From Candidatus Cloacimonadota bacterium (GTDB taxonomy: Bacteria > Cloacimonadota > Cloacimonadia > Cloacimonadales > GCA-2742885), in assembly GCA_002742885.1 (NCBI GenBank), contig PDOO01000024.1:1-64000 (forward strand): a stretch of DNA of 64,000 nucleotides, in the 5' to 3' direction. Positions 1 through 64,000 of this stretch are shown here, piece by piece. The notes under the pieces are model-generated. The model worked only from the letters and a program-made list of their open reading frames with translations. It made no database searches and was not told the DNA's origin. Both the position numbers and the translations under genes were made by a program. Numbering within the stretch: the first letter of the stretch is position 1; each line of letters begins with the position of its first letter.

Positions 1-2
1 CA

Positions 3-677
3 GGAGAACTGAAACATTATGAGCAGATGTCTGAAAATCTTCCCGTTCAGTTTTCTTCTTTCACGGCAATGCAAACCTCGGTCAACTCCGTCGAAATAGG
101 ATGGGTAACGCAAACCGAAAACGACATGAGAGGATTTTACGTTCTGAAAAGCGAAACGGAAGATTTGGCATCCGCAAGCCGTTTTTCGGATTTGATTCCC
201 GCTTCCAACACGGTTTCCGCTCATGAATATGTCTGCGAAGACAAAGAAGTAGAGCCGAACAAGCGTTATTGGTATTGGATAGAAGCATTGTCCATGAGCG
301 ATAATTCGACAGTTACGGCTTCTCAATCCGTTGTGCTCAGAGAATTCGAAGATCCGGAAGAAGAAGTTCCGGAATTTGCCTTAGAAACAGGACTTGCTGA
401 TGTTTATCCTAATCCTTTCAATCCGCCCGTAAACATTTCTTTCTTTATGGACGAAGAAAGCGTTGAACAAAACGAAAAAGCCGAAATCATGATTTACAAC
501 GTAAAAGGTCAAGAAGTTCACAGAAGAGATTTGGGCATAAAATCAGCTTCCGGCATGTACACGATCAGCTGGAACGGAAACGATAAAGAAGGAAAAGAAT
601 GCGGAAGCGGAATTTATTTCGTGAAATTTACCGCAGGAGAACACAGTTCTTTCAAAAAATCGATTAAACTGAAATAG
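3..677 (+). CDS. Secreted protein with C-terminal type IX sorting domain (5' end cut by window)
   Basis: The reading frame is open to the left edge of the window, so this is the C-terminal part of a longer protein; the first in-frame ATG at 27 is probably internal. It begins with LPVQFSSFTA, the motif that opens the Fn3-like domain next to many T9SS sorting domains, followed by an Fn3-like stretch to about residue 110 counted from that ATG. After an acidic linker comes YPNPFNP and a beta-sandwich with IYNVKGQEV, SWNGNDKEG and SGIYFVKF, the classic T9SS type A sorting domain. The protein should cross the outer membrane through the type IX system and stay at the surface. The catalytic or binding part lies outside the window. 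A strong terminator follows at once. Confidence 0.85.
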   Translation, partial: GELKHYEQMSENLPVQFSSFTAMQTSVNSVEIGWVTQTENDMRGFYVLKSETEDLASASRFSDLIPASNTVSAHEYVCEDKEVEPNKRYWYWIEALSMSDNSTVTASQSVVLREFEDPEEEVPEFALETGLADVYPNPFNPPVNISFFMDEESVEQNEKAEIMIYNVKGQEVHRRDLGIKSASGMYTISWNGNDKEGKECGSGIYFVKFTAGEHSSFKKSIKLK

Positions 678-690
678 CAGAGATTCAACA

Positions 691-957
691 TTCAAATCCC
701 CGGCAAAAGTCGGGGATTTTTTTTATCTGTTATTCTAATGATGTTTTTCATTCTTTTGTACCGACAAAAGAACGAAACAAGAAAAACTCCCGACGGCATA
801 AAAACATCTGAAATCTCCGCAATCATGCTGAATTTTTCAAACTCGCTGCGCTCAGACAATGAAAAATTTTTAACGCCTGATCTTGATATTTCCGAGACGC
901 TGTTTTTATAATCTCGGAAGCAGGAAATTCATGACCGGATGTTTTACGTCTTATTTG
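691..957 (+). repeat. Dispersed intergenic repeat, long copy
   Basis: This stretch matches 43059-43223 over two blocks: about 691-796 (terminator, then an inverted repeat TTCATTCTTTTGT/ACAAAAGAACGAA with one mismatch) and about 902-957. The roughly 105 bp between the blocks are present only here. They carry their own inverted repeat AATTTTTCA (831-839)/TGAAAAATT (860-868) around the palindrome-like core CTCGCTGCGCTCAGAC. No credible protein is encoded. It looks like a non-coding, REP/MITE-like element with a modular inner block. Confidence 0.7.
695..724 (+). terminator. Rho-independent terminator of the T9SS protein gene
   Basis: A perfect 8-bp stem (AATCCCCG at 695-702 pairing with CGGGGATT at 711-718) with an 8-nt loop runs into a T tract ending near 724. 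It lies 18 nt after the stop codon. The same hairpin, with one G-U pair, recurs at 43063 as the first part of a dispersed repeat. Confidence 0.85.
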
Positions 958-983
958 TATTTTATATGTTGCAGGAATTAAAA

Positions 984-1037
984 CAGACTAAAATTCCCGG
1001 CATTAGGAGGATACCGGCTTGCCGGCAAAGCAGTCTG
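984..1037. other. Possible structured RNA or cruciform in the intergenic region
   Basis: CAGACT (984-989) pairs with AGTCTG (1032-1037) and encloses a hairpin CCGGC-TT-GCCGG (1014-1025). A second CCCGGC at 996-1001 could pair with the same GCCGG, giving a mutually exclusive fold. It lies in the 524-bp gap at 678-1201, which otherwise holds the repeat and one doubtful micro-ORF. No known riboswitch motif was recognised. Confidence 0.25.
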
Positions 1038-1094
1038 AAATCGGTAATAATATGTTGAATCGTCAAATTATCAGGTTATAAAAGGAGAAAATTC

Positions 1095-1172
1095 ATGAAT
1101 TTTCTTGGGTATCTGAGGTTCATAAAAAAGCAAAAATGTTTCATTAGAAATTTGTTCCGGTCAATCGGATAA
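1095..1172 (+). CDS. Doubtful 25-residue ORF with a good ribosome-binding site
   Basis: An ATG stands 7 nt after AAGGAG and opens 25 codons (begins MNFLGYLRFIKKQ, basic, ends FRSIG). Nothing about the product is recognised. It could be a leader peptide, the 5' stub of a lost gene, or chance. The good Shine-Dalgarno is the only positive evidence. It ends 30 bp before the convergent dCMP deaminase gene. Confidence 0.2.
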   Translation: MNFLGYLRFIKKQKCFIRNLFRSIG

Positions 1173-1201
1173 AAAACGCAATATTCTTAAATCAATTATT
1201 C

Positions 1202-1675
1202 TTAATAAACGTTTATGCATTCTCCGGTGTCTTTATCGACTTTTATTAATTTTATGCCGGCTTCTTTCAGCATTTCCAAAGCGAATTTATCATCGTACGA
1301 TTCAGCGATATAAACGGTTGATATTTCAGAGTTTATCAGCATTTTGGAGCAGATAATGCAGGGTTGAGTCGTACAATAAAGTATCGCTCCGGCAATGGAT
1401 GTTCCGTTTACGGCTGCCTGAATGATCGCATTTTGTTCGGCGTGAGTTCCTCGGCACAATTCATGCATTTTTCCTGAGGGAACATTCATTTTTTTTCTTA
1501 GACATCCTGTTACCGAGCAATGCGTTATACCTTTAGGGGCTCCGTTATAACCGCTTGCGATGATTTGATTATTTTTTACCAGTACGGCTCCTACTTTTCT
1601 TCGTAAGCAAGTTGTTCTGGTTGCAACCAGCAATGCCGTTTCCATAAAATATTGATGCCATCCGGGTCTTTTCAT
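1202..1675 (-). CDS. Deoxycytidylate (dCMP) deaminase
   Basis: A 157-residue zinc-dependent cytidine/deoxycytidylate deaminase-fold enzyme. It should convert dCMP to dUMP, feeding thymidylate synthesis in the cytoplasm. The catalytic HAEQNAI motif (His ligand and proton-shuttle Glu) and the PCIICSKML zinc motif are intact. The N-terminus W-x-x-YFMETA and the RKVGAVLV strand match the ComEB/dCMP deaminase family, as does the length. It is a single gene divergent from selB. A TTGACA box on the minus strand at 1724-1729 upstream may be its -35, but I see no clear -10. Confidence 0.9.
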   Translation of the reverse strand: MKRPGWHQYFMETALLVATRTTCLRRKVGAVLVKNNQIIASGYNGAPKGITHCSVTGCLRKKMNVPSGKMHELCRGTHAEQNAIIQAAVNGTSIAGAILYCTTQPCIICSKMLINSEISTVYIAESYDDKFALEMLKEAGIKLIKVDKDTGECINVY

Positions 1676-1805
1676 AATTTCTCCTGCAATGTAGTCAGGT
1701 TAGACAATGCGAAAGGAATAAATTGTCAAGAATCTTTCACATTCAGCTTTGACAAATCCGGACAAGCTTATTTTTTGGGAAAAAATCAGACATAGGATAA
1801 TCATA

Positions 1806-3779
1806 ATGCAGCATAAACACTTAATAATGGGAACGGCAGGTCATGTGGATCACGGTAAAACGTCGTTAATCAGAGCAATTACGGGATTTGACTGTGATAC
1901 ACACAAAGAAGAGAAAAAACGCGGAATCACGATAAATTTAGGTTTCACTCATCTTGATTTAGATAAGGACACAAGTATCGGAATTGTTGATGTCCCGGGG
2001 CATTCAGACTTCATAAATACTATGATTTCAGGAGCTTGCGGTATAGATTTTGCAGTTTTGCTGATTGCGGCAGACGAAGGCATTATGCCTCAGACAAGAG
2101 AACATTTATCTATAATGGAACTTTTGGGAATAGAACACGGTCTCATCGTTTTGACTAAAAAAGATCTTGTTGACGAAGAACTTCTTGAACTGGCGGAAGA
2201 AGAAGTAAGAGAATTTGCGGAAGATTCGTTTTTAAAAGATGCTCCCGTTATTTCCGTTTCGGCAATTTCCAAAGAAGGCATTCCGGAACTGTTGCAAGAG
2301 ATAAAAAAAATAACGCATAAAATTTCTCCAAAAAACTCGGAAGGTTTCTTTCGCATGTATATAGACAGAATCTTTACGGTTCAAGGCTTCGGCACAGTAG
2401 TAAACGGCTCGGTTCTTTCCGGAAAAGCCGAAACCGACAAGCGCTTATTCCTTCAGCCGGGCAATAAAGAAGTAAGAATCAGGAAAATAGAGCATCACGG
2501 CAAAGCTGCCAAAACGGTAACAGCCGGAGACAGAGCGGCTTTCAATCTTACCGGATTGCGTCAAAAAGATTTTAAACGAGGAATGATTTTATCGGATAAA
2601 ATAATCAAAGAAACTAATTTGCTGGATGTAAAAATAAAATTGTTTCCGACAGGAGTTAATCTCAAACTTTGGAGCAATGTTATTTTTCTGACCGGAACCT
2701 ACAAGGCGATGGTAAAAGTTCATCTTTTGGATGCAGATCAATTAAGTTCAGGAGACACATGCTTGGCTCAAGTATATCTTCCGGAACCGCTTTCGGCAAT
2801 AGCAGAAGACAGATTCATCATCCGCAACACATCCGGAGACATTACTCTCGGCGGAGGAATTATCATCGATACCGAACCTTTGCATCATCGCAGAAGAAGA
2901 AAAAAACATATAGAAGACATTCAAAAAACGGCAGAAGGAAGTTTTATCGACAGAATAGCGGTCGAAGTCAAAAAAACAATTTATCCTCTTTCTCTGAATC
3001 AAATTGCCGAAAAGCTTCATGAATCAATCGATAAAATAGAAGAAGAAATTGCCGAAAAGCTTCCCAAAGAAATTGCTTTGCTGATAAATTCAGACCAAAA
3101 ATATCTGATGCAAAAAGACAGACGACACAAAATTTTAGATTCAATTATCAAAACCCTGAAAAAGCATCATGCCGAAAATCCTCTTGATGCGGAAGGCAAA
3201 ACCTCAAAAGAATTATTTGCTCTTTTCGGAAGCAAAAGAAATGCCGATTCGGACAATGCCGTATCGATTATTCTGGATGAAATGCTCGCCAAAGGTCAAA
3301 TCAAAAAAGCAGGAAAAACCCTGGCATTGTCAGGACACAAAATCAGCATCACGCCACAATTGCAAAAGGCGCTGGATTATACAGAAAATAAACTTAACGA
3401 AGCTAAACCGGAATTTGCTTTTAACGACGATTGGCTTGATGATTGTCTTGATTTGGGGATTACGGAAAAAGAATATGAAAAGATTGCGCAATCATCAAAG
3501 AAAAGCGGAAAAATCATTAACTTCAGGCAACAATTTATCGGAAAACCTTTGGTTGATAAAGTCAAACGACTGCTGATTGATTTTTATCAAAAAAATCCTG
3601 ATGAAGGCATTGCCTTGGCAGAAGTCAGGGATCGACTGAACGGTTCCAGAAAAATCATTTCTTTTATTCTGGAATATTTTGATATTGAAGGATTTACGGT
3701 AAGAAAAGATAATTTTCGTTTCCCGACTCAAAAAATGAAAAATGAGATAGAAAAGCAGGGAGACGACAGGAAATGCTGA
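1806..3779 (+). CDS. selB: Selenocysteine-specific elongation factor SelB
   Basis: A GTPase that carries selenocysteinyl-tRNA(Sec) to in-frame UGA codons marked by a SECIS hairpin. G1 AGHVDHGKTSL, G3 DVPGHSDF and G4 TKKD are all present, followed by EF-Tu-like beta-barrels and a C-terminal half of winged-helix domains for SECIS binding. Length (657 residues) is normal. I prefer ATG 1806 over the upstream TTG at 1749: AGGA lies 8 nt before ATG 1806, and the motif MGTAGHVDHGKT then sits at the usual distance. selA, selC and selD are not in the window, and I found no internal UGA interrupting an obvious selenoprotein here. It overlaps rmuC by 7 bp, so the two are likely co-transcribed. Confidence 0.93.
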   Translation: MQHKHLIMGTAGHVDHGKTSLIRAITGFDCDTHKEEKKRGITINLGFTHLDLDKDTSIGIVDVPGHSDFINTMISGACGIDFAVLLIAADEGIMPQTREHLSIMELLGIEHGLIVLTKKDLVDEELLELAEEEVREFAEDSFLKDAPVISVSAISKEGIPELLQEIKKITHKISPKNSEGFFRMYIDRIFTVQGFGTVVNGSVLSGKAETDKRLFLQPGNKEVRIRKIEHHGKAAKTVTAGDRAAFNLTGLRQKDFKRGMILSDKIIKETNLLDVKIKLFPTGVNLKLWSNVIFLTGTYKAMVKVHLLDADQLSSGDTCLAQVYLPEPLSAIAEDRFIIRNTSGDITLGGGIIIDTEPLHHRRRRKKHIEDIQKTAEGSFIDRIAVEVKKTIYPLSLNQIAEKLHESIDKIEEEIAEKLPKEIALLINSDQKYLMQKDRRHKILDSIIKTLKKHHAENPLDAEGKTSKELFALFGSKRNADSDNAVSIILDEMLAKGQIKKAGKTLALSGHKISITPQLQKALDYTENKLNEAKPEFAFNDDWLDDCLDLGITEKEYEKIAQSSKKSGKIINFRQQFIGKPLVDKVKRLLIDFYQKNPDEGIALAEVRDRLNGSRKIISFILEYFDIEGFTVRKDNFRFPTQKMKNEIEKQGDDRKC

Positions 3780-5140
3780 CCGAAATTATTTTGTCATTAC
3801 TTATTTTATTCCTTATTTTGGCATGGATTGCGACAAGAAACAGTCAAAATAAAAAATTATCAGATCTGAAATATCAACTTGCCAAATCGGAAGCTCGCAA
3901 TAAGGAATTGGCGGAAGATTTCGAATATATGAAAATCGACAAAATAAAACTGGAAAAAGAATTTGATTTTCTGGTAAGCAAAAACGGAGAACTTCAAAAC
4001 ATAAGAGAAGAAAACCGAAAAATTGAAGAAAAATGCAACATTCTGAGAAACGAATTGGCAGAAACAAAAGCCGATTTGAAATCTGAACGCAAAATATTCG
4101 CCGAAAAAATCAGACTTACCGAAAAAAACAAAGAACAAATGACGGAAGAATTTGAAAATCTGGCAACCCGAATTATGGAAGCAAACGCAGAATCTTTGCG
4201 ACTCAGACAAACCGGAAGTTTGAAAGAAATAATATCTCCTTTAAAAAATCAATTGGACGGATTCAAAACCAAAATAGAAGAAATTTATTTGGATGAAGCC
4301 AAAGACAGATCATCGCTGAAAACCGAATTGAAACAATTGAAAGAAATAAATCAACAAATCAGCGAAGATGCCGTAAATTTAACCAATGCCCTCAAAGGAG
4401 ATTCCAAATTTCAGGGAAGTTGGGGAGAAATAAAATTGGAACGTATTTTGGAAGATTCCGGTTTGCAAAAAAATCTGGAATACGAAAGTCAGGTTTCGCT
4501 GACCTGTAAATCGGGAAAAATATTTCGCCCCGATGCCGTAATTCATCTTCCGGACGGAAAAGATATCGTCGTGGATGCCAAAATGTCGCTTACCGCTTTC
4601 GAAAGATATTTCAATTCCGAAGATTCAACTGCAAAAGAAACCTTTCTTAACGAACATATTAAATCCGTAACATCGCATATTAAAGAACTTACGTCTAAAA
4701 ATTATCACGAACTTAACGGCATAAATTCTTTGGATTTCGTGCTGATGTTTATTCCCGTGGAATCGGCGTTTCTTCTGGCAAACCAAAAATCGCCGGAAAT
4801 GTTCAGCAAAGCTCTCGCCAAAAATATCTTCATTGTTTCTCCTTCCACTCTGATTGTAACTTTGCGAACCATCCACAATATCTGGAGAAACGAACATCAA
4901 CACAGAAACGTAAAGAAAATAGCGGAAAGAGGAGCTTTGCTCTTCGATAAATTCTCGGATTTTGTCAAAGATATGGAACAGATAGGAATAAACTTGGAAA
5001 AAGCAAACTTTTCTTATCAAAAATCCATGAATAAACTGAGTTCCGGAAACGGAAATCTCATTAATCAGGCTCGACAACTGAAAGAACTGGGTTTACGAAC
5101 CAAGAAAGAATTGCCGGAAAAATTTCTTGCCGTAGAATAA
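3773..5140 (+). CDS. rmuC: RmuC family DNA recombination protein
   Basis: A 455-residue protein with an N-terminal membrane anchor (residues about 3-20), a long coiled coil (about 25-190) and the conserved RmuC domain with its restriction-endonuclease-like fold. Seen motifs are FQGSWGEIKLERILE, RPDAVIHLPDGKDIVVDAK, DFVLMFIPVESAF and SPSTLIVTLRTI. RmuC limits inversions between short inverted repeats; the biochemical activity is not settled. The start overlaps the selB stop, which suggests translational coupling. It ends at a bidirectional terminator shared with the convergent hydrogenase operon. Confidence 0.92.
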   Translation: MLTEIILSLLILFLILAWIATRNSQNKKLSDLKYQLAKSEARNKELAEDFEYMKIDKIKLEKEFDFLVSKNGELQNIREENRKIEEKCNILRNELAETKADLKSERKIFAEKIRLTEKNKEQMTEEFENLATRIMEANAESLRLRQTGSLKEIISPLKNQLDGFKTKIEEIYLDEAKDRSSLKTELKQLKEINQQISEDAVNLTNALKGDSKFQGSWGEIKLERILEDSGLQKNLEYESQVSLTCKSGKIFRPDAVIHLPDGKDIVVDAKMSLTAFERYFNSEDSTAKETFLNEHIKSVTSHIKELTSKNYHELNGINSLDFVLMFIPVESAFLLANQKSPEMFSKALAKNIFIVSPSTLIVTLRTIHNIWRNEHQHRNVKKIAERGALLFDKFSDFVKDMEQIGINLEKANFSYQKSMNKLSSGNGNLINQARQLKELGLRTKKELPEKFLAVE

Positions 5141-5212
5141 AAACGGAAAAAATCAAAAGAAATTATGCTGTATAAAAGGAACCGAAAGTTCTGAACCTGT
5201 ATTTGAAGATAA

Positions 5213-5243
5213 AAAAAACCCGAACTTAAAGCTCGGGTTTTTT
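5213..5243. terminator. Bidirectional terminator between rmuC and hydA
   Basis: An 11-bp stem, AAAAAACCCGA (5213-5223) with TCGGGTTTTTT (5233-5243), around a 9-nt loop. It has A and T tracts on either side, so it can stop transcription from both convergent genes. Confidence 0.85.
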
Positions 5244-5259
5244 AATTTAATTTTATGTC

Positions 5260-7035
5260 TTAGTGTTTATGAGTAATTTCTTTTTCAACGGTTCCGCTGA
5301 TTTGAGATCTTTGGAAGTAATGGGTGTGCAGAAGATTATGAGCTTTAGGTCCTCCGATTTCCCCCAGCCATTCATCATACATTTTATGTATTTCTCCGTT
5401 GTGATGAGAACAACGTTTAGGCAAATCATGATCTTCTTTATAAAGACTTTGCCCTCTGCGCGCTCTGTCGGCAAGGGAAGAGCCGAAAGGTTGACCTCCG
5501 CCGCCCACGCAACCGCCGGGACAAGCCATAACTTCTATAAAGTGTAAATTTTCTTCTCCCGCCTGAACTTTTTCCATTAATTTTCTGGCATTTCCCAGTC
5601 CGTGAGCAACAGCCACGTTTACGGTTAATTCGCCGAAATCTTTGGTCGGAACGGTAACGCTGGTTTTCTTAACGCCTTTCAATCCGCGAACAGCTTTGAT
5701 TTCTACATTGCCCAAATCTTTGCCTGAAAGAATATTGTAGGCAGTTCTGGTAGCAGCTTCCATTACGCCCCCGGTAGCTCCGAAAATTGTTCCTGCTCCG
5801 GTATATTCTCCCATAAGGAGATCGGATTTTTCTTCAGGAAGATTTTTGAAATCCAGTCCGGCTTCTTTTATCATGCGAATAAATTCTCTGGTTGTAAGCA
5901 CATAGTCCACATCTTGGAATCCAGAATCGCTCATTTCCGGTCTTCTTGCCTCAAATTTTTTGGCGGTGCAAGGCATTACGGCAACGGAAACAATTTTTGC
6001 CGGGTCAATATTTTCTTTTTCTGCAAAGTAAGTTTTTACCAAAGCTCCGAACATTTGTTGAGGAGATTTACAGGTGGACACATGATCCGCAATATTCGGG
6101 AAAAATGTTTCCATAAATTTTACCCAGCCCGGCGAGCATGAGGTAATCATGGGCAAAGTTCCGCCGGTTGCCACTCTTTTCACCAATTCGTTTGCTTCTT
6201 CCATAATGGTGAGGTCAGCAGAGAAATTGGTATCCAAAACATGATCAAATCCCAGTCTTCTTAAAGCTGCATACATTTTTCCGACTGTTACCTGTTGGGG
6301 ATCAAGTCCGAATTCTTCGCCTAAGGTTGCTCTTATCGAGGGAGCTTCCTGAACAATTACAACTTTTTCGGGATCAAGCAAAGCATCCCAAACTTTTTCG
6401 TTTTCGGTTTTTTCCCGAAGAGCTCCAACCGGACAATATACCGTACACTGACCGCAATTCACGCAGGCGCTTTGTCCCATTCCGGAATTAAAAGCAGTTG
6501 AAATAGTGCCGTCGAATCCCCTTCCGTCCACTACCAAAGCGTTTACCGTTTGTATTTCGGAACAAACCGTAATGCAACGTCCGCAGGAGATGCATTTTGA
6601 AGGATCTCTCACAATGGAAAGACTTGTATCATCAACCGGTTTCTGTTTAACTATTGTGGGAACGGAAAGTTCCTGAATACCCATTTGATAAGATATATCC
6701 TGCAATTCGCATTTTCCGTTTTGAAGGCAAGTCGGGCATTTTACATCATGGTCGGAAAGAATTATTTCTACCAAAGTTTTTCTCATTTTACGCAGTTTCC
6801 TGCTGTTGGTGGTAATTTTCATTCCGTCCCAACAAGGCGTTACGCATGCTCTTTTGGGAACGTTAACTCCTTCTATTTCCACAACACATACGCCGCAATT
6901 GGCAGTTGGTTTTAAATCCTGATGATAGCAAAGCGTCGGTATATGTCTTCCCGCTCTTTTTGCAGCAGAAATTATGGTTGTTCCCTGCGGAACAACGAGT
7001 TCTTTATTATCTATCTGTATTTTTATGTCAGCCAT
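5260..7035 (-). CDS. hydA: [FeFe] hydrogenase subunit HydA (NADH-linked, bifurcating type)
   Basis: The catalytic subunit, which makes or oxidises H2 at an H-cluster. In order: an N-terminal plant-type [2Fe-2S] domain (CYHQ..NCGVC..RACVTPC), a His-Cys3 cluster site (HDVKCPTCLQNGKCEL), two [4Fe-4S] motifs (CISCGRCITVC and CVNCGQCTVYCP), then the H-cluster signatures TSCSPGWVKF (about residue 300), MPCTAKKFE and EVMACPGGCVGGGGQ. The third ATG-frame codon, at 7035, is the better start: GGAGG lies 7 nt before it but only 1 nt before the ATG at 7041. It is the last gene of the hydC-ATPase-hydD-hydB-hydA operon. That setting indicates the multimeric enzyme that couples NADH and reduced ferredoxin oxidation to H2 formation. 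The bifurcating mode is inferred from context. Confidence 0.95.
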   Translation of the reverse strand: MADIKIQIDNKELVVPQGTTIISAAKRAGRHIPTLCYHQDLKPTANCGVCVVEIEGVNVPKRACVTPCWDGMKITTNSRKLRKMRKTLVEIILSDHDVKCPTCLQNGKCELQDISYQMGIQELSVPTIVKQKPVDDTSLSIVRDPSKCISCGRCITVCSEIQTVNALVVDGRGFDGTISTAFNSGMGQSACVNCGQCTVYCPVGALREKTENEKVWDALLDPEKVVIVQEAPSIRATLGEEFGLDPQQVTVGKMYAALRRLGFDHVLDTNFSADLTIMEEANELVKRVATGGTLPMITSCSPGWVKFMETFFPNIADHVSTCKSPQQMFGALVKTYFAEKENIDPAKIVSVAVMPCTAKKFEARRPEMSDSGFQDVDYVLTTREFIRMIKEAGLDFKNLPEEKSDLLMGEYTGAGTIFGATGGVMEAATRTAYNILSGKDLGNVEIKAVRGLKGVKKTSVTVPTKDFGELTVNVAVAHGLGNARKLMEKVQAGEENLHFIEVMACPGGCVGGGGQPFGSSLADRARRGQSLYKEDHDLPKRCSHHNGEIHKMYDEWLGEIGGPKAHNLLHTHYFQRSQISGTVEKEITHKH

Positions 7036-7134
7036 GGTCATTCCTCCATGTATTTTTAGTTATTAAGGCAGTTTACTGATCCTGCAAAGAAATTTATCGT
7101 TAAACTTATTCGGAAAATCAAAATAAGAAGATTA

Positions 7135-8973
7135 TCATACCGTTTCAAAACCGGATTCTTCTGCTTCAAAATGATATAATCCGGGTAATTTTTTTACGGC
7201 TTTGACCGGGCAAACATCTTTGCAATTTCCGCATTTAATACATGCGTCCTGAGAAATGGCGTAACGTTCTTCCCGAGAACCGGAAATACAATCAACCGGA
7301 CATTTACGGGCGCATAACGAGCAGCCGATACATTTATTTTTGTCTATGTCAAAGTGCAAAAGGTCTGTACATACGCAAGACGGACAACTTTTATTTTTTA
7401 TGTGAGCTTCGTATTCATTACGAAAATATCTGATGGTTGAAACAACGGGATTAGGCGCTGTTTGACCGAGACCGCAAAGAGAAAGATTGGAAATAGTTTC
7501 GCTTAAATCCAATAAAAGATCAATATCCGATTCCTTGCCTTCTCCGTGAGTTATTCTGTCCAGAATATCATACATTTGTTTTAATCCGACTCGACAGGGA
7601 GAACATTTTCCGCAACTCTCTTCCAAAGAAAATTCCAGGAAGAATTTGGCAACGTTAACCATGCAGTTTGAGTCATCCATTACGATAACCCCGCCTGATC
7701 CGACCATGGCTCCGGCTTTTTTCAATGACTCGTAATCTATTTTGGTTTCAAGATGCCGGTTTGTGAGACATCCTCCCGAAGGTCCTCCGAGTTGTACGGC
7801 TTTAAACTTTTTACCGTCAATAATACCGCCGCCGACCTCATTTATGAGTTCTCGCAGAGTGATTCCCATGGGAACTTCGACCAAACCGGTATTTTTCAAA
7901 TCTCCCGTCAAAGCAAAGACTTTGGTTCCTTTACTTGTTTCAGTTCCGAAAGAAGCAAACCATTCCGCTCCTTTTTTGAAAATGGTAGGTAAATTTCCGA
8001 GAGTTTCGACATTGTTAACCAAAGTGGGCTTATTCCATAAACCTTTATTGGCGGGATACGGAGGTTTAGGAACAGGGTGTCCTCTCTCCCCCATAATGGA
8101 TTGGATAAGAGCCATCTCTTCTCCGCAGACAAAAGCTCCGGCTCCCGTTCTTACTTCGGCATGAAAACTGAAACCCGATCCGAAAATATTATCGCCTATC
8201 ACTCCTGTTTCCAAAGCATCTTTTATCGCTTTATTTATTCTTTTGATTGCCAACGGATATTCGGCTCGAATGTAAAAATAACCTTCGGAAGCTCCTACGG
8301 CGTAAGCAGCCAAAAGCATTCCTTCCAAAACCCTGTGCGGATCCCCTTCCAATAAAGAACGATCCATAAAGGCTCCCGGGTCTCCTTCGTCTCCGTTGCA
8401 TACCACATACTTTTGAGTTCCCGATGCTTTATTAACGGTTTCCCATTTAATTCCGGTAGGGAATCCGCCTCCGCCTCTTCCTCGCAATCCTGAATCTTTT
8501 ATAACTTTTATGACATCTTCAGGTTTACATTCCGTAATGGCTTTTACGGCAGATTCATAGCCGCCGACCGCTATGTATTCGTCAATGGATTCGGGATTGA
8601 TGTATCCGCAATTTTCCAATGCCACTTTAACCTGCTTTTTATAAAACGGCACTTCGTCTTTCGTGGCGTAAGTTTCTTTATTATCGCCTTTTAACATCAG
8701 TCTTTTTACAGGGCGACCTTTGATAAAATGTTCTTCCGTAATTTCGTCAACATCTTCCGGGGTCAATTTCACATAAAAGATTCCTTCCGGATAAACCATT
8801 GCCACAGGTCCGTAATCACACGGTCCCATACATCCTGTTTCAATAATATTTACTTCTTCTTCAATATTTTTTTCTTTAAGTTTTTTTACTAAAGCATTTT
8901 TAATTTTCATTGCTCCGGCAGAAACACATCCCGAGCCGCAACAAAGTAAAAAATCGGTTCTTTTAAGAGACAT
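7135..8973 (-). CDS. hydB: [FeFe] hydrogenase subunit HydB (NuoF-like flavoprotein)
   Basis: The NADH- and FMN-binding subunit. It has an N-terminal thioredoxin-like [2Fe-2S] domain (CCGSGC at 11-16, ETGCMGPC at 46-52). The NuoF core follows, with GLRGRGGGGFPTG, the nucleotide-binding region and the SCGKCSPCR [4Fe-4S] site. The C-terminal ferredoxin domain has two sets of four cysteines (CIGCSLCARKCP and CIKCGNCKDVCP). This three-part layout is that of HydB in trimeric or tetrameric bifurcating hydrogenases rather than of complex I NuoF. It is 612 residues, full length. It lies 14 bp downstream of the hydD-like gene and about 100 bp upstream of hydA, in one operon. Confidence 0.95.
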   Translation of the reverse strand: MSLKRTDFLLCCGSGCVSAGAMKIKNALVKKLKEKNIEEEVNIIETGCMGPCDYGPVAMVYPEGIFYVKLTPEDVDEITEEHFIKGRPVKRLMLKGDNKETYATKDEVPFYKKQVKVALENCGYINPESIDEYIAVGGYESAVKAITECKPEDVIKVIKDSGLRGRGGGGFPTGIKWETVNKASGTQKYVVCNGDEGDPGAFMDRSLLEGDPHRVLEGMLLAAYAVGASEGYFYIRAEYPLAIKRINKAIKDALETGVIGDNIFGSGFSFHAEVRTGAGAFVCGEEMALIQSIMGERGHPVPKPPYPANKGLWNKPTLVNNVETLGNLPTIFKKGAEWFASFGTETSKGTKVFALTGDLKNTGLVEVPMGITLRELINEVGGGIIDGKKFKAVQLGGPSGGCLTNRHLETKIDYESLKKAGAMVGSGGVIVMDDSNCMVNVAKFFLEFSLEESCGKCSPCRVGLKQMYDILDRITHGEGKESDIDLLLDLSETISNLSLCGLGQTAPNPVVSTIRYFRNEYEAHIKNKSCPSCVCTDLLHFDIDKNKCIGCSLCARKCPVDCISGSREERYAISQDACIKCGNCKDVCPVKAVKKLPGLYHFEAEESGFETV

Positions 8974-8987
8974 AATTCCCCCTCGGT

Positions 8988-9350
8988 CTAATCTTCTGTA
9001 ACAATAAATTCATCAACGGGTTTACCGTTTATTATATGTTCGACAATCATTCTGCGAGCTTTTTCCGGATCCATGTTTCCGTAAGTTACGGGCGGTTTGT
9101 CTTTTTCAATCACATCCACGACCGGTTCTCTCGAAGACAATCCTTTTTCTCCGGTTTGAGTAACAAGAACATCAATTAATTTGCGTTTGGCGACTTCTTC
9201 CAAAATCACCTTCATAACTTCTCTTGCGCCCATGGCTATTCCGGATGTTCCCATGCCTACAACAATTTTTACGCGATTGTTACTCTCTCTCAGTTTCATC
9301 TGATGTTGAGCTTTTTCTCTTATTTTTCTGAGGTCGGCTAAAGTTTTCAT
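8988..9350 (-). CDS. HydD-like thioredoxin-fold ferredoxin paralogue lacking all cysteines
   Basis: A 120-residue protein with the fold signature of thioredoxin-like [2Fe-2S] ferredoxins: IVVGMGTSGIAMGAREVM, then VTQTGEKGLSSREPVVDV and VTYGNMDPEKA. In iron-sulphur members these positions read GTCG, TGC and GLC. Here they are S, E and S, and the chain contains no cysteine at all. It therefore cannot bind the cluster and is more likely a structural or assembly subunit. It sits between the HATPase (4-bp ATGA overlap) and hydB, the place of the small HydD-type subunit in related operons. Its function is unproven. Confidence 0.75.
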   Translation of the reverse strand: MKTLADLRKIREKAQHQMKLRESNNRVKIVVGMGTSGIAMGAREVMKVILEEVAKRKLIDVLVTQTGEKGLSSREPVVDVIEKDKPPVTYGNMDPEKARRMIVEHIINGKPVDEFIVTED

Positions 9351-9916
9351 AATTCCTCCATTCCTGTGTTAATTATTCCTTCGGTTAACATACTTTCAAT
9401 TACCGGAATTACTTCCGGATAATTAATAGGAATCTCTCCCAATTCTTCTTTGATAATAACAGTTGAAAATTCAAAACTTTTTACACCTGAATGATCCGTT
9501 TTTTTCAAATTAAACAAAAAATCCGTTTCGGGATGACCGATTACCGAGGTTAAAATCGTATCGGAAATATTGCCGGCAGGCATTCGGTCTATATTATCGT
9601 AAGCAAAACCGGCTTTGACGGAAGTACCCTCGCCGGGGTTACTTTCCAGAGAAAAATATCCGTTGCACAACTCAGTATTTTGCCTGAGAAGAGGGATACC
9701 CAAACCGACGCTTTTTTTTCTTTCTGATTTTGAAGTGTAAAAAGGATTTTGAGACAAGGATAAAGTTTCAGCGTCCATGCCTTTGCCGTTATCGATAATT
9801 TCAATTTCAAGAATATTTTTTATAATATCAACTTGAAAATTAACAATAACGAGAGACGCATCAGCTCTTACCGAATTTTCAATTATATCGGACAAATGAA
9901 GAGAGATGTCGTTCAT
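9347..9916 (-). CDS. Histidine-kinase-like ATPase (HATPase_c) of the hydrogenase operon
   Basis: A 189-residue protein. The first 110 residues are a GHKL ATPase domain: N box IIENSVRADAS, G1 DNGKGMD, F-box-like FYTSK, then GLGIPLL and GEGTSV. No dimerisation/phosphoacceptor His box or sensor is present, so it is not a classical sensor kinase; anti-sigma-like or chaperone-like roles are possible. The remaining 70 residues match nothing I know. It is locked inside the operon: its start overlaps the hydC stop by 1 bp and its stop overlaps the next start by 4 bp. Such an ATPase is often found with HydABC genes, but its job is not established. Confidence 0.8.
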   Translation of the reverse strand: MNDISLHLSDIIENSVRADASLVIVNFQVDIIKNILEIEIIDNGKGMDAETLSLSQNPFYTSKSERKKSVGLGIPLLRQNTELCNGYFSLESNPGEGTSVKAGFAYDNIDRMPAGNISDTILTSVIGHPETDFLFNLKKTDHSGVKSFEFSTVIIKEELGEIPINYPEVIPVIESMLTEGIINTGMEEL

Positions 9917-10407
9917 TATCCGCGACTGCGATACTTATCAACTATTTTCAATAATTTATCGCGGCTGTCTATGCGACCGAAAGTATCTTCTCCAATGACA
10001 AATACAGGAGCCAAAGAACAAGCTCCGACACAACGAACGGATGCCAAAGTAAACAAGTTATCTTTTGTCGTTTCACCCAGTTTTATGCCCAATTCGTCTT
10101 CAAACATTCGAATAAGACCGGGCGCTCCTTTTACATAGCATGCCGTTCCCGTACAGACATTGATGATATTCTTGCCTCGAGGTTTCATTGAGAAAAAATT
10201 ATAAAACGTAACTACGCCGTAAACTTTGCTCACCGGAATATTCATTTCTCCGGCTATAAATTTTTGCACTTCCATGGGAAGATAGCCGAAAATTTCCTGA
10301 GCTATTCGCAGTATTTCGATGAGGGGATTTTTAAGTTTCATCTTTTCTCGGATGACAACTTTTAATTTGTCGTATAAGACTTCGTTTGTTTCTTTTTCCG
10401 TGACCAT
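9916..10407 (-). CDS. hydC: [FeFe] hydrogenase subunit HydC (NuoE-like)
   Basis: The 24-kDa thioredoxin-like [2Fe-2S] subunit that passes electrons between the HydB flavin and the other clusters. Four ligand cysteines are at residues 85, 90, 126 and 130 (VCTGTACY and RCVGACSLAP). The N-terminal helical part LIEILRIAQEIFGYLP is typical of NuoE/HydC. It is full length at 163 residues. GGAGG stands 4 nt before the ATG. It is the promoter-proximal gene of the operon, with 444 bp of non-coding DNA upstream. Confidence 0.95.
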   Translation of the reverse strand: MVTEKETNEVLYDKLKVVIREKMKLKNPLIEILRIAQEIFGYLPMEVQKFIAGEMNIPVSKVYGVVTFYNFFSMKPRGKNIINVCTGTACYVKGAPGLIRMFEDELGIKLGETTKDNLFTLASVRCVGACSLAPVFVIGEDTFGRIDSRDKLLKIVDKYRSRG

Positions 10408-10851
10408 TTCTCCTCCTTAATAGGATTTGTTTAATAATCTAAGAATAAAAAAAGCATCGAAAAGCAAATTTAGGATATAATGGTATTGTTTAGCGATGTG
10501 ATGACTTTTTAAGTTTAGCTTTTTTAACATAAATCAGCTTCCGAATATTTTGACCTTAGATTCGTCAAATAAAATTTAAATGATATTTACAGCAACTGAT
10601 TTTTTTATTTTTTTTGATATTATTCGGGACTAATTTTTGTTATACAAGACTAATTTCCGCATCAATAAATTTACTGCGCCGCATTTATACGAAACATAAA
10701 ATAAAAAAAAGAAGAAATTTATTAAAAAAAAGAGTATCTTAAAAGGGGTATTTTTTTTAGGAGAATTACATTCTCGCAGGCGATTTTTTCAATTTTCAGG
10801 TTAATTTATATTTTAAAATCAAAATTACCAAAGCTTATCATAAACCGGAAA
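10408..10851. other. Intergenic region upstream of the hydrogenase operon
   Basis: 444 bp of very AT-rich DNA between aroF (whose 3' end is at 10852) and the start of hydC. The hyd promoter must lie here. TTATAT-like hexamers occur near 10475 on the minus strand, but I could not pair them with a convincing -35. No ORF, tRNA or clear terminator was seen. Confidence 0.4.
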
Positions 10852-11862
10852 TCAGCTTTTTTCTTTATCCCAAAGCTTCATTAAGACGGGCAGTTTCTCG
10901 GTTATCGAGTTTAATTCTTCAACTGTTATATGCTGTCTTGAATCGCAAATTGCCGAATCCGGATTAAAATGAGTTTCAACTATTATTCCGTCCGCTCCGG
11001 CTGCCGTCGCCGCCCAGCTGACAGATTTTATCATATCGGAACGTCCCGTGCTGTGGGAAGGATCGACTATAACCGGCAAACCGCACATGTTTTTCAAAGC
11101 GGACACAGCCGAAATATCCAAAGTATTTCTGGTATAATTTTCAAAGGTTTTGATTCCTCTTTCACATAAAATAACGTTGGAATTTCCTGATTTTATAATG
11201 TGTTCCGCCGCCAAGAGCCATTCTTTAAGAGAGGAAGACATGCCCCGTTTCAAAATAACGGGATTATTGATATGCCCCAATTCGCGCAAAAGAGGATAGT
11301 TTTGCATATTTCTGGTTCCGACTTGAAGAATGTCAATTTTATCGGCAAGGAATTCGATTTGCGAAATTTCGGTTAACTCGGTAATGCTTATCATATCGTA
11401 TTTTTGAGCGATTTTTTGCAGAATGTCAACGCCTTCTTTTCCCAATCCTCCGAAGCTGTAAGGCGATGTTCGCAATTTAAAGGTTCCGCCGCGAAGAAAT
11501 TTAACGCCGGATTTGCTCAAAGCGGATGCGATTTTATCCGCTTCTTCTTCAGAGCTGATTGTACAGGGACCTGCCATGACGGCAAAATGCTTTTTGCTGA
11601 CGGTATGATTTTTTATTTTTACGGCAAAATTTTCATCCAAAGACGAAACAAGAGGATGTTCGTTTTCAGCTCCGGACACTCTTTTTACGGCAGAGAAATT
11701 CTCAGGTTCTCCGGGTTTTAAATTGTCAATTCCGGAGCAAAGATAAAGAAAACGGGTTTCTCCGCATCGTATTTCTTCAAAAGAAATTTTGCGGCTTTTT
11801 AAAAATCCGAACAATTCATCCGCTTCGGATTTCGATATTTTCGATTTCAAAAAAACAATCAT
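10852..11862 (-). CDS. aroF: 3-deoxy-7-phosphoheptulonate (DAHP) synthase, AroF type I-beta
   Basis: Condenses phosphoenolpyruvate with erythrose 4-phosphate, the first step of the shikimate pathway. The N-terminal 80 residues form the ferredoxin-like regulatory domain of the Thermotoga/Bacillus-type enzymes. The catalytic TIM barrel follows, with AGPCTISS, LRGGTFKLRTSPYSF, QVGTRNMQN, LKRGMS, CERGIKTFE and VDPSHSTGR (metal and PEP ligands). The length of 336 is normal. The N-terminal domain is the site of feedback inhibition in relatives. It starts 18 bp after the fusion gene stop and is probably co-transcribed with it; no other aromatic gene is nearby. Confidence 0.93.
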   Translation of the reverse strand: MIVFLKSKISKSEADELFGFLKSRKISFEEIRCGETRFLYLCSGIDNLKPGEPENFSAVKRVSGAENEHPLVSSLDENFAVKIKNHTVSKKHFAVMAGPCTISSEEEADKIASALSKSGVKFLRGGTFKLRTSPYSFGGLGKEGVDILQKIAQKYDMISITELTEISQIEFLADKIDILQVGTRNMQNYPLLRELGHINNPVILKRGMSSSLKEWLLAAEHIIKSGNSNVILCERGIKTFENYTRNTLDISAVSALKNMCGLPVIVDPSHSTGRSDMIKSVSWAATAAGADGIIVETHFNPDSAICDSRQHITVEELNSITEKLPVLMKLWDKEKS

Positions 11863-11880
11863 TTATATTTCCCGATAAAA

Positions 11881-13800
11881 TCAGTCAAATAAGCCGAACT
11901 GCATTCCTCGGTCGCTGACAAGAAATTCTTTTTTTTCAAAGTAATTCATTATCTCTTTTATAAGCATTGTCCCGACCGTCAATAACTCGGCTCTCACAGG
12001 TTCGTAAGGAATAAATTTAATAATTTCAGGCTTTTCAAGCGTCAAAAAGAGATTGTAAAATTCATTGACTTCATCAAGTGTCAAGGTACTTTTATGGACA
12101 ACGGAAGAATCGTAACGCGGGAGTTTAAATTTTGCCGAGCTTAATCCGGAGGCGGTTCCTCCCGTTCCGATTAATATTTCGGCATTTTTGTATTCTTCGG
12201 GAATCAGGTTCAGTTGTTCCCGAGTATATTTGATTTTTGCTTCCGTATCGTTTCCGAACATGTTGTCCAAGCGTCTTATACCCAATTTCAGGCTTATTCC
12301 GTCGGTAATTTTACGATTTTTAATCAGGGTAAATTCCGTACTTCCTCCGCCGATATCGAAAACAAGAAAATTTCTCAGATCGGGAAAACTTCCCAAGGTT
12401 GCATTTCCGGAAGCATAAGCTTCTTCTTTTTCGGATAAAATTTTATAATCCGTTCCGTAACGATCTTTTATTTTTTTTATCAAATCCCCGATATTGCGAG
12501 CATCCCTGGAGCAACTTGTCCCCGTAATCGAAATATCATCCGAAAACAGTCTTGAATAATCCGTAAAATTATCCAAAATTTTTATAACCCGGTCAAACCC
12601 GTCCTTGCTTATCATTCTGTCTTTCATGTCTTTTCCGAGAGCCGACGACGCAGAGCGCCTGTGCACGGCTTTAACTTCTTTATCTACCGAAGCCCAAAGC
12701 AAAAGAACGTTATTGGTGCCGACATCGATATTCACTTTTCGGTTCGGAAAAAGCTCGGAATATTCTTTTATAATTGATTTTACCGATGCGACGGTTTTGC
12801 TTTTATAACGTTCCGGAATGATTCTCCCTTCTTTTTTTATTTCGTCAAAAATTTTATTCCAATCCGCTTTTTTTCTGTAAGCAAGCGGAATAACCGTTTT
12901 ATGAGAATATTTACCGAGTTCTCGCATGATTATTTTTTCTTCCGCTATATTTTTACTTTCCGGCAGAATAAGATGAACTCCGTTTTGACAGGCAATCTCC
13001 GCATTAAAACAAGTCGGTTTACCGATAAAAATATCGCATTCCGCCAAAACAGCGGTTAAATTTTCGTCCGGGCTCATAAATCTGAAATTTTTGTGATTAT
13101 ATTTGGATTGAGATGAAATAACGGTGATATTTTCCGCTTTCAAAAGATTTTCCGGATTTATTTTATTTTCTCCGAAATTTTCATCCGCAAGCAAAACAAT
13201 TTTATGGCGCCGGGGAATATCGTATTTCTTGCGCAAATCGGTTTTTTGACGATTTTTTGCAATAATTCCCGTATCAATCAGTCTCGCAAAGCCGTCCATC
13301 GAAAATTCATCGGAAAAAGGCAGTCGATAAGCCGTAAAAACAGTTTTTTGCATGGCAGACATTTCATTTAATACAAAATTTATTTCCTTATCGTCTCCGA
13401 AGATATTTTTATAAAAATAATGCCGGGAAGAATTTGAAACTGCAATACAGGGAACACCCGCCCTGAACGAAGCTTCAAAAGCCGAAGGCGGAATATCGGC
13501 AATCACAAGATCAATGTGTTTTTCCCGTAAAAATTTAACTTCCCGAGAGATAATTTCTTCTTTGTTTTTCCAAAATCCCAATAATTTTTCTTTAAGTTCC
13601 GCAGGTTTTGCGGGAATATCTCCAAAATCGATTTTCTGTTTGCGGATGATTGAGAATTGCTCGTTTTTCGGAAAAATTTCTTCCGGGTATTCTCCGACAA
13701 AATGACACTCTATTCCGGCTTTTATAAATTCTTCTCCCAAAGCGGAAGCTCTTTCGGCATGTTCGACGCCGCCGGAAGAAAGATAAAAACATATTTTCAT
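11881..13800 (-). CDS. Fusion of a GT-B-type glycosyltransferase-like domain and a Ppx/GppA phosphatase
   Basis: One uninterrupted 639-codon frame joins two unrelated domains. Residues 1 to about 340 resemble GT-B glycosyltransferases and the N-terminal half of L-arabinokinase: GGVEHAERASALGEEF, LVIADIPPSAFEASFRAGVP and a late CDIFIGKPTCFNAEIA segment. From about residue 350 it is an actin/Hsp70-fold Ppx/GppA phosphatase: VNIDVGTNNVLLLWA (phosphate 1 loop), TGTSCSRDARN, FDIGGGSTEF (phosphate 2) and LIGTGGTASGL. The second half should hydrolyse polyphosphate or pppGpp; the first half is uncharacterised. It lies upstream of aroF by 18 bp. I do not know this fusion as a described family. Confidence 0.75.
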   Translation of the reverse strand: MKICFYLSSGGVEHAERASALGEEFIKAGIECHFVGEYPEEIFPKNEQFSIIRKQKIDFGDIPAKPAELKEKLLGFWKNKEEIISREVKFLREKHIDLVIADIPPSAFEASFRAGVPCIAVSNSSRHYFYKNIFGDDKEINFVLNEMSAMQKTVFTAYRLPFSDEFSMDGFARLIDTGIIAKNRQKTDLRKKYDIPRRHKIVLLADENFGENKINPENLLKAENITVISSQSKYNHKNFRFMSPDENLTAVLAECDIFIGKPTCFNAEIACQNGVHLILPESKNIAEEKIIMRELGKYSHKTVIPLAYRKKADWNKIFDEIKKEGRIIPERYKSKTVASVKSIIKEYSELFPNRKVNIDVGTNNVLLLWASVDKEVKAVHRRSASSALGKDMKDRMISKDGFDRVIKILDNFTDYSRLFSDDISITGTSCSRDARNIGDLIKKIKDRYGTDYKILSEKEEAYASGNATLGSFPDLRNFLVFDIGGGSTEFTLIKNRKITDGISLKLGIRRLDNMFGNDTEAKIKYTREQLNLIPEEYKNAEILIGTGGTASGLSSAKFKLPRYDSSVVHKSTLTLDEVNEFYNLFLTLEKPEIIKFIPYEPVRAELLTVGTMLIKEIMNYFEKKEFLVSDRGMQFGLFD

Positions 13801-14080
13801 AATCTGAACCTGTTCCTCGGTAATTTACCTTGCCTGCATTTTAATTTATCCTAAAATCGAAGTCAAAAAATAATCGCAGGTTCTTTTGTCAAAAATTGTC
13901 CTTTCAGGAAAGGAAATATACTTTAAGGCAATTACCGGCAATACGAACCGTACATAATTACGGAAGCTAACCGAAATACTCGATTAACGGGAATATCTAA
14001 ATCCAGAAAGTCAACATTAAAAATAAAAATCAGATCTTTAAAATAGGGTTTTTGTTTTTGTTTTTATTTTACGAATAAAA

Positions 14081-17000
14081 TCATTTAAGCATTAAACATT
14101 TCTTTACGGCTTCTGTTTTTCCGTTTACTTTTAATCTGTATAAATAAACACCTGAGCCGACAAAATTTCCGGCTTCATTCTTACCGTTCCAAAGAACTTT
14201 GTGATACCCTTTTTCCAATTTTTTATTAATCGAAGTTCTGACTTTCTGACCTTTTACATTATAAATAGAAAGATTTACTTCAGAATTTTCAGGTATAGAA
14301 AAATTTATAGTTGTCGAAGGATTAAAAGGATTCGGATAATTTCCTTTAAGAACAACTTTATCAGGAATATTATCGTTTAACTCTCCGTTTTTATCAAAAG
14401 CAACAATATGATAATCATTCCGGTTAGAAATAATTTTACCTTTTTCAAAGTTATTTTTCTCTTGATTGAAAATAAAATATCCTTCCGGAGATCTACTGCC
14501 TCTTTCAGACAAAATCTTAAAATAAATTTCTTGTTCTTCTCGCCCGGAATTTTGGGTATAAGCAAGAATTTGAGCTTGATTATTTTCTGCAACCGCTGCT
14601 CCTATACAAACAGAATCGACAAAAGCTCCTATTTCAATATCACCGTCGCTTAGTCCGATAATATCAATTGCTTCATAATCAGATTTTTGTTCAAAAGTAA
14701 AAACTGTCGGCTTTTTTAAAGCATCTTTTTGTAAGGGGTTCCCCGAATATCCCCATTTAAAATCTTCGATAATTTCACTTACTTTAACCATGTAACCTCT
14801 TCCGTAATGAAGAGCTCGTATTCTATTGCTCGGCACCGGCACCGGAATTAATCCTCGCGAGATATTTTGTTTATCGTAAAACCATGTTTCAGCTTTAATA
14901 CTTATAACTTTATCAAAATCATCTCCGAAAGCATCATCAATATTCTTACTTTCAAGGAGCCAATAACCTATCCAATTATACACACCGGGATATAAAGTTT
15001 TAGACGTATAAGGATGCCCTCCGGTAAGATCAATATCGTAAGATTTTGATGACGAACTCATTTTTACTTTATAGCAATTATTATTTTCAAAATTTGTTAA
15101 CCCGTGCGAACTCCATGAATTGTCGGAAACATTGTATTCCGTATAACCGTTTTTTGTTTTAACAAATAACCCGAAAGGATTAAAAGAATCCAAAATATCT
15201 TCCTCGTTTAAATCTGCAAACGGGAATGAACACCAATTCCACCCCCCGTGAAAACCTGTATAAGCGGAAAAAGGTATAATAAATTCAGGAAAATAAGGAT
15301 CATCGGAATTAATTACAATTTTTCCGGAATAGTTTTTATACATTATTTCCGGTGCAAACTTCAACTTAATAATCTCCGTTCCGCCGGGACTGACGGAAGA
15401 CGGACAATTAATGATCTCTAACCCGGCATCAGTCTCATCACTTAGGGTGCAATTTATATTATTTACGGAATACTCGTCATTTTCATTATGCAAAACAAGA
15501 GATACCGTTACAGGGCTGTCAGGATTAACATTTCCTAAGTTAATTTCCTGTTTTTCAATATAAATACCTTCTTCATAAGCTTCACAAGCTCCTATATCGA
15601 CAGCTGACGATGAGATACGAGGATTACCGTATAAATCCATACTTTGAAAGTATAGATAAGAAGATACCGAATCGTCAATATTTACAGCCGAAATTCCGCT
15701 ATTAAAACATGGAGAATTTGCAGTTATGGAATAATCTTCCGAATTAAGCAAAGGATCAGAATTAATGTTACCGGATGCGGAATAAGTTAAAGCAACCGGC
15801 TCTTCATTAGCATCAAGATTATAAACAACTATACAATCAATATCAGAATTATTTATATTTTCAAGACCGCTCTGTATATTATTATTTTTAAAAATAAATT
15901 TATGACAGGACATAGTTTCATCGTCAAGTTCAACATTAATTTGATTACCTCCTCCATGAGGGACGTAATTATATTGAGAATAATCATAATTAGCTGTATT
16001 ACCCCAGAATACATTGTTAATCAAAATGACATCATCATCAGGTTTGGTGAAAGATAAAGCCCCTCCTAAATTCTCGGCATTATTATTAAAAAAGGTGTTA
16101 TTAATTATTACCGGAGAACAACTGTAATCGTTATTATTTTTAAACCAGACTGCACCGGCGGAACCGGCTGAATTATTTACAAATAAATTACCTAATAAAA
16201 GAGGATATCCAAACAACCCTTCCCCATTATAGTCTATAGCGCCTCCGCAACCGCTATATTCGGGAAGTACTCCGATTGTGGTATTGTTCTTAAAAACACA
16301 ATTAATAAAATGAGCATAATTTTGCAATGCGCTTACTGCCCCTCCCCTATTCGCAATATTATTTTCAAAAATGCATTCCTTGAATTTCACAAAAAGCTCG
16401 GTATTATCAGGATGAGAGTAAGCGTCATAAATATAAACAGCTCCTCCTTCCAAAGCTTTACAATTTCTAAATTGGCAATTATTAAAAATAATTTGAGCAT
16501 AATTATCAATATATAAATCACTGTTATTTATACGGATACCGCCTCCGCCGGTATTATTTAATTTACATGCATCTTTTATAATAGTATAATTTAATTCCGA
16601 ATCTCCGAAGTTTACGTTTGAAGCAAAGTCTCCAAAAAACATACCTGCCCATTTATCACCGTCATCATCAGGATTATCAGATAACCCTTTCAATATAATC
16701 GGTTTTTCCAGAGTTCCTTTTGTAATTAAACTTCCCCTTACTTTGAAATATTTACCGGGTTTAAATTTAAGTTCTATGCCTGATGCAGTATAAGAAGGAT
16801 CTATTACAAGAGTTACTCCTTCAGGAACAATAAGATGATCATTTTGAATCAATCCGGAATCAATTCCTTCGGGGACAACCGTACTTTCGGTTATATAAAG
16901 AGTAACTAAATTATTACCGTCATATCTTGACACCGTTTTTTTATCAAACAGAGAGTATCTGAGTTTTGCCGGAATTTCACTTGAATCTTTAGGGTGAAAC

Positions 17001-18547
17001 GACCAGTTTAAGCCGGTTACTGCCGGCCAAAAATCAGGATGAGAGGACAAATAATAAGAATTATCATTCCAAGCAACAGAACTCTTTTTTTTGTATTTAT
17101 TATCAGTCCACGTTCCGGTATAATATTGTCCCCAGAAATTTTTACGTTTATGAATTGAATTTTTTTCAAAAGTTTTTTTATCAACCCATCTGCCGCGAGT
17201 AAAATCAGCATACTCTTCCAAAAAAGCAATTGTCAGATAAAATCCTGTAATAGAAAGATTATGATTAATTATAACTGACGCTATACTTGATGCGGTAATT
17301 CCAAAAGAAGTTATTGCCCACGTATCTGTCCAGTGATAAGTACTTTTCATATAGTTGTTAACGGCAATCTGTTTTGTCTGCCTTTTAGTATAATATTTAC
17401 CTGATAACACATCATGAAGCTTATCGAAAATTGAAAGTCCGTACTTCTTAGCTCTGTTTCTAAAGAAAGTATTGAATTTTTTGTTTTTACCGTGAAATGA
17501 ATCTACCCACATAGAATTACAAATGTTGCCTTCAAAAAGATTACTGTAAGGTCCTCGATAACCTGTACCGGAAGGTAAGTTATTTTCATAGCTCGGCTCT
17601 CCATGACAACAGATGTCACCGATAAAATCATCAGATATGCATGTACCCAATAACCATTCCAAAAAATTTTCACACCAAGGAGGACAATTATTTAATTCCA
17701 GATTATCAAGAGTTGAGTGTTTACCTTTTGCAACATAATTATAACCGAAGACATTATAATGAGCTCCATTTTGTACAAGCATTGAATGCCGGCATTTATT
17801 GAAGATATTGTTTTCAACAAGACAATGACTGCTTCCGTATTCAATTATAACTCCATATCCGTAACCGCCCTCACCGTGAAATTGAGCATCACAAAAATAG
17901 CACCCGGCTATCTCAATATGCTTTGAGTTTGCAATACGGATATGATGTCCGACAGGATCTCTGCTCTCGACTCCATATACCCAGCAATTCTCAGCATTTA
18001 TGAAACTGATATTATTTCCTTGCTTATTTTCCTCATTATTCTTTAATGAACCTGTATCTATACGATTAATAAGAATATCTTCTATACCTGCACAGGTAAT
18101 CGACTCCTGCTCACTTCCCAAAATAATACAACTTTTCTTGTCATGTCCCGTTCCCTTAATATTGAAATTAAAAATGGTTCGCTTACTCCGATCTTCATCT
18201 CGTCTAAACATGTGGTTACCGCTGAGAATTATATAGGACTTAAGTTTAATGGGAGCATTAAAATTATATTCTCCGGGGGCGAAATCCAATACACCAATAT
18301 TGTTAGAATCAACCCCTTCATTAACCAGAGCTTCTATATTATCATTTATTGTACTCCAATCCATACCCGGAGTGATATATCTTATATAATTTTCATTAGT
18401 GCTTGGGACAGGTAACTCTCCACCCATTATCCCGGCTTGTTGCCATTCTTCGCTTAATGAATCAACAATTGCATACTCTGTTTGGAAATATGCAGATAAT
18501 GATAAATTAATCAATACAAAAATAATTATTATAAAGTATTTTTTCAT
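14081..18547 (-). CDS. Large secreted right-handed beta-helix protein with T9SS sorting domain
   Basis: A 1488-residue exported protein with a signal peptide (MKK + hydrophobic run, cut near LSLSA). A first parallel beta-helix (about 100-300; short N-rich turns such as VENNIFNKCRHS) is followed by a linker. A second beta-helix (about 600-900; NNTFFNNNAENLGGAL) ends with the choice-of-anchor Q signature VDIGACE. Next come an ASH/HYDIN-like domain (NLGNVNPDSPVTVSLVL) and a beta-rich region. A type A sorting domain closes it: NYPNPFNPSTTINFS, IYNVKGQKV, SGVYLYRL. It is probably a surface adhesin or polysaccharide-active protein; I see no assignable catalytic site. Its N-terminus is copied as a fossil at 19752-19859. 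Confidence 0.85.
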   Translation of the reverse strand: MKKYFIIIIFVLINLSLSAYFQTEYAIVDSLSEEWQQAGIMGGELPVPSTNENYIRYITPGMDWSTINDNIEALVNEGVDSNNIGVLDFAPGEYNFNAPIKLKSYIILSGNHMFRRDEDRSKRTIFNFNIKGTGHDKKSCIILGSEQESITCAGIEDILINRIDTGSLKNNEENKQGNNISFINAENCWVYGVESRDPVGHHIRIANSKHIEIAGCYFCDAQFHGEGGYGYGVIIEYGSSHCLVENNIFNKCRHSMLVQNGAHYNVFGYNYVAKGKHSTLDNLELNNCPPWCENFLEWLLGTCISDDFIGDICCHGEPSYENNLPSGTGYRGPYSNLFEGNICNSMWVDSFHGKNKKFNTFFRNRAKKYGLSIFDKLHDVLSGKYYTKRQTKQIAVNNYMKSTYHWTDTWAITSFGITASSIASVIINHNLSITGFYLTIAFLEEYADFTRGRWVDKKTFEKNSIHKRKNFWGQYYTGTWTDNKYKKKSSVAWNDNSYYLSSHPDFWPAVTGLNWSFHPKDSSEIPAKLRYSLFDKKTVSRYDGNNLVTLYITESTVVPEGIDSGLIQNDHLIVPEGVTLVIDPSYTASGIELKFKPGKYFKVRGSLITKGTLEKPIILKGLSDNPDDDGDKWAGMFFGDFASNVNFGDSELNYTIIKDACKLNNTGGGGIRINNSDLYIDNYAQIIFNNCQFRNCKALEGGAVYIYDAYSHPDNTELFVKFKECIFENNIANRGGAVSALQNYAHFINCVFKNNTTIGVLPEYSGCGGAIDYNGEGLFGYPLLLGNLFVNNSAGSAGAVWFKNNNDYSCSPVIINNTFFNNNAENLGGALSFTKPDDDVILINNVFWGNTANYDYSQYNYVPHGGGNQINVELDDETMSCHKFIFKNNNIQSGLENINNSDIDCIVVYNLDANEEPVALTYSASGNINSDPLLNSEDYSITANSPCFNSGISAVNIDDSVSSYLYFQSMDLYGNPRISSSAVDIGACEAYEEGIYIEKQEINLGNVNPDSPVTVSLVLHNENDEYSVNNINCTLSDETDAGLEIINCPSSVSPGGTEIIKLKFAPEIMYKNYSGKIVINSDDPYFPEFIIPFSAYTGFHGGWNWCSFPFADLNEEDILDSFNPFGLFVKTKNGYTEYNVSDNSWSSHGLTNFENNNCYKVKMSSSSKSYDIDLTGGHPYTSKTLYPGVYNWIGYWLLESKNIDDAFGDDFDKVISIKAETWFYDKQNISRGLIPVPVPSNRIRALHYGRGYMVKVSEIIEDFKWGYSGNPLQKDALKKPTVFTFEQKSDYEAIDIIGLSDGDIEIGAFVDSVCIGAAVAENNQAQILAYTQNSGREEQEIYFKILSERGSRSPEGYFIFNQEKNNFEKGKIISNRNDYHIVAFDKNGELNDNIPDKVVLKGNYPNPFNPSTTINFSIPENSEVNLSIYNVKGQKVRTSINKKLEKGYHKVLWNGKNEAGNFVGSGVYLYRLKVNGKTEAVKKCLMLK

Positions 18548-18666
18548 GTTTTCTCCTTATTTTTCAATTAACCCTACGGGATTGTTATTGTAATAAGATA
18601 GAGGAATAACACATAATGTAACCCCAAAGGCAAACAAAATTAAAATATTAATATGCATAAAAAGTT

Positions 18667-19689
18667 TTAATAATATCTGGAAGCAATACCTACAATTCGG
18701 GTTTCATTGCGATTAAAGTCATTTATTTTTGTATCAATATAATATCCGGTACCGTCACTTATACGATAGATAAATTTATTAATTGTTAAATAACCGCCAT
18801 TAGGACTGAAACAATATTCGTCGTAATAGTATAAATCGATAAGTTCATCTTCAATTTCCATACTGTTAACATCAAATAAAACAGAAGTGCCTGCAGTATA
18901 AATAATAGCTAACCCTGTTTCAAAATGATATGTGAAATGTGATGCGTTTGACGAACTGTATATTATTTCATCGTCACCATTCTTTAATGGTACTTTATGT
19001 ATCTCGTATTTAGCGATATACCGTTCTTTATCGTATTCTTTATAACGGAAGGAATATAAAATTTCATCATTATTTTTAAAAAATGGATAACGGAAATTTA
19101 TACTCTGATTCGAGTTCTCTATCTTATAATCACAAATTATCTCATTTTTATTTATTTCGATATCTTTTATAGCCAAAAATGCATGCTTATCGGATATGCC
19201 GTAAACATAAACAATCATCCGGTTATCAGGAGAAAAAGAAGGATATATTTCCCGAATATCAGGAGTACCGGTTAAATTTTTAAACTCTGTTCCATCAGTG
19301 TTTGCCATGTAAATTTCACCGTCCATGTTAAGAAGCATTTTGGTCCTGTCGGAAGAGAAACTGTAAATTGAGCCGACTGAATCAATAATTGTTCTGCGGT
19401 TTGATCCGTCCAAGTTCATTAAATCAATATGCGTACAACAATCCAACATCAGAAGTTCCTGTTCGGTATTTTCCAAATCCGGTACAAAGTATGGCGTCCC
19501 ATTCCCTCTGCAAAGATATTGTAAATCCGTACCGTCAATATTTGAAACAGCAATCCAGTCTTCAGAATAACCCTGTCCCGTATAAAATAATTTTGAATAA
19601 AGAAACGGTGTTAACAAGTTCAAATCACAGGATGTTATAAATAATACAATTGCCGATAACGAAAGGAAGATAAAAATCTTTTTGTTCAT
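18667..19689 (-). CDS. TolB-like beta-propeller lipoprotein, tandem paralogue A
   Basis: A 340-residue predicted lipoprotein with signal MNKKIFIFLSLSAIVLF and lipobox ITSC. The body has WD40/PD40-type strands such as IDLMNLDGSNRRTII and IYMANTDGTEFKNLTGTP. Up to NLTGTPD (about residue 140) it is close to paralogue C at both protein and DNA level. From there it diverges completely: its second half (IREIYPSFSPDNRM to SRYY) has no counterpart in B or C. It lies directly upstream of the beta-helix gene, which I take to be the ancestral order. The ribosome-binding site is within the copied tail of the 244-residue gene. Its ligand is unknown. Confidence 0.75.
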   Translation of the reverse strand: MNKKIFIFLSLSAIVLFITSCDLNLLTPFLYSKLFYTGQGYSEDWIAVSNIDGTDLQYLCRGNGTPYFVPDLENTEQELLMLDCCTHIDLMNLDGSNRRTIIDSVGSIYSFSSDRTKMLLNMDGEIYMANTDGTEFKNLTGTPDIREIYPSFSPDNRMIVYVYGISDKHAFLAIKDIEINKNEIICDYKIENSNQSINFRYPFFKNNDEILYSFRYKEYDKERYIAKYEIHKVPLKNGDDEIIYSSSNASHFTYHFETGLAIIYTAGTSVLFDVNSMEIEDELIDLYYYDEYCFSPNGGYLTINKFIYRISDGTGYYIDTKINDFNRNETRIVGIASRYY

Positions 19690-19691
19690 AT

Positions 19692-19750
19692 CTATTTACC
19701 TCTTTTAAAACTTTTCAATCTTAAATTATTATTTTTTACAAAACCGGCAT
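19692..19750 (-). pseudogene. Fossil 3' end of the 244-residue protein gene (in front of copy A)
   Basis: The last 18 sense codons and TAG of the gene at 22003-22737 (ending AGFVKNNNLRLKSFKRGK) are repeated here, in front of lipoprotein A, with no gene body before them. This stretch also supplies the AAGAGG ribosome-binding site of copy A, which may be why it has been kept. Confidence 0.85.
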
Positions 19751-19751
19751 T

Positions 19752-19859
19752 TTACCGCTCATAACTAATTGAATCAATCAATGAATATTCGGTATCAAAA
19801 TATCCCAATAATAAAGTAAAATAAATCAGAAAAATTATAAAAAGAATCATTTTTTTCAT
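19752..19859 (-). pseudogene. Fossil 5' end of a beta-helix secreted protein gene
   Basis: A 35-codon frame starts on an ATG that overlaps the stop of lipoprotein B (ATGA) and ends in TAA. It encodes a signal-peptide-like start (MKKMILFIIFLIYF) and then YFDTEYSLIDSISYE. That matches the start of the 1488-residue protein (YFQTEYAIVDSLSEE): by eye 16 of 35 residues are identical. The gene is cut off at the junction with the copied tail of the 244-residue gene. It marks the downstream edge of a duplicated unit. Confidence 0.8.
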
Positions 19860-20878
19860 AATTTATAATCCTTGACACTGATTGGAAAAATTCTTGAAAG
19901 TTGCATAACAGCTTTTTCGGAAGAAATGTTAAAATCAATTGTTCTGCCTGTTGAATTTGCTTCATCACAGTAATTTTTTAAAAGATTATACATTTCAATT
20001 GTTTCTGTGTCATAGACGTTTAAATTCACTGCCAGCAATGTTCCGTTTCTATTAAAGTTTGGAATAAAACGTCTGTAGCAAAGACCGTATTCAACCTCTT
20101 CATAAGTTATGGGATTATAGTGTTTCAGGACATTGGTCATAACATAAGCAAGCAAATTTTTATTTCTATTGTAACTGATGCGAGAAAAAATACCTCCTGA
20201 ATCAAGTATTTTTTTCTCTCCTGTATTAATATTAAAGGAATATAAACCGCACATGTTAAACGTATCATTACAGTTTTGTCCAAATATAACAGTTGATTCA
20301 TCTATAAATATTGGTGAAACATAATACTCCCAACCGGAGTAAGGCACCGAAAAGAGAACTTTTCTTTGAAGCGAAATTAAATCAATCACAGCTATACATG
20401 CAGTTGTATCGGCAATATCTATTGATTTAAAAATAACCGCATCCTCAAAAATTGAGAATGCAGGGTCTCCCTCATATTGATCCGGAGTACCGGTTAAATT
20501 TTGCAAGCCTCCTCCATCAGTGTCGGCAATATAAATATCACCGTTATTTGCAAGCAACATTTTGGTCCTGTCATCAGAAAAACGGTAAATTGAGCCGACT
20601 GAATCAATAATTGTTCTGCGGTCTGATCCGTCCAAGTTCATCAAGTCAATTCGATTACCGGAGTCTAACATCAAAAGTTCCTGTTCGGAATTTTTTAAAT
20701 CGGGGACAAAGTACGGTCTGTAATCACCTTTGCACAGATATTTTAATTTAGATCCGTCAATATTGGCCACAGCAATCCAATCTTCCGAAAAAGTCTCCTC
20801 CGGTTTTGTTAATTCACAAGATGTTATAAATAATACAATTGCAGATAACGAAAGGAAGATAAAAATCTTTTTGTTCAT
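19856..20878 (-). CDS. TolB-like beta-propeller lipoprotein, tandem paralogue B
   Basis: 340 residues, with the same signal peptide and ITSC lipobox as copies A and C. The propeller-like first half is similar to A and C, with local changes. The second half (QYEGDPAFSIFEDAVIF through NFNRNGTLLAVNLNVYDT to SRIFPISVKDYKL) is shared with C only. The stop overlaps the ATG of the fossil beta-helix start, as would be expected if a full beta-helix gene once followed it. It is probably anchored in the outer membrane or periplasm; its function is unknown. Confidence 0.75.
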   Translation of the reverse strand: MNKKIFIFLSLSAIVLFITSCELTKPEETFSEDWIAVANIDGSKLKYLCKGDYRPYFVPDLKNSEQELLMLDSGNRIDLMNLDGSDRRTIIDSVGSIYRFSDDRTKMLLANNGDIYIADTDGGGLQNLTGTPDQYEGDPAFSIFEDAVIFKSIDIADTTACIAVIDLISLQRKVLFSVPYSGWEYYVSPIFIDESTVIFGQNCNDTFNMCGLYSFNINTGEKKILDSGGIFSRISYNRNKNLLAYVMTNVLKHYNPITYEEVEYGLCYRRFIPNFNRNGTLLAVNLNVYDTETIEMYNLLKNYCDEANSTGRTIDFNISSEKAVMQLSRIFPISVKDYKL

Positions 20879-20880
20879 AT

Positions 20881-20937
20881 CTATTTACCTCTTTTAAAAC
20901 TTTTCAATCTTAAATTATTATTTTCTACAAAACCGGC
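20881..20937 (-). pseudogene. Fossil 3' end of the 244-residue protein gene (in front of copy B)
   Basis: The same 18 codons plus TAG as at 19692, with one substitution (AGFVE instead of AGFVK). It lies 2 bp before the start of lipoprotein B, just as the intact gene end lies 2 bp before lipoprotein C. Confidence 0.85.
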
Positions 20938-20940
20938 ATT

Positions 20941-20988
20941 TTATCGCTCATAACTAATTGAATCAATTAATGAATATTCCGTATCAAA
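20941..20988 (-). pseudogene. Trimmed fossil of the beta-helix gene start (after copy C)
   Basis: The 15 codons FDTEYSLIDSISYER plus TAA are identical at protein level to the end of the fossil at 19752. Here the ATG and signal peptide are deleted, and the deletion runs into the end of lipoprotein C, whose TGA stop lies inside the fossil in another frame. Confidence 0.8.
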
Positions 20989-22000
20989 TGCTGTTTGGAA
21001 AAATTCTTGAAAGTCGCATAACAGCTTTTTCGGAAGAAACGTTAAAATCAATTGTCCTGTCCGTTGAATTTGCCTCATCAAAGTAATTTTTTAAAATATT
21101 ATACATTTCAATTGTTTCTGTGTCATAGACGTTTAAATTAACTGCCAGCAATGTTCCGTCTCTATTGAAGTTTGGAATTAAACGGTTGTCACAACGAGCG
21201 TATTCAAACACTTTATCAGTCATGGGATTATAGTGTTTCAAAACAGTAAATTCATCAGAAATAATATAAGCAAACAAGTTTTCATTTCTATTATAAATCA
21301 TTTTTGAAAAAGTATAGCCCACATCAATCAATTTTTTATACCCGGTATTAATATTAACGGAATATAAACCGTTCGTATTAAGTATATCACTATAATATTG
21401 TCCAAATATAACAGTTGATTCATTTATGAAAACCGGTGATACATAATACATATAACCATCATAATGCTCAAAAAATATAACTTTTCTTTGAAGCGAGACT
21501 AAATCAATTGAAGCTATGTATGAAATTGAATCGGCAATATCGCTTGATTTGAAAATAACCGCATCTTCAAAAATTGAGAATGCAGGGTCTCCCTCATATT
21601 GATCCGGAGTACCGGTTAAATTCTTAAACTCTGTTCCATCGGTATTTGCAATGTAAATTTCACCGTCCCTGTTAAGAAGCATTTTGGTCCTGTCGGCAGA
21701 AAAACGGTAAATTGAGCCGACTGAATCAATAATTGTTCTGCGGTCTGATCCGTCCAAGTTCATCAAATCAACATGAGTATAACAATCCAACATCAGAAGT
21801 TCCTGTTCGGGATTTTCCAAATCCGGCACAAAGTATGTCGTCTCATTCCCTCTGCAAAGATATTGTAAATCCGTACCGTCAATATTTGCAACAGCAATCC
21901 AATTTTCTGAAAAAGTATTCTGAGGTTTTGTTGAGTCACAGGATGTTATAAATAATACAATTGCCGATAACAAAAGTAATATAAAAATCTTTTTGTTCAT
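20984..22000 (-). CDS. TolB-like beta-propeller lipoprotein, tandem paralogue C
   Basis: 338 residues; signal peptide and ITSC lipobox as in A and B. The first 140 residues are nearly those of A, while the rest follows B. The C-terminus ends SRIFPNSI where B has SRIFPISVKDYKL, because a deletion has fused its end to the fossil beta-helix start. It starts 2 bp after the stop of the 244-residue gene, with AAGAGG before the ATG, so those two genes are one transcript. This is the promoter-proximal and perhaps oldest position in the array. Confidence 0.75.
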   Translation of the reverse strand: MNKKIFILLLLSAIVLFITSCDSTKPQNTFSENWIAVANIDGTDLQYLCRGNETTYFVPDLENPEQELLMLDCYTHVDLMNLDGSDRRTIIDSVGSIYRFSADRTKMLLNRDGEIYIANTDGTEFKNLTGTPDQYEGDPAFSIFEDAVIFKSSDIADSISYIASIDLVSLQRKVIFFEHYDGYMYYVSPVFINESTVIFGQYYSDILNTNGLYSVNINTGYKKLIDVGYTFSKMIYNRNENLFAYIISDEFTVLKHYNPMTDKVFEYARCDNRLIPNFNRDGTLLAVNLNVYDTETIEMYNILKNYFDEANSTDRTIDFNVSSEKAVMRLSRIFPNSI

Positions 22001-22002
22001 AT

Positions 22003-22737
22003 CTATTTACCTCTTTTAAAACTTTTCAATCTTAAATTATTATTTTTTACAAAACCGGCATCATTTTTCGTTAAGATGTCTTTTTTACTCATGTTTGTAA
22101 AGGCAACAGGTACTAAAGGAAACATTTTGGGAATATCATTGGACAGCAATAAAGTATTTTCAGCTTTATTTGCTCTCAGTATTTCTTTTGTTTTTTTAGA
22201 AATATCCATATTATCCAAGTCCAATTCAATTTTTATGTATGATATACTGCTGCCATTTAATTCATATTTATCTCTTGAATTTATTATTTGCCATTTATTA
22301 ATTTTACTAAAGATTCCAGGTAAGTTATTTTTTGACTTGATAATTTCTCTTAATTCATTATCAGACAATAAAGTAAGGTTATGATCACCGCCTGCAATGT
22401 CTTTACCCCATATCCGAACAACCCTTTTGTTTGAATTAGTAAATTCTGTAAACAGCTTATTCCCTTCAAATAATTCAAGTACAGTTGTTGTTGAATCGTT
22501 TTTATCAATTACTTTAAGAATATGTTCAGAATATTCTTCTGTTGGGTTATCTTCATTAATTTCATAAATAACTTCATCGCCTTCATTCAAATTACTGCTA
22601 AATCTGAATTCTGAAGTCAACTGAATAACAGCTGTAATTCGTTTAGTATCATCAGGATCAGGTTCTGATAATTCAATACCTGAAATCTGAGATGTAATAA
22701 TAATCATCAAAAAGACTAATAATAATTTTCTCATCAA
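22003..22737 (-). CDS. Secreted protein of unknown function, head of the lipoprotein array
   Basis: 244 residues with a clear signal peptide (MMRKLLLVFLMIIITSQISG) and no lipobox. The mature part is mixed alpha/beta, with strands such as EGDEVIYEI and STTTVLELFEGNKLF and many Lys/Asn. I recognise no family. GGAGG lies 6 nt before the first ATG. Its 3' end is copied in front of lipoproteins A and B, so it formed the upstream border of the duplicated unit. Residues 218-226 (FTNMSKKDI) precede the copied tail. Confidence 0.6.
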   Translation of the reverse strand: MMRKLLLVFLMIIITSQISGIELSEPDPDDTKRITAVIQLTSEFRFSSNLNEGDEVIYEINEDNPTEEYSEHILKVIDKNDSTTTVLELFEGNKLFTEFTNSNKRVVRIWGKDIAGGDHNLTLLSDNELREIIKSKNNLPGIFSKINKWQIINSRDKYELNGSSISYIKIELDLDNMDISKKTKEILRANKAENTLLLSNDIPKMFPLVPVAFTNMSKKDILTKNDAGFVKNNNLRLKSFKRGK

Positions 22738-22821
22738 ATTCCTCCGTATTATGTTTTTTATAAATATTCATAACATGTTAAAAACATCTGAAAAAATCAA
22801 TTTTGTTTTTCTGTCAATTAA

Positions 22822-22838
22822 GATATTGAAACAATATC
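22822..22838. promoter_or_regulatory. 17-bp dyad upstream of the lipoprotein array
   Basis: GATATTG-AAA-CAATATC is a perfect 7-bp inverted repeat, about 85 bp before the start of the 244-residue gene. It could be an operator. It overlaps no gene and has no T tract, so a terminator is unlikely. A TTGACA box on the minus strand follows about 8 bp later. Confidence 0.3.
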
Positions 22839-22849
22839 ATCCGCATTAT

Positions 22850-23047
22850 TTACGGTAAATTTTCCCGTAAGTTTTTAAGGTATTTATCGACATATCTATC
22901 CGAATTAACAGCAGAAATAAGATTTTTACAGTCATATTGAGGATTAAGATGAATTCCCTTTAAACAGGATGCCGAGACAAGAAGACAAGAGAAGATAAAC
23001 ATATTATTTTTTTCGTAATTTATGCTTCTTGAGGATGTTGGGGGCAA
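22850..23047 (-). pseudogene. Possible small lipoprotein or its frameshifted remnant
   Basis: A weak 65-codon frame (TTG start) contains a hydrophobic run and VSASCLKG, like a lipoprotein cleavage site, then about 37 residues (IHLNPQYDCKNLISAVNS...). In the neighbouring frame ACGAAAAAAATAATA reads like a lost MKKII start, so an original lipoprotein start may have been broken by an ATG-to-ACG change and a frameshift. The surroundings also resemble the end of lipoprotein B. No ribosome-binding site was seen. The rest of the 470-bp gap (22738-23208) holds only the dyad and promoter-type AT-rich DNA. Confidence 0.25.
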
Positions 23048-23208
23048 ATTCAGCAGCTGACAGAGAAAATTTTAAAATTCGCCGGTATTGCCGTTTATCG
23101 GGAAAATATTATCTTTTATCTCTTAAAATTACGGCTTATCCGAAAATTATTGCTTGATTTTTAAGCCTCCGTTACAGTTAAGACATTAAATCAAACAAGG
23201 AGGATATC

Positions 23209-23898
23209 ATGAAAGAAATGATATTTACGTTAATCTTGATCTTTTCCGTAACAGGAACTTTATTTTGCGATTCGGCATCCGAAAAAGAAAAGACGGGAAA
23301 TGACGCTAAAACAAAAAAGAAAAAACTCTCAAGTTCCATGAAAAATCAGTTCATTGCAAAAGACGAAAATCCGAAATTTATCGAAGCAATGATTATTCAC
23401 TTTCAAGGAGTGGAAGGGGATAAAGAAGCAGTTCACAAATCAGCAGAACTTTTCGAAAAGCTGGTCAAAGAAAATCCCGAAAATCCGAAATATCGGGCAT
23501 ATTTGGGAAGCAGTTACAATTTGGAAGGAAGAGATGCGTTTTTCTTCTGGACAAAGAAGAAATTCTTGGACAAAGGAACAAAATTATTGAACCAAGCGGT
23601 AAAAGAAGCTCCCGAAAGCACCGAACTCAGAATGTTAAGAGGGATGAACAATGTCCATTTACCTAAGTTTTTTAAACGTTCTCAACTTTGTATAGAAGAT
23701 TTCACGTCTATTCTGAATAATAAGGAATTCAACTATTGGGAACCGGAATTCCGACAGGAAGTTTATTATTATCTCGGATTGGCTTATCAAAAAAACGAAA
23801 ATGAAGAAAGTGCAAAGAAAAATTGGGAAATCTGCATAAAAATGAATCCCGAATCAAAATTCGGGAAGCTGGCTAAAAAGAAAATGTCCGCCGAATAA
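23209..23898 (+). CDS. Exported TPR-like protein
   Basis: 229 residues with a signal peptide (MKEMIFTLILIFSVTGTLFC; the Cys of LFC could be a weak lipobox) and a Lys-rich linker. Helical TPR-like repeats follow: AELFEKLVKENPENPKYRAYLG, then a repeat near LLNQAVKEAPESTELRMLRG and a last one at YYYLGLAYQKNENEESAKKNW. AAGGAGG stands 5 nt before the ATG, the strongest ribosome-binding site in the region. It lies 115 bp upstream of a LytS/LytTR pair and may belong with it. It likely acts as a periplasmic protein-protein adaptor; no partner can be named. Confidence 0.7.
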   Translation: MKEMIFTLILIFSVTGTLFCDSASEKEKTGNDAKTKKKKLSSSMKNQFIAKDENPKFIEAMIIHFQGVEGDKEAVHKSAELFEKLVKENPENPKYRAYLGSSYNLEGRDAFFFWTKKKFLDKGTKLLNQAVKEAPESTELRMLRGMNNVHLPKFFKRSQLCIEDFTSILNNKEFNYWEPEFRQEVYYYLGLAYQKNENEESAKKNWEICIKMNPESKFGKLAKKKMSAE

Positions 23899-24013
23899 AA
23901 TTATTCGCGGTTAAGACATTATAAACGAATAAACCGAATCCGAAATTTGAATAAACGGGTTCGGTTTTTCTGATCTTAAAACGGATAAAAATAATTATTC
24001 GAGGAACCGGCTT

Positions 24014-25032
24014 ATGACTGAAAAAATAAAATTCAATCTGCGGAATTTGGCAATTAATATCGCAATCAACACAATTATTGCCGTATCTTTTGTCATAATC
24101 AGGGAAAAATCCGTATTTTTCTCGCAAAACGGCTTTTTAAGATCTCTTATTTTTTCGCAGTCAATAGGTTTGACCTGTTATTTGCTTGCTAAAACGTTGA
24201 TTACGGGAAAAGATTCGCGCAAGCGAAAAATCATAACGGCAACGGCTCTGATACCCGGCGGAACGATTATCGGCTCTCTCATCGCTTTTACGGTAAACGG
24301 CTTTATCTTCGGCGACGTTTACGGATACAGCCTTGTAAATTCAATCCTTCCCGTAAATATATTTTTCGGATTTATCTTCGGTTTCGTAATTATTTTCATT
24401 TATATTCTTCTTTACAGAATCGAATCGGAAAAGCGGAAAAACTGACTCGTCTGAAAGCGGAAGCCGAACTTGCAGAACTTCGCTCCCGAATAAATCCCCA
24501 CTTTCTGTTTAATACCCTTAATTCCATCGCCGGAACGGTTTATGACGCTCCCGATAAAGCCGAAGAAATGATTAATAAATTGGCTGAACTTTTTCGCTAT
24601 TCTCTCAATACAAAAGAAGAAAATTTCGTAAATCTCGAAGAAGAAATAAGAATACTTACTTATTATTTGGAAATAGAAAAAATACGTTTCGGGAAAAGGC
24701 TTTCCGTAAAAATAAATACGGCAGATAATTGTCGGAAAATGAAAATTCCGCCCCTGCTTCTGCAACCTCTGATCGAAAATGCCGTTAAACACGGAATATC
24801 GCCTAAAACAGACGGCGGAAAAATTGAAATAAACATAAAGAAAACAGAGAATGAATATATGATTACGGTTGAAAACGACGGCATTCCGATTACCGGCAAA
24901 AATATTCAAAATAACGGTTTCGGACTTGCCTCAATCATCAAAAGACTGAAATTGCATTACGGAGAAAAAGCAAGCTTGACTTGGAAAACCGAACCGCAAA
25001 CCGAATTTAAAATTAAAATCCCGGCGGAATAA
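24014..25032 (+). CDS. LytS/YehU-type sensor histidine kinase, reading frame broken at an A5C tract
   Basis: The first frame (24014-24445) gives four probable membrane helices and ends RIESEKRKN-stop. The -1 frame continues without a gap as LTRLKAEAELAELRSRINPHFLFNTLNSI, the His_kinase domain with its phosphoacceptor His. HATPase motifs follow (PPLLLQPLIENAVKHG, NDGIPI, GFGLASIIKRL). Read through, it is one normal 339-residue kinase. The junction is CGG-AAA-AAC-TGA at 24434-24445. It could be a mutation, a sequencing error in the A5 run, or programmed -1 frameshifting; a 7-bp bulged stem starts about 12 nt further on. It would phosphorylate the regulator encoded 1 bp downstream. Confidence 0.8.
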
Positions 25033-25033
25033 T

Positions 25034-25750
25034 ATGTTGAGAACGATTATCATAGACGATGAAAAAATAGCTCGCAATCGAATGAAACGTTTACTGACGG
25101 GTTTTGGAGATAAAATTAAAATTATCGACGAAGCGGAAAACGGAAAAGAGGCCGTTTCCAAAATAAACGAATTAAAACCCGACCTCATTTTTCTGGATAT
25201 TCAAATGCCCGGCTTAAACGGATTTGAAGTATTGGAAAATCTTGTTTTCCGCCCGCAAATTATTTTTGTGACGGCATACGACAATTACGCCATTCGGGCT
25301 TTTGAAGAAAATTCGGCAGATTACCTGCTGAAACCCGTTACCCCGGAAAGACTGGAAAAAGCAATTTTGAAAGCGGAAAAAACACAAAATCCGGAAATCA
25401 AAAACAAAATAGATCAAATTTTGACGGCAATTACCAATAAACGCCGTAAACTCGCCGTTAAAACACAGGATAAAATTATATTTGTCGAATACGAAAAAAT
25501 CACTTGTATTCGAGCGGAAGAAAAATATGCCAGAGTTTATTCGCCCCCGAAATCCCGGCTTATTTCCAAAACTTTAAACGAATTGGAAAGAGAACTGCCC
25601 GAAAATTTTATCCGAATTCACCGTTCCTCCATCATAAACACGGATTTTTTAAAAGAAATAAAAATCGCTTTTACCGATTATTACGCCGTTTTGCAGGACG
25701 GAACGAAATTGAAAATAAGCAGAAGAGCAAAAGATAAATTGCTGAGATAA
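25034..25750 (+). CDS. LytTR-family response regulator
   Basis: 238 residues. The receiver domain has the acidic pair DDE near residue 8, phospho-acceptor Asp in LIFLDIQMPG, the conserved Thr in FVTAYD and Lys in LLKPV. From about residue 135 it is a LytTR DNA-binding domain (IIFVEYEKITCIRAEEKYARVY, FIRIHRSSIINTDFL, LKISRRAKDKL). It starts 1 bp after the kinase stop, so the pair is translationally coupled. Regulators of this type bind direct repeats and control surface or cell-wall functions; the target genes here cannot be deduced. Confidence 0.9.
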   Translation: MLRTIIIDDEKIARNRMKRLLTGFGDKIKIIDEAENGKEAVSKINELKPDLIFLDIQMPGLNGFEVLENLVFRPQIIFVTAYDNYAIRAFEENSADYLLKPVTPERLEKAILKAEKTQNPEIKNKIDQILTAITNKRRKLAVKTQDKIIFVEYEKITCIRAEEKYARVYSPPKSRLISKTLNELERELPENFIRIHRSSIINTDFLKEIKIAFTDYYAVLQDGTKLKISRRAKDKLLR

Positions 25751-25763
25751 AATAAGAAAACAT

Positions 25764-25802
25764 AAAAAAAAACACCGCAAATCATTGAGAAATTGCGGTG
25801 TT
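25764..25802 (-). terminator. Terminator of rpmE
   Basis: A perfect 10-bp stem, AACACCGCAA (25771-25780) with TTGCGGTGTT (25793-25802), is followed on the minus strand by seven T (25770-25764). It may also slow transcription from the convergent LytTR gene, though the plus side lacks a long T run. Confidence 0.85.
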
Positions 25803-25819
25803 AATTCATTAACAAAAAA

Positions 25820-26029
25820 TCAGTCTTTTTTTAATTGACCGTATTTACGTTTAAACTTTTCAACTCGACCGGCGGTATCAAGAAGTTTTTCTTTTCCCGT
25901 ATAAAAAGGATGGCAGTGAGAGCAAATCTCAACATGCGATATTTTTTTGGTTGAAGCCATTTCAATTTCATGTCCGCAGGCGCAAGTTACCTTAAACTTT
26001 TCATATTTAGGATGTATTCCCTTTTTCAT
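25820..26029 (-). CDS. rpmE: 50S ribosomal protein L31
   Basis: 69 residues of the zinc-binding L31 type: [11 protein letters not shown], the pair CACGHE and the motif [13 protein letters not shown] with its four zinc ligands, then [14 protein letters not shown]31 sits at the subunit interface of the ribosome; zinc-containing forms can be exchanged under zinc limitation. It is a single-gene unit with AGGAG before the ATG, its own promoter and its own terminator. Confidence 0.97.
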
Positions 26030-26091
26030 ATCTGTTACTCCTGAGTTATTATTTATAAATTCACAGTCACTTAAATTAAGTATTGAACGGC

Positions 26092-26120
26092 AATATTTTT
26101 ATCAAGCCCTATAATGTCAA
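26092..26120 (-). promoter_or_regulatory. Probable sigma-70-type promoter of rpmE
   Basis: A perfect -35 TTGACA (minus strand, 26120-26115), 17 bp, then AATATT (26097-26092; four of six consensus bases). It would start the transcript about 55 nt before the rpmE ATG. Confidence 0.45.
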
Positions 26121-26152
26121 TGATTTCATTTAAAATAATAAAAACAAATGTT

Positions 26153-26968
26153 TTATTTTAATAAATTTAAGATATTTTCTTCTTTGCTCTCTACGTAAGA
26201 TTCCAAAAGAGGTTCTTCTATTTTGCGTAATTGCTTCATCACTTCGGCTATTCTTTCAGCCTGATTTTCAATAACTTTTATTCTTTTTAAGACTTCTTTG
26301 TCTTTGCTGTATGCAGACATTAATTGCAGATTTCCGGTAATAATCATCAGCGGATTGTTTATTTCGTGATTAAGACTGACAATTACGGCTGAAAGAAGCG
26401 CTTTTTTATTTGCCGTTTCGATAATGTCTCTTGTTTTGTTGAGTTCTCGGTTAATGCGTTCTATTTCCTCATTTCGTTCATGCAATTCCCGGTAATTTCT
26501 TTCTTTCAGAAGAATTCCAGCTATCATTGAACCGATTATATGCAATTGTTCTTCATCATATTCGGTAAAAGAATCGGCAACGTCATCGGCAAAGTTAATC
26601 ACTCCCGTCAACTCGCTTTCTATCATCAAAGGCAATGCCATGAAAGATTTTATTTCGCTGTTGCTCTGATGAATCCCCCGTTTCAGGTTATTTAAAACAA
26701 TAATTCTCTTTTCTTTTGCGACCCAAGCCGAAAATCCGTTTCCCAACTCAAATTCAACCGCTTCTATCATATCAACGGATTTTCCTTCTCTCGCCACAAT
26801 CTCGATTTTATTTTTATCGGCATCGTAAAGAAATACGGATGCAAATTTGAAATCAAGTATGTGATGAAGAAGTTTAAAAAATTGTTGGTACAACAAATTC
26901 GTATCGTTATTGTTAAAGTTCCGGATTAAATCGGAAAAAGCTGCTATAAGTTTAAGATTATTCTTCAT
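26153..26968 (-). CDS. GAF-domain protein with histidine-kinase H box but no ATPase domain
   Basis: 271 residues from the ATG at 26968 (a TTG eight codons upstream is less likely). Residues about 20-160 form a GAF domain (FASVFLYDADKNKIEIVARE, FMALPLMIESELTGVINFAD). A coiled coil follows (about 165-190), then a HisKA-like helix with SLNHEINNPLMIITGNLQ carrying the phosphoacceptor-type His. The gene stops 60 residues later, so the catalytic domain is absent: a phosphotransfer or signalling scaffold, or a truncated kinase. It is the last gene of the flagellar operon and its start lies within the small ORF before it. Confidence 0.75.
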   Translation of the reverse strand: MKNNLKLIAAFSDLIRNFNNNDTNLLYQQFFKLLHHILDFKFASVFLYDADKNKIEIVAREGKSVDMIEAVEFELGNGFSAWVAKEKRIIVLNNLKRGIHQSNSEIKSFMALPLMIESELTGVINFADDVADSFTEYDEEQLHIIGSMIAGILLKERNYRELHERNEEIERINRELNKTRDIIETANKKALLSAVIVSLNHEINNPLMIITGNLQLMSAYSKDKEVLKRIKVIENQAERIAEVMKQLRKIEEPLLESYVESKEENILNLLK

Positions 26969-27077
26969 TTTTATTCTCTGCCCCGGGGTCAAAATTTTCT
27001 ATCAGTCCTATAATTTCCGTTAAAACTTCTCCGATTTCCCCGGATTCTTTATCTGTATTTTTAATTTCTTCGTTCAT
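26958..27077 (-). CDS. Small 39-residue acidic protein coupled to its neighbours
   Basis: Its ATG overlaps the TGA of the FliK-like gene (ATGA), and its own end overlaps the start of the GAF gene by 11 bp. This double overlap is the usual mark of translational coupling and is the main reason to call it real. The product begins MNEEIKNTDKESGEIGEVL, is rich in Glu, and contains one likely amphipathic helix (EVLTEIIGLIENF). Its function is unknown. It may serve only to carry ribosomes to the next start. Confidence 0.55.
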   Translation of the reverse strand: MNEEIKNTDKESGEIGEVLTEIIGLIENFDPGAENKNEE

Positions 27078-28042
27078 ATTATATATTCCGCTCTTTCGGA
27101 TTTAATATAGGGAACAATAACGGCGCTTTCCAGCTTTATCGGATTAAAACCCTTTTGAAGCAATAAATTTCTCAATTGGGACTTTAAAGTTTTGTAAGCT
27201 CTTGCCGCAAAGCTGTTTCCTGAATATATTGTTACGGCAACGTTTTTGCCGTTTTTCTTAAAATAAAAATCAACCCTTCCGAAAAATTCAGATTTAAGAG
27301 GAAAATAAAATTCTTCGATTAATTGCCCCGATATTTTTTTTACCGATTTTTCGGCAGGTCTCAATTCAAGATAAGCATCCGATTTCGTAACCAGAAATAC
27401 CGGCAACTCCTCCGGATACGTATTTTCGTTTAAAATAATAATTTTCTTTCTTAATTCTTCCGAAATAAATTCATAACGCAATAATTTTTCCGGAGAAAAA
27501 ATTTTAAATAAATCAGCATCTCCGTTTTCGTTGCGAAGAAAAATTTTATCCTCGTTAAGAACAGAATAAAAAGCTTCAATCGCTTCTATGGGATTTTTCA
27601 ATTTATAAAAACTTTTCGGTTTTCGAAATTTAAATTTTTTATTTATTGCTGAAATCTTATTCAGCAAATCTCCGTCAACATGCTTTTCCAAAGACGAAAG
27701 AGAAAAATTACTCAGTATTTTTACGGTTTCCTCAGTTAAATCAAAATCTTTGCCGGCAACAGTTCTCCAGAAATAATCGTCATCGATTCCGCTTCCGCAC
27801 AACGGAATTAATTTTAAATTGAGTTTGGGAAAAATATCGGCAACCCGAACATATATCTTACCGGGTTCGATCCTGAGATCAGAATCGGCAACCAATTCAA
27901 CGCCGTCAACACTAATAAGGTATTTTCCTTCGGAAATTTTCGTTAATAACCGAGACGGCAAAACTTGATTTTTCTTTAATCTTTTTTTTAACAATTCAAC
28001 GGCATGTTTCCTTTTTTCGCTGCCGTATTTTTCGTAAGACAC
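27074..28042 (-). CDS. FliK-like flagellar hook-length control protein
   Basis: 322 residues. The C-terminal 80 residues fit the FliK C-terminal domain: FFGRVDFYFKKNGKNVAVTI, then SFAARAYKTLKSQLRNLLLQKGF, the pattern of G.V.V.......V.V......AR..L...L..L...L...G. The N-terminal part (ISEGKYLISVDGVELVADS...IEPGKIYVRV) resembles the small beta domain found in FliK-type proteins. FliK measures hook length and switches export through FlhB. It lies in the flagellar operon, 22 bp after the TPR membrane protein gene. The call rests on pattern and context and needs a profile search. Confidence 0.6.
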   Translation of the reverse strand: MSYEKYGSEKRKHAVELLKKRLKKNQVLPSRLLTKISEGKYLISVDGVELVADSDLRIEPGKIYVRVADIFPKLNLKLIPLCGSGIDDDYFWRTVAGKDFDLTEETVKILSNFSLSSLEKHVDGDLLNKISAINKKFKFRKPKSFYKLKNPIEAIEAFYSVLNEDKIFLRNENGDADLFKIFSPEKLLRYEFISEELRKKIIILNENTYPEELPVFLVTKSDAYLELRPAEKSVKKISGQLIEEFYFPLKSEFFGRVDFYFKKNGKNVAVTIYSGNSFAARAYKTLKSQLRNLLLQKGFNPIKLESAVIVPYIKSERAEYII

Positions 28043-28064
28043 AACCGATTATTCCGCAATAATT

Positions 28065-29687
28065 TTAATCATACATCTTAATGATAAATTCAACTTCTCT
28101 TTGAGAGATCTGCAATTCTTTGGCAATAGATTCCGTATCCCAGCCTTCGGCGTAAAATTTCATTATCATTTTCTTTTTGTATTCTTCGTTTCCGAAACCG
28201 GATAAATCATAAGATTTGGAGTCGTCTCCTTCCTGCTCAGGTTCTTCCTCTATGCCGCTGAGAATATTTTTTTCCTGCTCCATAAGCTCGGCTATTTCGT
28301 CTTCCGTAATTTCTTCGCTCAAAACAGGAGGATTATCTTCATCAAAATCGCTTCCGAAAGCAAAAGGATCTTCCGTCGTTATTTCTTTTTCTGCGTCGGC
28401 GTTTTCTCCGAACTGCAAGTCAAGATCATTTTCTGCCTTAGAATTAATAAATGCGTCATCATTTTTTTCGGAATCAGATTCATTTTTTTCTTCTTTCTCT
28501 TCTCTTTTATTGGCGTAAGCCCTTTTTAAGGCATCTTCGCGGAACTCAATATCATCAACGGAAAACTTGTCTTCGCTCTTTCCTTTTTTAAAAATGAAAG
28601 TCAAAATAACTCCGACAGTTGCCGAAAAAAGCGCCATTACAAGAGCAACCCACAACTTCATTTCTATCATCATAAAACCTTTCTTTTCAGTTTTTTCTTC
28701 TTTCTCGGGTTCAACCAGACTTTTGTAAAGTTTAGCGTTCTTTTCGTCGCCCATTGCTTCGTAAATTTCCAGCAACTCTTTATTTACATTTAAAGTAAGC
28801 GGAGAATTTTCGTCTATTTCATTAAATTTTTTGATTGCGTAATCCCAATCTCCGAATTTTGAAGCAACCGATCCGACGAGAAAAAGACGATAATCTTCGG
28901 AATCCACCATTTTGAAATATTCTTTGTATTTTTTGTATAAATCGGAAGCCTGCGCAGTATCGTCCGAATCGTCGTAATTCTGTTTTGAAACGGGGGAAAC
29001 TTCTTTTTTGCGAGGTTTTTCAACCTTTTTGACAGGTTTCTTTGCCGGCGACTTCTTTCCTCCTCCGTATTTCTTCAGCATTTTTTGAGCATCGGCGTAT
29101 TCTTCATCCTGAGGAGATACTTTTTCAAATTTATCGGAAGCTTCCGCATAACGTCCTCGTTTTGCCAAAACCATTCCCCACCAATAATAAATCCCGGTAT
29201 TTTGAGGAGCTATTTTTTCTATTTTTCGGTATTCTTTCAATGCTTTATTGAGAAATCCGACAGTATAATAAAACTTGGCGTAACTGAGATGTTCGTTCAG
29301 CGTCTCAGGATTTTTATTATTAAAAATATCCAACACCAATTTGTACTTTTTGCCGGTCAGATAAGATGTTTTTAAATAATATTTTTTTTCCGTATTTATA
29401 TGGACAGACAAATCTTCGGCAACTTTTTGCAATGACAATGATTTCAACACTTTGCCGGGGAAAGAAGTATTTTGCTGAACCGAATTACCTCTTTTGCAAT
29501 CTTTGATTCGGACAATAATCTTTTTATTTTCAGACTGTTGAATTGTTTTATAATTCGGTTTGGAATCAAAAACCAATACGGTTCGGTTAACTTCTCCAAA
29601 ATCTCCGTGATAAATCTTTTCCAAAGTTACGGCATTTATCCCCGATAAAATAAGGCATAAAATAATTACAAAAAAATATTTATTCAT
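28065..29687 (-). CDS. Membrane protein with AMIN-like domain, TPRs and acidic cytoplasmic tail
   Basis: 540 residues: signal peptide, an AMIN-like beta domain (about 20-125) and TPR repeats (ALKEYRKIEKIAPQNTGIYY). A Lys/Pro linker and a further TPR stretch come next, then one membrane helix (about 345-367, LWVALVMALFSATVGVILTF), and an acidic tail of about 170 residues. The tail ends in an HTH-like segment (YAEGWDTESIAKELQISQ) of the kind seen at the ends of flagellar-operon proteins. The topology places the TPRs in the periplasm, beside peptidoglycan. It sits between the HDOD gene and the FliK-like gene. It may be a scaffold for the flagellar motor or cell pole, by inference only. Confidence 0.65.
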   Translation of the reverse strand: MNKYFFVIILCLILSGINAVTLEKIYHGDFGEVNRTVLVFDSKPNYKTIQQSENKKIIVRIKDCKRGNSVQQNTSFPGKVLKSLSLQKVAEDLSVHINTEKKYYLKTSYLTGKKYKLVLDIFNNKNPETLNEHLSYAKFYYTVGFLNKALKEYRKIEKIAPQNTGIYYWWGMVLAKRGRYAEASDKFEKVSPQDEEYADAQKMLKKYGGGKKSPAKKPVKKVEKPRKKEVSPVSKQNYDDSDDTAQASDLYKKYKEYFKMVDSEDYRLFLVGSVASKFGDWDYAIKKFNEIDENSPLTLNVNKELLEIYEAMGDEKNAKLYKSLVEPEKEEKTEKKGFMMIEMKLWVALVMALFSATVGVILTFIFKKGKSEDKFSVDDIEFREDALKRAYANKREEKEEKNESDSEKNDDAFINSKAENDLDLQFGENADAEKEITTEDPFAFGSDFDEDNPPVLSEEITEDEIAELMEQEKNILSGIEEEPEQEGDDSKSYDLSGFGNEEYKKKMIMKFYAEGWDTESIAKELQISQREVEFIIKMYD

Positions 29688-29705
29688 AGTAAACTCCCGG
29701 GTAAT

Positions 29706-30596
29706 TTATATTTTAAATAATTGTAAAAATTCTTTTGAGTTTTCAAGTTCTTCGACCATAAGTTCATTGTAATAATCCCAATCTATTATTTTTTTGCCTC
29801 CCGAGACAATGCAATATTTAAGATTCAATTCATCTCGCGCTTTATCAGGATCGGAAAGCTCGGCGAAATTATCGTCAGGGAAAGGAGTAAGATATTTATT
29901 TACGAGATAATCGCTGAAATGGAGAATAAAAGATATTTTTTTGAATTTTTCGGCATTAAGACAATCGTGATGATAAAGAATGCTTAATCCGATCTGTTCG
30001 GGAAGATTCCAGTTCTTGCAAAGCCAATAGCCGATTTCGGCATGATCGGTTCCTAAAATTTTTTTTTCGGCAACAACGGAACTTAATCTTTCTCTTTTTC
30101 GCAATTTTTCTATTTTTTCGTATTCGGCATTAACGTATTCATAAATTATCAGTTTTCCTATATCATGAAGAATGCCTATCGTAAATAATTCATTGCTGTC
30201 GTTAAGATTTGTTTCCAAAGCTATTTTTTTGGCGGTGATTCCGCATTGCAGCGAATGTTCCCAAAATTTAAACAGATCAAAACGCGCGGAAGAAAATTCT
30301 GCTTTAAATTTTTTAACAATGGAAATACTTAATGCCAAATTCATTATATTGTTAAATCCCAACATTGACACAGCATGTTTTACGCTGACTATCTCATTGG
30401 GGCAACCGTAAAAAGAAGAATTGGCGAGCTTAAGTATTTTGGCGGATAAAGCAGGCTCGGAAGAAACAAGTTTCTCAATGTCGGAGGCAGATGTATCAGG
30501 ATCATGAAAAAGATCCAGCAACTTTGACATCACCGCCGGCAAAACAGGCAGAGTTTGAATATATTGCGTTATTTTTTGTATTTTTTCAAGTACCAC
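29706..30596 (-). CDS. HDOD-domain signalling protein
   Basis: 296 residues of the HDOD family (HD-like fold without a complete metal site): LPVLPAVMSKLLDLFHDPDTS, SSEPALSAKILKLANSSFYG, AVSMLGFNNIMNLALSISI, GILHDIGKL and a later DHAEIGYWL. Such proteins tie c-di-GMP or chemosensory signals to motility genes. The ATG overlaps the fliA stop by 1 bp, which makes the link to flagellar control strong. HDIGKL keeps the HD pair, but I cannot tell whether it is active. Confidence 0.88.
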   Translation of the reverse strand: MVLEKIQKITQYIQTLPVLPAVMSKLLDLFHDPDTSASDIEKLVSSEPALSAKILKLANSSFYGCPNEIVSVKHAVSMLGFNNIMNLALSISIVKKFKAEFSSARFDLFKFWEHSLQCGITAKKIALETNLNDSNELFTIGILHDIGKLIIYEYVNAEYEKIEKLRKRERLSSVVAEKKILGTDHAEIGYWLCKNWNLPEQIGLSILYHHDCLNAEKFKKISFILHFSDYLVNKYLTPFPDDNFAELSDPDKARDELNLKYCIVSGGKKIIDWDYYNELMVEELENSKEFLQLFKI

Positions 30597-31363
30597 TAAA
30601 TTATTCCTGCAGGAGAAAAATCTTTTAAAAAATTACGAAGTTTAATAAGAGCGGAAGAATGAAGCTGGGAAACTCGGGATTCGGTAACATTCAAAACAGA
30701 GCCTATTTCTTTTAAATTAAGATTTTCGTAATAATAAAGAGAAATTACCAGTTTTTCCTTATCCGGCAATAGACTTACAGATGAAATTATCTTTTCTCGG
30801 TAACGCTGTTTCAAAAGTTTTTCTTCAAAATCTTCCTGACTGTCATCTTTAACTATATCCCTGATTTTCAGTCTGTCTCCGTCGGAAGCGATTTCCGTTT
30901 CCAGAGAAGCAAGGAAAAGAGGTCCCAAATGGTCAGTAATTTTATAATAATCTTCCAAAGATATTTCAAGTTCTTCGGCAATTTCTTCATCCGAAGGCAT
31001 TCTTTCCAATTTATTGAATAAATGATGAGTAGCCGCATCTATTTTTTTGGATTTTTGTCTTATGGAACGAGGAACCCAGTCTATGCTTCTGATTTCGTCA
31101 ATTATGGCTCCTCTTATTCGAATTGAGGAAAAAGTCGAAAATTTTACGCCTTTTTCAAGATCGAATTTTTCGATTGCCTCAAGCAATCCCATTACCCCCG
31201 CACTGTAAAGATCGTCTTTATCTATTGAACCGGAAGTATATACAAGCAGTTTATTTGCGTGGTAATGCACAATATTCAAGTATTTAACTACAATTTTTTC
31301 CAGAAGTTCTTTGCGTCCGTTTTTTTTATACAGTTCCCAGAGTTTGATTTCCTGAGTATCCAT
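30596..31363 (-). CDS. fliA: Flagellar sigma factor FliA (sigma-28)
   Basis: 255 residues with regions 2, 3 and 4 of a FliA/WhiG-type sigma-70 factor and no region 1. Seen are DLYSAGVMGLLEAIEKFDLEKG, FSTFSSIRIRGAIIDEIRSIDWVPR (the family hallmark), MPSDEEIAEELEIS and a region 4 HTH, LKEIGSVLNVTESRVSQLHS. It should direct transcription of late flagellar and chemotaxis genes. AAGGAG lies 5 nt before the ATG. A likely promoter of its own is in the 136-bp gap upstream. Confidence 0.95.
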   Translation of the reverse strand: MDTQEIKLWELYKKNGRKELLEKIVVKYLNIVHYHANKLLVYTSGSIDKDDLYSAGVMGLLEAIEKFDLEKGVKFSTFSSIRIRGAIIDEIRSIDWVPRSIRQKSKKIDAATHHLFNKLERMPSDEEIAEELEISLEDYYKITDHLGPLFLASLETEIASDGDRLKIRDIVKDDSQEDFEEKLLKQRYREKIISSVSLLPDKEKLVISLYYYENLNLKEIGSVLNVTESRVSQLHSSALIKLRNFLKDFSPAGII

Positions 31364-31399
31364 TCCGTCTCCTTAGTCTGTATTACGCCGATTCAATTA

Positions 31400-31427
31400 A
31401 TTATATAATAAAACAAATTCAAGAAAA
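31400..31427 (-). promoter_or_regulatory. Candidate promoter in front of fliA
   Basis: A perfect TATAAT on the minus strand (31405-31400) lies 37 bp before the fliA start. The -35 region (TTTTCT at 16 bp) is poor. A TTGACA occurs further up at about 31437, too far to pair with it. It may be an internal promoter. Confidence 0.35.
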
Positions 31428-31499
31428 AAGGGATAATGTCAAGCATGTTTAAAAAAAATGTTGAAACAACAAAAGAAGCAACACATTAAAATAAGAATA

Positions 31500-31796
31500 T
31501 TATGCCCCTAAGTCTGCATTTTTCGGCACGAATTTTTCCGATTTTTCTTCTTCGGAGTTTTCAAATTTCGGCATGCCGTCAACGATAAGCTTCCATTCGG
31601 TTTCGGTATAGGCAAACTTCCAGACAATAACAATAAGGTTCAGAACAAAAGTCGAAGTTACGAGGGTAATGATTCCCCTTAAAAGCGCATCAACAAGATC
31701 CGCTCCGAAGAAAATATAAGTCGTAAAGAATGTTATAAAAAACATAACTATCGACATGGCTCTTACAAAAGCCGTTAACTGAACCTTAGTTGCCAT
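31500..31796 (-). CDS. Small two-helix membrane protein of the flagellar operon
   Basis: 98 residues with two hydrophobic segments (about 12-32 and 36-61) joined by FFGADLVDALLRG, then a polar tail with acidic residues (FENSEEEKSEKF). The start overlaps the fleN stop by 1 bp, so it is co-translated. I know no family name. Its place between fleN and fliA suggests a motility or polarity role. Confidence 0.65.
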   Translation of the reverse strand: MATKVQLTAFVRAMSIVMFFITFFTTYIFFGADLVDALLRGIITLVTSTFVLNLIVIVWKFAYTETEWKLIVDGMPKFENSEEEKSEKFVPKNADLGA

Positions 31797-32605
31797 TATT
31801 TATCCTCTTTCAATAAAGTCATCGCAATATTATGGATGTTGGCAGACGACACTGATCTCGGGCGTTTAATAATAATCGGAACCTGTTCTTTTACTGCTTC
31901 CGGCAAATATCTGTCGTAAGGAATGCTCCCGAGATGATTAATCTGTTTATTCAGAAAATGCCTGATTATCAAATTAACTTTATTGAAAATATTTTTACCT
32001 TCATTATCCGTTTGCGCCATATTTATCACCATATAAATATTAGGCTCTTTCTTTCGGTAATGCAAAACTTTAATCATTGCGTAAGCATCGGTAATCGAAG
32101 TCGGCTCGGGAGTCGAAATAACAATGATCTTATCGGCGCTTAAAACAAATTCCAAGGTATAATCCGAGATTCCGGCTCCGGTATCGATCAGAATATAATC
32201 ATATTCAACCTGCAAGTCCCGGTAAATCTGAATCAACGCTTTTTGAATTTCTCCCTGCGACTGCATTATGCGAATATCTCCGGACGCGGCGGGTAAAATT
32301 TTCACCCCTTTCGGTCCTTCAATCAATAATTCGTCCAAGGTTATGAGACTGTCCAAATAAGCCGTAATGCTGTGTTCCGCATAAACTCCCGTCAAGACAT
32401 CAAGATTAGACAGATTCATGTCGGCATCGATCAACAATACTTTTTTACCTCTTATCGACATGGCAATGGCAAGATTTAAGATAAAATTACTTTTTCCGAC
32501 TCCGCCCTTGCCGCTCGTGATTGCCACCAATTTGGCAATTTTCTCGTTTACTTTTTTATGTTTAGTGAAATTCTTAAGCTGTTCTGATTGGTCAAAGAAT
32601 TCCAT
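31796..32605 (-). CDS. fleN: FleN/FlhG family MinD-like ATPase
   Basis: 269 residues. Deviant Walker A SGKGGVGKSNFILNLA, switch region LIDADMNLSNLDVLTG and DTGAGISDYTLEFV are intact. These define the FlhG/FleN/YlxH branch that counts and limits flagella together with FlhF. The N-terminal DQSEQLKNF segment resembles the motif used to stimulate the FlhF GTPase. Its start lies 14 bp inside the end of flhF. No C-terminal membrane-targeting helix is evident. Confidence 0.92.
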   Translation of the reverse strand: MEFFDQSEQLKNFTKHKKVNEKIAKLVAITSGKGGVGKSNFILNLAIAMSIRGKKVLLIDADMNLSNLDVLTGVYAEHSITAYLDSLITLDELLIEGPKGVKILPAASGDIRIMQSQGEIQKALIQIYRDLQVEYDYILIDTGAGISDYTLEFVLSADKIIVISTPEPTSITDAYAMIKVLHYRKKEPNIYMVINMAQTDNEGKNIFNKVNLIIRHFLNKQINHLGSIPYDRYLPEAVKEQVPIIIKRPRSVSSANIHNIAMTLLKEDK

Positions 32606-33737
32606 ATTTACCTCTTATTATCGTATTTGCAATTTCTTTCCGGTCGGCTATTTTTATATCTTCTGGGATATTCTGCCCGAAAGTGAGATAAGAAACAGGC
32701 TTTTGAAAATCATTTGCCAAGTTTACAATATCGCCGAATTCTCCCGCTTCATCAAGCTTGGAAAAAATTATTCCTTTATAATGCAAAATGCTGTAATTTT
32801 TTATTGCATCGCATAAATCGTTGTATCGAGTCGTCATGCTCAAAACAAGATGCACTTCGTCTGATCCGGAAATTCGTATTAATTCTTTCAAGGAAGACAT
32901 TTTTTTTATATTTTTGGGATTAATTCCGGGAGTATCCAGAAACACCATATCATAATTTTCGGTTTTCTTCAAGATTTCCGGCATGTCTTTATTTTGATAA
33001 ACCGGGAAAAAATCAATCGAAGCTATATCGGCAAAAGATTTCAATTGTTCCATAGCTCCCATTCTGAAACTGTCTGCGGAAACGACGGCAACATTTTTAC
33101 CGTGAGTATATTTATATCTTGCCGAAAGTTTTGCCAAGGTCGTGGTCTTCCCCGCTCCCGTCGGTCCGACAAGAACAACCACGGAAGTTCTGTTTCCTTT
33201 TATCGACAAAGGTCCGGTTATCATAAGTTTATTTTTTATTTTATGTAAAATTTTATCGTCTATCTTATCTTCTTCCAAAAGTTCTTCGCCTTTCATGTGA
33301 AGCAAAATTTCTTCAATAATCTTATTGGCAAATTCCGGAGCAACTCCGTTTTCGATTAATTTTCTGACCTTGCCCTGAAGAATTTTGGGAATATGAGGAA
33401 GATTTTCGTATTTAATGTGATTAACCAACATTTCAATTCTATTGTTAAGATAATCAAGATCTTTTCGTATAAGTCCCAATTCGACATTGCTTATCGGAGA
33501 ACTCTTCGGTTTTTTGGAAATATTTTCTCGCAATAAATTATGAAAAGGCGATGCTTCAGGTTTTTCGTTATCAGCCTTATCGGCGGCAGCGGTAACTTCC
33601 AAAGCTTCTTTGAGTGAAGGATGATCATGCAAAGTTACTTTTTTCTGACCCAGAATAATTGCATTGTCGCCGAATTCTTTTTTTATTTCCGCCAGAGCGG
33701 CCTGCATTGATTTTGCATAAAATTTTTTAATTTTCAT
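32592..33737 (-). CDS. flhF: Flagellar biosynthesis GTPase FlhF
   Basis: 381 residues: an N-terminal basic region (MKIKKFYAKSMQAALAEIKKEFG), a variable linker, then the NG domain of SRP-type GTPases with GPTGAGKTTTLAKL, VSADSFRMGAMEQLK, FLDTPGINP and FSKLDEAGEFG. FlhF marks where the flagellum is built. The NG core ends normally. Position between flhA and fleN is the order common to polar flagellates, so polar flagellation is a fair inference. Confidence 0.95.
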   Translation of the reverse strand: MKIKKFYAKSMQAALAEIKKEFGDNAIILGQKKVTLHDHPSLKEALEVTAAADKADNEKPEASPFHNLLRENISKKPKSSPISNVELGLIRKDLDYLNNRIEMLVNHIKYENLPHIPKILQGKVRKLIENGVAPEFANKIIEEILLHMKGEELLEEDKIDDKILHKIKNKLMITGPLSIKGNRTSVVVLVGPTGAGKTTTLAKLSARYKYTHGKNVAVVSADSFRMGAMEQLKSFADIASIDFFPVYQNKDMPEILKKTENYDMVFLDTPGINPKNIKKMSSLKELIRISGSDEVHLVLSMTTRYNDLCDAIKNYSILHYKGIIFSKLDEAGEFGDIVNLANDFQKPVSYLTFGQNIPEDIKIADRKEIANTIIRGKYGIL

Positions 33738-33757
33738 TAAAAATTCCCGAATTTAAA

Positions 33758-35842
33758 TTATGCCTCAGCGGCATCTATTGTCAGTTGAGCTTTTATGGGC
33801 AGATGAGTGGGTATTTCATTGTAAGAGACAACCGCAATTTGCGGTAAAACCGGTTCAATCAATTTCCTGAAATAGACCCTTATGGACGGAGCAACCATTA
33901 CCAGAGGAATAAGTCCCAGCCTGTTCATTTCCTCGGCTGCTTCTCGCAAATCATTATAAATATTATTAATAATCTCGGGCGATAAAGCGGTATTTCCGTT
34001 TTGTTTGTTATTGATGACGACTTCCGAGATCATGCGTTCTAAAACGGGAGCCAGAGTAATTCCGTAAACCGTTCCGTCGGAAGCAGTATATTTTTTAGCA
34101 ATGGTTCTCGCCAAAGCAAAACGAACGTATTCCGTCAAAGTTTCCGTTTCTCTTGTAAAAGGAGCATAATCCGCAAGAGTTTCCAAAATCGTAACCATAT
34201 CGCGAATCGGCACCGATTCATGCAAAAGAGCTTTCAAAACCTGTTCCACGCTGCCGAGACTCAACATGCCGGGAACAAGTTCGTTTACCACCGCTTCGTT
34301 TTCTTTTTTCACGTTATCAAGAAGTTTCTGCACGTCCTGACGGGTTATGATTTGGTCGGCATTTGATTTTATGACTTCCGACAGATGAGTTGCAATCATC
34401 GCTCCCGGTTCGATAACGGTATAACCGTGCATTTCCGCAATTTCTTTTTTATCTTCGGAAATCCAAAGAGCCGGCAAACCGAAAGCCGGTTCGACAGCCG
34501 GAATGCCTTTTATTTCTTTTTCTACTCCGCCTGAATCAAGAGCCAGAAAATGGTTCATAAGACATTCTCCCGAGCTTATTTCCTCTCCTCTTATTTTTAT
34601 AACGTATTGATTAGGAACCAAAGCAATATTGTCGCGTACTCTGATAAGCGGAATAAGAACTCCGGCTTCCATGGCAATTTCTTTGCGCAGGCTCGTAATT
34701 CTCTGCAATAAATCGCCTTGTCGTTTCTCGTCAACCAAAGAAAGCAGAGAATATCCCAGTTCCAGTTCAAGCGGATCAACTTGAAGATAATCGGTCATGT
34801 CTTCCGGTTCGCTTGATTCCGTATCGTCAACTTCAAGCTCAGATTTTTGTTCGCTTTCAAAGGCGTCTTCCTCAATCGATTTACGAAGTTTTAAAGCATA
34901 AAAAATCACTCCGATTCCGATCGGTATAAAGAAGTACCAAGGCATCCCGGGAGCAAAACCGAACAGAATAAGAACAGATCCGGCAACAATCATAACTTTC
35001 GGTTCGGCAGCCAATTGAGTCATAAGTTCTGTACCGAGATCAGATTTTGTTCCTGCTCTGGTAACAATGATACCGGCGGAAGTTGAGATCAAAAGAGACG
35101 GTATTTGAGAGACGATTCCGTCTCCGACAGTCAAAACGGTATAGGTTGAAAGAGCCTTCATAAACGGCATTTTAAGTTGCCATACTCCGATAATTATTCC
35201 GCCGAGAATATTTATGGAAGTGATAATCAGACCGGCAACGGCATCTCCTTTGACAAACTTGGAAGCACCGTCCATAGCTCCGTAAAAATCGGCATCTCGA
35301 CGTATGGCTTCTCTTCTTTCCCGAGCTTCCTCTTCTGTAATAACCCCGTTATTAAGATCGGCATCAACTGCCATTTGTTTACCGGGCATGGCATCCAAAG
35401 TAAAACGAGCCGCAACTTCGGCAACACGTCCCGAACCGTTGGTAATCACCTTAAAATTGATGATAAAAAGAATCATGAAAATAATAAGACCTACGACATA
35501 ATTTCCGCTGATCATAAATCCGCCGAAAACTTCCACAACTTTACCTGCATAAGCGTTGCCCAGAATAAGTCTTGTCGTGGCAACGTTCAAAGAAAGCCGA
35601 AAAAGAGTTACCACCAAAAGAACCCCGGGAAAGACAGAAAAATCACTCGGACGAAGTATATAAAGCGGAGAAAGCAAAATAATAAACGCCGTTAAAAAAT
35701 TGATCACGAGAAGCAAGTCGATCACAAGAGGAGGCATCGGAATCAACATAACCAGCAAAATAACGACAACGCCGACGGCAACAAACAGGTCGCTGCGTTC
35801 AGCCAAACTTTGAATCATCGGTATTTCTGATTTTTTTGCCAT
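33758..35842 (-). CDS. flhA: Flagellar export protein FlhA
   Basis: 694 residues: eight predicted membrane helices in the first 330 residues with the FHIPEP-type loop (RFTLDAMPGKQMAVDADLNNG), then the cytoplasmic domain that docks chaperone-substrate complexes (ELELGYSLLSLVD, VIEPGAMIATHLSEVIK, VNELVPGMLSLGSVEQVLKA). It forms the export ring of the flagellar type III apparatus and uses the proton-motive force. It is full length, 24 bp after flhB. Confidence 0.97.
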   Translation of the reverse strand: MAKKSEIPMIQSLAERSDLFVAVGVVVILLVMLIPMPPLVIDLLLVINFLTAFIILLSPLYILRPSDFSVFPGVLLVVTLFRLSLNVATTRLILGNAYAGKVVEVFGGFMISGNYVVGLIIFMILFIINFKVITNGSGRVAEVAARFTLDAMPGKQMAVDADLNNGVITEEEARERREAIRRDADFYGAMDGASKFVKGDAVAGLIITSINILGGIIIGVWQLKMPFMKALSTYTVLTVGDGIVSQIPSLLISTSAGIIVTRAGTKSDLGTELMTQLAAEPKVMIVAGSVLILFGFAPGMPWYFFIPIGIGVIFYALKLRKSIEEDAFESEQKSELEVDDTESSEPEDMTDYLQVDPLELELGYSLLSLVDEKRQGDLLQRITSLRKEIAMEAGVLIPLIRVRDNIALVPNQYVIKIRGEEISSGECLMNHFLALDSGGVEKEIKGIPAVEPAFGLPALWISEDKKEIAEMHGYTVIEPGAMIATHLSEVIKSNADQIITRQDVQKLLDNVKKENEAVVNELVPGMLSLGSVEQVLKALLHESVPIRDMVTILETLADYAPFTRETETLTEYVRFALARTIAKKYTASDGTVYGITLAPVLERMISEVVINNKQNGNTALSPEIINNIYNDLREAAEEMNRLGLIPLVMVAPSIRVYFRKLIEPVLPQIAVVSYNEIPTHLPIKAQLTIDAAEA

Positions 35843-35865
35843 ATCTTATCCGTTTAAGTATTTTT

Positions 35866-36933
35866 TTAAATATTTTTCTTTTTTTCTTTATAGACCACAG
35901 CCAAAATTTCCGCTACGGCTTCGTAAAGTTCGATATTTATTTCTTCTCCGACTTCGGTCGTTTTATATAACATTCTGGCAAGAGGTTTATCTTCTACGAC
36001 GGGGATATTGTTTTCTCTTGCGATTTTCTTTATTTGTTCGGCAATAAGTCGTTTTCCTTTAGCCAATACTTTAGGAGCATCGGCAACGCCGGCATCATAT
36101 TTTACAGCCACCGCAAGATGAACAGGGTTTGTAATAACGACATCCGACTCAGGCACGTCTTCCATCATCCGTTTGCGAGATTCTTCCATCATCAAAGACC
36201 TGATTTTATTTCTGATTTGAGGATCTCCTTCCATTTGCCTGAATTCATCTTTCTTTTCAGACTTGGACATCTTCATTTTTTTATCGTGAATAAATTTAGT
36301 TAACACGTAATCCAAAGAAGCAATAACGGAATACAAAAAAAAGATCCCGGTCAAAAGTTTAGTTATGATGCGTCCAGCTTGATAGAAAATATCAGCTGCG
36401 GTCATGTCTGCCATGTTTAAAAGCACAAAAATCTCTTTTTTCAGAGTCATCACGGTAATCCAACTCAAAACCGCAATAATGAGAATGCTTTTCCCGAGAT
36501 TTTTCAACGAAGAGGCAGAAAAGATTCTTTTAAATCCCTCACTCCAGTCGTATATTTTATTCCATTTCCATTCCAGAGTTTTCGGAGTCCAAAGCCAACC
36601 GACCTGAATAACCGTACCGACAATACCGACAAACAGCATAATTAAGGCAAAAGGCAAAACAATATACAAAAAGCGCAATGCGTACTCTTTGTAAAGATTC
36701 ATCAAATTTCCGATCGTTAAATCAACATCGGGATGACTTAACCCGAATTTAAGCATGGAAGTTATTTCATTCAGAAGACGGGATCCCCAAAATCCGAACA
36801 GGAACAAAGCCATCACCAAAAAAATGGCGTTATTAACCTCTTCGCTACGCGCCACGTCCCCGGATTCTCGAGCTTTCCTTTTCCGTTTCGCCGTAGGTTC
36901 TTCTGTTTTTTCCTGAGCGCTGTCTTCAGCCAT
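35866..36933 (-). CDS. flhB: Flagellar export switch protein FlhB with NPVH instead of NPTH
   Basis: 355 residues: basic N-terminus (EKTEEPTAKRKRKARESGDVARS), four membrane helices, linker KMSKSEKKDEFRQMEGDP and the C-terminal switch domain. FlhB normally cleaves itself between Asn and Pro of NPTH to change substrate class. Here the site reads DVVITNPVHLAVAVKYD, so N, P and H are kept and Thr is Val. Cleavage may be slower or altered. The start overlaps the motB stop by 1 bp. Confidence 0.95.
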   Translation of the reverse strand: MAEDSAQEKTEEPTAKRKRKARESGDVARSEEVNNAIFLVMALFLFGFWGSRLLNEITSMLKFGLSHPDVDLTIGNLMNLYKEYALRFLYIVLPFALIMLFVGIVGTVIQVGWLWTPKTLEWKWNKIYDWSEGFKRIFSASSLKNLGKSILIIAVLSWITVMTLKKEIFVLLNMADMTAADIFYQAGRIITKLLTGIFFLYSVIASLDYVLTKFIHDKKMKMSKSEKKDEFRQMEGDPQIRNKIRSLMMEESRKRMMEDVPESDVVITNPVHLAVAVKYDAGVADAPKVLAKGKRLIAEQIKKIARENNIPVVEDKPLARMLYKTTEVGEEINIELYEAVAEILAVVYKEKKKNI

Positions 36934-37805
36934 TATTCTTCATCTTCGTAATATTCTTCGTCATCTTCATATTCGTCTTCATCATAATATTCTTCATCTT
37001 CCGATTCTTCGAATTCTTCCAAGCCGTTATTCTTTAATTCTTCAACCATGGCTTCTCTGATGTAAACAATTTCGACGCGTCTGTTATGAGCTCTCCCGTC
37101 CCGGGACGAATTATCCGCAACCGGTCTGTAATGAGCAAATCCTTCCGCCGACAATTGTTCCGGCGGAATTCCTCTTTCTATAAAATATCTTACAACTTCA
37201 CAAGCTCGTCCGGATGAAAGTTCCCAATTAGAAGGATAACGCAGAGTATGAATCGGCGTGTTGTCCGTATGTCCTTCCACCCTGACCCGATAAGGAAATT
37301 CAATTAAAATGTCTTTCATTTTCGTCAAAAGCTCTTCCGATGACTCGTTTATAACCGCTCTTCCCGGATTAAAGAGAACAACATCGGAAATGGTAATGAC
37401 AAATCCTCGGTCGTCCACTTCCGTTTTGACCTGACCGCCCAGCTTATTTTTCAGAATAAATTCTTCCACTTCCGATTGAATTTCATCCATTTCCTTGGCA
37501 ATCATTGCTCCCAATTCATCAACGGCATCAATTTTCGATTCATTTTCGCCGTCCGACTTCATTATCAAGCCTTCTCTGGTTCCTGCTTCCGGCACATCGT
37601 CATTTCCTATTGCCGAACGCAAAGACTCGGCAATTTGCTGAAACTTTTCTTCTTCCACTTTTGACATGGAAAAAAGCAAAACAAAGAAGCACATGAGCAA
37701 AGTCACCAAATCGCCGTAAGTAACCATCCATTCGGGGGCTCCTTCGGAACACTCAGTCTCGGGACAATCGCATTCTTGTTCAACTTCTTCTTCGTCAATA
37801 TCCAC
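36933..37805 (-). CDS. motB: Flagellar stator protein MotB
   Basis: 290 residues. A single membrane helix carries the ion-binding Asp32 (WMVTYGDLVTLLMCFF). A plug/linker follows and then an OmpA-like peptidoglycan-binding domain (VRVEGHTDNTPI, NWELSSGRACEVVRYF, GRAHNRRVEIVY). The last 40 residues are an unusual tail almost entirely of Glu, Asp and Tyr. With MotA it makes the torque-generating channel. The N-terminus also has four Cys in 16 residues (ECDCPETEC), which is odd for this family. Confidence 0.94.
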   Translation of the reverse strand: MDIDEEEVEQECDCPETECSEGAPEWMVTYGDLVTLLMCFFVLLFSMSKVEEEKFQQIAESLRSAIGNDDVPEAGTREGLIMKSDGENESKIDAVDELGAMIAKEMDEIQSEVEEFILKNKLGGQVKTEVDDRGFVITISDVVLFNPGRAVINESSEELLTKMKDILIEFPYRVRVEGHTDNTPIHTLRYPSNWELSSGRACEVVRYFIERGIPPEQLSAEGFAHYRPVADNSSRDGRAHNRRVEIVYIREAMVEELKNNGLEEFEESEDEEYYDEDEYEDDEEYYEDEE

Positions 37806-37875
37806 TTTTACTCTCCAAATATTTACCGAAATACGGTTTATTTTGCTGCCGCATCAGATTTAATTTTAAATTACT

Positions 37876-38646
37876 TTATTTTCCGGAAGCCATTTTCTTT
37901 CTCATCTCTCCCGAAAGGAAAATAGCCAATTTATCTTCGATTAAACTGCGAGAATCTCCGCGAGCTATGCTTCTGATCGATTCCTGAATAAGACGCATTG
38001 CCAAAGTTTGTTCTTCCGACCTGCCCTTAAGTTTGATGGCAATAGGAGTACAAAAAAGGTTGGCAATGACAGATCCGTAAAAAGTGGTAAGCAAAGCAAC
38101 CGCCATTTTAGGACCGATTGAAGACGGATCATCCAAGCCAGCCAGCATTTGCACTAAACCGATAAGCGTACCGATCATACCGAAAGCGGGGGCAAACTTC
38201 GCAAGATCGTCAAAAATGGTTTTTCCCAGATTATGCCGTTCTTTCATAAGAGCAATTTCTCCGGACATGATGTCATTTATAATTGCCGGAGACGTGCCGT
38301 CGGCAATCATCTGAAGTCCTTTGCGAAAAAACTCGTCCGAAACGCCTTTGGCTTCCTTCTCCAAAGCAATGGCTCCCTGAGCCTTTACGATATTGGAAAA
38401 TTTAGCGGCATCTTCGATCAGAGGATGAATGTCCCGGGGCTTATTGAAAAAGGCATTTTTCACAACTTTAAAAATTTTAAAAACAGTTTTTATGGGATAA
38501 GCTATAAAAATACCGGCAATCGTTCCCCCGACGACAATCATAAGAGACGGAATATCAACAAAATCCCCCATATTTCCGCCCAATAAAATAGCTCCGAGAA
38601 TAAGTCCGAGTCCGACAATCACACCCGCCAGAGTTCCTAAATCCAT
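37876..38646 (-). CDS. motA: Flagellar stator protein MotA (PomA-like)
   Basis: 256 residues with four membrane helices. The start MDLGTLAGVIVGLGLILGAI and FVDIPSLMIVVGGT are closer to PomA of sodium-driven motors than to E. coli MotA. The cytoplasmic loop and AFGMIGTLIGLVQML plus the last helix are intact. Sodium use is inference from similarity only. It lies 71 bp upstream of motB in the same operon. Confidence 0.94.
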   Translation of the reverse strand: MDLGTLAGVIVGLGLILGAILLGGNMGDFVDIPSLMIVVGGTIAGIFIAYPIKTVFKIFKVVKNAFFNKPRDIHPLIEDAAKFSNIVKAQGAIALEKEAKGVSDEFFRKGLQMIADGTSPAIINDIMSGEIALMKERHNLGKTIFDDLAKFAPAFGMIGTLIGLVQMLAGLDDPSSIGPKMAVALLTTFYGSVIANLFCTPIAIKLKGRSEEQTLAMRLIQESIRSIARGDSRSLIEDKLAIFLSGEMRKKMASGK

Positions 38647-38675
38647 TTACTCTCCATTCATTAAATTATTTTAAA

Positions 38676-39167
38676 TTAATCCGATTTTTCATTCATTATT
38701 TTATTTATAAAATTACGAGTTTCGGGAATATCATTAAATAATTCAATATAATTTTTATTTTTTTGCAAAGTCATATTTTTAACTTTTCTGTCAACATTCG
38801 TCTCTCCCCAATTATAAGCGGCAAGAGCAACCGACATGTTTCCGTTATATTTTTTTAATAAGTAATTAACGTATTTTGCCGAGATTCTTAAATTCGTTAT
38901 AGGAAACCACAAATAAAAAGTACGGCAGTCAGGTTCCATGTAACGAGCAGTTCGGGGTTGAATCTGTCCCAGACCGTAAGCATTCCGTTTGGATTTTGCC
39001 CAAGGCATAAACGAACTTTCAGCTCGAATCATCCTGTAAAAATAATGCGCGTTCAAACCGTAATAATGAGCCGCAGCCAAAGTAATAATGCGAGCGGAAA
39101 CAGGGTTAAAGAACAAAATTAAGAAAGCTAAAACAATAAAAACAAAAAATTTGAATATTCTTTTCAT
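38676..39167 (-). CDS. Membrane-anchored lytic transglycosylase (SLT domain)
   Basis: 163 residues: an N-terminal hydrophobic helix (about 5-25), then a goose-lysozyme-like SLT domain with catalytic Glu in RAESSFMPWAKS, followed by GLGQIQPRTARY and ALAAYNWGETNVDR. It cleaves peptidoglycan; beside the stator genes it may open a passage for the flagellar rod. The ATG overlaps the stop of the TPR gene by 1 bp and motA starts 30 bp after it. Confidence 0.88.
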   Translation of the reverse strand: MKRIFKFFVFIVLAFLILFFNPVSARIITLAAAHYYGLNAHYFYRMIRAESSFMPWAKSKRNAYGLGQIQPRTARYMEPDCRTFYLWFPITNLRISAKYVNYLLKKYNGNMSVALAAYNWGETNVDRKVKNMTLQKNKNYIELFNDIPETRNFINKIMNEKSD

Positions 39168-39811
39168 TAACGAATCCTCTTTTTTACCGCACTGAGGTTA
39201 TTTTTAAATTTTTCGTTGTCAGGATTCAAAATAACGGCTTTTTCAAAATAAGGATAAGCATCGCGGGGATTTTCTTTAAGCGTCAACATCAAAGAACCGA
39301 TATTATTCATCAGCCAAGCGTCGTCCGGCTGCAGTTCGGCGGCAAATTTCAGCAGTTCCAAAGCTTTTTTGTAATTGCCGGCGCCGATTTCTTTTTGAGC
39401 AAGATTGATTTTTTTTCGAGCAGTCGTAAATTTATCTCTTAAAATCGGATCTTTGCTTATTTCCGAATATTTTTCATACAATTTTCGGAATTTGTTCAAA
39501 CTTTTTAATTTTTCAAAAATATCAATTGCATTTTGCCATTTGCCGAGCATAAGGGAAGTCTCTCCCAAGCAAGTTAAAATCATTTCGTTATCAGGGTATT
39601 GCTCGGAAAGTTTAGACAAAAAATTATCCGCTTCCCGGTATCTTCCCAAACCTATTAAAGCCACGCTCAAATTGTATTGATTTTGAGGAGAATTATTTAA
39701 AAACAGATTTTTTTCAAATATTTTATACGCTTTTTCGTGATCGCCGCGCATCAGCATTCTTTGTCCCCGACGCTGTAAATATTTCTCTCTGAATCCGGTG
39801 AATATATTCAT
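39167..39811 (-). CDS. TPR-repeat protein at the head of the flagellar operon
   Basis: 214 residues, no signal peptide, with TPR-type helices: MLMRGDHEKAYKIFEKNLFL, NLSVALIGLGRYREADNFLS, LGETSLMLGKWQNAIDIFE and a pair near the end (YKKALELLKFAAELQPDDAW). It is probably a cytoplasmic or membrane-associated scaffold. It is the first gene of the leftward operon; the 138-bp gap before it also holds the terminator of the MFS gene. Confidence 0.75.
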   Translation of the reverse strand: MNIFTGFREKYLQRRGQRMLMRGDHEKAYKIFEKNLFLNNSPQNQYNLSVALIGLGRYREADNFLSKLSEQYPDNEMILTCLGETSLMLGKWQNAIDIFEKLKSLNKFRKLYEKYSEISKDPILRDKFTTARKKINLAQKEIGAGNYKKALELLKFAAELQPDDAWLMNNIGSLMLTLKENPRDAYPYFEKAVILNPDNEKFKNNLSAVKKRIR

Positions 39812-39935
39812 ATTTTTAAATGTAAGAGTTCCTTTTATTATTTTGAAAAACCTAAACCGAAAATACCTAAATTATGTAAACCGATTTTTTCCCGAAAAGC
39901 AATTAAAAATTCCTCTGATAACAAAAAATCATAAA

Positions 39936-39959
39936 AATTCCGCTGCTTTTCAGCAACGC
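39936..39959 (-). terminator. Terminator of the MFS gene, with the stop codon in its loop
   Basis: On the minus strand CGTTGCT and AGCAGCG form a 7-bp stem with one G-U pair (39959-39953 with 39947-39941), followed by a T run. The TGA stop of the transporter gene overlaps the loop. Confidence 0.6.
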
Positions 39960-41158
39960 TTTTCTTTTATCGTCAAAACAAATGGTATTGATCCCAGAGA
40001 AAGCAAAATTGCCGTTTTAAAAGTTGTTTCCAAACCGATTTTATCTCCGCCCAATCCGATAAGAAGAGACATTAAAGAACTTATGCCGAAATTTATCATC
40101 ATATAAACTCCGTTTGCGAAAGCGGGATGTTCTGTATCTGTATCCTGCACGAAAGCCATTAAAACAGGTCCGAAAGAAAAAAGAAAAAAGCCCAGTAAAA
40201 TTAAAACGGAAATTTTCAAAACACCGTCCGCATAAAGGAAAGCCGTCATCAAAATCGGAGTTAAAACAGAGGCAGAAATTAACGTTTTCTTACGTCCTAT
40301 TTTATCTGAAACGGAGCCTGCCGCAAAAGTTCCGAAAGCTCCGGCAAACTGCAAAACAGCCAACGAACTGCCGGCAAGAAAAATGGAATTGCCTTTACCT
40401 GTCATGTAAGCAGGCAAATACAAAGTAAGAGAAATCTTCATGGCAGTACGAAAAAACATGATTCCCGAGACGGAAATCATGGCAGGCATAATTTTCTTTA
40501 TCGTTCCGGTCAACTTAATCTTATCTGATTTATCGGCAGGCGAAACCATATGAAAATTACGTAATTTTATCCAAAGAAAAAAAGTTGCTAAAGCCCCGAC
40601 GGGAATAATACTCACCGCTCCTTTCAATCCTCGCAAAGAGATTACTCCGGTAATTAAAATAGGTCCCAAGGTTCGAGAAATTTCACCCCCCAGCATAAAA
40701 AAACTCATTCCCTTGCCAACCCTGTTGCCGGAAACCTGCTTAATCATGACGGGAGCCGGAACATGGAACATCGTATTAGAGATACCGACCAGAGACAATA
40801 AAAAAATCATCTGACCGAAAGACGGAGCTATACCCAATAAACACATGCCGAGAGCAGAAAGCAAAGGAGAAAAAATCACCAAATAACGAAGACAAATTTT
40901 ATCGGCAAGCAAACCGACCAAAGGATTAAACAAAGACGGAATTTTTCGCACCGTGTCAAGCAAACCGGCTTGAAACATGGAAATACCGTGAGTCTCAATC
41001 AAAAGAGGCAGCATAGGAGGCAAAAAAGAGGTAAAAATATCATGGAGCAAATGAGCTCCTGAAATTAATGCGACATAAGATGTTTTAAATATTTCTTTAT
41101 CTTCTTGAGAGAATTTAATGCCTCTGTTCGGTGATTTTTTCTTATCTTTGTTATTCAT
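39950..41158 (-). CDS. MFS transporter, fosmidomycin-resistance-like
   Basis: 402 residues with about twelve membrane helices. The start ALISGAHLLHDIFTSFLPPMLPLL matches the Fsr branch of the major facilitator superfamily, and an MFS loop-8-9 motif is seen at GSVSDKIGRKKTL. The substrate is unknown; Fsr members export small toxic compounds. It is a single gene with a terminator. A hydrophilic Lys-rich N-terminus of about 28 residues precedes the first helix. Confidence 0.8.
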   Translation of the reverse strand: MNNKDKKKSPNRGIKFSQEDKEIFKTSYVALISGAHLLHDIFTSFLPPMLPLLIETHGISMFQAGLLDTVRKIPSLFNPLVGLLADKICLRYLVIFSPLLSALGMCLLGIAPSFGQMIFLLSLVGISNTMFHVPAPVMIKQVSGNRVGKGMSFFMLGGEISRTLGPILITGVISLRGLKGAVSIIPVGALATFFLWIKLRNFHMVSPADKSDKIKLTGTIKKIMPAMISVSGIMFFRTAMKISLTLYLPAYMTGKGNSIFLAGSSLAVLQFAGAFGTFAAGSVSDKIGRKKTLISASVLTPILMTAFLYADGVLKISVLILLGFFLFSFGPVLMAFVQDTDTEHPAFANGVYMMINFGISSLMSLLIGLGGDKIGLETTFKTAILLSLGSIPFVLTIKEKRC

Positions 41159-41649
41159 AAATCATCACTCCGAAAAATAAATAAATTTTCAAATCTTTTT
41201 CTGATTTTAAGATAAAAAAAACAATAAGTTTTTCCGGCAAGAGAAAAATTCCGCAAAATCAGGTAAAAAAAATAATTTTTTTTGCTGATTTGAGACATAA
41301 ATCGACCTTTTTTGGTACTTATTTATAAAGGTCTTTAAAAAAAAGAGACTCTTTTCAACAAAAATAAATCCCGGGAGATCTTAAAATGAAAAAGTTTTTT
41401 TAATAAAAAATTATTCTTTTGCAGTTTACTTGCAAAGTACAACTTAAATAATCTCTTTATTCTAAAAATATGCTTAATATACAGGAAAATATTATTATTT
41501 TTCAAAAACAGACAAGCATTTTTTACCGGAAAATACGGATTTACTTAACCCGGTTTTAATGAAAAAAAGCAAAATAAACGGTATGCAGTTTAATTTGAAA
41601 ACAATGAATTTAAATTTTAACATGGTCGTATTGACCAAAGGAGTACAAA
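41159..41649. other. Very AT-rich intergenic region with gene debris
   Basis: 491 bp with a clearly higher A+T content than the flanks. It holds an imperfectly placed inverted repeat (GACCTTT 41304-41310/AAAGGTC 41327-41333) and a palindrome AAAAGAGACTCTTTT near 41342. GGGAG followed by ATGAAAAAGTTTTTTTAA near 41386 looks like a signal-peptide start killed by a T-run frameshift. No intact gene was seen. Confidence 0.4.
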
Positions 41650-42603
41650 ATGAAAAAAATAATTATTATGTTGATATTACCGTTATTTTTTATCCGTTGT
41701 CATCTTTTATCGGATCCTTTTGAGGAAAACATAAATACTTTTTCTCGTATAAGTCGTTATAATATAGCAACGCATGAGACGGAAATATTAAATGACATAC
41801 CTAATTGTTATAAGATAAAGAAATTAAATAATTACGACCGTTATATTTGTACAATCGGTTCGAACCTTTATTTAACGGACAGTAAATTCAAAGATAAAAA
41901 AACTTTGTAAGAAATTTACTATAGTGAATAAGTGGAGCAATGTTCATACTTTTATTATAAGTAAAAAAGATATAATATATTTTATTTCCGAAAAAGATGA
42001 CTTTGTCATTTTAAATCCTTATACCGAAGAATACCGAAGTCTGTTTATCGGAGATGCTTGGGAGTTTGATGCAGCAACAGACGAATCGGAAGCCTTATTT
42101 GTAAAAAAACAGACAATAAGTATGGGATTGAATCTTTAAACTTAACAGATAATTCCCTCAAAAAAGTTTATGTATCGGACAGTTCATATATAGAAAGCGC
42201 CGTATTCGGACCAAATAACGAAATATTTACCGAAACCGGTATTCTTAAAATATTGTCCCAAAATTCATCCGAACCGATTGATACGGGTTTGATAATGGGA
42301 AGAAAAATAGGACGCTCTCCTGACTCCAGGTATATCGTCTCTCGCAAGGGAACAAGTGTTTATAATACGGTTGACGGTTCTGTTATGAATTTTAACAATT
42401 TTAAGGGCAGATTCTTTAATTTTTGCAGCGAACATCGATTTACTGCTATTGTTATTGTTGATTCTGATATGTTCTATAATACCGGTGAAATATATTTATA
42501 TGATATAAAAACAGGAGAATCATCAATGATTTTAAACGCTCTTTATTTCTGCCAAACAGGTAACCCGGATGAGGTAATTAAAATAAATACGGTGGAGGAG
42601 TAA
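41650..42603 (+). pseudogene. Beta-propeller-like lipoprotein gene with two compensating A7 frameshifts
   Basis: Three frames read as one protein: 41650-41895 (start MKKIIIMLILPLFFIRC, lipoprotein-like), then the +1 frame to about 42103, then the first frame again to 42603. Both switches fall on runs of exactly seven A (41896-41902 and 42103-42109). Across each run the sequence makes sense (..DSKFKDKK then LCKKFTIVNKW..; ..EALFVKK then NKYGIESLNLTDN..). Repeats such as YRSLFIGDAWEFDAATD and SPDSRYIVSRKG suggest a propeller like lipoproteins A-C. It may be a decayed gene, a phase-variable gene, or one rescued by slippage on the A runs. Confidence 0.7.
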
Positions 42604-42617
42604 AATAAAAAAAAATA

Positions 42618-42981
42618 ATGATTATGTTGATAGTTATTTTGGTAAAATTATCGGCAATCAGCGAAAGTCTTGAGATGATTCCGGATGATATTGAAGACAC
42701 AGGATTAAAGTACGCTTACGAAGATGCGGAAAGATATACTTGGACAAAAGAAGAATTGCTTGCCTATGACCAATACTATTCCAAGCAAAGAGAAAGAAAA
42801 GATCAAATGGAAGAAACTGAAAGAAAAGGACTTCAAAAAAGATTAGAGAAAGCCAGAGAAGAAGGAGAAAAAAAGAAAGCTCTTGAAATTGCCAAAAACT
42901 TGTTAAAAGCCGGAGTGGATTTTGACATAATCGAAAAATCTGCCGGTTTATAGGAAGAAGAAATCAAGAAACTGCAATAAA
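42618..42981 (+). pseudogene. C-terminal fragment of a PD-(D/E)XK (Rpn/YhgA-like) transposase
   Basis: The frame encodes KYAYEDAERYTWTKEELLAYD, a charged coiled coil (KGLQKRLEKAREEGEKKKAL) and AKNLLKAGVDFDIIEKSAGL. This is the usual end of PD-(D/E)XK nuclease family transposases. After a TAG the same frame goes on EEEIKKLQ-stop, the expected family terminus, so the TAG is a nonsense change. The nuclease domain is gone. The 5' part (AAAAAAAATAATGATTATGTTGATA) instead matches the start of the lipoprotein gene at 41650, with its ATG changed to ATA. Confidence 0.65.
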
Positions 42982-43058
42982 TCTATTTTTATCGCCTCAA
43001 TCTCGACGGGAAACCGTCAAAACAAATAAATGTTTGTTGTTGAAGAAGAGAATCAGCG

Positions 43059-43223
43059 TTCAAATCCTCGGCAAAAGTCGGGGATTTTTTTTATCTATGT
43101 TATTCTAATGATGTTTTTCATTCTTTGGTTCCGACAAAAGAACGAAACGAGAAAAACTCTCGACGATATTTTTATAATGTCGGAAGCAAGCAGTTCTTGC
43201 CCGATGATTTTACATGTTATTTG
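43059..43223 (+). repeat. Dispersed intergenic repeat, short copy
   Basis: Matches 691-957 in two blocks and lacks the inner block of about 105 bp. The order is terminator hairpin, then inverted repeat TTCTTTGGTTCCGACAAAAGAACGAAA, then TTTTTATAATGTCGGAAGCA. It sits after the transposase fragment, between converging units, with no gene of its own. A hairpin GACGG-GAAA-CCGTC (43005-43018) lies just before it. Confidence 0.7.
43063..43092 (+). terminator. Terminator hairpin inside the repeat
   Basis: AATCCTCG (43063-43070) pairs with CGGGGATT (43079-43086) with one G-U pair, followed by T8. It is the counterpart of the hairpin at 695 and would stop rightward transcription from the decayed region. 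Confidence 0.7.
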
Positions 43224-43323
43224 CAGAGAAAATCCGCAAATTCTTTCTTATTGAATAAGATGTTTAAAGATTTTCTGCTTAACTCAATCACCTGAATATT
43301 AATTTTAATTAAAATAAAATCAC

Positions 43324-43351
43324 AAAAAAAGTCCCGTAAAAACGAGACTTT
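43324..43351 (-). terminator. Terminator of the lipid A operon
   Basis: AAAGTCCCGT (43328-43337) pairs with ACGAGACTTT (43342-43351) with one mismatch around an AAAA loop. On the minus strand it is followed by further T residues to about 43324. It lies about 45 bp after the lpxA stop. Confidence 0.75.
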
Positions 43352-43394
43352 CTTAATCGGATCATTGCCCGTAAGGGCTTTATGGTAGGGAAAG

Positions 43395-44186
43395 TTATGA
43401 TTTGCTTTTTCTTCCTCTGCATATTCCGCGTTCGGAATTTTTGACAAAATCAATAAAACAAATAATTTCGGGTGAAAGATCAGTTGATTTTTCTGCTTCA
43501 TCAATTGCCTGAGTAACATTTAAACCTGATCTGTAGAAGAGACGATAGATTTTTTTTATATCGGCAATAACTTCTTCGGAAAATCCTCTGCGCTGCAAAC
43601 CTACCGAGTTTATTCCGACAACCTCATAAGGCATTCCTTCGCCTCTGGTATAAGGCGGAACATCTTTTTTAGCTCCCGATTTTCCTCCGACAAAAGCATA
43701 AGCTCCTATTTTAACGAATTGATGAACAGCTGTCATTCCTCCGATAATGGCAAAATCATCAATATGCACATGACCTGCCAGATTAACGGCGTTTGCCAGT
43801 ATGATATTGTTGCCGAGTCGGCAATTATGAGCAACGTGCGTATAAGCCATCAACAAGTTGCGATTGCCTATAACGACATCTTCATCCATTGTTGCCGATT
43901 TATTTAAGGTGGCAAATTCTCTGATCGAGTTTTCATCGCCTATGCGTAATCTTGTCGGTTCTCCTTTGTATTTCAAATCTTGCGGTTCGGTTCCCAAAAC
44001 GGCAGAATGAAAGATTTTATTATTCTTGCCTATTACGGTATCTCCGTCTATAATAACGTTTGAACACAATTCGGTTCCTTCTCCGATTTTAACAAATTCA
44101 CCTACTATGCAATAAGGTCCGACAGTAACGTTATCGGCAATCTCTGCGTTTTTATGAACTATGGCGGAAGGATGAATTTTAATCAT
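43395..44186 (-). CDS. lpxA: UDP-N-acetylglucosamine acyltransferase LpxA
   Basis: 263 residues: a left-handed beta-helix of hexapeptide repeats (IHPSAIVHKNAEIADNVTVG, VIGKNNKIFHSAVLG), with the catalytic His region NLLMAYTHVAHNCRLGNNI and AIIGGMTAVHQFVKIG, and a C-terminal helical part (GINSVGLQRRGFS). It transfers 3-hydroxyacyl chains from ACP to UDP-GlcNAc, the first step of lipid A synthesis. It is the last gene of skp-lpxD-lpxC/fabZ-lpxA, 7 bp after the fusion gene. Confidence 0.96.
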   Translation of the reverse strand: MIKIHPSAIVHKNAEIADNVTVGPYCIVGEFVKIGEGTELCSNVIIDGDTVIGKNNKIFHSAVLGTEPQDLKYKGEPTRLRIGDENSIREFATLNKSATMDEDVVIGNRNLLMAYTHVAHNCRLGNNIILANAVNLAGHVHIDDFAIIGGMTAVHQFVKIGAYAFVGGKSGAKKDVPPYTRGEGMPYEVVGINSVGLQRRGFSEEVIADIKKIYRLFYRSGLNVTQAIDEAEKSTDLSPEIICFIDFVKNSERGICRGRKSKS

Positions 44187-44193
44187 TTTATCC

Positions 44194-45582
44194 TCATTTT
44201 TTCATTACTTTTGCCAAGAAATCGCCTTCACAGACTTTTTGGTCTCCCACAAACGTTTCACCGTGCATTTTAGCAAGAGATCGTTTAATGGAAATAACTT
44301 TTAATTCAAAGCGCAAGGTATCTCCCGGCAAAACCGGTTTTCTGAATTTTACGTTATCTATGGCAGCAAAATAAGCTACCAGATCTTCCGGCTTATCATG
44401 AGCGTTCAGCAGCATAATTCCCCCGGTTTGAGCCATGGCTTCCACAATAAGCACTCCCGGCATAACCGGATGACCCGGAAAATGTCCTTGGAAAAACGGC
44501 TCATTGGCAGTTACGTTTTTAATTCCGGTAATTGATTCGCCCGCCGTAAATTCGATTATTTTATCAACCAGCAGGAAAGGATAACGGTGCGGTAAAATTT
44601 TTTGAATGGCGTTTATATCAAAAACGACATCGGCAATCCGTTTTTTCTGATACATTTTTTCAAGTTCTTGTTTTTTATAAATCTTGCGAAGTTTTTTAAC
44701 CAATTCAACGTTGGCTTTGTGTCCGGAACGAGCGGCAAGAATATGTCCTCTGACCGGCAATCCGAGAAGAGCCATATCTCCGATTAAATCAAGGACTTTG
44801 TGTCTGACAAACTCATTATGATAACGCAACGGTTCGCTGTTTAATATGCCGTTTGAATTATTCGGAATCTCTTCGTATCCGAACATATCTTTAAGTTTCT
44901 GCTGATTTTCTTCCGAAATCTCCGGAGCTGCAACGACAACGGCATTATCCAAGCTTCCGCCTTTGATCAAGCCTTTTTCCTTTAAATATAAAATTTCATG
45001 AAGGAAACAAAACGTTCTGGCGGAGGCAAACTCTTTTTCAAAAACATCTATTGACGGTAAAAATGTGTATTGAGTACCGAGATTCGGATGCTTGTAATCA
45101 ACCATAAAGGTTACTTTAAAATCATTAGAAGGAACGATCACGATATCAACGTCATCTTCCAATCCGTACATGGATATTGCTTCATTAAATTCGAAATATT
45201 CTCTTTCCGAGTCTTGTTCTTTTTTCCCCAATTCTTTCAACAAAGAGAGAAAAGGCATGGCGGAACCGTCTGCGACAGGAACTTCCGGTCCGTTTACTTC
45301 ACATCTGATATTGTCTATATTTAAGCCTTTTACGGCAGCCATTACATGTTCTACGGTGGCAACCGAAGCTCCGTTTAAACCTATTGTTGTTCCGCGCGAT
45401 ATGTCAATAACATGATCTATGTCCGCAGGTATTTCCGGCGATCCGGGCATATCCGTTCTGACAAAGACTATTCCTTCGTCCGGTCCGGCGGGTTTGAAAG
45501 TAACGGTAGATATTTCTCCCGTATGAAGTCCGATGCCGGTGTAAGAAGTTACTCCGCCGACAGTTTGTTTCTTTTCAGCCAT
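44194..45582 (-). CDS. lpxC: Fused LpxC deacetylase and FabZ dehydratase
   Basis: 462 residues. The first 310 form the zinc deacetylase LpxC (GIGLHTGE, ATVEHVMAAVKGL, ADGSAMPFL, FVRHKVLDLIGDMALLG with His/Asp ligands, GHILAARSGHKAN). From about 318 it is FabZ, the hot-dog 3-hydroxyacyl-ACP dehydratase (ILPHRYPFLLVDKI, GHFPGHPVMPGVLIVEAMAQ). LpxC is the committed step of lipid A; FabZ competes for the same hydroxyacyl-ACP, so the fusion balances lipid A and phospholipid. It is typical of Bacteroidota and other FCB bacteria. Confidence 0.97.
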   Translation of the reverse strand: MAEKKQTVGGVTSYTGIGLHTGEISTVTFKPAGPDEGIVFVRTDMPGSPEIPADIDHVIDISRGTTIGLNGASVATVEHVMAAVKGLNIDNIRCEVNGPEVPVADGSAMPFLSLLKELGKKEQDSEREYFEFNEAISMYGLEDDVDIVIVPSNDFKVTFMVDYKHPNLGTQYTFLPSIDVFEKEFASARTFCFLHEILYLKEKGLIKGGSLDNAVVVAAPEISEENQQKLKDMFGYEEIPNNSNGILNSEPLRYHNEFVRHKVLDLIGDMALLGLPVRGHILAARSGHKANVELVKKLRKIYKKQELEKMYQKKRIADVVFDINAIQKILPHRYPFLLVDKIIEFTAGESITGIKNVTANEPFFQGHFPGHPVMPGVLIVEAMAQTGGIMLLNAHDKPEDLVAYFAAIDNVKFRKPVLPGDTLRFELKVISIKRSLAKMHGETFVGDQKVCEGDFLAKVMKK

Positions 45583-45590
45583 AATAATCC

Positions 45591-46625
45591 TTATTTAGAG
45601 TCTTTTATAAATTTTTTAACTGTTTTCATAAATTCCGGCAATTTCATCAAAGATGAAACCATTCTTTTTTGTTGCATAGCGTTTACTGCGGGAGTTCCAA
45701 ATAACTTTGCGTCCTCTTTAACATTGCCGGCAAGTCCCGATTGAGCCGCAATTTGCGCCCTGTCTCCGATATGAAGATGACCGGCAGAACCGACTTGACC
45801 TCCGAGGTAAACATATTCACCTGAAGTTGTGCTGCCGGCTAAACCGACTTGAGCGCACAAAATCGAATTTTTTCCCAGAGAACAATTATGTCCGACTTGC
45901 ACCAGGTTATCTATTTTAGAACCTTTTTTAATGACGGTAGGTCCCAATGTTCCCCTGTCCACACAAGAATTTGCACCTATTTCCACGTCGTCTTCCAGTA
46001 TAACGTTACCGATTTGCGGAATTTTTTGCTGAACTCCTTCGTGAAGAATATAACCGAATCCGTCTGCTCCGATGACAACTCCGCTGTGCAAAATAACATT
46101 ATTGCCTATCTCGCTTTCGGCATAGATGCTGACATTCGGATAAAAAAGACAATTCTCTCCGATATTGCTGTTTGCTTCAATAACGCAATTTGCTTTTACG
46201 GTCGTGTTTTTGCCGATTTTAACGTTTTCTCCGATAACTGCATTCGCTTCAATCGTTACGTTTTCTTCGATTGTCGCCGATTTTGCGATTACGGCATTTT
46301 CAGAAATAAAAGGTTTGCTTTTATTCTCTGTCTGCAACCAAAATTTAATTGTTGCCATAAAATACAGATAAGGATGTTCCGTTTTAAAATAAACCGCATC
46401 GGGAGCATCTTCAAGGCTAAAATCAGGTTTTACGAAAATCATGCCGGCTTTAGCGGTTTTCAAATCGTTTAAATATTTTTTATTCTCGTAAAAACAAATC
46501 GAGTTCGGGTTTGATTCCGATAATTGAGCGGCATTATCAAGAATAAGTTCTTTGGAATTGATTAATTCGCCGGGTATTTTTTCGGCAATTTGAGCCGGAG
46601 ACAAAGGGAAAGAAAATTTTTTCAT
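45591..46625 (-). CDS. lpxD: UDP-3-O-acylglucosamine N-acyltransferase LpxD
   Basis: 344 residues: an N-terminal uridine-binding domain (LSPAQIAEKIPGELIN, NSICFYENKKYLNDLKTAKAG), a hexapeptide-repeat beta-helix with the catalytic His region (NLVQVGHNCSLGKNS) and a C-terminal helix (NAMQQKRMVSSLMKLPEFM). It adds the second acyl chain to UDP-3-O-acylglucosamine. It starts 3 bp after skp and is followed 8 bp later by lpxC-fabZ. Confidence 0.96.
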   Translation of the reverse strand: MKKFSFPLSPAQIAEKIPGELINSKELILDNAAQLSESNPNSICFYENKKYLNDLKTAKAGMIFVKPDFSLEDAPDAVYFKTEHPYLYFMATIKFWLQTENKSKPFISENAVIAKSATIEENVTIEANAVIGENVKIGKNTTVKANCVIEANSNIGENCLFYPNVSIYAESEIGNNVILHSGVVIGADGFGYILHEGVQQKIPQIGNVILEDDVEIGANSCVDRGTLGPTVIKKGSKIDNLVQVGHNCSLGKNSILCAQVGLAGSTTSGEYVYLGGQVGSAGHLHIGDRAQIAAQSGLAGNVKEDAKLFGTPAVNAMQQKRMVSSLMKLPEFMKTVKKFIKDSK

Positions 46626-46628
46626 TTA

Positions 46629-47138
46629 TTATTTATCCATTTCAGAAATAATATCTTCCGTAATATCCAAAGACGGGACAACATACATTACTCCGCCGGC
46701 GGCAACGTCAAGAACCATTTGATAATTATTATCTACCGAAATTTTTTCTATGGCATTTTTCAATTTATCCATAATAGGACTCAACAATTCCTGATTTCTT
46801 TGAGCGGCTCTGCCGTTTTCTCCGAAAATTTCCTGAGTAAGTCTTTGCAGTTCTTCGTAATGTTTTCTGATTTGTTCTTCTGTTTCTTTTTTGCTTGATT
46901 CTGTCATGGTCAAGCGTCTTGCTTCGTATTCCGAGTTAAGGCGTTTTATTTCCTGTTCTTTTTCGGACAATTGGCGTTGCCATTCGGCAGCATCGTTATC
47001 AAACATTTTCTTGGCTTCTATTGCGTCCTTGCTTTCCAACATGATCTTTTCCGAATCAAAGCAGGCTATTTTCAAATTATCCGCCGCCAATATCGCAAAA
47101 GCGCTCAATAAGACCAATACAGTTAAAATTTTTTTCAT
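46629..47138 (-). CDS. skp: Periplasmic chaperone Skp/OmpH
   Basis: 169 residues with a signal peptide (MKKILTVLVLLSAFAILAA), a short beta start (NLKIACFDSEKIMLESK), a long charged coiled coil (about 40-115), and the closing strand DNNYQMVLDVAAGGVMYV. The trimeric chaperone shields outer-membrane proteins on their way across the periplasm. GGGAGG stands 6 nt before the ATG. It is the first gene of the lipid A operon, the common order skp-lpxD-lpxC-lpxA. Confidence 0.9.
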   Translation of the reverse strand: MKKILTVLVLLSAFAILAADNLKIACFDSEKIMLESKDAIEAKKMFDNDAAEWQRQLSEKEQEIKRLNSEYEARRLTMTESSKKETEEQIRKHYEELQRLTQEIFGENGRAAQRNQELLSPIMDKLKNAIEKISVDNNYQMVLDVAAGGVMYVVPSLDITEDIISEMDK

Positions 47139-47406
47139 TTTTCCTCCCGGGAATATATTTTTTTTCTTTAAAATGATTTACTAAAAAAATCAAGTTTACC
47201 ACTAATTAAAAATCGGGGTTATGAGTCAAGTCAGAAAAACGATACGGCATAATTATTTGCCGAATATAAAATTAGTGCAAATCGCCCTATTATGATTTCA
47301 CGGAAAGCGTTACAGCTTAATGCCTTCTCTTCAAAACATTCAAATATAAACTTGACCGAATAATTTAATTTTTTGAAAAAGCCGAAAAAATATTTTGGAG
47401 ATAATC

Positions 47407-48090
47407 ATGATATTAGTTTTAAATTTGATAACAACGGAAGAACCTCGAATTGAATTCGGTTTTGAAACGATTCCCCGTATTTTAAGAAAATACGGAAAAG
47501 GTTATTTTGTCGTCAACTTAAACGAACTGCATAAAGTAAAAGATATTTCCGGTTTTACCCATCTTATTTTGTCCGGTTCGGGACTTTCGGCTTCCCGGAA
47601 AAACGACGTAGACGAGGAAATTTATCGCATTATAAATTTATTTTTGAATGAAGATAAAGCAATTTTCGGAATTTGTTACGGTCATCAAATGCTGGCAAAA
47701 GCCGTTGCAGGAGATCAGGCTTGCCGAAAAGCGGAAATACCGGAATTCGGTTGGAAAAAACTTGAGATTATCAAAGATTCGCCAATTTTCGAGGACATAA
47801 AAAATCCTGTTATTATTCAGTCTCATTATGACGAAGTTTGCAATTTAGACGACAGATTCGAAATTTTGGCAAAAACAGATAATTGTAAAATTCAAGCTTT
47901 TCGTTTAAAAGGAAAAAACGTCTGGGGCGTACAATTTCACCCTGAAATAAATTTTGTCCAAGGCTGTAAAATGATTATCGAAAACATCAATTCCGAAACC
48001 GGAGCAACAAAGTTTTTGGCAACTGACGCTTTCGGAGAAAAAGACGTTAAGCAAAACGAAAAAATTATCTTAAATTTTTTGAATCAATAA
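47407..48090 (+). CDS. Class I glutamine amidotransferase-like protein (GuaA N-domain type)
   Basis: 227 residues from ATG 47407, which has GGAG 7 nt before it (the frame could start at TTG 47395). It is a free-standing GATase1 domain: nucleophile Cys in FGICYGHQMLAKAVAG and the His-Glu pair in WGVQFHPEINFVQG. It resembles the GMP-synthase amidotransferase subunit, but no synthetase domain is next door. It is therefore either a separate GuaA subunit or a peptidase-like hydrolase of gamma-glutamyl compounds. It is divergent from skp and convergent with truA. Confidence 0.8.
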   Translation: MILVLNLITTEEPRIEFGFETIPRILRKYGKGYFVVNLNELHKVKDISGFTHLILSGSGLSASRKNDVDEEIYRIINLFLNEDKAIFGICYGHQMLAKAVAGDQACRKAEIPEFGWKKLEIIKDSPIFEDIKNPVIIQSHYDEVCNLDDRFEILAKTDNCKIQAFRLKGKNVWGVQFHPEINFVQGCKMIIENINSETGATKFLATDAFGEKDVKQNEKIILNFLNQ

Positions 48091-48102
48091 AAAACTAAAG
48101 AT

Positions 48103-48876
48103 TTACTCATAGATAACGACATTTAATTCCGGGTAATCGGGATAAAGAACTTCCCACAAAAATAATCCGTTAGGCGGAGCGGAAGGAACCAGTTTTTGAT
48201 CAGATTGTTTTCTTTTAAGCAGTTCGGGAACTATTTCCGGACTGTATTTTTTATCCGAAAGAGTTATCAGACATCCGACAATTCGCCGAACCATATTATG
48301 CAAAAATCTATTTGCTTTTATTTGAAACAAAAAACCTTCTTCCGTTTTATCGAAAGAAATCCTTGTTATCAGACAACGGGTGTGTGTTAATTCGGGATTG
48401 GGTTTTGAAAATCCGGCAAAATCATGTTCTCCGACAAAATAATCAAGATAAGAGCAAATTAATTCGCAATCAATTTTTTTCCTCGGAAACCAAGAGCTGT
48501 AATATTTATTGAAAGGCGTCCAATCATTAACGATGAAATATTTATAATGGCGCTGAGTTGCCGAAAATCTGGCGTTAAATTCCGAATCTGTTTCAAAAAC
48601 TTTTTTTATTTTAATTTCTTTGGAAAGTTTATTTTGAAGAGCCGCTTTAATTTGTTCCGCAGTCATGTTTATCGGAAAATCAAAATGGGCGTATTGATTG
48701 AAAGCGTGAACTCCGGAGTCGGTGCGCCCCGAACCGAGTACCGGTATTTTTTGTTTGGCAATAACGGATAAAGCTGTTTCGATTTCTTCCTGAACGGTTC
48801 TGCCGCGAGGTTGAATTTGCCAACCGTTAAAATCGGTTCCGTCATAGCCGAGTTTTAAGACATATCTTTTTTTCAA
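48103..48876 (-). CDS. truA: tRNA pseudouridine(38-40) synthase TruA
   Basis: 257 residues: LGYDGTDFNGWQIQPRGRTVQEE, catalytic Asp in GSGRTDSGVHAFNQYAHFD, and the C-terminal FLHNMVRRIVGCLITL. It isomerises uridines in the tRNA anticodon arm. It is the usual length. It begins 5 bp after the stop of the outer-membrane protein gene, so both are likely on one transcript. Confidence 0.96.
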   Translation of the reverse strand: MKKRYVLKLGYDGTDFNGWQIQPRGRTVQEEIETALSVIAKQKIPVLGSGRTDSGVHAFNQYAHFDFPINMTAEQIKAALQNKLSKEIKIKKVFETDSEFNARFSATQRHYKYFIVNDWTPFNKYYSSWFPRKKIDCELICSYLDYFVGEHDFAGFSKPNPELTHTRCLITRISFDKTEEGFLFQIKANRFLHNMVRRIVGCLITLSDKKYSPEIVPELLKRKQSDQKLVPSAPPNGLFLWEVLYPDYPELNVVIYE

Positions 48877-48881
48877 AATTC

Positions 48882-50159
48882 TTAATCGCTTTTAAGCCAT
48901 GCTTTGTTTGCAAAAGCTTTTTTTACTTTATTGAGGTTAAAACCGAAATTCATAACAAATTGGGCAGGAGTGTTTTTTGATTTTACGTCGCCGGCAACGG
49001 CAATGTTCAGGTCGCCGTATTTGTGAAAATAACCGAACCCGCAGGTCAACATTTGCCTGTTATTTTCGATAATGGTCAAGTCGGGATCCGGTTGATCGTA
49101 ATCCTCGCTTGTACCGTTATTTCCTCCGTTTCCGTCGTTCATCTCTCTTTCGTCGTCGGAATTATATTCATCCAAGGTTTCCTGATGATAAGGCACGGTT
49201 ATTTTACCGGAATAAGCTTGCGGCAAGCGCATATAACCTATTCTGAAACGGAAATCTTTGTATTCTTTTTCCAAACCGAATTTCACGTTTAACAAATCAT
49301 CGTTGGCGGAATTTTCGTCACTTGTCTTAATATATTCCGTTTCAAGATTAAAACTTAATGTCTTGCTCGGTTTAAAATTTATTCCGCCGGCAAGTTCAAA
49401 CGGCAAAGTCGTGTTGTATTTTTCTTCAAATATATTTTCCTGATGAGGCGGTTTCCATTTCAAGAGGTTAAATTTTGCTTTCGCTTCTGTTTTATAAGTT
49501 AATCCGAAAGAGAAATTTCCGTATTCGTAAAGGATTCCGGGCTGAAATCTGAAAACCGTATCTTTATCTTTTAAATTTGACCAAATATCCTGATAATTTC
49601 TTTGGCTGTAAACATAATGATATTCATTAATTACGTTTAATCCGCATTTGAATTTTCCGAAATTGTAATTTAACGTCATCACAATATCCTGTTGAGTATA
49701 TTCCGGTTCTCTAAGTCGGTTTACTCCCGTTTTGAGATGAAGTTTGATTGATTTCATTACAATTGATTTTTTTTCCAGATAAGTTACGCCGAAGTTCATT
49801 TTATCGTTCAAAGGAAATCCCAGAGAAACGGTTCCGAGCAGGGGATTAAGTTTATAATTTTTATTCGCTTCTTCTTTGATTAAAGATTCAGCGTTTGATT
49901 TCATTAACAAACCGAAATTAAAAGAGGTTGCCTGAAGATTTAAAGATGCCGGATTTCTGTTAAGCAAAGGAAGCCCGCCCGTTTCCGCCACACCTGTATT
50001 TCCTTTCCCCAAAAGGGAAGCAAAAGGAAAATTTTGACTGTAAGACCGGTAGGCGCTTTGCATCAGCTCCGGAGCGGTATAAACGTAATCTTCCGCCCGT
50101 AAAACGGATAACAGAAAAAACATCATGGAAAACAAGCATAAAATATATTTTTTCATCAT
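48882..50159 (-). CDS. Outer-membrane beta-barrel protein (OmpP1/FadL- or PorV-like)
   Basis: 425 residues with a signal peptide (KKYILCLFSMMFFLLSVLRA). NPASL in GLPLLNRNPASLNLQ is the motif found near the start of PorV/PorQ-type and FadL-like barrels. Alternating strands follow (FNFGLLMKS, TVSLGFPLNDKMNFGVTYLEK, GLTYKTEAKAKFNL), and a last strand ends FVMNFGFNLNKVKKAF. An acidic, Gly/Asn-rich loop of about 35 residues lies near residue 335. With T9SS cargo in the window a PorV-like role is tempting but not shown; transport is equally possible. Confidence 0.65.
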   Translation of the reverse strand: MMKKYILCLFSMMFFLLSVLRAEDYVYTAPELMQSAYRSYSQNFPFASLLGKGNTGVAETGGLPLLNRNPASLNLQATSFNFGLLMKSNAESLIKEEANKNYKLNPLLGTVSLGFPLNDKMNFGVTYLEKKSIVMKSIKLHLKTGVNRLREPEYTQQDIVMTLNYNFGKFKCGLNVINEYHYVYSQRNYQDIWSNLKDKDTVFRFQPGILYEYGNFSFGLTYKTEAKAKFNLLKWKPPHQENIFEEKYNTTLPFELAGGINFKPSKTLSFNLETEYIKTSDENSANDDLLNVKFGLEKEYKDFRFRIGYMRLPQAYSGKITVPYHQETLDEYNSDDEREMNDGNGGNNGTSEDYDQPDPDLTIIENNRQMLTCGFGYFHKYGDLNIAVAGDVKSKNTPAQFVMNFGFNLNKVKKAFANKAWLKSD

Positions 50160-50179
50160 AACTTAATCCTCCGCAAAAA

Positions 50180-50202
50180 GCAATGAGCGGATTTCTCCGC
50201 TC
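50180..50202 (-). terminator. Hairpin terminator after purA
   Basis: A perfect 7-bp stem (GAGCGGA 50185-50191 with TCCGCTC 50196-50202) has a GAAA tetraloop on the minus strand, then ATTGCTTTTTG. It lies 9 bp beyond the purA stop. The T run is interrupted, so read-through into the next gene is possible. Confidence 0.55.
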
Positions 50203-50210
50203 GGTTAAAA

Positions 50211-51467
50211 TTATCTGAATATGGTTTGAGTTCTGTCCGGACCCACTGAAATTATTTTAATGGGAATTCCCAGCAATTCTTCCGTTCTTTCGATATATTT
50301 TCTGGCATTTTCCGGCAGTTTATCATAATCTTTTATACCCGAAATATCTTCCGACCAACCGGGCAATTCTTCAAAAACAGGTTCTGCGGAAGCAAAATCT
50401 TTCAAATCAGCAGGCATATGATTTGTTTCTTTTCCGTTAATTTTATAAGCCGTGCATATTTTCAGGGCATCAATATCCCGGAGAACATCAACCAAAGTCA
50501 AAGCAATAACATCTACACCGTTAATCATGGCAGTAAATTTTGCGGAAACGGCATCAAACCAGCCGCAACGTCTCGGTCTTCCTGTAGTGGAACCGTATTC
50601 GTTGCCTCGATCTCTGATTTGCTGACCGATTTCGTCGAATAATTCCGTCGGGAAAGGTCCCTCTCCCACGCGCGTAAAATAACTTTTGTAAACACCGACG
50701 ATTTTATCTATTTTATGAGGACTCATGCCGGTTCCGATGCAAATTCCTCCCGAAACGGTGTGAGAAGAAGTAACAAAAGGATAAGTTCCGTAAGTAATAT
50801 CCAAAAGCGTTCCCTGAGCTCCTTCAAATAAAATATCTTTTCCCTCATCGTACATTTCATTCAACATATAAGGAACCTGAACAATAAAATCTTTGATTTT
50901 TTCGCCGGCTTTCAATAAATCGCAATGAAGTTTGTTCAAATCTTCTTCGGAAATTTCTGTTTCATGATATTGATAAAGATTTATCAGTCTTGATTTGAGA
51001 TAATCAGCATCTTTAAGGTCTTGAATTTTTAATCCGACTCTTGCGGCTTTATCGGCATAGCACGGTCCGATTCCTCTTTTTGTCGTTCCTATTTTTATCT
51101 GTTCCGAATCGGCTTCTCTTCCCGAATCCAACATTTTGTGAACAGGCAGGACGATATTAGCTCTCGGATCAATGTAAAATCTGCCCTTAAAATTAATTCC
51201 GAATTCGTTTAAATTAGTCATTTCTTCCAATAATTCAAAAGGATTTATAACAACTTCGCTTCCCAAAACACACTTCATTTCAGGATAAAGAATCCCGGAC
51301 GGAATAATATGCAAAATATAAGTTTTACCGTTGTTTTTTATGGTATGTCCCGCATTGCTGCCGCCTTGAAAGCGAACAACAGCGTCTTTATTCTCAGCTA
51401 AAACATCAACTATTTTTGCTTTAGCTTCATCTCCGTAAATACAACCGAGTACGGCTGTTGAGCTCAT
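50211..51467 (-). CDS. purA: Adenylosuccinate synthetase PurA with altered P-loop
   Basis: 418 residues; joins IMP and aspartate using GTP on the way to AMP. Conserved motifs are FQGGSNAGHTI, IGTTKRGIGPCYADK, FEGAQGTLLDI and STTGRPRRCGWFDA. The N-terminal loop, usually GTQWGDEGKGK, reads GCIYGDEAKAK: the catalytic Asp, Glu and both Lys stay, but two glycines are alanines. Activity is still likely. AAGGAG lies before the ATG and a TTGACA box is found about 80 bp upstream (51552-51547). Confidence 0.94.
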   Translation of the reverse strand: MSSTAVLGCIYGDEAKAKIVDVLAENKDAVVRFQGGSNAGHTIKNNGKTYILHIIPSGILYPEMKCVLGSEVVINPFELLEEMTNLNEFGINFKGRFYIDPRANIVLPVHKMLDSGREADSEQIKIGTTKRGIGPCYADKAARVGLKIQDLKDADYLKSRLINLYQYHETEISEEDLNKLHCDLLKAGEKIKDFIVQVPYMLNEMYDEGKDILFEGAQGTLLDITYGTYPFVTSSHTVSGGICIGTGMSPHKIDKIVGVYKSYFTRVGEGPFPTELFDEIGQQIRDRGNEYGSTTGRPRRCGWFDAVSAKFTAMINGVDVIALTLVDVLRDIDALKICTAYKINGKETNHMPADLKDFASAEPVFEELPGWSEDISGIKDYDKLPENARKYIERTEELLGIPIKIISVGPDRTQTIFR

Positions 51468-51841
51468 ATCGTTCTCCTTGTTTGCAAGTTAATTAATGAC
51501 ACAAAAAATATGCCGAATCAAGATAAACAATTAGTTGCCGTAATATTGTCAAGTCTTTAGAATAACTGCCAATCTAAAACAGGTTACAACATAAAGAAAT
51601 GAACCTTAACTTTACTTCAGACGAAAGAAAAAATCAGAAATCAGAGAATTATAAATAAATTTGCTTACCGATTCACATGAACAAAAACAATTATTCAGCC
51701 TGAAAAATATTATCAAGAGATATATTTTCCCGGAAAGAAAAATGCATACAGATTATACTTATGTTTTTTTTTGACGGACAAATTTATTTTGACAATTTAC
51801 GGTAAACTTCTTTTTTTTGCGAAAAAAACAGGAGTCGAGTA
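51468..51841. other. Divergent promoter region between purA and the chemoreceptor gene
   Basis: 374 bp without a gene. Minus strand: TTGACA at 51552-51547 for purA, -10 unclear. Plus strand: TTGACG (51771) and TTGACA (51789) before the chemoreceptor gene, neither with a good -10. I looked for the sigma-28 pattern (TAAA, about 15 bp, GCCGATAA) and did not find it. Confidence 0.4.
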
Positions 51842-54145
51842 ATGAATTTTTATAATAATCTTAAAATAGGTTATAAGTTAAGTTTAATTATATCAGTAAT
51901 TATAATCATCTCATTCGCCGCAATTATTAACGTTTCTTCGGCAAAAGTTGAAAAAGGAGTTTTTAAAAGCGAAAAAAGAAATGCAGAGCAATTTATAGAA
52001 CAAACAAGAAGATTAATTGAATTTATGATTCAAACTACGGAAAACCTTGTTGAAAGTTACAGTTACAACATAGTTGTCCAAAATGATCTGATGAATTCAA
52101 GCAGGACAAATCTTAATGCTGTCTGCAAAAAGCTTAAAGCGGAATACCCCATGTACGAAAAAGTTTTCGTTCTTGATAAAAAAGGAGATATTTACGGAGC
52201 TTCCGATGAGAGTAAAATAGGCATAAACTTGGCAAAATACGAGTTTTTCAATAAATTGAAATCAGGAGATAAAAATTATCAGGATAAATATGCTTTAGAA
52301 TCTCCTTTCACTCATCAACTCGTTTTTCTGATAGCCCAAAGAATTGAAGACAAAACAGGAAACTTCTTGGGCGTAATTTTTTGTTCCATAAATTTACAAA
52401 ATATTTATACTAACTATTTGGCTGACCTTAAATTCGGTAAAACCGGTTACTTCTATTTTCAGGACGACAGGGGAATCGTTATGGGACATCCGCGCAAAGA
52501 AGTCTTGGGAAAAAGCTTTCTTCATCTTGACATAGGTAAAAAATTCTCAGCCGTAACAACCTCGAAAGGAATGTTCAATTATACCCACGAAGGTGAAAAG
52601 AAAAGCTTATTATTTTCCAGATTTACGGAAAAGCCTTGGTACTTGGCTGCCACAATTCCTCAAACCGAGTTACACATGTTATCGGATTCAATTCGAAACT
52701 TTATAACTTTTATCGGTATTTTCATAGGTCTGGCGTTTGTTCTTATTATAATGTTTACTTCCAATAAATTAATATCTGTTCCTATTAACAGCATGGTTAA
52801 ACTTTTTGAGAGAATGGGACAAAATGATTTTACCGAAGATGCCGAAGAAAAATATTTAAGAAGAAACGATGAAATCGGGATGCTGGTGAAATCTTATGCT
52901 GAATTGAAAAGTTCAATTACCAATACTATGCAAAATCTTAAAAATTATGCGGAGGAATTGAATATTTCATCTTTCGAACTGAAAAACAAATCAGAGTTAT
53001 TAAGCGAAACGGCAGAAGCAATGACGAAAAGAACACGTTCGACATCCGTTGCCGCCGAAGAAATATCGCTAAATCTTTCTTCGATTGCATCTGCCGCCAA
53101 GCAGGCGTCTGCCGGCGTAAATTCAGTTGCCGATTCTTCCGAAAAAATGTCTTCCAACATTACAACCGTCGCTGCCGCTACGGAAGAAGCTTCAACCAAT
53201 ATATCGCATATTGTCTCAGACATCGGCAATTTAAATCAAAATATCAATATTACTGCCGACTATCTTAATGAACTGGTCGAGAAAGTAAATACCTCGGCAT
53301 CAGCCATAGAAGAAATGAATTCTTCATTTTCTGAAGTATCTTCTCAAACCAAAAAAGCAAATCAAATTTCAGTGAGCGCCAACGAAAAAAGTTTGTCTTC
53401 CGCCGAATTGATGAAGAAATTGCAGGAATCTGCTCTTGAAGTAGGCAAAATAATCAAACTTATCGGCTCAATAGCCGATCAGACCAACATGCTTGCTCTC
53501 AATGCCACCATAGAAGCGGCAGGAGCCGGAGAAGCCGGAAAAGGATTTGCGGTAGTAGCAAACGAAGTGAAAGAACTTGCCAAGCAAACTCAGGATTCCG
53601 CCGAGAAAACAGCAAAACAGGTTTTGGAGATTCAAAACGAAATAAGCAATGCCGCCCGGTCAATTACTGATGTTGCCGACATAGTTTCGGAATTGAACGA
53701 AATTAACAGATTGGTAGCATTGAGCGTTGAAGAACAAACAATTACCATAAACGAAATCTCAGGCAATATGCAAGTAATGGCTCAAACCGCAGAACAATCT
53801 GGAGAACTTGCCAAAACAAATAATAAACTGGCTAATCAGGTTCTCTTAAATTCCGAAGAAGCAAAATCCGGACTCAACGAAATAACGCAAAGTACGGGAG
53901 AAGCTGCAATTATAGCCGGAGATACTGCCGGCAACAGTCAAGAAGTCAATAACGGAGTTTCCGATATTTCAGCAAATACTGCCAAAATCAGTTCAGGAAT
54001 GCATGAAATCACGGATAATATTACTTCCGTTTCCGAAAACGCAATTAATACTTCGGATACGGCAAAAGAAACCAATGCTTCCGCCGAAGAACTCATGAAA
54101 ATATCAAAAGAGCTAAAAGCAATAGTAGATTCATTCAAGGTTTAA
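51842..54145 (+). CDS. Methyl-accepting chemotaxis protein with extracellular Cache domain
   Basis: 767 residues: membrane helix 1 (about 13-31), a periplasmic Cache-type sensor (about 35-280; YEKVFVLDKKGDIYGAS, FGKTGYFYFQDDRGIVMGHP), and membrane helix 2 (about 286-308). A HAMP domain and a long signalling coiled coil follow, with the tip LALNATIEAAGAGEAGKGFAV. Cache sensors of this kind bind small organic acids or amino acids; the ligand is unknown. GGAG lies 7 nt before the ATG. It is a single gene with a strong terminator and presumably feeds the flagellar motor encoded at 26-39 kb. Confidence 0.93.
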   Translation: MNFYNNLKIGYKLSLIISVIIIISFAAIINVSSAKVEKGVFKSEKRNAEQFIEQTRRLIEFMIQTTENLVESYSYNIVVQNDLMNSSRTNLNAVCKKLKAEYPMYEKVFVLDKKGDIYGASDESKIGINLAKYEFFNKLKSGDKNYQDKYALESPFTHQLVFLIAQRIEDKTGNFLGVIFCSINLQNIYTNYLADLKFGKTGYFYFQDDRGIVMGHPRKEVLGKSFLHLDIGKKFSAVTTSKGMFNYTHEGEKKSLLFSRFTEKPWYLAATIPQTELHMLSDSIRNFITFIGIFIGLAFVLIIMFTSNKLISVPINSMVKLFERMGQNDFTEDAEEKYLRRNDEIGMLVKSYAELKSSITNTMQNLKNYAEELNISSFELKNKSELLSETAEAMTKRTRSTSVAAEEISLNLSSIASAAKQASAGVNSVADSSEKMSSNITTVAAATEEASTNISHIVSDIGNLNQNINITADYLNELVEKVNTSASAIEEMNSSFSEVSSQTKKANQISVSANEKSLSSAELMKKLQESALEVGKIIKLIGSIADQTNMLALNATIEAAGAGEAGKGFAVVANEVKELAKQTQDSAEKTAKQVLEIQNEISNAARSITDVADIVSELNEINRLVALSVEEQTITINEISGNMQVMAQTAEQSGELAKTNNKLANQVLLNSEEAKSGLNEITQSTGEAAIIAGDTAGNSQEVNNGVSDISANTAKISSGMHEITDNITSVSENAINTSDTAKETNASAEELMKISKELKAIVDSFKV

Positions 54146-54166
54146 TAAAACGAAAATCATTATCGA

Positions 54167-54194
54167 GCCTCGGCAAATGCCGGGGCTTTTTTTT
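54167..54194 (+). terminator. Terminator of the chemoreceptor gene
   Basis: GCCTCGGC (54167-54174), loop AAAT, GCCGGGGC (54179-54186): an 8-bp stem with one G-U pair, then T8. It lies 22 bp past the stop. Confidence 0.9.
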
Positions 54195-54298
54195 AACCGG
54201 AGGACAACAAAAATAATTATTAAATTGCGTCTGAATATTTTTCTTTAAACAGATTCAGAATAAATGCGGATCATCTTCAAAAAAATTTATTGAATATT

Positions 54299-56167
54299 TC
54301 ACTTCTCGGAAGAAAGATTTTCAGTCTGCTCATTATCCCGGTTTAGTAAATCAATTTCCGAAAGGAAATCAAAATTTACCCAAACGGTTAAATCTCGTCT
54401 TACTCCCCTCGGATGAAAAGGTTCTGATTCTTGAAGGAGATGTTCAAAATTAAAAGAGACAAGAAGCATATTGTCAAAAAATAATTTTCCGACTTTTAAA
54501 GAGAGAAGATTTTGGCTTTTCAAAGATGACTCGATATAAGTAACTTTATCAGAAAAATAATTGTTCGGAATGCCGTTTACGTAACGGAATTCATATATTT
54601 TTTCTTGCGGTCTCCGACAAAAATTCAGATCAAAGCTCAAATCTTCAAACGGACAATAATGACAATTTATGCCCCAAAACGGACGTTTCGTTCTTATAAA
54701 TTTATTGAAAATATGCGAACCGCCGGCATAAATTTGGGCATAATGCCAAAACTCAAGATCAATTCCCGTTAACGATATTTTTATTTTATCGGATATTCCG
54801 ATTAAGGTTCCGTGTTCGTTTGCGTAAATTATCGGTTCCGAAATTAATTTATTTTCGTAAGCATAGCGATAATCGACATAGCATAAATCATCGGAATAAC
54901 TGATCGAAGGCAGACATGTCAAAGTCAAAAAACCTGATTTTTTTTTCAAAGAAACATCAGCAAAATAAGTTTTCTGAGATTTTATTTTACCTTTTTGCGA
55001 AATATCTTCATGCTCGTAAATATCCGTATTTTGAGTTAACAGATAATTAAAATGATTGATCGAGAAAGGATGTTTTTCCGTATAAAACCAACGAAATTCA
55101 TAAAAGTCATTATTTTTCAGCTTAATTCCCGCAGATTTTAAAAATCCGATGTTTTTTTCATAACCGGGATTAAAATCGGCAGTCAGGCAATATTCTTTAA
55201 ATTTAAAAACTGAAGAAAAAGATTCGGAAATAAATGCTAATCTGCAATTCTTTTTACCGTCGTCAAAATTATAAAAATCAAGAGATGTTCGATGCTTTAT
55301 TTTCCGGTTGAAAAGAGAAAAGTCTTTTTTAAGAGATAATTCCCGGTTTATGCTTTTAAAATTTACCCCGAGTTTTTTTACCGGTTTAAATTCTTCGTAA
55401 TCTTCCCAATTTACCCTGTAACTTATTTTCCAGTCATCCAGAATCAAATCTGTCCGTAATCTTTTTTCATTTACATTGAGAGGAATATCTGCTCCGAGCA
55501 CGGGATGAAAGAAAAAAAAGGCTTCGCTCTTTCCCGTTCCGGCAGTTAATCCGATATTTTTGCTTTTAAAATTTAAATCGCCATAAGAGAAGTCGGTTCT
55601 TCCTCTAAATTCTGTGTTGGAATAGACAATATGTTCGTATTCTTCAACATCCGTTTGATGAACGGAGTTTAAAATAATATTGCTTGCAAGAGAGTATTTT
55701 TTCTGATTTGTTCCGGTAAAGATATTGTATATAACCGCTTTTCTGTCCACATTTTGTTTTGAGTTGTCATCATTATAACCGGAGATCATCGGATCTTTTG
55801 TTTCGTTTGCCAAGCTTCCGGTTAACTGAAAGAAAAATTCTTTTTTCGGGGTACGCAATGAGGAAGTTTTAATCACCGGGAAAAATTCTTCATTAAAATC
55901 GAACTCAAAATCAAAAGGGAAATTTTGAACGTAATTCCTCTCGAAAAAAGACAAATTATTCAAAAAAGAAAATCCGGGAGTTTGATCATCAACGCAGATT
56001 ACAACCGGAATCGGAATATTTTTCGGTACGATTTTCCATCGGTTGTTGTTTATGCTTTCCGCAGAATAACCCGGCAAATAAGCGGCAATATCAAATATTC
56101 GTCCGACGGTTGCCGGAAAAAGTTCGGCGATCAAAAAAGCAAAAAGAATAATAAGTTTATTTTTCAT
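54299..56167 (-). CDS. Predicted outer-membrane beta-barrel protein
   Basis: 622 residues with a signal peptide (MKNKLIILFAFLIAELFPA). The N-terminal 100 residues are not a barrel (RIFDIAAYLPGYSAESINNN, then VICVDDQTPGFSFLNNLSFFE). The rest consists of many alternating amphipathic strands with aromatic ends (DWKISYRVNWEDYEEF, DNMLLVSFNFEHLLQ), fitting a large barrel of the TonB-receptor or porin type. I recognise no family. It overlaps the 201-residue gene upstream by 11 bp, so they form one unit. Confidence 0.6.
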   Translation of the reverse strand: MKNKLIILFAFLIAELFPATVGRIFDIAAYLPGYSAESINNNRWKIVPKNIPIPVVICVDDQTPGFSFLNNLSFFERNYVQNFPFDFEFDFNEEFFPVIKTSSLRTPKKEFFFQLTGSLANETKDPMISGYNDDNSKQNVDRKAVIYNIFTGTNQKKYSLASNIILNSVHQTDVEEYEHIVYSNTEFRGRTDFSYGDLNFKSKNIGLTAGTGKSEAFFFFHPVLGADIPLNVNEKRLRTDLILDDWKISYRVNWEDYEEFKPVKKLGVNFKSINRELSLKKDFSLFNRKIKHRTSLDFYNFDDGKKNCRLAFISESFSSVFKFKEYCLTADFNPGYEKNIGFLKSAGIKLKNNDFYEFRWFYTEKHPFSINHFNYLLTQNTDIYEHEDISQKGKIKSQKTYFADVSLKKKSGFLTLTCLPSISYSDDLCYVDYRYAYENKLISEPIIYANEHGTLIGISDKIKISLTGIDLEFWHYAQIYAGGSHIFNKFIRTKRPFWGINCHYCPFEDLSFDLNFCRRPQEKIYEFRYVNGIPNNYFSDKVTYIESSLKSQNLLSLKVGKLFFDNMLLVSFNFEHLLQESEPFHPRGVRRDLTVWVNFDFLSEIDLLNRDNEQTENLSSEK

Positions 56168-56762
56168 TTGTCATAAATCCTAAAAAAGGCGTATTCAAAA
56201 TAAAACCTGTTTTAATTCCCCAATAGTTTATTTTCATCGGTTTTGAAGAAAAAATTTTATCGTAAGCGTAAAATGCCGAAACAATAATTTTTTTGTAAGT
56301 TATTCCGGCGCTTATCTCATAACCGACGGAAAATTCGCTTTCGGTAAATGATTCTCTCCCGGGAATATTATCATATTTTATAACGTAATCTTTAAGATTA
56401 AGCTGAGCTTCAGAAACAAAAAAGTTCTTGGTAAATTTACCGCTTAAACCTGTTGAAATCGGAAAGACATCGCAAGAATAAAAATTAAATTGTTCGTCCT
56501 GCATATTTTCCCAATAACCTTTTCCGACGGATGCCGTCAGATAAACTTTTCGGTAACTGAGTTTGATCTCCAGGATACTTAAAGGATGAAATTTATAATA
56601 AGGTTCTTCCGAATGTTTAAAGTCATTCATGAATTTATAATTTATTTCTGTTTTAACGCTTTTTTCAGCATTTAAAAAGGAAAAAAAAAGAATAACAAAA
56701 AACAATGAAAACAAATTAATTTCCTTTTTTGATTCGATTAAATTAAAATTTACTTGCATCAT
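56157..56762 (-). CDS. Small predicted outer-membrane protein, partner of the barrel protein
   Basis: 201 residues with a hydrophobic export signal near residues 15-32 (NLFSLFFVILFFSFLNA); the preceding 14 residues suggest the true start may be internal. The mature part is strand-rich (ILEIKLSYRKVYLTASVGKGY, ITYKKIIVSAFYAYDKIF) and ends GIKTGFILNTPFLGF, as a small 8- to 10-strand barrel would. Its family is unknown. Its gene overlaps the 622-residue barrel gene, so they probably work together. Confidence 0.55.
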   Translation of the reverse strand: MMQVNFNLIESKKEINLFSLFFVILFFSFLNAEKSVKTEINYKFMNDFKHSEEPYYKFHPLSILEIKLSYRKVYLTASVGKGYWENMQDEQFNFYSCDVFPISTGLSGKFTKNFFVSEAQLNLKDYVIKYDNIPGRESFTESEFSVGYEISAGITYKKIIVSAFYAYDKIFSSKPMKINYWGIKTGFILNTPFLGFMTNEK

Positions 56763-56849
56763 TCCTCTGATTTTTTTTTGTCGTCAAAATTCATTAAATT
56801 TAAGGCTTGTCCAGTTTTTATTACTCGGAAAGTCACACAAGGAGTTTAT

Positions 56850-57176
56850 ATGTTTCCCGGCGGAAAAAAAGGAATGAAAGATTTTATGCGTCAAGCGCAA
56901 AAGATGCAACAGGACTTGTTGAAAACTCAAGAAGATTTAGCCAACAAAATTGTCGAAACAACTTCCGGCGGCGGCATGGTAAGTGTCAAAATGGACGGAA
57001 AGTACAATCTGAAAAATATTAAAATAAATCCCGAATGCGTTGATCCGGATGATGTGGAAATGTTGGAAGATCTTATTCTTTCGGCAATTAACGATGCCGT
57101 CAAAAAAATATCCAAAACATCGGAAGACGAAATGTCAAAACTTACCGGCGGAATGAACATACCGGGACTTTTCTGA
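56850..57176 (+). CDS. ybaB: YbaB/EbfC nucleoid-associated protein
   Basis: 108 residues from ATG 56850, which has AAGGAG 5 nt before it; an upstream in-frame extension to 56754 lacks a ribosome-binding site and family similarity. The sequence FMRQAQKMQQDLLKTQEDLANK, then SGGGMVSVKMDGKYNLKNIKI and DDVEMLEDLILSAINDA is the YbaB fold, which binds DNA as a dimer. It lies 3 bp before recR, the very common ybaB-recR pair. Confidence 0.94.
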   Translation: MFPGGKKGMKDFMRQAQKMQQDLLKTQEDLANKIVETTSGGGMVSVKMDGKYNLKNIKINPECVDPDDVEMLEDLILSAINDAVKKISKTSEDEMSKLTGGMNIPGLF

Positions 57177-57179
57177 TAA

Positions 57180-57785
57180 ATGTTAACAGGATCGCTTTTA
57201 ACTCTTCAGGAAAATTTAAAAAAATTGCCGGGCATAGGAGCAAAATCCGCCCGGCGATTGGCTTTGCATCTAATCGGCTCCCGACGCAACCAGGCTATTG
57301 ATTTGGCAAACGCTATTATTAATGCCGCCGAATCTTATTCCAATTGCTCGGTTTGCAATTGTTTGACCGAATCGGATCCCTGCAATTATTGCGCAGATGC
57401 AAAAAGAGATTCTCAGGTTTTATGCGTGGTGCAAAATTCCGCAGATCTTTTTCATATCGAAAAAACGGGACAATACCGAGGACGTTATTTTGTTTTGGGA
57501 CAACTGCTTTCTCCGATTGAGGGAATAGGTCCGATGCAAATTCACTTTAACGAATTGGTTCTTAATATAAAAAACAACAACGTAAGAGAATTGATTTTAG
57601 CCTTGAATCCCACGGTGGAAGGCGAATCGACAATAAGATTTCTTGCCGATCAGCTGACCGAAAAAGTTGAAAAAATTTCCCGTTTATCGACAGGATTGCC
57701 TTTCGGAGGAGATTTGGAATATGCCGGAGATCTGACTTTGCAGGATGCTTTCAAACGACGTTATTCGGCAACGGAGAATGAATAA
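57180..57785 (+). CDS. recR: Recombination protein RecR
   Basis: 201 residues: helix-hairpin-helix LPGIGAKSARRLALHL, the four-Cys zinc finger (CSVCNCLTESDPCNYC), a Toprim domain (LCVVQNSADLFHIEKTGQYRG) and a Walker-B-like end (RLSTGLPFGGDLEYAGDLTL). With RecO and RecF it loads RecA at gaps. It follows ybaB by 3 bp and its last base is shared with the ribE start. Confidence 0.96.
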   Translation: MLTGSLLTLQENLKKLPGIGAKSARRLALHLIGSRRNQAIDLANAIINAAESYSNCSVCNCLTESDPCNYCADAKRDSQVLCVVQNSADLFHIEKTGQYRGRYFVLGQLLSPIEGIGPMQIHFNELVLNIKNNNVRELILALNPTVEGESTIRFLADQLTEKVEKISRLSTGLPFGGDLEYAGDLTLQDAFKRRYSATENE

Positions 57786-58420
57786 TGTTTACCGGAATCG
57801 TCGAAGAATGCGGTAAAATAAAAAGAGTCGAATTCAGAAGCGGAGACCGCAGTTTTCGCATAGGATGCAAGAAAGTTTTGGAAGGTTTGAAACTCGGTGA
57901 TTCGGTAGCCGTAAACGGAATTTGTCTCACTGCAACAAAAATCGGATCGGATTACTTCGATGCCGACGCAATGAATGAAACTCTTCTCAAAACAACCGCA
58001 GGAAAATGGAAATCCGGTTATGAAGTTCATCTTGAAAGAGCAGTAAAAGCCGGCGGACGTTTGGACGGACACATTGTCCAGGGGCATATCGATACAACAG
58101 GCGTTTTAATTTCAAGACACAAAATTTCGGAAACAAGTTATTTTGAATTCAGACCTGTAGGACATTATCCGGAATTAGTAATTCCTCAAGGTTCAGTGGC
58201 AATAAACGGAGTCAGCCTCACTGTTTCGGAAATCACAAAGTCAGGTTTTCGAGTTGCTTTGATTCCCCATACGTTGAAACTTACCGTTTTTGATAAATTA
58301 AAAATATCCGACAGCGTTAATTTGGAATTTGACATCATCGGAAAGTACGTTTCCCGTATTAACAATATTAAGAAAAAAAGTAAAATTACCGAGGAATATT
58401 TAATTGAAAAAGGGTTTTAA
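57785..58420 (+). CDS. ribE: Riboflavin synthase, alpha chain
   Basis: 211 residues made of two lumazine-binding barrels: the first begins MFTGIVEECGKI and holds GDSVAVNGICLTA; the second holds GHIVQGHIDTTG and GSVAINGVSLTV. It makes riboflavin from two molecules of 6,7-dimethyl-8-ribityllumazine. It is full length with a slightly extended C-terminus (KKSKITEEYLIEKGF). It overlaps recR by 1 bp and the next gene by 17 bp. No FMN riboswitch is visible, as the gene lies inside an operon. Confidence 0.95.
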   Translation: MFTGIVEECGKIKRVEFRSGDRSFRIGCKKVLEGLKLGDSVAVNGICLTATKIGSDYFDADAMNETLLKTTAGKWKSGYEVHLERAVKAGGRLDGHIVQGHIDTTGVLISRHKISETSYFEFRPVGHYPELVIPQGSVAINGVSLTVSEITKSGFRVALIPHTLKLTVFDKLKISDSVNLEFDIIGKYVSRINNIKKKSKITEEYLIEKGF

Positions 58421-59687
58421 ATTTTTTTTTGTCTTATTGATTTTGATCGGATGCGGAAAAAGAAAAAACGTTACCGGAGGTCCTAAAGACAAGATCAGAC
58501 CGGAAATTATTAATATTTTGCCGTCGGAATTTTCAGCTGTTGACAGTACGGACATAGAAATTACTTTTTCCAAGCCGATGAAACATTCTTCTCTGGCAAA
58601 CGGTTTGAGAATTTATCCGGAAATTGCAAATTATAAAATATCCTGGATCGATCCCAATGTTTTATTGCTCAAAATAAAAGAAAATCTCCCGGATACTTTG
58701 AATTATTTTTTTGAGTTTAACGAGAATATCAAAGGTTATCACAACAACAAATTGGATCAAACATACAATTTTGTCTTTACCGGAGGAAAACTGCAAGATT
58801 ATTCCATCAGAGGAGATATTATTTTTGAAGATAAAAATGATTTCGGAAAAGAAATAAATTTATCGCTTTTCGCTCATGATTCAACGTTAATTTATTCTAA
58901 AACAACAAAAACAAATAAAATATTATTGACAGAATTGAACAAAGACTCATATTTTCTCGAAGCCTATATAGATAAAAACAAAAATAACAAATATACTTAC
59001 GGTTCCGATCCGTATTTCAGACGTAAAATAGAGGCTGATTCTCTAGATAAATTTTTAATTTTCAACCTTGCTTACGTCGATACCGTCGCCCCGCTTTTGA
59101 AAACAGCGAAAATAATAAACGAAAATCAATTGGAACTTATTTTCAATGAAAAAATTGCTTCTGTCGGAGATATTTCCGTTAACTCTTCCGATTCGGCAAA
59201 AATAAACAAAAAAGTTATAAGATCGGAAATTATCGATGAAAAATGTTTTATTTTATGCGATTTTCTCGACAGTTTGAAATATTCCGTAAAATGCCGTGAC
59301 ATTACCGATAAAAAAGGCAATATCGCAGATTCCTTAATTGCGGAAGCAGAAGGTTACGCCGTTGTCGATACATTGGCTCCGGAAGTTGTCGAATTCAGCA
59401 TCAAAGACGGATCAACCGTAACCGAATCAAAACCGATTATCAAAATAGAATTCAGCGAAGTAATGCTGAAAAACTTTATTGACATTAAATTTTCGGAAAT
59501 TGAAAGCGGTAAAAAAATTAATTTTGATTATATCGGAAAAGCAGGAAAAACAATAAAAATTTCCCCCCGTAAATCTTTGCGCAATTTTATGAGTTACGAA
59601 ATTTCCGTCAGCGATAAGACGAGAGATTTTAAAGGCAATCGTTTATCGGAAAAAGCGACAACCGAATTTATAGTTATCCTAAAATAA
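58404..59687 (+). CDS. Lipoprotein with bacterial Ig-like (SbsA-type) domains
   Basis: 427 residues starting at TTG, with GAGG 9 nt upstream inside ribE. Signal MKKGFKFFFVLLILIGC with lipobox. GGPKDKIRPEI and ITFSKPM mark the first SbsA Ig-like domain (about 25-125). A carboxypeptidase-regulatory-like middle region follows (LDKFLIFNL; EAYIDKNKNNKYTYGSDP), then a last Ig-like domain near KIEFSEVMLKNF. Such lipoproteins are common in Bacteroidota-like bacteria and their function is unknown. It is the last gene of the ybaB-recR-ribE operon. Confidence 0.78.
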   Translation: MKKGFKFFFVLLILIGCGKRKNVTGGPKDKIRPEIINILPSEFSAVDSTDIEITFSKPMKHSSLANGLRIYPEIANYKISWIDPNVLLLKIKENLPDTLNYFFEFNENIKGYHNNKLDQTYNFVFTGGKLQDYSIRGDIIFEDKNDFGKEINLSLFAHDSTLIYSKTTKTNKILLTELNKDSYFLEAYIDKNKNNKYTYGSDPYFRRKIEADSLDKFLIFNLAYVDTVAPLLKTAKIINENQLELIFNEKIASVGDISVNSSDSAKINKKVIRSEIIDEKCFILCDFLDSLKYSVKCRDITDKKGNIADSLIAEAEGYAVVDTLAPEVVEFSIKDGSTVTESKPIIKIEFSEVMLKNFIDIKFSEIESGKKINFDYIGKAGKTIKISPRKSLRNFMSYEISVSDKTRDFKGNRLSEKATTEFIVILK

Positions 59688-59715
59688 AAAATCCTCCGAT
59701 AAATTACCGGAGGAT
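59686..59715. terminator. Terminator between the lipoprotein gene and brnQ
   Basis: A perfect 8-bp stem (ATCCTCCG 59691-59698 with CGGAGGAT 59708-59715). On the minus strand it is followed by T residues, so it chiefly serves brnQ; the plus-strand side is poor in T. Confidence 0.75.
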
Positions 59716-59740
59716 CAGCATAAAACAGTATTGTTATAAT

Positions 59741-61072
59741 TTAGTCCGTAGCTTTCAAGACTTTGTATTCTTCCGTATATTCTTCGTAAACGGATTGATT
59801 TTCGGTAAACACTTCAATCGCCATCATTACTATAATCGCCAAAATAACAATCGGAACCCAAGCTAAACCGAATTTACCCAGAGGCAACACTTCCAAAGCC
59901 GTTTTTACCGGAGCATAAAATTCTCCAGCCAAACTGAAGAAACCCAAAACTAAACTCAAAACAAAAGGCACGATAAGAGTTCTGCGTCTTCTTATCTTAC
60001 GATTGACGTAACCCAAGAAAGCTATGCACATGGCAGGAGGCACCAACATAAGCAATATCGGACCGATAAAGGCAGTAATGTTTTCCAGAGGGAAAAGAGA
60101 AATTAAAAACGATAAAAGAGACATGCCAATAATCCATTTATTCTGATCGGTGCGAGTATTGACGGAAAAGAAATTGGAAGTATTGGCAATCATGCCGATA
60201 GAAGTCGTCAAACAAGCCAACGCCACTGCCAATCCGAAAATAATGTTTCCCGTTTTTCCGAAAATTTCAAAAATATTATGTCTTAATATATCTATTCCGG
60301 CAGGTTTGGGAAGATCGGAAACGTAAGTGGTGGTCGCTCCCATATATCCCAATCCGAGATAAACCAAAGAAATCAAAAATAAAGCAATAAAAACGCTTCT
60401 GTTTAAAACTCCGGTTTTATCGTCGTGTCGCATGCTTTTTTCGGTCAAAATAGCTTTAATGCTTATCGTAGCGATAATTACGTATCCCAAGGCATCAACC
60501 GTCAAATATCCGGTTCTGAGACCGAGAGTAAAACAATCGCTGACAGAAATTGAAGAAGAAACAAAAGGCGCTCTGTGAATTAAAGCTCCGCCGATCAAAA
60601 TACTTAACAAAAATATCAAAACAGGAGTAAGATATTTTCCGATTACGTCTATAAGATTGCTTTTACTGAGCAGAACCAGACAAGTTACAAGGAAAAAAAG
60701 GAAAGAACTTACAGCAGATATATAGAAATTTTGCCCGAATATTTCTGCCGTAAGCAATTCTCCCGTAATGATTGCCGTTCTGGGAGCAGCAAATATCGGA
60801 CCCAATATAAGTACAACCATCGTTAAAAGATAGAGATGGCTTTTCGGATGAATTTTGCGAGTTATATCAAGGAAATTATTTTTTTGCAGAGCCATAGCCC
60901 ATACACCCATGGCGGCAAAACCGGCTCCGGTTAAAATAAAAGCCATTATTGCGGCAAAATAATTTTCTCCTGCCTCATAACCCACTCCGGGCGGTAAAAT
61001 GACGTTTCCGGCGCCAAACATTATGGCAAAAATAGTCATTCCGAGTACCAGTGAATATTTAAAATGTTTCAT
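59741..61072 (-). CDS. brnQ: Branched-chain amino acid carrier BrnQ
   Basis: 443 residues with about twelve membrane helices of the LIVCS family. The first helix (LGMTIFAIMFGAGNVILPP) has the unwound-helix motif of LeuT-fold carriers, and GPIFAAPRTAIITGEL and LGYMGATTTYV follow. It imports leucine, isoleucine and valine with Na+ or H+. It is a single gene with AGAGG before the ATG, its own terminator and a palindrome about 60 bp upstream. It suits an amino-acid-fermenting cell. Confidence 0.93.
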   Translation of the reverse strand: MKHFKYSLVLGMTIFAIMFGAGNVILPPGVGYEAGENYFAAIMAFILTGAGFAAMGVWAMALQKNNFLDITRKIHPKSHLYLLTMVVLILGPIFAAPRTAIITGELLTAEIFGQNFYISAVSSFLFFLVTCLVLLSKSNLIDVIGKYLTPVLIFLLSILIGGALIHRAPFVSSSISVSDCFTLGLRTGYLTVDALGYVIIATISIKAILTEKSMRHDDKTGVLNRSVFIALFLISLVYLGLGYMGATTTYVSDLPKPAGIDILRHNIFEIFGKTGNIIFGLAVALACLTTSIGMIANTSNFFSVNTRTDQNKWIIGMSLLSFLISLFPLENITAFIGPILLMLVPPAMCIAFLGYVNRKIRRRRTLIVPFVLSLVLGFFSLAGEFYAPVKTALEVLPLGKFGLAWVPIVILAIIVMMAIEVFTENQSVYEEYTEEYKVLKATD

Positions 61073-61548
61073 TCTTTTTTACCTCTTTTTCAGAATAAAT
61101 TTTAATTATCAGCAACCGTTAAAGACCAAATTAGTTAGTCTTGACTAACCTCTTTTTAATCCTGCGACGGAATGTCAAGAAGCATTTTATTTTTTCTTTT
61201 CAAACCGTTGAATTTCATGCTTTTTATTTAAAAGCGAAGTACTGAAAATTTCGGGTCAAAATAGCGTCAACCTTTTTTCGATATTATTTTATCGATATTA
61301 AAAGATCATATCTCCGAAAGCAGTTTTTACCGCGATTAATAATAAAAAAAACTTATGACATTTTTGTAAAAGGCAATAATTTTGTAAGATGATCAAGATA
61401 TTCCGAAAAGAAAATCACAAATAATTCAAAGACCGTAACTGTTTGTTTAGAGATAAATTAGATTACCTTAAAACAACAAATTAACGATTGGCATCCGTTT
61501 TGCTGGTTTAAGAAAACCGAATCCCGGTCAGGAAAAAGAAAAAATAAA
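61073..61548. other. Divergent intergenic region, brnQ to the NEW3 protein gene
   Basis: About 480 bp with no gene apart from the palindrome at 61134. AT-rich; promoters for both sides must be here, but I could not assign -35/-10 pairs. Confidence 0.35.
61134..61149. promoter_or_regulatory. 16-bp palindrome upstream of brnQ, possible operator
   Basis: GTTAGTC-TT-GACTAAC is a perfect inverted repeat of 7 bp, centred 70 bp before the brnQ start, where a regulator would meet RNA polymerase. No T run follows, so a terminator is unlikely. The regulator is unknown. Confidence 0.45.
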
Positions 61549-61566
61549 ATGAAAAAGAGGGGAAAA

Positions 61567-62988
61567 ATGAAAAAAAGGATTTTATTTCTTATTTCAGCGA
61601 TTTTTGCCGTTCTCGGAGCGATAACTTATCAGGAATATAATCCCAATGACGACAGATTTAAAATTTTAGCATTGGAAAAAGCAAAAAAACGTTTGGCTGT
61701 ATCCGAGAGGGATTTTTTGAATGCCGAAAAATTATATTCCAAGAAGATGATTTCGAGAAAGGAATATGAAGATTTCAAACTTCAATACGATAACGACAAA
61801 TTAAATTTTCAGCAGTATATGTTGAGCGTAATTTTCGATAAACCGCATTTATCGGTGGAGTCGGCAATAAAATCTCAGCTTAACGACGGAACGATAAACG
61901 TTGATTTGACTGTTTCCAACACCTCAGGCGGAAGTTTTTCTCTCGAAGACAATATGTTGGAAGAAGTCGGAGTGTCTAAAATAAACGCAACCGCCATGTA
62001 CAATATTTACGTTTCGCTCAAAGATCCGGCGGGAAACATCATCTCTCAACCTTACGAATATCACATCAGGGAACTTAAACTGAGGGAAAAGAAAAAAATC
62101 AACTTTACTTTATTGAAAGATGCGGAAGCGGTAACGGTTTCCGCCAATTACGGCGATAAATTTACGGAAAAACAAATATATTTAAAACGCAAAACATCGG
62201 AAGGGAAAGTAAATATCATGCCGGATATTTTTTCGCAGGAAACGGAAAGCGGTTTTGTGGCGACTTATCGTCTTAACATGGAATTTTTCGGAGAAGGAAG
62301 ACGGCGTTATCAATTGTTGCAAAAAGGATTGCCGAAATATTTCACTTGCGAATTTATAAATACTCGCAACAATGCGGTTGTGTCAAGCGTAGTTTTTTCC
62401 GAAAACAATCCCGAGCAGTCTTATATACTGAAAGTATCGGTTCCGGAAAAAATAAAAGATAACCTCAACTTGGATAAACCTTTGGAATTCAGCGTCCGTC
62501 TGGAACAAAACAACTCTCTCAAAGGAGAAACGAAACTGGAACTCATTCCCACCGGAAAAGCATCTCTCAAACTGGAAATGAACAACATGTATTTTTCCGG
62601 CGAGCAAGGAGAAACGGTTACGATTTATCCTCTGAAAGTTACCAACGACGGTCTCAAAAAACTGAACAATATCTCGTTTGATATTTTCCTGCCTCCCGAT
62701 TGGGAATACAAACTGAAACCGGAAAAGCTGGAAGAACTCTTGCCGGGAAAAGAACAAAAACTTTCGCTTGAGGTCATACCGGACAAAGAAGCTCTCAGCG
62801 GTATATATCAATTGAGGTTAAAAGCTTCCGCAAAATCCAAAAGCAGAACAATAAATACATCTGAGAAAGAAATAAAATTAGAATTATTAACCCGAAAAAA
62901 TCCGCTTTTGTTGTCATTAATCATACTTGCCGTATTGGCTACAATTGCCGGCATTATTTACGGATTGATAAAAATTTCAAAAAACTAA
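61567..62988 (+). CDS. Membrane-anchored NEW3/CARDB-like beta-domain protein
   Basis: 473 residues from ATG 61567 (GAGG 6 nt before it; an ATG six codons upstream has a poor site). N-terminal helix (ILFLISAIFAVLGAI), a short coiled coil (KAKKRLAVSERDFLNAEKLY), then three or four Ig-like beta domains. The last two have NEW3 features (VTNDGLKKLNNISFDIFLPP, then LEELLPGKEQKLSLEVIP). A closing membrane helix (PLLLSLIILAVLATIAGIIYG) anchors the C-terminus. Such proteins are often encoded with ABC transporters, as here, with an ABC permease gene 12 bp downstream. The domains likely face the periplasm. Confidence 0.7.
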   Translation: MKKRILFLISAIFAVLGAITYQEYNPNDDRFKILALEKAKKRLAVSERDFLNAEKLYSKKMISRKEYEDFKLQYDNDKLNFQQYMLSVIFDKPHLSVESAIKSQLNDGTINVDLTVSNTSGGSFSLEDNMLEEVGVSKINATAMYNIYVSLKDPAGNIISQPYEYHIRELKLREKKKINFTLLKDAEAVTVSANYGDKFTEKQIYLKRKTSEGKVNIMPDIFSQETESGFVATYRLNMEFFGEGRRRYQLLQKGLPKYFTCEFINTRNNAVVSSVVFSENNPEQSYILKVSVPEKIKDNLNLDKPLEFSVRLEQNNSLKGETKLELIPTGKASLKLEMNNMYFSGEQGETVTIYPLKVTNDGLKKLNNISFDIFLPPDWEYKLKPEKLEELLPGKEQKLSLEVIPDKEALSGIYQLRLKASAKSKSRTINTSEKEIKLELLTRKNPLLLSLIILAVLATIAGIIYGLIKISKN

Positions 62989-63000
62989 GCGAGGAAAAAA

Positions 63001-64000
63001 ATGTTTAAAATTCTGGTTCAACAAGAAATTACCGCTCTTTTAAAAAGTAAAAGAGTTTTGTGGTCGGTTTCGATTTTTTTCATCCTCTATCTCGTTATAT
63101 TTTCAGTGCGAGTAAAGGATTTTAACGAAAGAAACCGAATTTATATCGAAGACGTAAAAACAGCCGAAGACCTGAAAGCATCCGCCAAAAATTACAGTTA
63201 TACGGCAATTCCCGTCATTCGCAAACCCATGCTTTATTCTGTATTCAATGAAGGATTTACCCATGAGCGCGGTTCTTATATTTGGGCACCGCCTCTTCAC
63301 ATAATCACTTCTTCCGAATATAAAAACAGCTCGGAAAACGGAATTTACGATTTTCCGAACAGAATGGACATCACTTTTTTAATTACGTTTTTCATGGGAT
63401 TATTCGTCTTTCTGATCTCTTTCGATTCGGTAAATTACGAAAAAGAAAAACATCTTCTCAGATTGCTTTTTTCCTATCCGGTCAAGAGAACGGATTATAT
63501 ATTTAAGAAAATAATCGGCATAATTTCATTGGTTTTGCTTGTCTTTACCTTGCCTTTCTTATTCGGTAATTTTTATCTCATGCTGACAAATTCCGCCGCT
63601 TTGACCGCCGATTTCTTTTCTTTTACTTTGATTTACTGGTTTTTCACCGTAATGTATCTGTTTTCGATAACGTTAATCGGAGTCTATGTTTCCGTAATCT
63701 GTCGCAAACCGTCCACCTCTCTGATAACCGTTTTGCTGATCTGGGTTACCCTTACCGCAATTATTCCCACTATTTACGATTTTATCGGTAAAGAAACCCT
63801 GAACAAAAAAGAAAAGCAGGAAAGTTTATCGGAATCGATAAGCCAAGATCAAATATATGTCAGCACTCACATGAAAGACGTTCCGGACGAAAGTAATCCC
63901 AATAAAGTAGGGCACTGGAATTGGAACGGCGGAACATACGTTACAATCGGAGTTTTCGGAGAAAAAAAGATGTACAGACATCATATTAACTATATGAAAT
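63001..64000 (+). CDS. ABC-2 type transporter permease (3' end beyond window)
   Basis: The frame is open from ATG 63001 (GAGG 6 nt before) to the right edge, 333 codons. It starts MFKILVQQEITALLKSKRV, the usual amphipathic start of ABC-2 permeases. A first membrane helix, a periplasmic loop of about 100 residues and then several helices follow (FLITFFMGLFVFLISFD, LVLLVFTLPFLFGNFYL, LIGVYVSVICRKPSTSLI). FDSVNYEKEKHLLRLLFSYP is the coupling region typical of the family. The ATPase gene is expected outside the window. It is co-transcribed with the NEW3 protein gene; the substrate is unknown. Confidence 0.8.
   Translation, partial: MFKILVQQEITALLKSKRVLWSVSIFFILYLVIFSVRVKDFNERNRIYIEDVKTAEDLKASAKNYSYTAIPVIRKPMLYSVFNEGFTHERGSYIWAPPLHIITSSEYKNSSENGIYDFPNRMDITFLITFFMGLFVFLISFDSVNYEKEKHLLRLLFSYPVKRTDYIFKKIIGIISLVLLVFTLPFLFGNFYLMLTNSAALTADFFSFTLIYWFFTVMYLFSITLIGVYVSVICRKPSTSLITVLLIWVTLTAIIPTIYDFIGKETLNKKEKQESLSESISQDQIYVSTHMKDVPDESNPNKVGHWNWNGGTYVTIGVFGEKKMYRHHINYMK

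What the first reader, a model, noticed from the sequence alone, without database searches (positions are those of the whole stretch)
18548..22740. Tandem lipoprotein array that carries gene fossils marking each duplication junction
Between lipoproteins A/B and B/C lie the 5' end of a beta-helix T9SS gene followed directly by the 3' end of the 244-residue gene. The array order is 244-gene, C, head fossil, tail fossil, B, head fossil, tail fossil, A, beta-helix gene. The simplest reading is an ancestral trio (244-gene, lipoprotein, beta-helix gene) whose middle was amplified by illegitimate joining of the beta-helix gene head to the 244-gene tail at ATGCCGGT. Units are about 1.12 and 1.19 kb. 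The tail fossil was probably kept because it supplies the ribosome-binding site.
Basis: partly seen in the sequence, partly recalled or inferred. Interest (0 to 1): 0.8.

Follow-up and report, generated by a model that had tools for sequence, protein, structure and literature searches.

The report
Lipoprotein array with gene-fragment scars
A lipoprotein gene has been copied in tandem between two neighbouring genes, and each copy still carries the broken start of one neighbour and the broken end of the other; similar scars occur in relatives of the same little-known bacterial phylum, so the locus looks like one that repeatedly duplicates and reshuffles.

Summary
In a Candidatus Cloacimonadota genome, lipoprotein genes C, B and A lie between an intact 244-residue gene and an intact T9SS "bh" gene. 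Both lipoprotein spacers hold the bh start joined at GCCGG to the last 57 nt of the 244 gene (0 and 1 differences). The B/A head is complete to the junction and in frame with the tail except for one TAA. The C/B head has lost its first 60 nt, and C's stop codon lies inside it.

Relatives confirm the ancestral order 244 - lipoprotein - bh, one in another order. Of 11 lipoprotein-lipoprotein junctions examined in 9 arrays, 7 hold a bh head or bh start, one an unassigned head plus 244 tail, 3 neither.

Correction: this is not plain duplication. The head differs from the resident bh head at 43 of 116 nt (dS about 1). Gene A is mosaic: N-half like C, C-half of a type shared with another genome (AU tests p 4e-4 and 1e-33). 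Best reading: recurrent tandem amplification leaving scars, followed by exchange of lipoprotein C-halves, much like staphylococcal lpl/esaG arrays. Function is inferred.

The parts
22003..22737 (-). intact 244-residue exported protein gene (TTG start as listed), donor of the tail
   Evidence: relatives in 20 of 124 genomes of the phylum
22003..22059 (-). 3' end of the 244 gene from GCCGG, the part copied into both scars
20984..22000 (-). lipoprotein C, 338 aa; its TGA stop (20986-20984) lies inside the C/B head fossil
   Evidence: lipobox ITSC
20933..20988 (-). C/B head fossil, first 60 nt missing, carries the TAA
   Evidence: (E 3e-4)
20881..20937 (-). C/B tail fossil, 1 difference in 57 from the 244 gene
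19856..20878 (-). lipoprotein B, 340 aa; its TGA overlaps the ATG of the next head fossil (ATGA)
19744..19859 (-). B/A head fossil, 35 codons then TAA (19754-19752), to GCCGG
   Evidence: (E 4e-8)
19692..19748 (-). B/A tail fossil, identical to the 244 gene over 57 nt
18667..19689 (-). lipoprotein A, 340 aa, mosaic: N-half like C, C-half like G039
14081..18547 (-). bh gene, 1488 aa, T9SS-type C-terminal domain; its first 116 nt (18547-18432) correspond to the head fossil

Best explanation
This is a recombining tandem array of the middle gene of an old three-gene neighbourhood (244 gene, probable beta-propeller lipoprotein, T9SS bh gene). A bh head was joined to the end of a 244 gene at a 5-nt match, GCCGG, in frame. 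A later homologous duplication copied the lipoprotein with its scar, giving two scars with one junction. The scar gives each extra copy the 244 gene's ribosome-binding end, and probably began as a short translatable ORF bridging one lipoprotein's stop to the next one's start; in the window it has since decayed (TAA, 5' deletion). The lipoproteins also changed by recombination: A has an N-half like C but a C-half of another type. Shown: scar anatomy, conserved gene order, similar scars in relatives, mosaicism of A. Inferred: the order of events, the bridging role, and the benefit (most likely a varied lipoprotein repertoire).
For: Scar letters and in-frame reading; heads and tails recovered by whole-genome searches and by a six-frame profile scan with stops read through. 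Trio order in relatives. bh heads or starts at 7 of 11 junctions examined, with different breakpoints. Recognised head + 244-tail joins are in frame in 3 of 3 cases (window, G021, G093), though the G093 head is unassigned and 3 of 3 has chance 1/27. Tail-keeping trimmed 244 genes directly before a lipoprotein in five more loci. N-half/C-half conflict and a step in synonymous difference at codon 133.
Against: Head and tail of the scar do not look equally old (43 of 116 against 0-1 of 57 differences), so a plain duplication of the resident genes is not enough; a later replacement of A's 3' half and bh, or conversion of the tail, must be added. Three of 11 junctions show no fragment (G018, G039:C204, G049:C124). 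In the window neither scar is now an open bridge. In G041 the head stops 464 nt before the next gene. Array and scar could also come from fused trios (rival 1).
Confidence: 0.68

Rival explanations
1. Whole trios of different alleles once stood in tandem, and deletions from a bh head to the next 244 tail fused them. The scars are what is left of complete genes, and the heads differ from the resident bh because they come from another allele.
For: Explains the divergent head directly (43 of 116 nt; dS about 1) and A's foreign C-half.
Against: No tandem whole trios were seen in the loci examined; the tails would then also be expected to differ from the resident 244 gene unless converted (0-1 of 57).
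Confidence: 0.3
2. The chimeric mini-ORFs are kept by selection as translational relays (or short exported peptides) and are not mere fossils.
For: Open head ORFs of 145, 135, 80 and 116 codons in G035 (two), G048 and G041, and 30 codons in G093; stops of the two G035 heads and of the G093 ORF overlap the next ATG; fossil-to-bh dN/dS 0.24-0.46.
Against: The same dN/dS is expected if heads were cut from living bh genes recently, since intact bh pairs give 0.29-0.39. In the window both frames carry TAA and one start is deleted. G041's head ends 464 nt early.
Confidence: 0.3
3. The lipoproteins are an immunity or inhibitor repertoire against T9SS-exported bh proteins, and the arrays grow like CDI/Rhs orphan modules or staphylococcal lpl/tilA clusters.
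For: Tandem variable lipoproteins directly before a large exported protein, constant N-part and exchangeable C-part, fragments of the exported protein's gene between copies; published analogues.
Against: No toxin domain in bh. bh shows no abrupt switch in the window-G001 pair, although G056 against G048 or G041 has a poorly conserved middle between conserved ends. C-half type and the head that follows it do not travel together in the two pairs compared.
Confidence: 0.18
4. Chance similarity or assembly artefact.
For: The genome is a 53-contig assembly and reads were not available.
Against: 0 of 1000 shuffles reach the head score; the three lipoproteins differ from each other along much of their length; similar structures occur in separate assemblies.
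Confidence: 0.02

Closest known systems
Staphylococcus aureus lpl/csa1 (DUF576) tandem lipoproteins, with TilA beside the TslA lipase (PMC10730906 and PMC7360770, passages seen; PMC9484751, section 19 read)
   Same: Tandem variable lipoprotein genes, copy-number change, shuffling through a conserved internal stretch, an exported protein encoded at the 3' end of the cluster
   Different: Other protein family (probable propeller), T9SS cargo instead of a T7SS toxin, no immunity function shown, scars made of pieces of both neighbouring genes
esaG and tsaI immunity arrays; tspA fragment between tsaI10 and tsaI11 (PMC9484751, abstract, passages, section 19)
   Same: Non-identical tandem paralogues recombining through shared blocks; a piece of a neighbouring gene filling an intergenic region
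   Different: That fragment matches the 3' part of the toxin gene; here it is the 5' head, joined to the tail of the upstream gene
CDI/Rhs orphan toxin-immunity modules (PMC4927057, passages)
   Same: Displaced pieces of a large exported-protein gene repeated with a small partner gene, described there as a possible fossil record
   Different: Mirror image: heads upstream of the intact gene, not C-terminal tips downstream; lipoprotein type and head are not linked here
Bacterial tandem duplication with short-homology join point (PMC11111574 and PMC7360770, passages)
   Same: Short shared sequence at the join, then homologous expansion
   Different: An old, diverged natural case whose join-point scars persist and recur at homologous loci

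Membership tests
Tandem duplication with short-homology join | New joint made of two sequences normally apart, with a short shared stretch at the join | tested here: met
   GCCGG in bh, 244 and both scars; that 5 nt caused the join is inferred
Tandem duplication with short-homology join | Copies at the joint match their resident donors | tested here: inconclusive
   Tail matches (0-1 of 57); head does not (43 of 116)
Recombining tandem paralogue array (lpl/esaG type) | Tandem non-identical paralogues with constant and variable blocks and conflicting histories | tested here: met
Recombining tandem paralogue array (lpl/esaG type) | Copy number changes within a population | not testable with these tools
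   no reads or strain series
Recombining tandem paralogue array (lpl/esaG type) | Protein neutralises a secreted toxin | not testable with these tools
   needs experiment; no toxin domain found in bh
CDI/Rhs orphan modules | C-terminal toxin tip with its own immunity gene, displaced downstream of the intact gene | tested here: not met
   fragments are 5' heads upstream of intact bh
CDI/Rhs orphan modules | Displaced fragment and small partner gene are a linked pair | tested here: not met
   G035_1 and G041_1 share 91% of the C-half but their heads have dS 0.78; G048_1 and G056 share 81%, heads dS 1.18; only these two pairs
T9SS cargo (bh) | C-terminal sorting domain | tested here: met
   window bh: FlgD_ig above its cut-off, Por_Secre_tail and CHU_C below; G001, G048 and G041 bh pass Por_Secre_tail, G056 does not
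Right-handed beta-helix (bh) | Pfam beta-helix match | tested here: inconclusive
   none listed for the window protein; PF13229 in the G001 homologue (39% identical) and in G056
Beta-propeller (lipoproteins) | Sequence match to solved propellers | tested here: met
   profile hits to Scone-E (E 3e-9), Cake designs, TolB (2.8e-5); PD40 below cut-off in A, just above in G048 lipoprotein 1; fold not predicted

The most novel reading that the evidence does not exclude
Cloacimonadota carry a recurrent class of lipoprotein arrays in which each amplification makes a short chimeric ORF (bh start fused to the end of the upstream gene or to the lipoprotein leader) that works as a translational relay, while exchangeable lipoprotein C-halves give a repertoire directed at, or protecting from, T9SS-exported proteins.
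Probability: 0.15. Interest if true: 0.85.

Novelty: new variant of a known kind. Interest (0 to 1): 0.58.

Why it matters
Old join points of bacterial tandem duplications are rarely seen preserved (my general knowledge). Here they persist, similar ones occur at homologous loci in several families with different breakpoints, and they go with a sharp constant/variable division of the amplified protein. That makes it testable what decides which amplifications survive (frame, ribosome site, polarity). It also points to a lipoprotein repertoire next to T9SS cargo in a phylum where my searches of the held library found 2 papers with Cloacimonadota and type IX secretion and none with Cloacimonadota, lipoprotein and gene duplication.

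Tried and rejected
Head fossil as a recent copy of the resident bh: rejected (43 of 116 nt; dS about 1).

Co-inherited lipoprotein + head modules: not supported in the two cross-genome pairs that could be compared.

Promoter or terminator in the spacer as the reason for keeping it: consensus scan only. 42 promoter-like sites against 28.2 (sd 5.1) in shuffles; those in the scars are 9-of-12 matches (20966-20938, 19777-19749). The two 11-of-12 sites lie inside the 3' ends of C (21126-21098) and B (20013-19985), upstream of B and A; a lead I did not follow. One 5-pair terminator-like stem at 19757-19745 (3 such sites found, 1.8 expected). Not taken as evidence.

Pfam for the 244 protein: nothing above cut-off for the window protein, nothing listed for G001 and G093.

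Fold prediction: not available; the propeller assignment rests on sequence.

244 tail donor for the G035 and G048 scars: none recognised by the six-frame scan. The end of the G048 scar matches the leader of its first lipoprotein; the G035 tail does not match the 500 nt before lipoprotein 1 and its donor is unknown.

ORF-limited scans can hide out-of-frame joins, so the scan was repeated with stops read through. The profile hd11 used there contains the G093 and G026 heads, so their hits are by construction. No profile recognised the head in the G093 spacer. The dN/dS comparison includes a few tail codons of the G035 and G048 scars.

First genome-contig scan, with lipoprotein C: no relative found.

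Changed on checking: wording of the dS comparison, the size of the head deletion, the G041 gap, the Pfam status of bh and PD40, the promoter-like sites, and two confidences (best explanation set to 0.68, relay rival 0.3).
Full report
What was checked. The minus-strand order is 244 gene, lipoproteins C, B, A, then bh, at the coordinates in the parts list. The repeat family covering the spacer has copies 1189 and 1122 nt apart. A search of the whole genome with the 244 protein returned, besides the gene, its last 21-22 residues at 19695-19757 and 20884-20949. A search with the first 449 residues of bh returned the head at 19737-19859. Both used the intact proteins as queries.

Anatomy of the scar. 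From ATG to GCCGG the B/A scar and bh are both 116 nt long and differ at 43 positions. From GCCGG to the TAG stop the B/A and C/B scars match the 244 gene with 0 and 1 differences in 57. GCCGG is shared by both donors at the join in the same codon phase (bh QQ-AG, 244 ND-AG). Read from its ATG the B/A scar is one frame: 35 codons of head, TAA, then NAGFVKNNNLRLKSFKRGK of the 244 tail. Its ATG overlaps the stop of B (ATGA), as the bh start overlaps the lipoprotein stop in relative G043 (coordinates). The C/B scar shares the junction and the TAA (3 of 56 nt differ between the scars) but lacks the first 60 nt of the head, and C ends at a TGA inside it. The simplest reading is one illegitimate join and one later homologous duplication.

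Ancestral order. In G043, G052, G095, G030:C11, G069 and G121 the three genes stand adjacent in this order with one lipoprotein. The bh frame is short or split in several of them, and the 244 gene of G069 is cut by the contig end. G121 belongs to another order of the class. G001 and G093 have two lipoproteins, the window three; G003 has an extra gene before a weakly matching lipoprotein. The 244 family was found in 20 of 124 genomes of the phylum searched, so the trio is patchy. The relatives are Candidatus Cloacimonadota: L171, which matches G043, is JAIPGP010000004.1, and L172, which matches G001, is JAEKNW010000146.1.

Recurrence of scars. I recognised and examined 11 lipoprotein-lipoprotein junctions in 9 arrays among the loci fetched; other arrays may exist in the phylum. 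Seven hold a bh head or bh start: window 2, G035 2, G048 1, G041:C122 1, G001 1. In G035 and G048 the heads are open ORFs of 145, 135 and 80 codons; the two in G035 overlap the next ATG and the G048 one ends 15 nt before it. In G041 the head is open for 116 codons and stops 464 nt before the next gene. In G001 the second lipoprotein begins with a ribosome-site and start region matching that of bh. One junction, G093, has an open 30-codon ORF with an unassigned head and the 244 end (48 of 49 nt). Three have no recognised fragment: G018, G039:C204 and G049:C124, where the genes overlap. Outside these, G021 has a bh head in one frame with a 244 tail at a contig end. Trimmed 244 genes that keep the tail stand directly before a lipoprotein in G030:C6, G044, G091:C124, G107:C43 and G049:C128. 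Breakpoints differ between genomes, so I infer several independent events.

What the fossils are not. If the scar were a plain copy of the resident genes, head and tail should look equally old. The tail is unchanged, while the head has pS 0.55, dS about 1.0 and dN 0.50 against the resident bh (35 codons). In the other arrays fossil-to-own-bh dS is 0.73-1.26, comparable to 0.86-0.98 between intact bh genes of different genera. Either A's 3' half and the resident bh came later from a divergent allele, or unlike trios were fused. The unchanged tail (57 nt, more than a ribosome site needs), beside coding sequence in which B and C differ by 12-24% (columns 200-500), calls for selection on the leader or local gene conversion.

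Mosaic lipoproteins. Against C, A is 92-94% identical in DNA over columns 200-500 and 37-50% after them. pS rises from 0.12-0.27 before codon 133 to 0.64-0.78 after it, so this is a change of origin and not only of constraint. In protein, A and C share 82% of the mature N-half and 20% of the C-half; A and G039 share 55% and 50%. With 10 of the 20 sequences, the AU test rejects A+G039 in the N-half (p 4e-4) and A+B+C in the C-half (p 1e-33). The groups were chosen after seeing the identities, and the N-half A+B+C branch itself has only 85/91 support. The two G001 copies part at the homologous NLTxTP (93% and 31%). C-types are shared between genera: G035_1 with G041_1 91%, G048_1 with G056 81%. 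B and C are patchy: the longest identical run is 70 nt, reached in 1 of 2000 shuffles, though functional conservation could also do this.

Function. The lipoproteins have a lipobox (ITSC; the motif is from general knowledge) and profile hits to designed propellers, TolB and oligogalacturonate lyase, so a beta-propeller is likely. bh carries a T9SS-type C-terminal domain; the window protein itself had no Pfam beta-helix match, its G001 homologue does. Nothing shows what these proteins bind. The closest working analogue I found is the staphylococcal lpl/csa1 cluster, where one lipoprotein neutralises the secreted lipase encoded at its end and copies shuffle through a conserved internal stretch (PMC10730906 and PMC7360770, passages; PMC9484751, abstract, passages and section 19). 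PMC9484751 also describes toxin-gene fragments within a tandem immunity cluster. CDI orphan modules are a mirror image (PMC4927057, passages). I rate an immunity role at 0.18: bh shows no toxin domain and no abrupt switch against G001, though G056 against G048 and G041 has a poorly conserved middle.

Verdict. The simple amplification history is incomplete, and the scar is one case of a class seen again in relatives. It is a new variant of known recombining tandem arrays, not a new kind of system.

Noticed in passing
window 24014-25032 (+): A sensor kinase beside a LytTR-like response regulator (25034-25750) is split: the 24014-24445 ORF ends while another frame continues with LKAEAELAELRSRINPHFLFNTLNSI, which looks like a frameshift. 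Family names are from recall, not from a search.
   Followed up: partly
L074 (G000:C41:1-3608): A second bh-type gene of the same genome, directly preceded by the end of another ORF that could be a lipoprotein of this kind; the contig starts inside it.
   Followed up: no
L130 (G021:C41), 4908-5138: A short ORF reads as a bh-like head fused in frame to a T9SS-type tail, as if the middle of the gene had been deleted.
   Followed up: no
L124 (G026:C1), 4285-5284: A bh head of about 150 codons after a lipoprotein is followed by what looks like a transposase ORF (transposase named by eye).
   Followed up: no
L118 (G039:C204) 4724-4885 and before 3756; L069 (G007:C18) about 1114-1254: Similar intergenic sequence recurs before lipoproteins in G039 and seems to be read as an ORF in another genus, possibly an interspersed repeat of the phylum.
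   Followed up: no
window 21126-21098 and 20013-19985 (-): Matching 11-of-12 sigma-70-like sites inside the 3' ends of C and B could give each downstream copy its own promoter; consensus match only.
   Followed up: no
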